From Deltaproteobacteria bacterium (GTDB taxonomy: Bacteria > Desulfobacterota > Syntrophia > Syntrophales > UBA8958), in assembly GCA_029561465.1 (NCBI GenBank), contig JAKQIZ010000050.1, positions 1 through 34,171 of the forward strand: DNA of 34,171 nucleotides, written 5' to 3'. Both the position numbers and the translations under genes were made by a program. This document shows positions 1-34,171 of this stretch, one piece after another (position 1 is the stretch's first letter; the number at the start of each line of letters is the position of its first letter). The notes below the pieces were generated by a model. The model had not been told where the DNA came from. It made no database searches and worked only from the letters and a program-made list of their open reading frames with translations.

Positions 1-27
1 TCGCCGGCATATACGATCCCCCTCTCT

Positions 28-52
28 CGTTACAATATAATACATTGTAACG
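28..52. promoter_or_regulatory. Palindromic operator with embedded -10-like box
   Basis: Two perfect 9-bp arms, CGTTACAAT and ATTGTAACG, flank a 7-bp AT spacer. A TATAAT hexamer (36-41) lies inside, so a bound protein would cover the promoter. A third half-site, CGTTACA, occurs at 114-120 in the leader of the small gene at 179. This arrangement is typical of autoregulated toxin-antitoxin or small-regulator promoters. The regulator would have to lie left of the window or be the 48-residue ORF; neither can be decided here. Confidence 0.45.
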
Positions 53-178
53 ATGACAATTGCAAGAGAAATCGTACTTGCTTCTACGCTTTTAAAGACT
101 TACCTCCTTCCATCGTTACATATCTCCGGGAACTCAGGATATAACTTAAAGGAATAATTATTGGAATATCGGAGAATC

Positions 179-325
179 ATGAAAAGAAAAGACCTTCCCC
201 TGATCAAGACGAATCCCTATCTGCAAGATCCATCGGAATGCGATGCCTGGCTGAACCGTGCCGTGATTTCTTCCTCCGCTGTCGAGGGTGCCCGTGCTGC
301 CGCCTGCCGAGCCCTGGGGGTATAG
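179..325 (+). CDS. Small 48-aa protein with a Fic-inhibitor-like S-x3-E-G motif
   Basis: The ATG at 179 follows a GGAG box four bases upstream and opens a 48-codon frame ending in TAG. The product contains the pattern TNPYLQDP near the N-terminus and SSSAVEGAR at about residues 31-39. SSAVEG fits the (S/T)xxxE(G/N) motif that blocks the ATP site in Fic proteins; this is a pattern match, not proof of function. I recall similar 50-60-residue proteins with NPYL..P and S(S/T)A(V/I)EG in many bacteria, often near toxin-type genes, but cannot name a family. A degenerate Fic gene lies on the opposite strand 150 bp away. The ORF may be a short antitoxin-like protein or a remnant of a longer one. Confidence 0.45.
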   Translation: MKRKDLPLIKTNPYLQDPSECDAWLNRAVISSSAVEGARAAACRALGV

Positions 326-461
326 GGAAGCGACGTGGAATCAAGAGAAATCGCACCAGTCCCAAGTCCTCCTGATCAAGCCAACTACTATCCTGCCCGA
401 TCGATCTTTCTTGGGGGGTTAGGGGGGGCACAAACTCATTCTGAATATTGTTAGGGCATTT

Positions 462-479
462 GGGGTGACCGATCACCCC
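462..479 (-). other. Hairpin overlapping the Fic stop codon
   Basis: GGGGTGA and TCACCCC form a perfect 7-bp stem with a 4-base loop, and the stem contains the stop codon of the Fic remnant (473-475). No T-run follows on either strand, so it is not a classical intrinsic terminator. It may act as an mRNA 3' end barrier. Confidence 0.35.
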
Positions 480-1089
480 TGTTGCGCCAGCCACTGGCGA
501 CCCTTGTCGGTCAAACGATATTTCTGTAGGCGGCTGCTGGGCCTGTCGGGGATGGTCATTTCAATCAGGCCGTCGTCCAAGGCCGGTTTGAGGTAGCGCT
601 CACGGAACGATTTGCGGTCGGAAAGGTGCAGAGCGGATTGCAGCGCCTCCCGGCCCATCTCGCCCTGGATGGCCCCCAGCAGTTCGCCGACTTGGGGGGT
701 GACTTGGGGGGCGATAGCGGCCCGCCTCGTCGAGCAGGCCGGACATCATCAGCCGGTGCGCCTCCAGCAGGTGCTTTTCCGTCTCGGGCTTCCAGACGCC
801 GAACCGGTCGTAGGCGGCCAGGGCGTTTTTCACCTCCTGCACCTCGCGGGGCGGGGCGATAACCCGCTTGCCTTCCAAGAGCGCGGTGATCTGCGCCTCG
901 TTCAGGGTGTTGCCCTCGATGGCCAGCGAGCCGCGAATGGTCCGGATGCGGTTGATGCGCCGCAGACGCAGGGCCCTGGCCTGATCGGTGAGCACGGTCA
1001 GCCGCCCCATGCCCTTCGCTGATTGCGGCAACCCGGTTCAGGATCTCCGGGGTAATGGTGTGGGGCGTCTGATAGCTGGATTTCGTCAT
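473..1089 (-). pseudogene. Fic-family (AMPylase/Fido) gene, catalytic core deleted
   Basis: Three reading frames must be joined to read a Fic protein. The first, from ATG 1089, gives an N-terminus ending in NRVAAISE (about 25 residues). After a frameshift near 1015, a second frame carries RTIRGSLAIEGNTL, in which SLAIEGN is the inhibitory motif, and runs on to LLDEAGRYR. A third frame carries TPQVGELLGAIQGEMGREAL and a C-terminal winged helix (HLSDRKSFRERYLKPAL) to the stop at 473. The whole Fido core with its HPFxxGNGR loop, normally between GRYR and the TPQV repeats, is absent. Intact relatives transfer AMP to target proteins; this copy cannot. Internal deletion plus frameshifts make it a clear pseudogene in a decaying accessory segment. 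Confidence 0.85.
689..711 (-). repeat. 12-bp direct repeat at the Fic deletion junction
   Basis: GACTTGGGGGG occurs twice, at 689-699 and 701-711, and encodes tandem TPQV units on the minus strand. TPQV repeats are common between the Fic core and the winged helix in this protein group. The deletion that removed the core ends exactly in this repeat, which suggests recombination or slippage between short repeats. Confidence 0.6.
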
Positions 1090-1260
1090 ACCGGCCTCAC
1101 AGGTACTTTTCCATCCCTGCCTCTTTTCATAAAGCTACTTTGGACCAGGAGCTTACGCACTTTGTCTATCATGCCTCACCGTCTGACTGTCAAACATGAT
1201 TGGGTTTGATCCCCGGTCCTCTTGACGTTACCAGATTCTTTTTCAGGTGTATAGCAGGGA

Positions 1261-1641
1261 TCAACCGAACTGGTAGCCCATCTGCACCCAATAGAGCCAG
1301 TCTTCGACAGCCTGTCTGGTTTGCTCGTCGACCGCAGCGCCCACGGCAAGTTGGGATAGTGGTACCGCCATCCTGCCTTTGCCTCGGCGGATCATGACGA
1401 ACATCTCTGTTTCGCATGCCTCTTCGGGTGCCATCTTGAGGACTTTGACCTCTTCTTGAAGCCGGAGGGGCGAGGTCGCGCGCTTTGTCCTTCAAAGGGC
1501 GGCAAAGGGAAACCGCAGTTGCTCTTCAAGGTAGTAATACCATGACATTGCTTGTTCTTCGGGTCCGTAGGCATCGACGATGATCACCATGGCGATGCGC
1601 TCGTCCCGTTCATCATCGGGTTTGGGTTTTTTCTTGGCCGT
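1261..1641 (-). pseudogene. CcbP-like calcium-binding protein gene with in-frame TGA and lost start codon
   Basis: One continuous frame reads AKKKPKPDDERDERIA, then VDAYGPEEQAMSWYYYLEE, then LRFPFAAL, a TGA at 1492-1494, and continues with TSPLRLQEEV, MAPEEACETEMF, MAVPLSQL and AVEDWLYWVQMGYQFG to a TGA at 1261. This matches my memory of the CcbP-type calcium-binding family, where the interrupted position is usually Cys. The expected initiator is ACG (1639-1641) with a stop codon six codons upstream and no ATG, GTG or TTG between. Both lesions are single-base changes, so decay is recent. The alternative, a selenocysteine codon, is weak because no canonical SECIS loop is visible. It lies 72 bp downstream of the DUF6933-type gene on the same strand and may have been co-transcribed. 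Confidence 0.65.
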
Positions 1642-1713
1642 ATCGTATCTTAAAAGAAGCTATGCTGAGCGGACGGACGCCCTCGGCCAGCGCTCAGCTA
1701 GTGATCGGCCGCA

Positions 1714-2937
1714 CTATGAGTCGAGGGGTCGGGAAGAATCCTCAGCGCCTCCTTCTTCCTCGGCAATCAGGGAATCGATGATCTTGCGCTTGGCAGTCTC
1801 CGGTCCGAACAATTCCCGCAAGGCTTCATAGGCCTCGTAGCCGTTGGGACTCGTGGAATAGTAAAAATCTTTGGCCAGTCCGGTAAAGGTGTCCAGGTTG
1901 CACTGCTCCATACAGGCCTGGGTGTAATGGTCGATGAGCAGCCTCAGGCAGTTTTCGAACTCGTGAAAGAAGGCCAGATCGGAAAGGAGATCGATCCTTC
2001 CGGGATGGTGCTCCAGGCCATACAGCAGCAGGGCTTTGAGATGCTTGTTGGATGCCTTGTAGTATCTCCTGATCAAGGGATAATTGGGCTTCTCTGCGGC
2101 CTTTTCCTCGGAGTAGCCGGCAAAGATCTCCTCGGAGAGGGGCTTCCGGCCTTCAAAATAGGCGACGAGATCCCGCTGGCGTCGGTTTTCCGGCCGGGCG
2201 TTCCGTTCTTCCTTTGCTTCGTCCTCGGTATCGTCTTCACAGTATGTAAACCCGAGCTTCTCCATTTCGGCGACGGGATCGCGGGGATGGGCGCGAAAGA
2301 TCTCCCTTACCTTATCGCGGATGAGCTCGGATTGAAGCCTGTCGTAGTCTGCAAGGACAGGACCATTGTCTTGGGCAACGGGCTTGAATTTTTCGAGATA
2401 GATCACGTTATTTGGCTTCTGACCCTGGTCGGAGGGCTTCCCTCCTTGCCGAAACAGTTCCTGGAAAAGGTCTTTCGGAGAACGGTATTTCAGATAGGAC
2501 ATCGGCGTTTCGTTCAGGTAATAAGAAACAGCGAAGGGTGTCTGTTGTCCCTCGCCCAGGCGGATCTTGGACTGGAAAATGAGATCGTTCATGGAGCCCA
2601 GTACTCGCCGATCGGTAGTCTTGGCAAAGATGGCATCCTGGACCGGCGAAAGCAAGGTCATGACCGCATTGGGCTGATATCCCTGCCCGGTCAGAAAGTC
2701 TTGCAGGCCGTCGCTGAGCGCCTGAGCGAACTGCCTGCCCATTGTGATCCCCCGTCCGAGCATGACCAGGGAGTAGAGAGATGCGGTGTTGGTCGCTAAG
2801 ATGTAATGCGTTCGCTGTACAGTGAAGAGATGGGCGTGCCAATCCAGCAGGGGATTTCTGCCTTTATCGTAAGGGAGGGCGGGCAGGGGATCGAGCCCGA
2901 TCTTTTGCGCCAATTTTGCCGTGAGTCGAAGAATCAT
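1714..2937 (-). CDS. DUF6933-type protein with long C-terminal helical region
   Basis: Intact 407-residue frame from ATG 2937. Residues 1 to about 165 resemble the DUF6933 fold as I know it: MILRLTAKLAQKIGL at the start, then a DWHAHLF segment, LATNTASLYSLVM, and a GYQPNAVMTLLSPVQDAIFAKT segment near 90. The middle (about 165-260) is charged and low in complexity. The C-terminal 150 residues look helical, with runs such as YYKASNKHLKALLLYGLEHH, and match nothing I recognise. No signal peptide or membrane segment is seen. The ribosome site is weak (GGAAT about 17 bases upstream). It is the only intact gene among several broken ones, and the CcbP-like gene follows it. Molecular function unknown. 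Confidence 0.7.
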   Translation of the reverse strand: MILRLTAKLAQKIGLDPLPALPYDKGRNPLLDWHAHLFTVQRTHYILATNTASLYSLVMLGRGITMGRQFAQALSDGLQDFLTGQGYQPNAVMTLLSPVQDAIFAKTTDRRVLGSMNDLIFQSKIRLGEGQQTPFAVSYYLNETPMSYLKYRSPKDLFQELFRQGGKPSDQGQKPNNVIYLEKFKPVAQDNGPVLADYDRLQSELIRDKVREIFRAHPRDPVAEMEKLGFTYCEDDTEDEAKEERNARPENRRQRDLVAYFEGRKPLSEEIFAGYSEEKAAEKPNYPLIRRYYKASNKHLKALLLYGLEHHPGRIDLLSDLAFFHEFENCLRLLIDHYTQACMEQCNLDTFTGLAKDFYYSTSPNGYEAYEALRELFGPETAKRKIIDSLIAEEEGGAEDSSRPLDS

Positions 2938-3021
2938 AAGTGTTTATGTACTCATTCCTGTAATTCTGGAAGTGCTTTCATTGAATTTGATAACCCCATT
3001 CACCATAGGCAAACAGGTCCC

Positions 3022-3288
3022 TTATGCCGCTGCATAGATGCTGCGGCCGGCGCCGTAGTAGGCGTCATAGACGTGCTGGAAGACGGCCGCGGTTTTCTGC
3101 TCGAAGAGCTCCGGCGTGTAGGCCCGCGGCAAGCCTTTGTCCAGGAGCTTTTCGATGGTGACGCGCACCTCGGCCCGGGCCTGTTGCCGTTTGCGCCAAT
3201 CGAGCACCAGCTTTCCCGCCTTCAGCGCGGCCAGCAACTCCCGGTCCGTGGCCTTGACCTTCTCCCGGTCCGCGTCGCTACGCTCCGA
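3022..3288 (-). pseudogene. hsdR: Type I restriction enzyme R subunit (hsdR), C-terminal fragment only
   Basis: The frame ending at the TAA at 3022-3024 reads HPWSERSDADREKV, LLAALKAGKLVLDWRKRQQ, ARAEVRVTIEKLL, LPRAYTPELFEQKT and HVYDAYYGAGRSIYA. KLVLDWRKRQQ, the PRAYTPELF segment and the GAGRS.YA ending are the extreme C-terminus of one HsdR group. The motor and nuclease domains and the hsdM and hsdS genes are missing from the window. The 5' side runs straight into the 23-bp tandem repeats and a transposase fragment, so insertion-element activity probably removed the rest of the operon. No start codon with a ribosome site precedes it, so it is a dead fragment. Confidence 0.75.
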
Positions 3289-3296
3289 CCAGGGGT

Positions 3297-3390
3297 GGCG
3301 GAATAAATCGGAATCCCCTGGCGCTTTGCATCGGAACAGGGTGGCGGCTTCCTTCGGAAGCGAGTGGCGGAATCAGCGGAATACCCACCA
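3297..3390. repeat. Four degenerate 23-bp tandem repeats, possible IS21-type end
   Basis: GGCGG or GGCGC occurs at 3297, 3320, 3343 and 3366, exactly 23 bp apart, and each copy has CGGAA 11-12 bases later (3309, 3332, 3355, 3377). The consensus is GGCGG-N7-CGGAA followed by variable bases and GT. A further GGCGG at 3393 is out of register. IS21-family elements carry multiple repeated transposase-binding sites at their ends with this kind of spacing. Assignment to IS21 is inference; the periodicity is seen directly. Confidence 0.6.
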
Positions 3391-3426
3391 TAGGCGGCAA
3401 AAACCCCAACCTGGCAGTTCTCCACT

Positions 3427-3614
3427 CCAATTGACTCATCTGGCCCGCCATATACTGAACAAAGTTTTCTCGAGGTTCCTCCCGAGCAAAACAATCCGCA
3501 AACTGGGCATGAAAACCTCTGAACTCCTCAGTGAACTGGTCAATGTCCTCTTTGCCAACGAACAATTTGGGGATGGGAAAGGTCCCATCCTGAATGCGGT
3601 TTTCCGGTACCATT
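3427..3614 (-). pseudogene. IS701-like transposase, N-terminal fragment
   Basis: From ATG 3614 the frame gives MVPENRIQDGTFPIP and then EEFRGFHAQFADCFAREEPRE, FVQYMAGQ and SQLEWRTA. The F..FH.QFADCF.R.EPR..F..Y..GQ pattern is the N-terminal region of IS701/IS4-type DDE transposases. Similarity stops near 3427, where the 23-bp repeat block begins, and the DDE catalytic domain is absent. The fragment is the 5' end of an inserted element whose remainder was deleted together with most of hsdR. No complete terminal inverted repeats could be assigned; TGACACC (3619-3625) and GGTGTCA (3664-3670) form a 7-bp inverted pair just outside the start. Confidence 0.6.
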
Positions 3615-3767
3615 TTCTGACACCTCCCAATGCTTTTATAAAAATGTAGCATAGTCGGAATGTGGTGTCAACTTATAAATAGCTTATGTATCGTTGTGGA
3701 ACTAAATGGTGTTCTTAAATCCTTAACCAGACAGCCGTTATATTACGTATATAATCCTGAAATGTCC

Positions 3768-3796
3768 TTGACATTTAGTAAACATGCTTTAATAAT
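3768..3796 (+). promoter_or_regulatory. Sigma70-type promoter of the ParB-like gene
   Basis: A perfect TTGACA (3768-3773) is followed after 17 bp by AATAAT (3791-3796), placing the start of transcription about 24 bases before the AAGGAGG ribosome site at 3815-3821. The surrounding 100 bp are AT-rich. Confidence 0.65.
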
Positions 3797-3826
3797 TATG
3801 CTATTATCCTCGAAAAGGAGGTGTCC

Positions 3827-4645
3827 ATGGCCACAAAATATATCAAAGGAAAGCTCTATAAACTGAAGATCGCCGATCTCCAGCCGGACCCGCAGCAGGC
3901 AAGGACATTCATGGACACCGTGGCCTTGAATGAGTTGGCCGCCTCAATCGAGAAATACGGCATCCTGGTTCCCATTCAGTTTTGTTTGAATGAGGAGGGG
4001 GGGCTGATGATCGTCTCCGGCCACCGCCGCGTAAAGGCGGCGGCCAAAGCTGGACTGACGGAGATTCACGGCACCTTCACCGAAGGCGATATACGCCTCC
4101 AGGGATTTGTCGATAACCTCCAGCGGGAAGGGTTGACCCCCGTCGATGAAGCGGAGCAGATGAAACTGATGATGAAGGAATATGCGTTCAATCAGTATCA
4201 ACTTGCCGACGCCTTAGGCAAGGATCGGACCACCGTCACCAAGACCCTAAGCATCAACAAGCTCCCCGAGGACATCCGCAGCGCTGCTCGGACGAATCCA
4301 AACATCCCCAAGAGCGTCCTTTTGGATGCGGCCCGGATGAGCACGGAGAAGAGCATGCGCCGTAAGTTCCTGAGCTACATGACCCAGGCGGCCAAGGCCG
4401 GACAGACCTCCGCTCGGAAGCAGCGGTTGTCCAAGGAGCGCATCCTGATTACGAAGACGGACAATCTGACGGGGGAGCTGGACGGTTTGCCTTGGCGGGA
4501 ATGGGCGGAGGATGACCGGAACGATCTGGCCAGCGCCTTGGCGGGAATCCGCCGCAAAGCCGACGAGCTGCTGGCCGAAATGGAATGGAACCGCGAGGAG
4601 GAGGAGGAAGAGAAACCTTCCGCCAGCGGCATGAACCTCTCCTGA
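3827..4645 (+). CDS. Orphan ParB/RepB/Spo0J-family DNA-binding protein
   Basis: A 272-residue protein starting at ATG 3827, five bases after AAGGAGG; an in-frame GTG at 3821 overlaps that site and is unlikely to be used. Residues 10-105 form the ParB/sulfiredoxin-like N-terminal domain with SGHRRVKAA (64-72), the equivalent of the GxRR CTP-binding motif, and NLQREGLTPVDEA (98-110). A helix-turn-helix follows at about 122-143 (YQLADALGKDRTTVTKTL). The C-terminus is basic and then ends in an acidic run (EEEEEEE). No parA-type ATPase lies beside it, so it is not a standard chromosome partition gene. The setting of IS and restriction debris suggests a plasmid, phage or island origin. Family confidence is high; role unknown. 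Confidence 0.85.
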   Translation: MATKYIKGKLYKLKIADLQPDPQQARTFMDTVALNELAASIEKYGILVPIQFCLNEEGGLMIVSGHRRVKAAAKAGLTEIHGTFTEGDIRLQGFVDNLQREGLTPVDEAEQMKLMMKEYAFNQYQLADALGKDRTTVTKTLSINKLPEDIRSAARTNPNIPKSVLLDAARMSTEKSMRRKFLSYMTQAAKAGQTSARKQRLSKERILITKTDNLTGELDGLPWREWAEDDRNDLASALAGIRRKADELLAEMEWNREEEEEEKPSASGMNLS

Positions 4646-5194
4646 AGGTAAAGTAAGAAGAAACGACATCTCGGCACCTTTTCTCCGGCGGGGTCGGCGA
4701 CATGCACATGCCGGAACGCGTACCGTGTAACTGTTGGATATTGAACCTAAGGTTTGAAAAGCCGCTCCGGCCCATTTTATCGGATATATTAAAATTATAT
4801 CAAACAGTTAAGCATGGTGACGCGATCACCTCGGTTGCTAAGAAAAGGAAAGGGTTAAATGGCATTCTACTCCGTAGCTGTTCATTATGCGGCGAAAGCG
4901 CTTCATCCTTCGTCACCACGACGCACCCCCAAGTACTTCTCATTCCTCGGGATTCGCGCGCCTTGCCTCTGGATATTTTTACTTCGTCATCAAAATGATG
5001 AATTACTATGAAAATAGAGCAAATAACGCAATAATATAAACAAATACATATTGTTATGCTTCGTGGCGCTCCACAGGGCATGCGGGTTTTTTACAAGCCC
5101 ATCATTAAATGGGTAGACAAGATTCAAGCTACCCGGAGCAGAATAGCCGTACGACATAAACAATGTCATCGCCAAGGGACGATCAACGGGAGAG
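4646..5194. other. 549-bp stretch without a recognisable gene
   Basis: Frames here are short and show no family I know. Small dyads are present: GGTGA-CGCGA-TCACC at 4816-4830 and TCATCA-AAA-TGATGA at 4987-5001. The segment 5000-5060 is very AT-rich and could hold the lipocalin promoter, but no clear -35/-10 pair was found. It may contain a degraded repeat or non-coding element. Confidence 0.4.
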
Positions 5195-5707
5195 ATGAAG
5201 TACATATCGATAATCATGGCGTTTCTTTTGATGGGATGTGTCGGAATCCCTGAAAATGTAAAACCCGTCGAGAATTTCAAGTCGGAGAAATATTTGGGGC
5301 GATGGTACGAAATCGCCAGGCTGGATCATTCTTTTGAGCGCGGTTTGACCAGGGTCGCTGCGGACTACAGCCTGCTAGCCAACGGCGGGGTCAGAGTTAT
5401 AAACCGCGGTTATTCTATCAAGGATAAAACCTGGAAAGAAATTGAAGGTAAGGCCTATTTCGTTGAACGGTCAGATCAAGGATACCTGAAAGTATCTTTT
5501 TTTTGTCCTTTTTATGGCTCGTACATCGTATTTGAACTCGACCATGAGCATTATCAATATGCCCTTGTCTGTGGCCCGGATAAATCATATTTGTGGATTC
5601 TGGCCAGAGCCCCGGAAATAAACAGGGATACATTGGCGGTCCTCACGGCGAAAGCGGCAAAATTAGGTTTTGACACCGGAAAATTGATATTTGTCGATCA
5701 CCGCTGA
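5195..5707 (+). CDS. blc: Blc-type outer-membrane lipocalin lipoprotein
   Basis: A 170-residue protein with a short signal peptide ending in the lipobox LLMGC (Cys15), so it is probably lipidated and held in the outer membrane. The lipocalin signature KYLGRWYEIARLDHSFERG begins near residue 32 with the invariant G35-x-W37, and the late bacterial Blc motif YALVCGPDKSYLWILAR lies at about 122-138. Length matches the family (about 170-180). Bacterial lipocalins bind fatty acids or lysophospholipids and are usually envelope-stress genes. The start at 5195 follows a GGGAGAG site. It lies tail to tail with the antiporter gene, 37 bp away, and has no operon partner. Confidence 0.92.
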   Translation: MKYISIIMAFLLMGCVGIPENVKPVENFKSEKYLGRWYEIARLDHSFERGLTRVAADYSLLANGGVRVINRGYSIKDKTWKEIEGKAYFVERSDQGYLKVSFFCPFYGSYIVFELDHEHYQYALVCGPDKSYLWILARAPEINRDTLAVLTAKAAKLGFDTGKLIFVDHR

Positions 5708-5744
5708 TCGCCGGTAATTGTTCATCCCCCACCATATAGTTTTT

Positions 5745-7466
5745 TTAACTTTTGGAACGGGATTTTTCCTCGAGATGCATCGGCGTATCGTAAAGCATGC
5801 GCCGGATGGTTTCACGATGATCGGCCGCCAAGTTGCAGGCCATTTCATCGCCTGCCGTCACCACTTCCGCCAGGGCGACGCCGACTTCAGCTTCTCCGGC
5901 GACGACTACCGTTGCGCCCGCCTTTCGAAGCGAGCCCGCTTCCCGCAGATGGGCGCAGCGCACCAGAATCTTCAAATCCGGATTCACCTGGCGGGCATGT
6001 TTTACGACTTCAGCGGCATCATCTATATCGGTGCTCAAAATCAGGCTGGTGGCTACGGCAATGCCTGCGTCTTCGAGCGTTCCCGAACGAAGGACGTCAC
6101 CATACAGGGCATTATGGCCTTCGGCGCGCAATTGGCGAATGGTGTCCAGATTGAGATCGATAACGGTGATTTCCGCGCCACGATCGAGAAGCAGCCTGTG
6201 CACGATTTTTCCGACGGGGCCGTAACCGACGAGGATGCATAAGTCGGGATTGAGGGGCTGACGGGGGATTTCCACAACCGGCGTCGTTTTGGTCTTTTTG
6301 GCTGTCGAAAAGCGGCGCGCCCAATCATAAATATAAGGATTAAAACCGATGGATATGATGGAAGTAGCCACCAGCGCGTTCCATCCGGATTCATCAAGGA
6401 GACCCAGACCAAGGGCAACCGTCCCCAGAATGAAACTGAATTCGCCGACCTGGGAAAAAGCCGCCCCTATGGGAATTGCCGTAGCCGCGGGCTGACCCAA
6501 CATTCTGACGGTGATCGCTGCGGCCGCCGGTTTGACAATGATGACCACAAACAGCACAGCGGCAATAATATGAGGAACCTGTATCAGGCTTTTCGGATCA
6601 AACAGCATGCCGACGGCAATAAAGAAGAGCACGGCAAAAGCATCCCGCATCGGCAACGCGTCGTTGGCTGCCCTGGCGGCGAATTCGGAGCGGCCGACGG
6701 CCAGGCCGGCGAGAAATGCACCCAGTTCCATGGAAACCCCGAATACCTTGGCGGCGCCCACGGCGATCCCCACCGCCAGAACTAGCACCGCCAAGGTGAA
6801 AAGCTCGCGTGACCGGGTTTTCGCAATGCTTTCCAGCGCCCTGGGAATCGCCCATTTCCCCAGAACGACCACCAGGACCAAGAGCCCCAGAATTTTTATT
6901 CCCGCCAGCCCTAGGACCCAGCCGATGTTCAATTCGGCATTTGGGTTTTGCGAAAAAAGAAGGGGCAAAAGGAGCAGCAGCGCTACGGTGAGAATATCTT
7001 CCACAACCGTCCAGCCGATGGCAACGTGACCGATTGTGGCGTGCAGATCGTGCCATTTGGCGAGCACCAGCGCCATGACGACGGTGCTTGCCACGGAAAT
7101 GGCCATCCCCAGAATCAATCCGGATATCCAGCTCCAGCCCATCAGATGCAATATCGAAGCGAGGGCGAGCGTGGAGAGGGTGCTCTGAATCAGCGCGCCC
7201 GGAATGGCGAGACGCCAGACGGCAAAGAGCTCCTTTAAATTAAATCGCAACCCTATTCCAAAGAGGAGCAAAATCACTCCGATTTCAGCAAACTGTTCGG
7301 CGATCACCCGGTTGACTACTACGCCGGGAGTGAAAGGTCCGACCATAACGCCGGCGATCAGGTAACCGATGATGGGAGATAATTTAAGACGAGTGGCGAT
7401 ATAGCCGAAAACAAGCGCTCCGGCCAGACCAACCGCGAAGGTCATTAGAATGCTCAATTCATCCAT
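5745..7466 (-). CDS. ybaL: YbaL/KefB-type CPA2 cation:proton antiporter with RCK/TrkA-N domain
   Basis: A 573-residue protein from ATG 7466. Residues 1 to about 385 form a multi-helix CPA2 exchanger domain with the conserved acidic pair in GWTVVEDILT (E156, D157), GMAISVASTVV (120-130) and GEFSF (341-345). Residues about 408-530 form a TrkA-N/RCK domain with the Rossmann loop GYGPVGK (414-420) and an acidic end of strand 2 (VIDLN). The C-terminal tail is short. Length and order fit E. coli YbaL (about 560) better than KefB/KefC, which carry a glutathione-responsive site I do not see. It probably exchanges K+ or Na+ for H+ across the inner membrane, gated by nucleotide. It is divergent from the universal stress gene, which suggests a joint stress role. 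Confidence 0.85.
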   Translation of the reverse strand: MDELSILMTFAVGLAGALVFGYIATRLKLSPIIGYLIAGVMVGPFTPGVVVNRVIAEQFAEIGVILLLFGIGLRFNLKELFAVWRLAIPGALIQSTLSTLALASILHLMGWSWISGLILGMAISVASTVVMALVLAKWHDLHATIGHVAIGWTVVEDILTVALLLLLPLLFSQNPNAELNIGWVLGLAGIKILGLLVLVVVLGKWAIPRALESIAKTRSRELFTLAVLVLAVGIAVGAAKVFGVSMELGAFLAGLAVGRSEFAARAANDALPMRDAFAVLFFIAVGMLFDPKSLIQVPHIIAAVLFVVIIVKPAAAAITVRMLGQPAATAIPIGAAFSQVGEFSFILGTVALGLGLLDESGWNALVATSIISIGFNPYIYDWARRFSTAKKTKTTPVVEIPRQPLNPDLCILVGYGPVGKIVHRLLLDRGAEITVIDLNLDTIRQLRAEGHNALYGDVLRSGTLEDAGIAVATSLILSTDIDDAAEVVKHARQVNPDLKILVRCAHLREAGSLRKAGATVVVAGEAEVGVALAEVVTAGDEMACNLAADHRETIRRMLYDTPMHLEEKSRSKS

Positions 7467-7643
7467 ATTGTGTGCACCTTTTTTAAATCCGAAGATCTAT
7501 CTTGGGCAGATGTGGCTTGACTTCTACGTTGATGATCCGCTAATGTATGAAAAAAACATTTAAAGATCAACTCTTTTTTGAAAAGTTCCTGCCTTGACGC
7601 TTCATTTGACCGGATCGAAAATCTTTTAACGGAGGAACAGACC

Positions 7644-8462
7644 ATGAAAAGTAGGTTCATCGTACTGATCGATTTCTCGCCTAATTCCGAACAACTGCTG
7701 CGGTTTGCCCATGACTGGAGTAAGAGGGTGGGCGCTGAATTGCTCGCGTTCCACAATACCATCGCCCTGTCACCCTTGATGACGCCTTATGAGACAAAAA
7801 CCACCCTGATCGACCGGGCCAATTACGAGGCCAGGGAACGGCTCGTAAAATTTACGGAAAATGTTCTGCCGCCGGCGACTTCGATTCAACATCTCGTATC
7901 CGAGGAAAATATGGTGGCCGTCTTGCGTGAATTACTCAAAAAGCCTTTCAGCCATTTGGTTTTTTTGGGTATCAAGGGGACGGGACTTCTGAAGAAGATC
8001 TTTATCGGCAGCCAGGCCGTAAATGTTATCAACGGCATCGACAACCTGATCGTCGCCATGCCGCAACATGCCCCCTGTTGCGCTCCCGATGCGATCCACG
8101 TCGCCGTGCAGAAAACCTATCCCCTTAATCTCGTCGAATTGAATGAGATTATCCGCCTCAATGGAGAGGGGGGGTCGAAAATCATATTTTTTTCCGTCGT
8201 AACGTCCGAAGACGACCGAGAGGCCACGGAGAGGTATCTCAAAGCGCTGACGCAATTATATTCCGACAAGAAGGAGACGGCTTATGAACTGTATCTGGGA
8301 GACAATGCCTGGCGGGACCTCAAAAAGATCATCAAACAGAAACAAAAAGAATTCATTGTGGTGCAAAGAGGATCAAGAATGTTCCTGGACCAGATAACCA
8401 GAAAATTCCTCATCAACGATCTGGTTTATGAAGGCCATACGCCCTTGATCATCATGCCTTGA
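7644..8462 (+). CDS. Tandem universal stress protein (UspA family)
   Basis: A 272-residue cytoplasmic protein with two Usp-like halves (about 1-140 and 150-272). The first half opens with a typical beta strand, SRFIVLIDFSPNSEQLLRFA, and contains G109-x2-G112-x9-G122-S123, a perfect fit to the ATP-binding consensus G-2X-G-9X-G(S/T). The second half (IHVAVQKTYP onward) is degenerate and lacks this motif, so only one site is predicted to bind nucleotide. The ATG at 7644 follows GGAGGA by 7 bases; longer frames reach upstream to 7578 but have no ribosome site. Divergent from the antiporter gene; Usp proteins often accompany ion transporters. A weak promoter candidate, TTGACT (7517-7522) with TAATGT 18 bp on, lies in the shared 177-bp spacer. 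Confidence 0.88.
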   Translation: MKSRFIVLIDFSPNSEQLLRFAHDWSKRVGAELLAFHNTIALSPLMTPYETKTTLIDRANYEARERLVKFTENVLPPATSIQHLVSEENMVAVLRELLKKPFSHLVFLGIKGTGLLKKIFIGSQAVNVINGIDNLIVAMPQHAPCCAPDAIHVAVQKTYPLNLVELNEIIRLNGEGGSKIIFFSVVTSEDDREATERYLKALTQLYSDKKETAYELYLGDNAWRDLKKIIKQKQKEFIVVQRGSRMFLDQITRKFLINDLVYEGHTPLIIMP

Positions 8463-8592
8463 CAAACTCAGATGAATCCGCAGGACGCATGCCGTTTTTA
8501 CCCGCGGGCCAAACGCGAAGAAAGGCAATTTTTATCAGGGCCAGTCAATCCCTTTTCCCCCTCATGTTTTTTATGAACTTTGCGCCGGAATA

Positions 8593-8958
8593 TCAGGCCA
8601 ATTTTATGTTTCCGGAACCCGGAACGATGATGCGGGACTCTTCCTGGCGTTGCATCTCTTTGGCCTGGGCGATCATCATAGCGACAAAGCTCTCCATGGC
8701 CTCGGGGAATTTTTCGGCGGCTTGTGGGAGGTTTTTCGCTTCGATAGGGAAGCGGATGGGCAGGGGACCCTGCTTAGTGATCAACTGGGTATTGCCGATG
8801 AACAGTACTTTGCGTTGTTTGTCCGCCTCCCCGTTGGCCTTGACCGGTGTCATCTGATGCAGGGAGCCTACGGTCATATCGGTGAAGATTTCCTCCCGAT
8901 AGAGATTGTTCTGGTTGATGCGTACCTTTTCCGGTTTTTGATCTGTTGCGGCATCCAT
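8593..8958 (-). CDS. Conserved 121-aa cytoplasmic protein of unknown function
   Basis: Start ATG 8958 lies 7 bases after GGAGAGG; a longer frame to 8994 crosses a hairpin and is rejected. The product has no signal peptide or membrane segment. Notable segments are NLYREEIFTDMTVGSL (about 18-33), RKVLFIGNTQLITKQGPLP (about 49-67), FPIEAKNLPQAAEKFPEAM and a helical end AKEMQRQEESRIIVP. I recall similar proteins in sulfate reducers and relatives, called only cytoplasmic or hypothetical protein, with no established role. The N-terminal two thirds look like beta strands, the rest helical. It sits alone between the Usp gene (convergent) and a long intergenic space. Confidence 0.7.
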   Translation of the reverse strand: MDAATDQKPEKVRINQNNLYREEIFTDMTVGSLHQMTPVKANGEADKQRKVLFIGNTQLITKQGPLPIRFPIEAKNLPQAAEKFPEAMESFVAMMIAQAKEMQRQEESRIIVPGSGNIKLA

Positions 8959-8984
8959 AATGCATCCTCTCCTCAAAATTTCAT

Positions 8985-9003
8985 CAGCCGGCATTACCGG
9001 CTG
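8985..9003. other. Hairpin in the leader of the 121-aa gene
   Basis: CAGCCGG and CCGGCTG form a 7-bp stem with a 5-base loop (CATTA). On the minus strand it stands about 27 bases upstream of ATG 8958 and just before the ribosome site, so it may influence mRNA stability or translation. On the plus strand it is followed by TTGTTTGTCT, a poor terminator tail. Confidence 0.4.
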
Positions 9004-9210
9004 TTGTTTGTCTCTGTATCCGCCTCATAGCACAACCTCCCAAGAAAACAAGGACGTTTTTGATATGCCCTTGCAGATGTTCGATAAATATGCTGTGGAG
9101 TGACTGGAAGGAACGCTTCGACCAGGATTAAAAAACTACATAAATATTAACTATTTACTTTAATATATTGAGGCAGCATATTGTAATGATTAAGGATTCA
9201 ATAAAAACGC

Positions 9211-9240
9211 TTGCAATTTTATGTTTCTTTCACATATAAG
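9211..9240 (+). promoter_or_regulatory. Candidate promoter of the M23-bactofilin operon
   Basis: TTGCAA (9211-9216) and TATAAG (9235-9240) are 18 bp apart in the AT-rich part of the spacer. Transcription would start near 9247, leaving a long leader before ATG 9446. Confidence 0.4.
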
Positions 9241-9445
9241 CAAACTTCTCCGGTGCCGGGGTCACACAATCCGCGGCCGGAGTTCTGATTTACACTCTTC
9301 GCGCACGTCGTTGCGTTAACCCGCCGGTAGAGGGCACAGGAAGGGGAGATCCGCGTCTGCAGCGAGTGACGATCGATCCGGCCCCCCGGTATACGGAACC
9401 GGAAAAAGCAGTTTGATCCTTACGTTTGCCAATAAAGGAGCAATT

Positions 9446-10300
9446 ATGTGGAAAAAGGAACAAATCCGCCATGTAATCAAGCGGATGGTCGCTCCGGTCA
9501 CCATCATGTTCATCCCCCATCACCACGCCAAACATTCCTTTAATCTGAACATCCCATTTTTATTTATCCCCCTGATCTCCATCCTCACCATACTGGGCTT
9601 CATCTATGCCGGTTCCATGGTTGGAGACCTGGTCCGTTATCAGGTGATGGAGCGTCAAATGCGCGACTACACCGCGAAGGTCGGTGAATTCAATGCCGCT
9701 TTGAGTGCCGTCAAGCAAATGGAGCAGGAACTGAAAACCCTGATGTCCCAGGGCTCCAAGGGAAAGATCCTGGAGAATTACGAATCCGCCGACATGGGCA
9801 CGGTGGATATGTATCAGATTCAGAAACAGATTGAAATATCGATGGAAACTGTGGCTGGTATCAGGGACTACCTTAGAAACCAGAAGGATCTGTATATGGC
9901 AACTCCCCGGGGATTTCCCATAAGCGGAAAGATCACCTCCCTGTTCGGCAGCCGCGCCAATCCCATCACCGGACGGGTGGAATTGCACCGGGGCATCGAC
10001 ATCGCCGCACCGGCGGGGACGACGGTCCAGGCGACTGCCGACGGAGTGGTGAGCTTTTCCGGGTGGAACCGGGGCGGGGGCAATACCGTGGTCGTCGAAC
10101 ACGGTCACGGCTTCTCCACCTGTTACGCCCACAACCGCGCCAATGTAGTACGGGTAGGACAGAGGATCAAGCGGGGGGATGTCGTGGGCTATGTGGGGGC
10201 GACGGGAAATGCCACGGGCAATCATCTTCATTACGAGATCTGGCAGGATGGCCGGGTGATCAACCCCCGGCAGAGTCTGGAGGTGGCGCGTGTTCCATAG
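9446..10300 (+). CDS. M23 (LytM) family metallopeptidase, inner-membrane anchored
   Basis: A 284-residue protein from ATG 9446, five bases after AAAGGAG. Residues 36-58 form one membrane helix (IPFLFIPLISILTILGFIYA), residues about 65-150 are a predicted coiled coil, and residues about 155-280 are the LytM domain. Zinc and catalytic residues are in place: H181 and D185 (HRGIDIAAP), H229 (YAHN), and H260-x-H262 (HLHYE). It is therefore likely an active endopeptidase acting on peptidoglycan cross-links in the periplasm. The bactofilin gene overlaps its end by 11 bases. In several bacteria bactofilin and M23 peptidase pairs shape the cell locally, and the order here fits that system. Confidence 0.92.
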   Translation: MWKKEQIRHVIKRMVAPVTIMFIPHHHAKHSFNLNIPFLFIPLISILTILGFIYAGSMVGDLVRYQVMERQMRDYTAKVGEFNAALSAVKQMEQELKTLMSQGSKGKILENYESADMGTVDMYQIQKQIEISMETVAGIRDYLRNQKDLYMATPRGFPISGKITSLFGSRANPITGRVELHRGIDIAAPAGTTVQATADGVVSFSGWNRGGGNTVVVEHGHGFSTCYAHNRANVVRVGQRIKRGDVVGYVGATGNATGNHLHYEIWQDGRVINPRQSLEVARVP

Positions 10301-10688
10301 AAGAGCGGACCGGCTGAAAATGGTCCTGGGGGAAAACGCCCGGATTACCGGCGATGTGGAATCAACTGGAGCGGTCTTCATCGACGGCGCCATCCGGGGC
10401 AATGTGGAGGGGGCCAAGGTTATCCTCGGTGAGCACGGTTGCGTGGATGGAGACATCAAGGCCGGGACGATCATCATCGGCGGCACGGTTACGGGACGTC
10501 TAGACGGCGCGGAAAAGGTGGAGATCAAGGCCACCGGCCGGGTCGCCGGGGACATCGAGACTAAGGTCCTGGTTATTGCCGCCGGCGGGGTATTCAACGG
10601 GACCGTCCAGATGGAAGGCGCGGGGAATTCCTCCGGGGAGTGCGGTGACGGCAAGGTCGTGGAATTTCTCGTCAAGGAACAGCCCTGA
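10290..10688 (+). CDS. Bactofilin (polymer-forming cytoskeletal protein)
   Basis: A 132-residue protein starting at GTG 10290, three to five bases after GGAGGTGG, overlapping the peptidase stop. The core (about 15-110) is a right-handed beta helix typical of bactofilins, with repeats of the form G-x-I/V-x-G-D/N: ITGDVESTGAVFIDGAIRGNVEG, CVDGDIKAGTIIIGG, and RVAGDIETKVLVIAAGG. The N-terminus is short and amphipathic; the C-terminal tail is acidic and unordered. Bactofilins form nucleotide-free filaments at the membrane and recruit cell-wall enzymes. Tight coupling with the M23 gene supports the two acting as a pair. Confidence 0.92.
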   Translation: MFHRRADRLKMVLGENARITGDVESTGAVFIDGAIRGNVEGAKVILGEHGCVDGDIKAGTIIIGGTVTGRLDGAEKVEIKATGRVAGDIETKVLVIAAGGVFNGTVQMEGAGNSSGECGDGKVVEFLVKEQP

Positions 10689-10694
10689 CCGGCA

Positions 10695-11333
10695 GTGAAG
10701 ATCTACGCCGTCGCCGACATCCATGGCCGGAAATCAAGACTGGAACGAATACGGTCGGCGGCAGCCGCCGCGCGTCCCGATCTGGTGGTCATCGCCGGCG
10801 ACATCACCGGGTTCGGCAACCAGGACGTTTTTCTTGCCGGCCTCGACAGCCTTAACCTTCCGATCCTGGCCGTTCCCGGCAATACGGACAGCGCCGAGCT
10901 CGAAAAGGACTTGGAGAAATACCCAAATATCCTCTCCATTCAGCTCCGTAAAGAGGTAATCGATGGGGTGTCCTTCATCGGACTGGGCGGGACCCTGAGC
11001 GTACCCTTTCTGGAAAAACTACGTCCTAAAGACAACCGCGGTCTCGATGCCTTAGCGGAGGATCTGGGGGATGAGGACATTCTGGTCACTCATACCCCGC
11101 CCTGGGGGATCTTGGACCGGGGATTCGCCTCCCTGCACGGCGGCTCGAGATGGCTCCGGGAGCTGTTGGAAAGGCGGCACCCGCGGCTTCTGATCTGTGG
11201 GCATATTCACGAGGACCGGGGCGCCGCCACGGTGGAAAGAACCACTGTGGTCAATTGCAGTATGGGTCGTAAGGGTGCCGGCGCCCTAATCAAAGCCAAA
11301 AAAGGCGGCGGCATGGAGATTGCCTTCTTATGA
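10695..11333 (+). CDS. Calcineurin-like metallophosphoesterase
   Basis: A 212-residue cytoplasmic protein beginning at GTG 10695, 6 bp after the bactofilin gene. The full metal-binding set is present: D8-x-H10 (ADIHG), D36 (AGDITG), N63 (PGNTD), H133 (VTHTPP) and H170-x-H172 (CGHIHED). Size and motif order resemble small YfcE/Rv0805-like phosphoesterases, which act on phosphodiesters or phosphomonoesters; the substrate cannot be read from sequence. It closes the three-gene operon with the peptidase and bactofilin, and its 3' end faces the convergent metallo-hydrolase gene 13 bp away. The ribosome site is weak (AAGGAA about 15 bases upstream), consistent with translational coupling. Confidence 0.88.
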   Translation: MKIYAVADIHGRKSRLERIRSAAAAARPDLVVIAGDITGFGNQDVFLAGLDSLNLPILAVPGNTDSAELEKDLEKYPNILSIQLRKEVIDGVSFIGLGGTLSVPFLEKLRPKDNRGLDALAEDLGDEDILVTHTPPWGILDRGFASLHGGSRWLRELLERRHPRLLICGHIHEDRGAATVERTTVVNCSMGRKGAGALIKAKKGGGMEIAFL

Positions 11334-11346
11334 TCCCGGCATTGCC

Positions 11347-12234
11347 TCAGGCCTGGACGTAGCGGCCGTTCAGTTCGACCACCAGGCCCTTCTCCATCAA
11401 CCTGTCCAGGTGCTTAACGTTCAACGCCCGTTCCCCGAATTCAAAAAAGGCCAGTGGTTCCCGGGGTTTCTTATATATCAGCCACGCGGCGACGATTTCC
11501 TGAAGATTGTGGGGACGGGCAAGCAAATTCAAGAGGTTGGCTTCGCGCTGATGGATGATGTCCTCGTATCGGCGCCACCGCTCGTCGGCGTTGTCCGTGA
11601 ATACGCCGGTGTCATGGCCGGTGATCCACGTACGGGCCGGAATTTCCCGGAGCCGCCGGAGGGAGGAGATGGTCGCTTCGATGCTCGAATTGCGGTCGCC
11701 GTACCAGGGGCCGAAGGAAGTCATATCGTAATCCCCCACAAATAGGACCTCCTGTTCCGGGAAGTAGAAGGCGAGATGCCCCGGGGTGTGTCCGGGGGCG
11801 CCGATCACCTGAACGGTCGTGGTGGCGAAGGAATGGACATCGCCTTCGGTCAGGTAGGCATCGGCCCGGCGGGGGCGATAGCGGAAGGTTTCCGTGAGTA
11901 CCTGCCGCCAGTGGTCGCGATGGGGTTCGGACAGATTGTACCAATCGAGAAGGATCTCCAGATCTCCCAGCGGCGGTTCGTCCCGGCGGCAGATCCTCAC
12001 CGCCGCACCCGGGAAAAGATCCAGATAGGTTATGTGGTCTTCATGCCAGTGGCTCAGCCACACCTCGTTCACCCCTTCTAGGTCGCGGATCTCCAGGAGG
12101 CGCTTTTCGTCGGAGGCCGGATCGATAATTATTCCCGGTCCCTGGATATACAGCGAATGACAGTAGGGATAGCGCCCCCGGTTGACGCCGGGGATGAACC
12201 AAACCGGCCCGAAATGTATTTCCTCGCAGCCCAT
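11347..12234 (-). CDS. Metallo-beta-lactamase-fold hydrolase
   Basis: A 295-residue protein from ATG 12234. The MBL metal ligands are H62-x-H64-x-D66-H67 (SHWHEDH), H149 (APGHTPGH), D168 (VGDYDM) and H207 (TGHD), a complete two-metal site. The C-terminal third (about 220-295) is helical and looks like a winged-helix tail, as in LACTB2-like and related hydrolases. The fold family includes glyoxalase II, RNases and lactonases; no substrate can be assigned. The start codon lies only 10 bases after the -10 box of a strong promoter, so the message is probably leaderless. An in-frame TTG at 12273 overlaps the -35 box and is rejected as start. Confidence 0.85.
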   Translation of the reverse strand: MGCEEIHFGPVWFIPGVNRGRYPYCHSLYIQGPGIIIDPASDEKRLLEIRDLEGVNEVWLSHWHEDHITYLDLFPGAAVRICRRDEPPLGDLEILLDWYNLSEPHRDHWRQVLTETFRYRPRRADAYLTEGDVHSFATTTVQVIGAPGHTPGHLAFYFPEQEVLFVGDYDMTSFGPWYGDRNSSIEATISSLRRLREIPARTWITGHDTGVFTDNADERWRRYEDIIHQREANLLNLLARPHNLQEIVAAWLIYKKPREPLAFFEFGERALNVKHLDRLMEKGLVVELNGRYVQA

Positions 12235-12244
12235 AATGGTGGGG

Positions 12245-12273
12245 AATATAGGCGGAGCTGTGGAGTATGTCAA
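12245..12273 (-). promoter_or_regulatory. Strong promoter of the MBL-fold hydrolase gene
   Basis: On the minus strand TTGACA (12273-12268) is followed by exactly 17 bp and TATATT (12250-12245). The expected start point (about 12237-12239) is within five bases of the ATG, with no room for a ribosome site. Confidence 0.65.
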
Positions 12274-12406
12274 GGATAATCGGTCGAGACCTACCTATGC
12301 TCCGCCGGTCAGGGCCGATTGCATGTGCTTGGCAGCCCTTGATCGAGATGAGGCGCCGGACACACGGTACGAACGGCCAGCACGGCCGCACATGCCGGGT
12401 ATTTGC

Positions 12407-12435
12407 TTGACCTTGCCGGTAATATCTCCTATAGT
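12407..12435 (+). promoter_or_regulatory. Promoter of adk-helicase operon
   Basis: TTGACC (12407-12412), 17 bp, TATAGT (12430-12435). It lies about 50 bp before the adk start in the spacer shared with the divergent hydrolase gene. Confidence 0.6.
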
Positions 12436-12485
12436 CCGCCCCGCGCTGGGGATCATTACGCAGCGGAATATCCATCAAGGGAGGT

Positions 12486-13145
12486 ATGAGAAGTCAGATG
12501 AAGATCATTCTTTTAGGGGCCCCCGGGGCCGGCAAGGGCACCGTGGCAAAACTGCTTTCGGAATACGACGGTTCGGTACAGATATCCACGGGAGACATCC
12601 TCCGCAGCGCCGTCAAGACGGGCTCGGAACTGGGAAAGAAGGCCAAGGCCTACATGGATGCCGGCGACCTTGTTCCCGACGAGCTGATCATGGCGCTCAT
12701 GAGGGAACGGTTGGCGGCGCCGGACTGTCGCCAGGGGTTCATCCTCGACGGTTTTCCCCGGACCATTCCCCAGGCGGATGCCCTGAAGGGCCTGTTGCGG
12801 GAATTGCGGATAGAACTGGACTTCGTCGTCAGCCTGGAGGTCCCCCGCGAGGTCATCCTGGATCGCTTGACTACCCGACGCACCTGTTCAAATCCCGATT
12901 GCCAGGAGATATACAATATCAAGAGCAATCCTCCCCTTCCGGACGGAAGGTGTAAAAAATGCGGCAGCCTCACCATTCAGCGGGATGACGAAACCGAGGC
13001 GGCGATTCAATACCGCTTGGAGACGTACGAGAAAAAGACCTCCCCCCTGATCGAATTCTACCGCACCGAAGGGCTTCTAAGACAGTTTCCCTCAGTGAGC
13101 AGCGTGGAAACCGTCGCGGCCGTCAAGCGGCAACTGGGGAAATGA
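12486..13145 (+). CDS. adk: Adenylate kinase (zinc-type LID)
   Basis: A 219-residue enzyme that converts AMP plus ATP to two ADP in the cytoplasm. The P-loop is GAPGAGKGT (11-19), the AMP-binding region has STGDILR (34-40) and LDGFPRT (87-93), and the LID carries four cysteines (C134, C139, C156, C159), which bind zinc in many anaerobes and Gram-positives. Length is normal. Start is uncertain: ATG 12486 lies one base after GGGAGG, too close for ideal spacing, and ATG 12498 (MKIILLG) is 13 bases away. The ATGA overlap with the next gene means the helicase is translationally coupled. Unusually, adk is not next to secY or map here. Confidence 0.95.
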   Translation: MRSQMKIILLGAPGAGKGTVAKLLSEYDGSVQISTGDILRSAVKTGSELGKKAKAYMDAGDLVPDELIMALMRERLAAPDCRQGFILDGFPRTIPQADALKGLLRELRIELDFVVSLEVPREVILDRLTTRRTCSNPDCQEIYNIKSNPPLPDGRCKKCGSLTIQRDDETEAAIQYRLETYEKKTSPLIEFYRTEGLLRQFPSVSSVETVAAVKRQLGK

Positions 13146-15109
13146 TCGATTACGACGGGGAACTCAATGCCGAACAGCGGCGGGTGGTTCTGGAACCCGG
13201 GGGGCCGCTGCTGGTCATCGCCGGTGCCGGCAGCGGCAAGACTCGGACCCTGACCTACCGCGTTGCCCGTCTGATCGAGTCGGGATGCCCGCCGGGACGG
13301 ATCGTCCTGGCCACTTTCACGAACAAGGCGGCGCGGTCCATGATGAGCCGAGCCGCCGATCTGATGTCGACGGAAATCAGCCGTCTGTGGGGTGGTACCT
13401 TCCACCATCTGGCCCACCGGGTCCTCCGCGCCCATGCCCACAGGCTCGATTACGAAAACAATTTTGTCATCATCGACGCCGACGATGCCAAACAACTCGT
13501 CAACCGCTGCCTGACCGAAAAGTTAAAGAACCTCACCCCCAAATTCCCCCGCAGTGATGTGCTCCGGGACATCATCAGCTTCGCCCGCAATACCGACCGG
13601 CGCCTCGAAGAGGTGATTGCGGACCGTTTTCCTTATCTCGAAAGCTGTCTGGAAGGCATCATGACCGTGGCGCGGCACTACGCCGATGAGAAGAAGCGCC
13701 TCAACGTCATGGATTTCGACGACCTGCTCATCAACTGGCGCCTGCTGCTTGCGGATCATGAGGACATTCTGGCCGACTACAGCGAACGTTTCCGCCACAT
13801 CCTGGTGGATGAATATCAGGATACGAACATTATCCAGGCGGACATTACGGACCTTTTGGCGTCTCGGCACCGGAACATCATGGTCGTGGGCGATGACGCT
13901 CAGAGCATCTATGCCTTTCGAGGGGCAAATTATGCCAACATAATGAAATTCCCCGATAAATATCTGGATTGTAAGATCTTCAAACTGGAGATGAATTACC
14001 GCAGCACCCCGGAGATCCTCCACATGGCCAACCTCAGTATCCGGAACAACGAACGGCAGTTCGAAAAGTCGCTCCGGGCCGTCCGCCCCCGGGGGATCAT
14101 GCCCGTTTTGGCATCGCCGCGCAATGTCCAGATGCAGGCCGAATTCGTCGCCCAGCGGATCATCGAACTGATCGGCGAGGGATATTCCCCCGGCGAGATC
14201 GCGATCCTCTACCGGGCCCATTTCCACTCCCTGGAGCTGCAGATGGAGTTGACCCGCCGGGGCATTCCCTTCACCATCCGTTCCGGGATCCGTTTTTTCG
14301 AGCAGGCCCACATAAAAGATGTGACGGCATATATGCGCATCGTCGTGAACCCCGGCGATGAAATGGCCTGGCGGCGGGTCCTCTCCCTCTGCCACCGGAT
14401 TGGCCGGCAGACGGCGGGCAAGATCTGGAAATGGCTGGCGAATAATAGGGAGCCCCTGGCGATCTTTTTGAGTGACGCGGCACTGGGAAAGGTCGGCGCC
14501 GCGGCCCGGCCCGGTCTGGCGGGACTTCAGGAACTGCTGGCGGCGCTCAAGGATGTGGAAGGAGGCGATATGGGGACGATCATCGAGACGATCTTGAGGC
14601 GTGGCTATGAGTCATACCTCCAGTCGACATATCCGGACGCGGTCCAGCGTCTGGAGGATCTCGGTCAGTTGGCCGTTTTTGCCACGCGATTTTCCACCCC
14701 CGGAGAGTTTTTGCAGGAAATGGCACTCCTTACCGGTATCGGTGAAGAAGGGGAAGGGCTTGCGGACGCGGACGCGGGGGAGGGAAGGGTAATCATGAGT
14801 ACCATACACCAGGCGAAGGGCCTGGAATGGTCCGTGGTGTTCATCCCCTGGTGCGCCGAGGGCATGATTCCCCTCGGTCGGGCCCTTGCGGACCCGGAGG
14901 GGGAAGAGGAGGAGCGGCGGCTTTTCTATGTGGCGGTCACCCGGGCCAAGGACCAGCTCTACCTCTGCTACCCCGCCGTGGAATATCGGCGGGGGATGGG
15001 ATATGTCGCCGTGAAGAGTTCACGGTTTATCAGTGAGCTGACGCCAACCGTCTCCCCGTCCCGCCGGGGGCGGCCTTACGAACGCTGGCTCGTGGAGGAG
15101 GATTATTGA
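13142..15109 (+). CDS. UvrD/PcrA/Rep-family superfamily 1A DNA helicase
   Basis: A 655-residue 3'-5' helicase with all SF1A motifs: Q motif (NAEQRRVV, about 9-16), Walker A GAGSGKT (28-34), motif II DEYQDT (223-228), motif III GDDAQSIYAFRGA (250-262), motif IV NYRST (285-289), HQAKGLEW near 550, and VAVTRAKDQLYL near 600. It would unwind DNA during repair or restart of replication. The length is somewhat short for UvrD (about 720) because the C-terminal extension after VTRAKD is small; no nuclease domain is attached. It overlaps adk by 4 bp (ATGA). The next gene converges with a 6-bp gap. UvrD, PcrA and Rep cannot be separated by eye. Confidence 0.92.
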   Translation: MIDYDGELNAEQRRVVLEPGGPLLVIAGAGSGKTRTLTYRVARLIESGCPPGRIVLATFTNKAARSMMSRAADLMSTEISRLWGGTFHHLAHRVLRAHAHRLDYENNFVIIDADDAKQLVNRCLTEKLKNLTPKFPRSDVLRDIISFARNTDRRLEEVIADRFPYLESCLEGIMTVARHYADEKKRLNVMDFDDLLINWRLLLADHEDILADYSERFRHILVDEYQDTNIIQADITDLLASRHRNIMVVGDDAQSIYAFRGANYANIMKFPDKYLDCKIFKLEMNYRSTPEILHMANLSIRNNERQFEKSLRAVRPRGIMPVLASPRNVQMQAEFVAQRIIELIGEGYSPGEIAILYRAHFHSLELQMELTRRGIPFTIRSGIRFFEQAHIKDVTAYMRIVVNPGDEMAWRRVLSLCHRIGRQTAGKIWKWLANNREPLAIFLSDAALGKVGAAARPGLAGLQELLAALKDVEGGDMGTIIETILRRGYESYLQSTYPDAVQRLEDLGQLAVFATRFSTPGEFLQEMALLTGIGEEGEGLADADAGEGRVIMSTIHQAKGLEWSVVFIPWCAEGMIPLGRALADPEGEEEERRLFYVAVTRAKDQLYLCYPAVEYRRGMGYVAVKSSRFISELTPTVSPSRRGRPYERWLVEEDY

Positions 15110-15115
15110 TAGCCG

Positions 15116-17005
15116 CTACAGCCAACGGTCGGTTTTCTGCTTCTCCTCGTACTCCGCCCGCAGGGCGATCTGGGTGGCCTCGGCGATGTCCTCCACCCGT
15201 TTGACCCAATCCTCGAACTTAATATCCACCCCAAAAATACCGATCATCTCATCCCGATCATCCATAATCGGTGCCGAGACGGTGATGCACAGGGCGCCGG
15301 TCATCTTGGAGATGTAGAAATTGGTGACATGGATCTTCCCCGTCTGCAGAGGCCGGATGAACCACTCCCGGTCGGACTGGTCCGTACCGACGCCGTAGTT
15401 CTCGTATTTGGCCCGGTCCTGAATATTGGTGATGTTCTTTGTCGTCTTCCGGCCGTTCATGTCCACGACATAGGCGAATTGGATGGAGGGGTTCTCCTCG
15501 ATACATTGCTGCATCACCGGTTCTTGTTCCTCCGGTTTCATCGTCTTGATGGCAGGGTGCTCGATGATCTGCTTCACCACCGCCACGGCGGCCTGGGCCG
15601 CTCGGTATTTAATCTTGTCCAGCTCCGACATGAAAAGCTCGGGGATGTACTTCCGGACCCGCTTCTCCATCTCTTCGTTGGAGATGCTTGTGACCCTACC
15701 GGACTCGTATTCTTCATTTATCCACTTGTGAATCTTCGAGATTCCTGGGTGACGCTTGTCGATCTCCGCTGCGTCATGAAGGCCGAAATGGGAATTGATC
15801 CAGAAGGCAATCCCCGCCTTTCCTGACTTGTCGGTGATCATGGGCACGATGGGGCGTTTAAGAAGCTTGGTGGTATCGAAGATATTGTATATTTCCTCAC
15901 ATTTGATCAGCCCGTCCACATGGACTCCCGCCCGGGTGACGTTGAAATCGGCGCCCACAAAGGGATAGTTGGCGGGGATCTTGTGGCCGATTTCCTTTTC
16001 GAAATACTGGGCGATATCGGTGATCACCGTGGTGTCGATGCCATGGTCATTTCCCGTCAGGGCAATGTACTCAATGATCAATGCCTCGATGGGTGGGTTG
16101 CCGGTCCGCTCCCCCAAACCAAGAAGGGTGGCGTTGGCGGCACTACAGCCATAAAGCCAGGCGGTGGTGGCGTTGATCAAGGCCTTGTGGAAATCGTTAT
16201 GGCCGTGCCATTCTAGGAGGTGTCCGGGAACGCCGGCATCGTCGATGAATGCCCGGACCAGCTTATCCACACTTCTGGGAAGTGATGCCCCGGGATAAGT
16301 CACGCCGTAACCCATGGTGTCGCAGAGCCGGATCTTGATATCGATCTTGCTTTCCTCGCGGAGCTTCATCAACTCGATGGCAAAGGGGATGCAGAAGCCG
16401 TAGATGTCGGCCCGGGTAATATCCTCGAAATGGCAGCGGGGGATGATGCCCTCCGCCAGTATGGAACGGACGATATTGAGATAGTCGTCCAAGGCCTGTC
16501 GCCTTGTTTTGTTGAGCTTGAGGAAGATATGATAATCGGAAACGGACGTAAGGATTCCCGTTTCCTTGAGTCCGGCCTCCTTTACCAGGCGTACGTCCTC
16601 TTTAGCGGCCCGGATCCAGCCCGTTACCTCCGGATAGCGCAGTCCCAGGGAAAGGCACTTATTCACCGCCTCCCGGTCCTTCTTGCTGTACAGGAAAAAT
16701 TCCGTCTGGCGGATCACCCCGTTTTCACCACCCAGACGGCTCATGAGGATGAAAAGATCGAAGATCTGCTTTACCGTGTAAGGGGGGCGGGCCTGTTGAC
16801 CGTCCCGGAAGGTGGTGTCGGTGATGAAGATTTCATCGGGCGGCGTGATGTCCATAAGTTTATGATCAAAATCGATCCTGCTGACCTGTTCGTAGGGGAA
16901 AACATCTTTTTGCAGATTCGGTTCGGCGATATCCTTCAGTTCATAGCGCCAGAATTTAGTATGCTCGTGGTCCAGGATCTTCTTGTTCTTATTCCATTTA
17001 GCCAT
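15116..17005 (-). CDS. DRE-TIM acyltransferase (Re-citrate/homocitrate synthase-like) with C-terminal Cache-like domain
   Basis: A 629-residue protein from ATG 17005, ten bases after GGAG. Residues about 55-340 form the HMGL-like TIM barrel: metal-binding DTTFRDGQQ (63-71), E102 in QTEFF, HGHND (267-271) and GLGERTGN (296-303). Residues 340-460 contain VTRAGVHVDGL, as in LeuA and homocitrate synthases. The clade signature FRDGQQ-ARPPYT with SDYHIF and CHFEDITRAD is the one I associate with Re-citrate synthase of clostridia and syntrophs, which make citrate from oxaloacetate and acetyl-CoA. Residues about 505-600 are unexpected: AYVVDMNGRK, DREWFIRPLQTGK, NFYISKMTGALCITVSAPI and IGIFGVDI match the PDC/Cache sensory fold usually found outside the membrane in receptors. 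No membrane segment is present, so it would sense a cytoplasmic ligand. Exact substrate is inferred. Confidence 0.8.
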   Translation of the reverse strand: MAKWNKNKKILDHEHTKFWRYELKDIAEPNLQKDVFPYEQVSRIDFDHKLMDITPPDEIFITDTTFRDGQQARPPYTVKQIFDLFILMSRLGGENGVIRQTEFFLYSKKDREAVNKCLSLGLRYPEVTGWIRAAKEDVRLVKEAGLKETGILTSVSDYHIFLKLNKTRRQALDDYLNIVRSILAEGIIPRCHFEDITRADIYGFCIPFAIELMKLREESKIDIKIRLCDTMGYGVTYPGASLPRSVDKLVRAFIDDAGVPGHLLEWHGHNDFHKALINATTAWLYGCSAANATLLGLGERTGNPPIEALIIEYIALTGNDHGIDTTVITDIAQYFEKEIGHKIPANYPFVGADFNVTRAGVHVDGLIKCEEIYNIFDTTKLLKRPIVPMITDKSGKAGIAFWINSHFGLHDAAEIDKRHPGISKIHKWINEEYESGRVTSISNEEMEKRVRKYIPELFMSELDKIKYRAAQAAVAVVKQIIEHPAIKTMKPEEQEPVMQQCIEENPSIQFAYVVDMNGRKTTKNITNIQDRAKYENYGVGTDQSDREWFIRPLQTGKIHVTNFYISKMTGALCITVSAPIMDDRDEMIGIFGVDIKFEDWVKRVEDIAEATQIALRAEYEEKQKTDRWL

Positions 17006-17020
17006 GTCGGGAATGCTCCT

Positions 17021-17057
17021 GAAAACAAGAAAGGGCGCCTGAGATTTCACGCGCCCT
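17021..17057 (-). terminator. Intrinsic terminator after the LysM gene, in the leader of the synthase gene
   Basis: On the minus strand AGGGCGC (17057-17051 reading AGGGCGC) pairs with GCGCCCT (17038-17032) across a 12-base loop, followed by TTCTTGTTTTC. It lies 26 bp after the LysM stop and ends only 15 bases before the synthase ATG. It may end the LysM message or act as an attenuator for the synthase. Confidence 0.65.
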
Positions 17058-17082
17058 CTCAGATTAACTATGATAATGCTTT

Positions 17083-17553
17083 TTAATTCACCGGGGGTCT
17101 GCTGTCTTTCGACGGCTTGTATGGTTTTTTAGCTCCGGCCTGCTTACGTGCCTTCTCTACATCTTTCATGGTAAGCCCAGAGCGGGGGATCTTCAGCTTC
17201 TGGCCCGGATAAATGAGGTTTGCTTTTTTGATCTGGTCTTTGTTGGCCTGGTAAATAATCGGCCAGAGGTAAGGATCGTCGTAAATATCCTTGTATTTGG
17301 AGATCCACCAGAGGCTCTCGCCCTTCTTCACCACATATTCCGTGACCAGACCGGCTTCCTTTGCCTCAGGTTTGGCTTCAGTAGTCGCTGGCGCCGCGGC
17401 CACTGTCTTCGTTTCGGAAACCACCTGCTGATCGCCGGGAGCCGCGGTGGGTCCGGCGGTTACCGCCTTTTTCGCGCAACCGGCAAAGGAAAGGACCATC
17501 ATCGCCGCCGCCACAATACCGCATACAAACATCCAGTGCCTTTTGTATTGCAT
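17083..17553 (-). CDS. LysM-domain lipoprotein
   Basis: A 156-residue secreted protein from ATG 17553, seven bases after AAGGAGG. The signal peptide ends in the lipobox FAGC (Cys26), so it should be lipidated. A 40-residue Ala/Thr/Glu-rich linker follows, then one LysM domain at about 72-124 (EYVVKKGESLWWISKYKDIYDD to LIYPGQKLKIP). LysM binds the glycan of peptidoglycan, so the protein probably ties the membrane to the wall. The W-W-I and YDDPYLWPIIYQAN signature matches a common deltaproteobacterial LysM lipoprotein group. The C-terminus is basic and Pro-rich. It lies between aspS and the synthase gene with its own promoter candidate and a terminator. Confidence 0.9.
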   Translation of the reverse strand: MQYKRHWMFVCGIVAAAMMVLSFAGCAKKAVTAGPTAAPGDQQVVSETKTVAAAPATTEAKPEAKEAGLVTEYVVKKGESLWWISKYKDIYDDPYLWPIIYQANKDQIKKANLIYPGQKLKIPRSGLTMKDVEKARKQAGAKKPYKPSKDSRPPVN

Positions 17554-17601
17554 TTTAAAACCTCCTTATTGAAAAATATGATTTTTGACTACTCGATAAC
17601 C

Positions 17602-17628
17602 TCTATAAACATGACCAGCGTTTGTCAA
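17602..17628 (-). promoter_or_regulatory. Candidate promoter of the LysM lipoprotein gene
   Basis: Minus-strand TTGACA (17628-17623) and TATAGA (17607-17602) with a short 15-bp spacer, about 50 bp before the ATG. A T8 run directly after the aspS stop (17632-17639) may help end the upstream message. Confidence 0.4.
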
Positions 17629-17640
17629 TAAAAAAAATCC

Positions 17641-19422
17641 CTATTGAACGATTTTCAAAGACAGTTCCATGAGCTGCTCGATGCTCACCTGGGAAGGGGC
17701 GTCCGTGAGTAGGCAGGATGCCTTCTGGGTCTTAGGGAAGGCGATGACATCCCGGATGGAATCGGCCCCGGTCATGAGCATGATCAGGCGGTCGAAACCA
17801 AAGGCGATTCCACCGTGAGGCGGCGTTCCAAATTCGAGGGCATCCAGAAGAAACCCGAATTTATTGCGTATTTCCTCCTGTTCAAGGCCCAGGGCGGCAA
17901 AGACGGCGGCCTGGACATCCTTTTTGTGGATGCGGATGCTGCCGCCGCCGATTTCGGAACCGTTCAGGACGAGATCATAGGCCCGGGCTCGGACCCGGCC
18001 CGGATCGCTCTGCAGGTACACGTGATCTTCCAAAATCGGAGCGGTGAAGGGATGATGGGTGGAGGTGAACCTCTTTTCCGTGTCGCTGTACTCCATGAGA
18101 GGGAATTCGGTTATCCAGGTAAAGGCAAAGGCCTTGGGGTCGATGAGATTGAGCTTCCTAGCCAGATGGAGGCGGAGATTGCCTAGGGCGTCATTGACCA
18201 CCCCCGGGGTGTCGGCGATAACCAGGAGTAGGTCGTCGCTTTTGGCCTCCAGCCGAGTTTCGATATCCCGGATCTCAACAGGTTTGAGGAATTTGGCGAT
18301 AGGGGAAGTCCATCTGTCGGCGTTGATGCGGGCCCAGGCAAGGCCCCCGGCCCCATAATCGGCTACGTAATCCTGCAACTGGTCGATGTCCTTTCGGGAG
18401 AGCTGGCGTCGATCCTCGACCCTGATGGCCTTGATGGCGCCCCCGGAGGCGGCTACCTCCTGAAAGAGGTTGAAATCGGCATGACGGAGGATATCCGTCA
18501 GGTCCATGATTTCCATTCCGAAGCGGGTATCGGGGTTGTCCCGGCCGTATCTCTCCATGGCCTGGCGATAGGACAACCGGGGAAGCGGCAGGGCGATTTC
18601 GATTCCTAGGCAGGAACGGAAGAGATGGGCGACAAAGCCTTCCATAATCTTCATCAGGTCGTTTTCGTCGATGAAGGACATCTCGATGTCGATCTGGGTG
18701 AATTCCGGCTGTCGGTCCGCACGCAGATCTTCGTCTCGGAAGCACTTGACGATCTGATAGTAGCGGTCGAATCCGGATACCATGAGTAACTGCTTGAAGA
18801 TCTGCGGAGATTGGGGCAGGGCGAAAAAGGTTCCCGGATTCACCCGACTCGGGACCAGGTAGTCCCGGGCCCCCTCTGGGGTGCTTTTCGTAAGCACCGG
18901 GGTTTCCACTTCGATGAATCCCTCCCGTTGGAAATACTCCCGGGTGGAGGCGGCGGCTTTGCTTCTCAGGATCAGTTTCTGTTGGATGTCTTTCCGGCGC
19001 AGGTCTAGATAACGATATTTCAGGCGTACGTTTTCCGATATCTCGGCGGCGGGGGCGTCGATGAGAAAGGGCGGGGTGCGTGACTCGTTCAGAATCTCCA
19101 GCTCGTCGATCATCACTTCGATCTTTCCTGTCTTCAACTCCGGATTTTCCATCTCCGGGGGCCGCAGGCAGACCTTTCCCCGCACGGCAAGGACGTATTC
19201 ACTTCTGATTCGGTGGGCTTCCTGGTGGGAGTCGGCTTCGTATTCGGGATTGAAAACTATTTGCACGAGGCCCTCCCGGTCTCGTAAATCGACGAATATC
19301 ACCCCGCCGTGGTCTCGGCGCCGATGAGTCCAGCCCATTAGCACCACTTCCTGGCCTGCTTCGGAAACCGTCAGTGCCCCACAATAGTGGGTGCGTTTGT
19401 ATTTGGTAATGAAAGCTGACAA
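17641..19422 (-). CDS. aspS: Aspartyl-tRNA synthetase, probably non-discriminating (Asp/Asn)
   Basis: A 593-residue class II synthetase of the bacterial type. It has the N-terminal OB fold for anticodon binding (about 15-105), motif 2 [18 protein letters not shown], the GAD insertion (about 290-415) and motif 3 [12 protein letters not shown] near the end. The start appears to be TTG 19422, six bases after AGAAGAGG. In the OB fold RRRDHGG carries His38 where the discriminating E. coli enzyme has Leu; His here is a known marker of enzymes that also charge tRNA-Asn. Such organisms then use GatCAB to make Asn-tRNA. This is inferred from one position. It follows hisS by 30 bp and is probably co-transcribed. 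Confidence 0.95.
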
Positions 19423-19452
19423 TGTAAACCTCTTCTCTCCAAGTTTTCGTTT

Positions 19453-20712
19453 TCAAACGAGCATGTCTATCCAGGCGAACGAATCGCCGAGGCTGACCCG
19501 TACCTGCTCTCCCGTTACCATATCTCTCATCTCCGCCTGCTGCGCCTCGATTTCACGGTCGCCGATGATCAGAACGCGCCGGCATTTCAGTTTGTCCGCC
19601 CTTTTCATCTGGCTTTTCAAACCCCGGGACTGGTAGTCCATTTCCACCTTCCGCCCCCGGAGGCGCAAATTATTGCACAGGCGATAGGCAAATTGCTCTG
19701 CCGAAACGCCCAGGGCGGCGATAAAAAGGTCAGGCAGCCGGGAAGGGGGGGGGGCGGACGTATCGGCGGTCAGGGCGAGGAGCCGCTCGAAGCCGATGGC
19801 AAAACCGATCCCCGGGATGTCCGGTCCGCCGAGGTCGCGGATGAGGCCGTCATATCGGCCGCCACCGGCCACGGCATTCTGGGCGCCTAGAAATTCCGTG
19901 GTGATTTCGAAGGCGGTTCGGGTGTAGTAATCCAGACCCCGCACCATCCGGGGATTGACGGTATAAGCGATGTCGAAGATGGCGAGGGAAGAAAGTACCT
20001 GCGCGAAATGATCCTTGCATTCCTCGCAGAGAAAATCCGTGATGCTTGGCGCCTTGGTGATGATCTCCCGGCAGGCCTCAATTTTGCAGTCGAAGACCCG
20101 CAGGGGATTGGTGCCGAGACGGCGGCGGCAATCATCGCAGAGATCCGCCTCTTTTCCCGCCAGAAAACTTTGGACGGAGGTGCGATAGGCGGGACGGCAG
20201 GCCGGGCAGCCGAGAGAGTTCACCTCGAGATGCGGTGATTCCATACCGACAGATTGGAGAAAATGTAGGAGCATAAGGATGACTTCCGCGTCGATGCGGG
20301 GGTCCTCATGGCCGAGAATTTCGACATCGATCTGATGGAACTGGCGGTATCGTCCTTTCTGGGGACGTTCGCGTCGGAACATGGGACCGATGGTGTAGAG
20401 CTTGGCGATCGGATCGGTGGCGTGGAGGTGATGTTCGAGGTAGGCCCTGATAATCGAAGCCGTAGCCTCCGGCCTGAGCGTCAGGCATTCATCGCCCCGA
20501 TCCCGAAAGGTGTACATCTCCTTTTCCACGATATCCGTGGCTTCCCCAATCCCCCGGGTGAAGAGATCTGTCTTTTCCAAAACGGGGACGCGGATCTCGC
20601 GGCAACCGAAGGCGGTGAAAATTCTCCTTGCTTGATCTTCCACATATTGCCATCTGCCCGTTTCCTCGGGGAGGATATCCTTAAAACCTTTTACAGCGGT
20701 AATGAGTTCCAT
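19453..20712 (-). CDS. hisS: Histidyl-tRNA synthetase
   Basis: A 419-residue class II synthetase from ATG 20712. Motif 2 is PMFRRERPQKGRYRQFHQID, the histidine-specific loops are RGLDYYTRTAFE and AVAGGGRYDGLI, and motif 3 is GIGFAIGFERL; the C-terminal anticodon domain follows (about 325-415). The insertion domain contains CPACR, CDDCRRR and CEECKD pairs that could bind zinc, as in several anaerobes. The linker between catalytic and anticodon domains (SAPPPS) is encoded by a run of ten C residues (19745-19754 on the plus strand as G), a slippage-prone tract. No strong ribosome site is seen. hisS and aspS form a two-gene operon, a common arrangement. Confidence 0.96.
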   Translation of the reverse strand: MELITAVKGFKDILPEETGRWQYVEDQARRIFTAFGCREIRVPVLEKTDLFTRGIGEATDIVEKEMYTFRDRGDECLTLRPEATASIIRAYLEHHLHATDPIAKLYTIGPMFRRERPQKGRYRQFHQIDVEILGHEDPRIDAEVILMLLHFLQSVGMESPHLEVNSLGCPACRPAYRTSVQSFLAGKEADLCDDCRRRLGTNPLRVFDCKIEACREIITKAPSITDFLCEECKDHFAQVLSSLAIFDIAYTVNPRMVRGLDYYTRTAFEITTEFLGAQNAVAGGGRYDGLIRDLGGPDIPGIGFAIGFERLLALTADTSAPPPSRLPDLFIAALGVSAEQFAYRLCNNLRLRGRKVEMDYQSRGLKSQMKRADKLKCRRVLIIGDREIEAQQAEMRDMVTGEQVRVSLGDSFAWIDMLV

Positions 20713-20760
20713 AGACTTTCGATTCAGGTGACGAATTTCATAAAAAGGTACTAACTATCA

Positions 20761-20776
20761 CATTACCGGGGTAATG
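20761..20776. promoter_or_regulatory. Palindrome upstream of hisS
   Basis: CATTACC-GG-GGTAATG is a perfect 7-bp dyad 49 bp before the hisS ATG. On the minus strand it lies between a TTGCCA and a GATAGT, which would make it an operator inside a weak promoter (15-bp spacer). It could also be the weak 3' hairpin of the upstream gene. Confidence 0.3.
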
Positions 20777-20880
20777 GCAATGGGAATGATGTCAGGAAAA
20801 GGTGGCTGGGTAAATAAGACGAAAAGGTGCCGGCAATCTTCCTTTCCGTCCCGAATGCGGCGGTGGGTAAGGTTCCGTTT

Positions 20881-21951
20881 TCAACTTCCGTTTGCTTTCC
20901 GGAGAAAGCTGCCGGGGTAGCGGCGATCCAGGCCTTCTGTTCGCAAAAAACGCCTGCCTTCTTCAAGGCTGGCAAATTCTCCGACCAAGACCCGATTCCA
21001 GACGCCTTTACCTTTTATTGACACCTCTTCTATACTTACATGCCGATATTTATTCTTCAACCGGCCGATCTCGGCGGCGGCGCTACCGGTGTCAGGAAAG
21101 GCGGCAATCTGAATCCGGTAGGTTTTCTGCCCGGGGGATGACTTTTCTGCGGGTATTTCTTTTTTATCTTTTATTGGTGAGGTGGTTGACGACACAGGAG
21201 CGGTAATCTTCATTTCCATTAATTGGGAGGGAGGAGAGGGCGACTCTTCAGTAGCGGGAGCCGGAATAGGCGGATTCGCCGTTACTTCAGGCAAAGGGGG
21301 ACGGCGCCACCCTGTACCGTCATGATAAGCGACATCACCGGTAAGTCTATGGATGCGCAGGGGGAAGATACGTTGGGAAACCGTCAGCGTATCGTAGTGA
21401 TAAAGCTCAGGCCAAAAAAATGCAACGGCTGCAATTAACAGCGTCGGAACACCGATGAAAAAAAACCAGATTCCCCATCGTCCGGAATGCTTGTCGGTCG
21501 AGACAACGTCCTCGGCGTGGGGAGTGGCCATGATTTCCTTTTGATCCGAAACCTCCGGCTTATCGATAAGATTCGGGGCTGGGGCGGCTTCGGCAATTGG
21601 CGGCATCTCTTTATGACGCAGAGCATGAAACTTGATGAGATTTTCATAGGCCTGTTCAACTTCCCGGCGTTTATATGCCGCCTTTTCATCCCAGAAAGGG
21701 ACTTGCGGGTAACGGCCCTCCCGCCAGGCTTCGTTCAATTTCTCATATGCCGTTTGGATCTCCTCCCGCGAGGCGCCGGGAGCAATCTGGAGAATGTTGT
21801 AGGCGGCATGGAAATCGATTACGTTATCAGGGGGAAGATCCGGATCATCGAGAGCGGCAACCTTATGATAGAGGGTTTCCAACTCCCTGATGAGATTGTC
21901 GTTGCCTTCGGGAACATCCGTTTCTCTTCCTGGCCTTTCTTCCTCAGTCAA
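20881..21951 (-). CDS. Membrane protein with J-like domain and C-terminal SPOR domain
   Basis: A 356-residue protein starting at TTG 21951, six bases after AGGGAGG; the TTG overlaps the TGA of the preceding gene (TTGA). Residues about 48-108 resemble a J domain (DFHAAYNILQIAPGASREEIQTAYEKLNEAW), but the HPD tripeptide that activates DnaK is missing. Residues 160-181 form one membrane helix (WFFFIGVPTLLIAAVAFFW). A Pro/Ser-rich stretch (220-270) leads to a SPOR domain at about 276-352 (YRIQIAAFPDTGSAAAEIGRLK), which binds septal peptidoglycan strands stripped of stem peptides. The topology puts the J-like part in the cytoplasm and SPOR in the periplasm. It would connect the cytoplasmic ATPase and HTH partner to the division site or cell wall. 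Confidence 0.75.
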   Translation of the reverse strand: MTEEERPGRETDVPEGNDNLIRELETLYHKVAALDDPDLPPDNVIDFHAAYNILQIAPGASREEIQTAYEKLNEAWREGRYPQVPFWDEKAAYKRREVEQAYENLIKFHALRHKEMPPIAEAAPAPNLIDKPEVSDQKEIMATPHAEDVVSTDKHSGRWGIWFFFIGVPTLLIAAVAFFWPELYHYDTLTVSQRIFPLRIHRLTGDVAYHDGTGWRRPPLPEVTANPPIPAPATEESPSPPSQLMEMKITAPVSSTTSPIKDKKEIPAEKSSPGQKTYRIQIAAFPDTGSAAAEIGRLKNKYRHVSIEEVSIKGKGVWNRVLVGEFASLEEGRRFLRTEGLDRRYPGSFLRKANGS

Positions 21952-22697
21952 GGCGAACCTCCCTGTTCGGTTTGCAGTTTTTTTATATAACCTTTGATTA
22001 TCCCCTCGGGATCACAATGAATGATCTGGGCGTATATTCTCAAGAAACCTTTCAAGTATGCAAGAGGCGGCAGTAAATGGTATTGGTCGCCCTCCAGGGC
22101 CTCCAGCATGGACATCTTGATCTTACTTTGAATAGCGATTTCTTCCAGAGCAACCCCTGCCTGTAACCGCCAGTTTTGGAGATCCAGGCCGGAGATGGCT
22201 TCTTTTTGCTGGAGATCACATATGCTGACCGGATTCGGGGTGGATCTTGTTTCCGGGGCGACCAAATCTGTCTCGTCGGCCGGTACGGAATCGGTTTCGA
22301 TACTATTCATATATGTTGTATCTTCGCCGACATCATCGGGATGAGGCAGTCGAATCAGTTTGCGGCCTCGAGCCGAAGTATCTCGTGTGAATGGATACAG
22401 GGGCGCAGGTTCCCGGACCCGATCCTGATAACACATCTTTTCATTCAAAAGTCCCTGAGCGATAAGCCTCTGATCATAATTCCGGCGCGATCTCTCATCA
22501 ATCAGGACCAGATATGCTTTTTCCAGTTCCGTCAAAAGTTCCTGCCTTTCTTCTTCACGGAAAAAGGAATAGGAGGCAAGAGACTCATGGGCGTAGAGCT
22601 CATGGATCTCCTGGTAGGCCCGGCGGATCTCGTAAGGAGAGGCATCAGGGTTGACTTCGAGGATTTCATAAAGAGTATGGCCGCGAAAGCTGTTCAT
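21948..22697 (-). CDS. J-domain protein with RodZ-type HTH domain
   Basis: A 249-residue cytoplasmic protein from ATG 22697. Residues about 7-78 form a J-like domain (TLYEILEVNPDASPYEIRRAYQEIHELY to AYLVLIDERSRRNYD); the HPD loop is replaced by AHESL. Residues 80-165 are a charged, low-complexity linker. Residues about 170-242 form a helix-turn-helix of the RodZ N-terminal (HTH_25) type: LQNWRLQAGVALEEIA, KIKMSMLEALE, and PLAYLKGFLRIYAQ. In RodZ this module binds MreB; here there is no membrane anchor. It starts 16 bp after the ATPase gene and overlaps the next gene by 4 bp, so the three are one operon. A role in polar or cell-shape organisation is inference. Confidence 0.78.
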   Translation of the reverse strand: MNSFRGHTLYEILEVNPDASPYEIRRAYQEIHELYAHESLASYSFFREEERQELLTELEKAYLVLIDERSRRNYDQRLIAQGLLNEKMCYQDRVREPAPLYPFTRDTSARGRKLIRLPHPDDVGEDTTYMNSIETDSVPADETDLVAPETRSTPNPVSICDLQQKEAISGLDLQNWRLQAGVALEEIAIQSKIKMSMLEALEGDQYHLLPPLAYLKGFLRIYAQIIHCDPEGIIKGYIKKLQTEQGGSP

Positions 22698-22713
22698 TTC
22701 GTTAACTCAGTGC

Positions 22714-23652
22714 TTAGAAATCACTCATACTACCGGACAGGTCGCATTTGCCTCCCACGACGGAAGACGAAAGCAGGTTGCGTAGGCATTGCCTTAGGTC
22801 ATGGACCGTCTGCGTAAAGGGATAAAGGTCGATGAAAAGGCTGGTTTTGCAGACGGCGTTGTGAACTCTATCGTCGAAAGCGACATTGCCGAGAAAAACT
22901 ATTTTCAGATTTAAATGGCGGGAAATGATCTTGCAGATCATTGTGCCGATATGAGGATTATCCTGTTTACGATGTTGATTGACAATGAGTTTGAACTGAA
23001 AGGATTCCAGCTCACCGGCCAACAGTTCTCCCCGTTCCGGATCCAATTCCCTGATGACGGCGAGTAGGAGGTCTGGATTAGTGACCTTGGCCATGGGATT
23101 TCTCTCCTCTGCTTCTCGGGCCAGTTTCTGAAAATGATGGGTGTCCAAAGCTTTTCGAATCTTCCGGAAATAAACGGATCTGATGAGGCGATAGATATTC
23201 TCTATGGCCGTGGGTTCCGGGGTGGTTACAAAGATCCCATGATCTGATATCATGAAGAAATCCAGGGTGTTGAAGGACGTACCGGCACCTAGATCAAGGA
23301 GAATGTAGTCGTAGGGCAGCTTGACGATATGACGGAGAACCTTCATCTTCTGCTCATGAGCGAGGTTGGCGATGTCGAGGTTGTTCATGGCGCCGCTGAT
23401 CATAAACAGCAATGGCGTGGGAGTGGCGATGATGGTGTCTGCCAGGTTAGAAACCCGTTTGTTGATAAAGTCGGAGAGGCTCAAACGGGGGTGGGTAACG
23501 CCGATGATGGTATGCAGGTTGGCAGCTCCCAGATCGACGTCGATCACCAGGGTCCGAAAGCCCTCCCGGGCCAGCAGCACCGCCAGCGATCCAGAGAGAA
23601 AGCTCTTGCCGGAACCTCCCTTGCCTCCACCGATGGGTAGAATGATCGCCAT
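22714..23652 (-). CDS. MinD/ParA/FlhG-like P-loop ATPase
   Basis: A 312-residue ATPase from ATG 23652, six bases after TAGGA. The deviant Walker A loop is KGGSGKS (11-17) with the signature Lys, switch I is DVDLGAANLH (38-47), and switch II is LLDLGAGTSFNTLDFF (118-133). Members of this family cycle between monomer and ATP dimer to position division sites, flagella or chromosomes. The middle (about 165-195) carries a charged insertion. No membrane-targeting amphipathic end is obvious, unlike MinD. The gene is alone without minC, minE or flagellar genes and instead leads an operon with two J-like proteins, so it is likely a positioning ATPase for that complex rather than MinD or FlhG proper. 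Confidence 0.85.
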   Translation of the reverse strand: MAIILPIGGGKGGSGKSFLSGSLAVLLAREGFRTLVIDVDLGAANLHTIIGVTHPRLSLSDFINKRVSNLADTIIATPTPLLFMISGAMNNLDIANLAHEQKMKVLRHIVKLPYDYILLDLGAGTSFNTLDFFMISDHGIFVTTPEPTAIENIYRLIRSVYFRKIRKALDTHHFQKLAREAEERNPMAKVTNPDLLLAVIRELDPERGELLAGELESFQFKLIVNQHRKQDNPHIGTMICKIISRHLNLKIVFLGNVAFDDRVHNAVCKTSLFIDLYPFTQTVHDLRQCLRNLLSSSVVGGKCDLSGSMSDF

Positions 23653-23750
23653 TAATAATCCTACCTTGAATGACGCCTCTAAGGATCTTGATGGGGCAAA
23701 ATCCCGGAGCGTTGCTTCTTCATGCCCGCTGGCCAGCGGCGGGCCGATAA

Positions 23751-23787
23751 GATGCGTATAAGAATCATGTGATATTGATTACGCATC
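23751..23787 (-). promoter_or_regulatory. Inverted repeat at the 5' end of the ATPase operon leader
   Basis: GATGCGTA (23751-23758) and TACGCATC (23780-23787) are perfect inverted arms with a 21-base gap. They begin at the predicted transcription start of the promoter at 23792-23820, so they can be an operator or a 5' RNA stem. A second GC-rich dyad, CGCTGGCCAGCG (23728-23739), lies further down the leader. Confidence 0.5.
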
Positions 23788-23791
23788 ATGA

Positions 23792-23820
23792 ATTATTGAT
23801 TAATTAACCTTTGATGTCAA
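23792..23820 (-). promoter_or_regulatory. Promoter of the ATPase/J-domain operon, inside the end of comEC
   Basis: Minus-strand TTGACA (23820-23815), 17 bp, AATAAT (23797-23792). The -35 box lies in the last codons of comEC and the stop codon falls in the spacer. It implies the three-gene operon is transcribed independently with a leader of about 130 bases. Confidence 0.6.
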
Positions 23821-26379
23821 GTATTTATTGGGACTGCCAACGAAGATTTCAATTTTTTGGGGCGAGGGGGATCCACCCTCCGATGTCAAGGAGGGGAAAA
23901 TAAATAGTGCCTGACCGTCTGTTGCAGCCCGAATCATTCCCTGTAAGTCGGTACGATAAATCTTCGCACCGGCCTTTCGGAGCCGCGTGAGGACTTCGGG
24001 ATGGGGGAGGAGAAAAGGATTATCATACCCTGCCGAGATGATTGCCGCCGCCGGTTTAACCGCTTCGAGAAAGCCTGCGGTGGTAGAAGTTCTGCCGCCA
24101 TGATGGGGCACAAAGAGCAGGGAGCTTAAAATGCGCCCCCGACGGGAGACGATGGCTTCCTCGGTGGCTCCGGAAATATCACCCGTGAAAAGGAAGGAGA
24201 CGCCGCCGAAGGTCATCCTCATTGCCAGCGACCGATCATTGGTCTCCACATAACTGCTCTCGGTTTCTTCATCGGTCCCTGAGCATTCGGGATTGAGAAA
24301 TTCAATGCGGACATCATTTATAATGATAGGATCGTCTTGTGATGACCGGCGGTGATGGGGGATGCCCCGGTCCTGGATTATCTTTAATAGTTCTCCATAT
24401 TCTTTGCTGTTTCTCTTTTCGCCGGTACTCCATACCTCGCGCACGGAAAAATTATTTAGAATGAAATGCAGCCCCTGGAGGTGATCGGGGTGGGGATGGG
24501 TCAAAACGACGATGTCAATGGCGTCGATCCGTTCCCGCCACAAGTAGGGGGCGACGATGTATTTCCCAACATCGAAGATGCTGTTCGGAAAACCGCCGCC
24601 GTCGATGAGCATGATCTTGTCGGCGGGGAAACGAACCAGGGTCGAACTTCCCTGGCCGACATCGATAGCAGCGGCGGAGAACACACCATGATTCCTTCCT
24701 GTTTCATGAAGTAGGATTCCGTTTACCACAAAGAACAGTACGGTGGCGGCCAGGGTGTAATGGACCCACAAGGGTGGTTTGGCGGCGGTTGCAGCCTTGG
24801 CGGGATCGGGCGACGCTGACTGAGGCAGCAGCCGCACAACCGCGTAAATCAACAGATAAAATACGGCGATTTCCAGGATGCTCGGCGTGGTCAAATAGCG
24901 GGAAGACCAGGGAAGGGAGGCGAAGAAGTCGTTGACAGTTAGGGAGTTCATCACCAGCACCCCAGCCAGGTCTAGGCAAATTTTGGCTAATGTTGAAGAC
25001 CAGGGAAGAAAGAACACCGCGGCCAGGGAGGCGGGAACGGCGAGGATGCCCAGGATGGGCACAAGGATGATATTGGCAGGAAAGGCAACGAGGGAAATGC
25101 GATTGAAATATAAGGCAATCAAGGGCAACGTCCCCAGCATGGCGCTAAGGGATACGATCATAAACAGGGCGGTCTGGTAGCGGAGTCTTCCTATGAGATG
25201 GGCGAGGAGGGATGATGTTGAGCGATTCGATACCATCTTGGGTACAAAGGCGGTCAGGCGGGGGGTGATGAAGAGGATCGCCGCCACCGCCGCAAAAGAA
25301 AGTTGAAAGGAGATATCGAACAGGGCCGGGGGATAGGGGACTAGGATGAACAGGGCCGCCATGGCCAGGGTATTGTAGAGATCACGGTTTCTGGCGATGA
25401 GCAGGGCGATCATGAAGGCCAGGATCATAAGGGTGGCGCGCCATACCGACATCCCGGCGCCAGCAATGAATGTGTAGAGGATCACTGGCGGGATGGCGGC
25501 TAAAACCGACAGCTTGTGCATCTCGAAGCGCAGGAGGAGATAGGGAAAGCGCCGTAGCAGTGAACGGACGAGAAAGATGGAAAAGAAGGCGACCAGTCCC
25601 ATATTGAATCCCGAAATGGCGATAATGTGGGAGGTGCCGGTCTTGCTGAAGGCGTCCCGGATTTCCCGAGGTATCTCCTGCTGATCGCCGAGGATGCAGG
25701 CCTTGACGATCTCCCGTTCCGGAAAAGGGGCGTGTAAATCCACGAAGCTGCGTATCTGGGCGCGGACCCCTTCCAGTCGCTGCCGGAGTGGATTGCCCAA
25801 ACCCTTTCGCAGTAAAATGATGCGGGAATCATCGGGAATGAAGCCTCGCACCAGAATCCCCTGAAATTTGAGATGGCGTTCATAATCGAAGCCGCCGGGG
25901 TTATGGAAGTTCCGCACCCGGCGCAACCGGGTCCGGGCGCTGACAGCGTCACCATAGGCGAAGGTCCGCCGGCCTTGGTAACTAATAAGGATCTTTCCGT
26001 GGCAGGGGTGTTCGGCGCCAGTGCCTTCAGTCATCTTCAGGGCTTTAACGGTGAGATCGGTCTTCTCCGGAAAATGTTGCGGCGCCTCGCTGACCAGCCC
26101 TGTGATCGTCACCGGCTCAGATTTCAGCAGATTGACAATATGGTCTCCGGCCGGTTCTCGGTAAAGATATAGATTCATCTGGAGCCACCCTAAAACGAAA
26201 AAAGCCCCGGCAAGGAAAAATGAGGCGGCTTTGGATCTTCTTCGGATGATGCAAACCAAAAGAAACAGACAAGCGGCAAGGAGGGCGGTCAGGAGGGGCG
26301 CCGTCGCCACTTCATAAACGGATGAACAGGCGATGCCGGCCATGAGGGCCAGGGTGGGAGCCGCAAGGGGACGCCCCAT
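23800..26379 (-). CDS. comEC: ComEC/Rec2 DNA-uptake channel
   Basis: An 859-residue inner-membrane protein from ATG 26379, seven bases after GGAG. Order of domains: N-terminal membrane helices (about 1-65), an OB-fold DUF4131 region (about 65-180), the ComEC competence core with many helices (about 210-540, marked by GTSHIIAISGFNMGLVAFF and SFQLSFAAVAAIL), and a C-terminal metallo-beta-lactamase domain (about 590-830) with HPHPDHLQGL and FVPHHGGR. The protein passes single-stranded DNA into the cytoplasm, and the lactamase-like part is thought to degrade the other strand. Length is typical. The open frame continues upstream to 27237, but that part is antisense to the ligase gene and not coding. 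No other competence genes are in view. Confidence 0.93.
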   Translation of the reverse strand: MGRPLAAPTLALMAGIACSSVYEVATAPLLTALLAACLFLLVCIIRRRSKAASFFLAGAFFVLGWLQMNLYLYREPAGDHIVNLLKSEPVTITGLVSEAPQHFPEKTDLTVKALKMTEGTGAEHPCHGKILISYQGRRTFAYGDAVSARTRLRRVRNFHNPGGFDYERHLKFQGILVRGFIPDDSRIILLRKGLGNPLRQRLEGVRAQIRSFVDLHAPFPEREIVKACILGDQQEIPREIRDAFSKTGTSHIIAISGFNMGLVAFFSIFLVRSLLRRFPYLLLRFEMHKLSVLAAIPPVILYTFIAGAGMSVWRATLMILAFMIALLIARNRDLYNTLAMAALFILVPYPPALFDISFQLSFAAVAAILFITPRLTAFVPKMVSNRSTSSLLAHLIGRLRYQTALFMIVSLSAMLGTLPLIALYFNRISLVAFPANIILVPILGILAVPASLAAVFFLPWSSTLAKICLDLAGVLVMNSLTVNDFFASLPWSSRYLTTPSILEIAVFYLLIYAVVRLLPQSASPDPAKAATAAKPPLWVHYTLAATVLFFVVNGILLHETGRNHGVFSAAAIDVGQGSSTLVRFPADKIMLIDGGGFPNSIFDVGKYIVAPYLWRERIDAIDIVVLTHPHPDHLQGLHFILNNFSVREVWSTGEKRNSKEYGELLKIIQDRGIPHHRRSSQDDPIIINDVRIEFLNPECSGTDEETESSYVETNDRSLAMRMTFGGVSFLFTGDISGATEEAIVSRRGRILSSLLFVPHHGGRTSTTAGFLEAVKPAAAIISAGYDNPFLLPHPEVLTRLRKAGAKIYRTDLQGMIRAATDGQALFIFPSLTSEGGSPSPQKIEIFVGSPNKYLTSKVN

Positions 26380-26421
26380 ATCATGTCTCCGGAAGAAGTT
26401 TCCCTTGCATATGCAGGAAAA

Positions 26422-26450
26422 TTCACTATGATGCAAGCCGCCTTTATAAT
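26422..26450 (+). promoter_or_regulatory. Promoter of the acyl-CoA ligase gene
   Basis: TTCACT (26422-26427), 17 bp, TATAAT (26445-26450), 19 bp before the ATG. It sits in the 90-bp spacer shared with divergent comEC. The words TTGCAT (26405) and ATGCAA (26431) form an inverted pair around the -35 box. Confidence 0.6.
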
Positions 26451-26469
26451 CACTTATGAAGGGGGGAAC

Positions 26470-28194
26470 ATGACAACAAATGACGAAAGACGCTGGCTGA
26501 GATATTACGGCGCCGTGCCTCCCTCCCTGGACTACCCGCGGGCGACGATGTACGAGGCCTTGATGAGATCGGCGGAGCGCAATCCCGAGGCGATCGCCTA
26601 TGATTTCATGGGCCGCACCTCCACTTACCGCGACTTTACCGCCGAAATCGATCGATGTGCCCGGGCACTGTATGCGCTGGGATTGAAGAAAGGGGACCGG
26701 ATTACGATTTCCATGCCCACCACCCCTCAGGGTATCATCTGCTTTTATGCCGCCAACAAGATCGGCGCCGTGGCCAGTATGATTCATCCCCTTTCCACCG
26801 CCCAGGAGATTGCCTTTTATCTCCGGATCAGCAGGAGCCGTTTCGCTCTTACCATCGACGCCTTTTACGGGAAGTTCCGGGAGGTACGGGACGATACACC
26901 GCTGGAGGTCCTCATCCTCACAAAAATTTCCGATTATCTCGATTTGTTCAAAAAGATCGGTTTTTACCTGGCCAAGGGCCGGAAGATCCCCCCAGTGCCG
27001 GCAGACCCGCAAGTACGATGGTGGCGGGAGATCATGGCGGCATCCTATCCGCCTGTCCCTGAAGTGGCCATGGACACGGAAGATCTGGCGGTAATCCTCT
27101 ACAGCGGCGGGACTACGGGGACCCCTAAGGGGATCATGCTGTCCAATATGAATTTCATCAGCGAGGGGATGCAGGTGTCGACTTGGGGTAATCTGTCGAA
27201 ACAGGATACCATTTTGGCCATTCTTCCCATTTTTCACGGCTTCGGATTGGGGGTCTGTGTAAACGCCGCGTTCATGGGTGGCGGCAAGAGCATTTTGGTG
27301 CCGCAGTTCACGCCGGAAATCGTCGCCAAGCTGATAAGGACGAAACGCCCTACATTTGTAGTGGGTGTCCCCACACTCTTCGAGGCCTTATGTCGTAATC
27401 CGGTGTTTCAAAACGCTGATTTGAGCTGTCTCAAGGCGACCTTCAGCGGTGCCGACACCCTGCCCAGACCGGTCAAGGAGAACTTCGAGGCCCTGGTAAA
27501 AAGGCAGGGTGGAAAGGTGAAACTCCTGGAAGGCTACGGCCTCACGGAAGCGGTCACGGCCATTATGGCCACCCCTTTGCAGGAATACCGGGAAGGCAGC
27601 ATCGGGGTTCCTTTTCCCGATATGCTGGCGAAGATCGTCGCCATCGACACCACGGAGGAAGCGCCAGTGGGAGCCGAAGGTGAGCTCTGCCTTCATGGAC
27701 CGGCGGTAATGATGGGCTATCTCGACCAGCCGGAAGAGACGGCCAGGACCCTGAGGAAGCATCCCGACGGGCGGGTGTGGCTCCATACCGGTGATATCGC
27801 CTCCATGGACCAGGATGGTTTCTTCTATTTCAAACTGCGCCTCAAACGGATGATCAAATCTTCCGGCATGAATGTCTATCCGGTCCAGGTGGAGGATATC
27901 CTCTACCGCCATCCCGAGGTTAAGGACGCCTGTGTCATCGGCGTACCCGACGAGGGGCAGGTGCAGCGGGTCAAGGCCTTCGTGGTTCTGAAGGACATGA
28001 ACAAAGCCGGCGAAGCAATGGAAGAGGAACTAATCCGCCATTGCCGGGAACAGCTCATCAAGTGGAGCTGCCCCCGGGAAATCGAATTCCGGGAAATCCT
28101 CCCCTGCACCTTGGTGGGGAAGATCGCTTACAACGCTCTGGAACAGGAAGAAATCGCCAAACTCAAGGCGGCGGGGAAATACGCCGGAAAGTAG
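26470..28194 (+). CDS. AMP-dependent acyl-CoA ligase
   Basis: A 574-residue ANL-superfamily enzyme from ATG 26470, after a G-rich ribosome site (AAGGGGGG). The ATP loop is YSGGTTGTPKG (211-221), followed by EGYGLTEA, TGD (440-442), the hinge KRMIKSSGMNVYP, and the catalytic lysine K551 in LVGKIAYN. It activates a carboxylic acid with ATP to acyl-AMP and then acyl-CoA. The substrate cannot be read; overall look is medium/long-chain fatty acid or aromatic acid ligase. No membrane segment. It leads a plus-strand cluster with two dehydratase/reductase subunits 200 bp downstream, which suggests its CoA ester, or a product of it, is handled by them. Confidence 0.9.
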   Translation: MTTNDERRWLRYYGAVPPSLDYPRATMYEALMRSAERNPEAIAYDFMGRTSTYRDFTAEIDRCARALYALGLKKGDRITISMPTTPQGIICFYAANKIGAVASMIHPLSTAQEIAFYLRISRSRFALTIDAFYGKFREVRDDTPLEVLILTKISDYLDLFKKIGFYLAKGRKIPPVPADPQVRWWREIMAASYPPVPEVAMDTEDLAVILYSGGTTGTPKGIMLSNMNFISEGMQVSTWGNLSKQDTILAILPIFHGFGLGVCVNAAFMGGGKSILVPQFTPEIVAKLIRTKRPTFVVGVPTLFEALCRNPVFQNADLSCLKATFSGADTLPRPVKENFEALVKRQGGKVKLLEGYGLTEAVTAIMATPLQEYREGSIGVPFPDMLAKIVAIDTTEEAPVGAEGELCLHGPAVMMGYLDQPEETARTLRKHPDGRVWLHTGDIASMDQDGFFYFKLRLKRMIKSSGMNVYPVQVEDILYRHPEVKDACVIGVPDEGQVQRVKAFVVLKDMNKAGEAMEEELIRHCREQLIKWSCPREIEFREILPCTLVGKIAYNALEQEEIAKLKAAGKYAGK

Positions 28195-28403
28195 GCTTAT
28201 GTCAAACCGGTCAGAACCGGGAATGAATTATGATGCCCATATAAAGAACAATTCTAAACAATCAAGCCCTGTAATAAAAGTGTGCATAAACGGAAAGGGA
28301 CTTGTTAATATTAATCACTTCATAAAAAATTGGGAAAGGACATTTGTGCTGCCGGCAATTATCAATTATCAATGATCGTTGTTTGCCGGTTCAGGAGCGG
28401 AAG

Positions 28404-29594
28404 ATGGAAGAGGCAATAAAGTACATGGCGGAAATTACGGCGGCCCCCTTAATGTACGGCCGCCGCATTCAGAAGGAAACCGGCAGAAGGGTCGTCGGCT
28501 ATGTGTGCAGCTATACCCCGGAGGAGATTATCATCGCCGCCGGCGCCCACCCCCTGCGCCTGTTCGGCCCGATGGGGGAGTTGGAATGTGTGGACACCCA
28601 CCTACAATCCTACTGTTGTTCGGTGGTGCGGGGCATTCTCGAGACCGGTCTCAAAGGCGATGCGGATTTCCTCACCGGAATGGTCTTTCCTCATACCTGC
28701 GATTCCATCCAGCGCCTTTCCGATCTCTGGCGGATAAATGTCACCCATGGTTTTCACCTCGATCTCGTCCTGCCGGTGAAGTTAAATACCGACAGCGCCA
28801 GGAAATATTATCTCGACGTGCTCCGACGGTTCCGGATGGAGTTGGGAAAGAAGCTCGGGGTGGATATCGGCGACGAAGCCCTGAGGAAGGCCTATGAAAC
28901 GCTTCGGGAGATTCGCCGTCTCCTGGCCGGGATTTATGAACTGCGCAGCGCCAATCCGACCCTGCTGTCCGGCGATGATCTCCTGACCATAGTCAAGGCC
29001 GCCATGATCATGGACCGCCGTGAGGCAAGTGATCTTTTACAGCGTGTCGCCACCGGGCTGAAAGCGAAAATTGAAGCACATAAATCGCTGCCGGAATCCG
29101 TAAATTCTTCTCCGCCCCAGGAAAAGGAAATCAAGCGGCTCGTCTTGGCGGGGGGCATATGCAATCACCCGCGCCTCCACGGCATGATCGAGGCGGCTGG
29201 CGGCGCCGTGGTATGGGACGATATGTGCACGGGGGCGCGTTATTTTCAAACCGCCGGTCCCGGCATCGAAAGTGATGGGTCAACAGCAGCCGGTAAGGGC
29301 GATACCATGGCGGCCATCGCAGAGCGTTATCTCAATCGGGAGGTTTGTCCCGCCAAACACAATGGCTTGACCAGCCGTGCGGAGGCGATCATTTCCTTGG
29401 TCAGAGAAAAGCAGGCCCGCGGCGTGATCTTGCTGCATCTGAAATTCTGCGATCCTCATGCCTTCGATTACCCCTACCTGAAGAACGCCCTGGATCGGGA
29501 AAATATACCCCATCTCATGCTGGAGATCGAGGACCCTCTCCCGGCGGAAGGACAATTGCGCACCAGATTCGAAGCCTTTTTGGAAATGTTCTAA
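28404..29594 (+). CDS. 2-hydroxyacyl-CoA dehydratase / benzoyl-CoA reductase-type subunit (first)
   Basis: A 396-residue protein of the HgdB/BcrC superfamily, starting at ATG 28404 six bases after CAGGAG; upstream in-frame codons lack a ribosome site. Candidate FeS cysteines are C35 (YVCSYTPEE), C62 or C71/C72 (ECVDTHLQSYCC) and C99 (PHTCDS), the classical three-cysteine set. The C-terminal half has the second Rossmann-like lobe with LAGGICNHPRLHGMIE and HLKFCDPHAFDYP. Family members take one strongly reducing electron from an ATP-driven activator and remove water from 2-hydroxyacyl-CoA or reduce aromatic CoA esters. The partner subunit follows after 13 bp. No activator (HgdC/BcrA/BadF type) is in the window. 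Confidence 0.88.
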   Translation: MEEAIKYMAEITAAPLMYGRRIQKETGRRVVGYVCSYTPEEIIIAAGAHPLRLFGPMGELECVDTHLQSYCCSVVRGILETGLKGDADFLTGMVFPHTCDSIQRLSDLWRINVTHGFHLDLVLPVKLNTDSARKYYLDVLRRFRMELGKKLGVDIGDEALRKAYETLREIRRLLAGIYELRSANPTLLSGDDLLTIVKAAMIMDRREASDLLQRVATGLKAKIEAHKSLPESVNSSPPQEKEIKRLVLAGGICNHPRLHGMIEAAGGAVVWDDMCTGARYFQTAGPGIESDGSTAAGKGDTMAAIAERYLNREVCPAKHNGLTSRAEAIISLVREKQARGVILLHLKFCDPHAFDYPYLKNALDRENIPHLMLEIEDPLPAEGQLRTRFEAFLEMF

Positions 29595-29607
29595 ACAGGA
29601 GTGATTA

Positions 29608-30843
29608 ATGGCCACAAACATCGACAAGGAAAAACGAAAAATTAAATCCGTCAAGAAAATGAAGGAAATAATGACATTATATTATATCGATGCCAAGACG
29701 GCCGCTGATAACGGCAAAAAGGTCGCCTGGATTACCAGCGGCGGTCCGGTGGAACCTCTGATTGCCATGGATATCATCCCGGTGTATCCGGAAAACCACG
29801 GGGCGATGATCGGAGCCGCCAAAATGGGCGTCGATCTCTGCGAAAAGGCGGAAGCCATGGGTTACGCCGGTGATCTTTGTTCCTACGCCCGCTCCGATAT
29901 CTCTTGCGCCACGGTGAACGGCGGTCCCATTGGGGGGCTCCCCAGGCCGGACCTGCTGGTCTGCGGCAACAACATCTGCGGCACCGTGCTGAAATGGTAT
30001 GAAATCCAGGCCCGCTATTTCGATGTTCCGCTGTTTATCTTCGACACGCCGTTCTGCCACACCGCTTTCCACCCCGAGATGCGCCGTTATGTTCGCACGC
30101 AGATCGATGAATATATAGTCTTTCTGGAATCGGCAACGGGAAAGAAGCTCGATCGGGACCGGATGGTCGAGGTTGGGCGCCTCTCCGTGGAGGGACAGCG
30201 CCTGTGGCAGGCCGTACTTGATACGACGATCAACAAGCCCGCACCCATGAGCGCTTTCGACGCCTTCTTCCACCTGGCCCTCATCGTTACTCTTCGTGGG
30301 ACCCGGCAGGCCGTGGATTATTACCAGGAATTGCTGGCGGAGATGAACCAGCGGGTCCGTGACGGGATCGGCGCCGTTCCCCGTGAGAGTTACCGACTGC
30401 TGTGGGACAACCTTCCCATCTGGTACCGGACCAAGTGGCTGTCAGACAAGTTCGCCGCCCATGACGCCTGCCTGGTGGCCGACACCTACACCTCCGCCTG
30501 GTGCGGCTCACTCCGCTATATGGATGAAAATGATTTCCTAACCTCCATGGCCGAGGGGTATACCCGGATCTATCTGAATATCGGCGTCGACGAGATGGCG
30601 CGAATGGTAGGTGAAATGGTGGACAAGTACGATGTGGATGGCCTTGTAATGCACTCCAACCGGAGCTGCAAGCCATACTCCTTCGGGCAGTACGACATCA
30701 GGAAGATCGTGGAAGACGGCAAAGGCATCCCTTCTTTGATTATTGAAGCGGATATGTGCGATGAACGCAATTTTTCCGAAAGCCAGATCGAGATGCGCAT
30801 TGAGGCCTTCATTGAGATGCTCAAGCAGAAAGACGGGCAATAA
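29608..30843 (+). CDS. 2-hydroxyacyl-CoA dehydratase / benzoyl-CoA reductase-type subunit (second)
   Basis: A 411-residue protein from ATG 29608 with AGGAGTG upstream. It shares the fold of its neighbour but has a different cysteine set: the first position is replaced (WITSGGPVEP instead of a Cys-x-Pro-E loop), while C91 (GDLCSYARSD), C100, C119 and C124 (LLVCGNNICGT) are likely ligands. This resembles BcrB/HgdA-type subunits that pair with a BcrC/HgdB-type partner. The C-terminus keeps HSNRSCKPYSFGQYDI and ADMCDERNFSESQIEMRIEAF, typical of the family. The two probably form a heterodimer with one or two 4Fe-4S clusters. Substrate unknown; context with an acyl-CoA ligase favours a CoA ester. 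typA follows after 10 bp. Confidence 0.88.
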   Translation: MATNIDKEKRKIKSVKKMKEIMTLYYIDAKTAADNGKKVAWITSGGPVEPLIAMDIIPVYPENHGAMIGAAKMGVDLCEKAEAMGYAGDLCSYARSDISCATVNGGPIGGLPRPDLLVCGNNICGTVLKWYEIQARYFDVPLFIFDTPFCHTAFHPEMRRYVRTQIDEYIVFLESATGKKLDRDRMVEVGRLSVEGQRLWQAVLDTTINKPAPMSAFDAFFHLALIVTLRGTRQAVDYYQELLAEMNQRVRDGIGAVPRESYRLLWDNLPIWYRTKWLSDKFAAHDACLVADTYTSAWCGSLRYMDENDFLTSMAEGYTRIYLNIGVDEMARMVGEMVDKYDVDGLVMHSNRSCKPYSFGQYDIRKIVEDGKGIPSLIIEADMCDERNFSESQIEMRIEAFIEMLKQKDGQ

Positions 30844-30853
30844 ACCAATCTGA

Positions 30854-32704
30854 GTGTTGGAGAAAGGTGACGGACGACTACTGAAAAAAGAAAAGCTTCG
30901 AAATATCGCCATCATTTCCCATGTTGACCATGGCAAGACAACCCTCGTAGATGCCATGCTGAGGCGAACCGGCGCCTTCAGGGAGCATCAGGCAATAGAG
31001 GACCGGGTGATGGATTCCCTCGATCTCGAGCGGGAGCGGGGGATAACAATCATGGCCAAGAATACCGCCATCCGATATGGCAAGGTAAAGATCAATATCG
31101 TCGATACCCCGGGACACGCTGACTTCGGCGGCGAGGTGGAACGGAGCCTCAATATGGTGGACGGAGCCATTCTCCTCGTGGATGCCAGCGAAGGGCCCCT
31201 GCCGCAGACCCGTTTTGTCCTCAAAAAGGCCCTGGAACGGCGCATGCCCATAATCCTCGTTATCAACAAGATCGACCGGAGCGATGCCAGAATCGAAGAG
31301 GTCATCAACGAGGTATACGATCTGTTCATCGATCTTGACGCCACGGAAGAGCAAATAGAGTTTCCCATTCTTTTCACCCAGGCCAAGCGGGGCGTTGCTC
31401 ACCGAAAAATGGGCGACGAGGCCGCGGATTTAGGGGCGTTGTTTGAGACGATCCTGACTGCCATTCCCGGTCCCGATGGTGATGACGAGGCACCGCCCCA
31501 GTTTTTGATCACCAATCTCGACTATGATCCCTATGTCGGCCAGATCGCCATAGGCCGCCTTATGAACGGTACCCTAGAGATGAACCGTTCCTACAGCCTT
31601 AGTGGAGAAAACGTGGTTGTGTCGGGCGTCGGATTTTCCGCCCTCTACACGTTTTCCGGTCTGAAGAAGATCGCCGTGGAGAAGGTAGAATCCGGGGATA
31701 TCGTCGCCTTCGCAGGGGTGGAAAAAATCAGTATCGGCGACACCGTCTCGGCGCTGGACAATCCTCGCCCCCTGCCGAGAATAAAAGTCGACGAACCGAC
31801 GGTATCCATGATCTTTTATGTCAATAATGGTCCGTTGGCCGGACGGGAAGGAAAATATCTCACCTCCCGGCACCTAAGGGAGCGGCTGGAACGGGAAAGT
31901 CTCCGGAACGTAGCCCTCCGGGTGATACCGACGGAACGTGCGGACGCCTTTGAGGTTTGCGGACGCGGGGAACTGCAGATGGCGATCCTCATTGAGACCA
32001 TGCGCCGGGAGGGTTACGAATTCATGGTCAGTAAACCCCGGGTGATCACCAAGGAAGAAGGTGGCCGGGTTCTGGAGCCGGTGGAAAGGGTCTTTCTCGA
32101 TATTCCGGAGGAATTCGTCGGCGTGGTCACGGAGAAGCTGTCCATCCGAAAGGGCCGCATGGCCAATCTGGTCAACAAGGGTCGCGGTCGGGTGAACATG
32201 ATTTTTCTGATTCCCGCCCGGGGACTCATCGGTTTTCGCAGCCACTTTCTCACCGATACAAAAGGGGCGGGGGTGATGAACAGCCTTTTCGAAGGTTACG
32301 AGCCCTGGTGCGGCGCCATTCCCCAGCGTCTGACCGGTGCTCTGGTCGCCGACCGAGCGGGACGGGCAACGGCCTATGCCTGCCATGCCATGGCCGACCG
32401 CGGCGAACTGATCCTCGCCCCGGGCGCTGAAGTCTATGGCGGGATGATCGTCGGAGAGAGGAACCGCTCCCAGGATCTGAACGTAAACATCGTCAAGGAG
32501 AAGAAGCTTACCAACATGCGGAGCGCCACGGCGGATGCCACGGTCATCCTCCGTCCTCCCCGGCTCCTGTCTCTGGATCAGTGCATCGAATTCATCGCCG
32601 CCGACGAACTCATCGAAGCGACTCCGGAAAGCATCCGTCTCCGCAAGCAGGAATTGGACGCCCAGGTCCGGATGTCCCGTTACCGTGAAGAGAAATGGTC
32701 GTGA
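30854..32704 (+). CDS. typA: Translational GTPase TypA/BipA
   Basis: A 616-residue ribosome-associated GTPase. G1 is SHVDHGKTT (22-30), G3 is DTPGHADFG (84-92) and G4 is NKID (138-141), followed by domain II, the EF-G-like domains III and V, and the BipA-specific C-terminal domain ([17 protein letters not shown] onward). Length is normal (about 605-615). The start is uncertain: GTG 30854 has no ribosome site, while a GGAGAAAGGTGA stretch at 30859-30870 would suit a start ten bases later at CTG 30881 ([11 protein letters not shown]). TypA helps assemble the large subunit under stress or cold. Its 10-bp gap to the dehydratase subunit makes co-transcription possible, though the functional link is unclear. 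Confidence 0.95.
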
Positions 32705-32722
32705 AGACTTGCCGGTAGACTT

Positions 32723-34171
32723 CTACACGTAATTTCGGTGCTGGATCGCTTCGATATAACCCGCGGCGCCGGGGGAGATCTGAGCGGCATTGGCTTCGTC
32801 GGTATCCAGATGCATGTCCAGGCGATAACTGGGATTCACACGGATTAGGACGTCGCCGAATATCAGCTCCCGCACCCCCTTGACCTTCACCATGACCACG
32901 TCCTTGTCCCGGAGTCCCAGGCTCAAAGCCTCTTCCGGAGAGATGTGGATGTGACGTTTGGCGCAGATGACCCCCTTGTCCAGGGTCACCGTTCCCACTT
33001 CTCCCTCCATGATGACGCCGGGCGTCCCTTCGATATCACCGGAATCCCGGATGGGGGCATCGATGCCCAGGCGAAACTGTTCGGTGCGGGCGATTTCCAC
33101 CTGTGACTCTTTTCTCAGGGGGCCCAGGATTCGCACCTTTTCGATCCGGCCTTTGGGCCCAACGAGATTTACCGTTTCCACGGCGGCGAACTGGCCGGGC
33201 TGACTCAGTTCCGAACGCGGCGTCAGGGAACGTCCGGGGCCGAAGAGGGCCGTGAAATCATCCAAAGACAAATGGACGTGATGCGCCGAAATGCTGAGGG
33301 GAATCGCTTTGGACTGAAGCCTTTCCAACTCGCTCACAGCGAGGGATCTCCCCAGGGCATGCACGGTTTCCCGGGCGATCATCCGCTCCTCATCGGCAGG
33401 CACGACCAAAACGCGGATCTTGGCGGAAGGATCGGAGATATCGACGATCTGCCCCCGCATGGCCACGGTTTTACGATTGATGTCATCCGTGACGGCAATC
33501 CCGAAGACCTCCATTCCCTGGCAGATGCGGGCACGGATTTCCGGGGAGTTTTCCCCGATACCGCCGGTAAAGATGAGGACGTCCAAGCCTCCCAGGGCGG
33601 CGACATAGGCGCCGATGTATTTTTTGATCCGATAGCAGAAGACACTGAGGGCCATTTTGCAGCGCATATCTCCGCCTTCCGCCGCTGCCAGTACTTCCCG
33701 CATATCGTTGCTCTTACCGCTGAGGCCCTTGAGACCGCTTTCCTTGTTCAGTATCCGGTCGAGATCGTCGTAAGTCATACCGGCATGGCGCATTAGATGG
33801 AGCAGCGCTCCGGGGTCCACGTCCCCGCCCCGGGTGCCCATTACCATTCCCTCCAGAGGCGTCATGCCCATGCTCGTATCGATGCTGCGCCCGTGATCCA
33901 CGGCGCATACGGAGGCTCCACTGCCCAAATGACAGGAGATAATCTTGAGATCGCCGATGGGAATTTTCAATGACGTGGCCGCGCTGAGAGATACGAAACG
34001 GTGATTAGTGCCATGAAAACCGAACCGCCGGATCTGCTCTTCGTCACATAGCTCCATGGGCAGGGCGTAACGGTAGGCGGCCTCCGGCATGTTGAGATGA
34101 AAGGACGTATCGAACACCGCGACCTGGGGCACCCCGGGGAGAAGTGTTTTCAGCGTCTCGATCCCCTCGAG
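32723..34171 (-). CDS. Acetate kinase-PduL fusion (N-terminus beyond the window)
   Basis: The minus-strand frame runs off the right edge (LEGIETLKTLLPGVPQVAVFDTSFH continues upstream of the first visible Met), so the 5' part is missing. The visible kinase part has PQVAVFDTSFH, FGFHGTNHR, SCHLGSGASVCAV, MGMTPLEG and FTGGIGENSPEIR, all acetate kinase signatures, and ends near 33330. After a short linker a PduL-type phosphotransacylase follows (about 33310-32726) with zinc-binding histidines in ISAHHVHLS, AKRHIHIS and LDMHLDTDEAN. One polypeptide would thus convert acyl-CoA to acyl-phosphate and then make ATP. Both halves look complete in motifs, so the join is not a frameshift artefact. It converges with typA, 18 bp away. 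Confidence 0.9.
   Translation of the reverse strand, partial: LEGIETLKTLLPGVPQVAVFDTSFHLNMPEAAYRYALPMELCDEEQIRRFGFHGTNHRFVSLSAATSLKIPIGDLKIISCHLGSGASVCAVDHGRSIDTSMGMTPLEGMVMGTRGGDVDPGALLHLMRHAGMTYDDLDRILNKESGLKGLSGKSNDMREVLAAAEGGDMRCKMALSVFCYRIKKYIGAYVAALGGLDVLIFTGGIGENSPEIRARICQGMEVFGIAVTDDINRKTVAMRGQIVDISDPSAKIRVLVVPADEERMIARETVHALGRSLAVSELERLQSKAIPLSISAHHVHLSLDDFTALFGPGRSLTPRSELSQPGQFAAVETVNLVGPKGRIEKVRILGPLRKESQVEIARTEQFRLGIDAPIRDSGDIEGTPGVIMEGEVGTVTLDKGVICAKRHIHISPEEALSLGLRDKDVVMVKVKGVRELIFGDVLIRVNPSYRLDMHLDTDEANAAQISPGAAGYIEAIQHRNYV

Follow-up and report, generated by a model that had tools for sequence, protein, structure and literature searches.

A probable Re-citrate synthase with a C-terminal Cache domain encoded in a Syntrophales genome

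The complete gene at positions 15116..17005 (minus strand) of contig JAKQIZ010000050.1 encodes a protein of 629 amino acids, in which a DRE-TIM enzyme of the Re-citrate synthase type is followed by a single C-terminal Cache domain. The gene lies in a window of 34,171 nucleotides, which is the whole stretch of DNA that was analysed (assembly GCA_029561465.1, Syntrophales). The enzyme is most likely a Re-citrate synthase, a reaction that we infer from orthology and genomic context, and the Cache domain is probably a cytoplasmic allosteric module that binds a small carboxylate. Cache domains usually lie outside the cytoplasm in signalling proteins, flanked by a membrane helix on either side, a setting that is not found here; the module is fused to an enzyme that uses acyl-CoA.

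The open reading frame runs from an ATG at 17005 to a stop at 15116 and the protein starts with MAKWN. An alternative in-frame GTG is present at 17050, 45 bases upstream of the ATG. The ATG is preferred because it is preceded at a distance of 10 bases by AGGAG (17016..17020, minus strand), which by sequence inspection is its likely ribosome-binding site, and because the relative from genome G362 has the same MAKWN start. On the same strand, the catalytic part consisting of a TIM barrel and subdomains covers residues 57-454 (15644..16837), as judged from PF00682, Foldseek and residue invariance. Residues 455-504 (15494..15643) form a linker and the long helices with which the Cache module begins, placed by AlphaFold2 at 461-481 and 491-504. 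The Cache (PDC) sensor module itself (residues 505-600; 15206..15493) was delimited with Pfam, AlphaFold2, Foldseek, VIA-align and the pocket alignment. A C-terminal helix (residues 601-629; 15119..15205) is predicted by AlphaFold2 with low confidence (pLDDT 50-60); in receptors, its place is occupied by a helix leading toward the membrane. The convergent uvrD gene ends 6 bases away, the neighbourhood also contains a gene for a LysM protein and aspS, and the next gene along (19453-20712) is hisS by inspection. Near the edge of the window, a single open reading frame (32723-34132, minus strand) combines acetate kinase (PF00871, profile 140-392) with a PduL-type phosphate propanoyltransferase (PF06130), which places both enzymes of acetyl-CoA/acetate conversion on one chain. 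An adjacent gene pair (20881-21951 and 21948-22697, minus strand) encodes proteins with N-terminal DnaJ-like domains, the domain being weak in 20881-21951; one member has a C-terminal SPOR domain and the other HTH_25 (RodZ-like). A tandem pair at 28344-30843 (plus strand) encodes 2-hydroxyglutaryl-CoA dehydratase D-component proteins, a pairing also known from benzoyl-CoA reductase-type and hydroxyacyl-CoA dehydratase systems.

Both halves of the protein are recognised by Pfam: the HMGL-like family PF00682 matches residues 60-333 with 96.2 bits (cut-off 29) and MCP-like_PDC_1 (PF22673) matches residues 496-599 with 52.7 bits (cut-off 27). The dCache_1 match of 34 bits is below its cut-off of 45, and a LeuA_dimer domain was not detected by Pfam in the 629 residues. 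The AlphaFold2 model of the whole protein has a mean pLDDT of 88.1 and a pTM of 0.72, and residues 455-629 modelled alone reach a mean pLDDT of 86.7. The catalytic part adopts the DRE-TIM barrel with its subdomains, and its best solved matches in Foldseek are homocitrate, methylthioalkylmalate, isopropylmalate and citramalate synthases. For residues 455-629, the top Foldseek match is KinD (E 1.5e-8), followed by Tlp3, DcuS, DctB and CitA among others, and the top rows of the VIA-align comparison with Cache structures have Z scores of 13-16. Cache domains typically begin with a long helix, which here corresponds to residues 461-481. With a profile match above the cut-off and a fold including this helix, residues 455-629 belong to the Cache superfamily. 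In the model, helix 461-481 serves as a linker and not as a membrane anchor. No membrane helix was found in the 629 residues, the highest mean hydropathy over 19 residues being 1.26. Thus, the original prediction of a cytoplasmic DRE-TIM enzyme fused to a Cache-like domain, which occupies the position of the LeuA regulatory domain, was borne out by Pfam, AlphaFold2, Foldseek and VIA-align; the module indeed follows the DRE-TIM barrel and its subdomains.

The catalytic and metal-binding residues R67, D68, E194, H267, H269 and N303 do not vary among the homologues that have a residue at the respective position, which agrees with the earlier claim that residues 1-460 contain all catalytic motifs. 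Genome G362, also from the Syntrophales, contains a single homologue at E<=1e-60, which has 629 amino acids, a calculated mass of 71,766 Da and 79% identity over 629/629 residues, the Cache domain included. G362 is almost certainly Syntrophus aciditrophicus, and the homologue is very probably its purified Re-citrate synthase (SYN_02536). This enzyme was reportedly purified from S. aciditrophicus by Kim et al. in 2013 (J Bacteriol 195:1689), with a tagged subunit of about 72.9 kDa and with citrate as the only product. Without the Cache domain, the enzyme would have about 455 residues and a mass of only about 50 kDa, so that on these figures the Cache part would have been present in the purified protein. 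The same fusion thus appears to be present in an already purified Re-citrate synthase, so that the protein described here is not a new discovery. To our knowledge, neither an effector of the purified enzyme nor a Cache domain has been reported in the S. aciditrophicus work of 2013. A more recent article cites Kim et al. 2013 for the S. aciditrophicus Re-citrate synthase (PMC12016533).

The genomic context agrees with citrate formation. A protein of the Si-type citrate synthase family PF00285 was not found in the genome carrying the gene, which encodes an aconitase (886 bits, cut-off 612) and an NADP-isocitrate dehydrogenase (616 bits, cut-off 335) according to NCBIfam, the two genes being separated by about 1 kb on contig C68. 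A separate citramalate synthase is also encoded. Among 297 Desulfobacterota genomes, 116 contain only the enzyme described here, 134 only the Si-citrate synthase, 29 both and 18 neither. The resulting anti-correlation has an odds ratio of 0.034 (Fisher p 2e-34), the genomes being related and hence non-independent, and the enzyme takes the place of the Si-citrate synthase. Moreover, the gene for the Cache-fused homologue L038, located after aspS, is followed by genes for two-subunit aconitase-family proteins and NADP-isocitrate dehydrogenase, that of L110 by an isocitrate dehydrogenase gene, and that of L075 by genes for malate dehydrogenase, aconitase and isocitrate dehydrogenase. We regard the enzyme as most likely a Re-citrate synthase because of the orthology at 79% identity, the avoidance of the Si-citrate synthase and the operons with aconitase and isocitrate dehydrogenase. 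It is very improbable that the protein is instead a homocitrate, isopropylmalate or citramalate synthase. The top NCBIfam matches are models of 2-isopropylmalate and homocitrate synthases, and among the scanned PF00682 proteins of its own 92%-complete genome no 2-isopropylmalate synthase model scores above the cut-off. However, the NCBIfam matches, including all 2-isopropylmalate synthase models, stay far below their cut-offs (for example, 132 as compared to 517 bits), and the mutual exclusion with the Si-citrate synthase, the aconitase/isocitrate dehydrogenase operons and the identity to the very probable purified enzyme speak for citrate. The three other synthases were therefore rejected as the main reading on the scores and the context; of the earlier label, which left citrate and homocitrate side by side, the citrate half is the more likely.

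The fusion is widespread. A scan of the genome collection yielded 591 relatives. The best 80 of these are full-length or nearly full-length fusions, apart from a small number of incomplete frames, of which some lie at contig ends, and they come from about ten phyla: Desulfobacterota, Nitrospirota, Spirochaetota, Lentisphaerota, Omnitrophota, Elusimicrobiota, Fibrobacterota, Armatimonadota, Margulisbacteria and Auribacterota. Both PF00682 and PF22673 were matched in 51/51 aligned homologues (E<=0.001), and therefore the fusion is not due to chance. The enzyme is present in 145 of the 297 Desulfobacterota genomes, with one copy in each, and in 96 of the 155 Syntrophales genomes. The survey of homologues, which had been proposed together with the original prediction, revealed the Cache part in 139 of the 145 Desulfobacterota proteins; two others end at contig ends and four lack the domain, as deduced from coordinates. 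A chance or assembly fusion was thereby ruled out. The fusion should also be visible in automatic annotations, and the enzyme as such is already known. The Cache-less homologues are L116, L117, L118 and L119 (genomes G013, G031, G153 and G274), and the genes of the first three adjoin those for malate dehydrogenase and fumarase, for isocitrate dehydrogenase, and for aconitase, respectively. Thus, the Cache domain is dispensable for the reaction, given that four homologues do without it and that three of them are encoded beside aconitase, isocitrate dehydrogenase or malate dehydrogenase. In quick trees, the Cache-less forms branch, weakly supported and at two or three points, from within the group that bears the Cache domain, and it is suggested that they may have arisen by secondary loss of the domain.

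Where the Cache part is retained, it is constrained. In 7/7 near relatives, the dN of the Cache part (0.019-0.062) is lower than that of the catalytic part (0.034-0.121), one pair showing 0.019 and 0.034, respectively, and omega ranges from 0.009 to 0.037 among the seven where dS is measurable. The low dN and the strong purifying selection argue that the Cache domain is functional. Across phyla, the mean conservation of the Cache part (0.62) is below that of the catalytic part (0.73), the pocket being the exception to this trend. Using an alignment with PctA built from the profile of 62 Cache domains, we found that Y121, R126, W128, Y129, Y144, D146 and D173 of PctA correspond to T541, R546, W548, F549, Y564, S566 and D594. 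These seven PctA residues are the positions of the dCache_1AA motif. Among 81 sequences, R546 is conserved in 76, W548 in 81 and F549 in 80; Y564 is aromatic in 78/80, S566 and D594 are each found in 80/80, and position 541 is free to vary. When the 96 Cache columns are ranked by conservation, the top 14 include five of the seven positions of the receptor pocket (p=6e-4). In PctA, R126 contacts the carboxyl group of the ligand, D173 is a key residue of the motif and Y129 has a structural role (PMC10104139). In KinD, the exact counterpart of R546 in the alignment is the residue altered in the R131A mutant; wild type KinD binds pyruvate and an Arg-to-Ala mutant, printed as R95A, binds acetate (PMC3831638). 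The pocket is thus predicted to be of the carboxylate type, with a mixed character of amino acid receptors and KinD, because R546 matches both R126 of PctA and R131 of KinD and because the motif positions are conserved. A full dCache_1AA amino acid sensor was rejected: D146 is replaced by Ser in 80/80 sequences and the position of Y121 is variable, the other five positions being kept or conservatively changed. Hence, of the idea that the domain senses a carboxylate or an amino acid, the carboxylate-type pocket is supported and the amino acid motif is only partly retained, differing at S566 and position 541. The Cache motifs were found to be kept among the homologues and the predicted structure is Cache-like, so that neither of the two outcomes named in advance as refuting the original prediction was observed.

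The Cache module could also contribute to oligomerisation or stability only, its pocket being devoid of a regulatory ligand. PAS and Cache domains often act in dimerisation (PMC8694187) and Cache-less homologues occur in the same type of operon, which would be in line with such a role. Nevertheless, we consider it unlikely, since the most conserved positions coincide with ligand contacts of the receptors and not with helix surfaces (mean conservation of 0.47 for helices 461-504 as compared to 0.62 for the Cache core), and W548, S566 and D594 are invariant. A docking function, by which the module would hold the enzyme at the membrane or at a partner protein such as aconitase or a redox partner, could give a role to the long C-terminal helix, which spans residues 597-625 in the full-length model and has no assigned function. 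Neither a conserved surface nor a partner gene was identified, however, and the conservation is centred on the ligand pocket, which makes docking a far-fetched explanation.

According to the favoured model of a Re-citrate synthase under allosteric control, the enzyme would join acetyl-CoA and oxaloacetate to citrate, which would feed the synthesis of 2-oxoglutarate and glutamate in an anaerobe lacking the Si-citrate synthase. The pocket formed by R546, W548, F549, Y564, S566 and D594 would take up a small carboxylate, for which an amino acid or a 2-oxo acid of the glutamate branch or of pyruvate supply is the most plausible candidate. The signal might then reach the catalytic oligomer via helices 461-504 and 597-625 and raise or lower its activity, comparable to the effect of leucine on LeuA, so that citrate formation would be under feedback or feed-forward control. 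On the other hand, the conserved pocket residues could instead be needed for folding or for contacts within the oligomer. Metabolism is controlled in part at the step of citrate synthase. Among the papers searched, none linked a Cache domain to Re-citrate synthase or to isopropylmalate synthase, and none described how Re-citrate synthase is regulated or reported a metabolic enzyme with a Cache domain. With a sensor that has a recognisable pocket, a ligand class that can be guessed from the receptors and an existing purified enzyme, the regulation of Re-citrate synthase becomes directly testable, and the Cache-less homologues provide a natural set for comparison. It is an evenly balanced question whether a receptor-type Cache domain has been turned into an allosteric module that acts in the cytoplasm on an enzyme of central carbon metabolism, allowing direct control of citrate synthase by a metabolite in a large group of anaerobes. 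If so, Cache domains would extend from overwhelmingly extracytoplasmic sensing into enzyme allostery.

DRE-TIM synthases can bear differing C-terminal domains, and swapped regulatory domains are a known theme, as illustrated by LeuA and the RAM domain. LeuA of M. tuberculosis (1sr9, 3fig, the latter with bound leucine) also consists of a DRE-TIM barrel with subdomains and a C-terminal module, but its module binds leucine, whereas that of the protein described here has the Cache fold. The homocitrate synthase of Sulfolobus acidocaldarius (6ktq, solved as dRAM) is the structure that the catalytic part matches best in fold, but it is an archaeal homocitrate synthase with a RAM domain instead of a Cache domain. 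On the sensor side, KinD of Bacillus subtilis (4jgo, 4jgp) shares R131, equivalent to R546, and a YxSxxTG stretch; however, its module is extracytoplasmic, in tandem and attached to a kinase, and lacks an Asp equivalent to D594. Of the dCache_1 receptors PctA and Tlp3, PctA has R126, W128, Y144 and D173 in common with R546, W548, Y564 and D594, but Y129 and D146 are replaced by F549 and Ser566, Y121 is not conserved, and the module described here is single and cytoplasmic. Cache domains are confidently extracytoplasmic in 78% of cases, and the output domains given in the 2016 survey are signalling ones (PMC4822843). YkuI_C and Diacid_rec are principally intracellular families, whereas nearly all others are principally extracellular (PMC4822843), and thus the extracytoplasmic setting is typical but not defining. 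YkuI (2bas, 2w27; fold match with Z 12.8) likewise carries its Cache family C-terminally to an enzyme domain; that domain, however, is an EAL signalling domain and does not belong to central metabolism.
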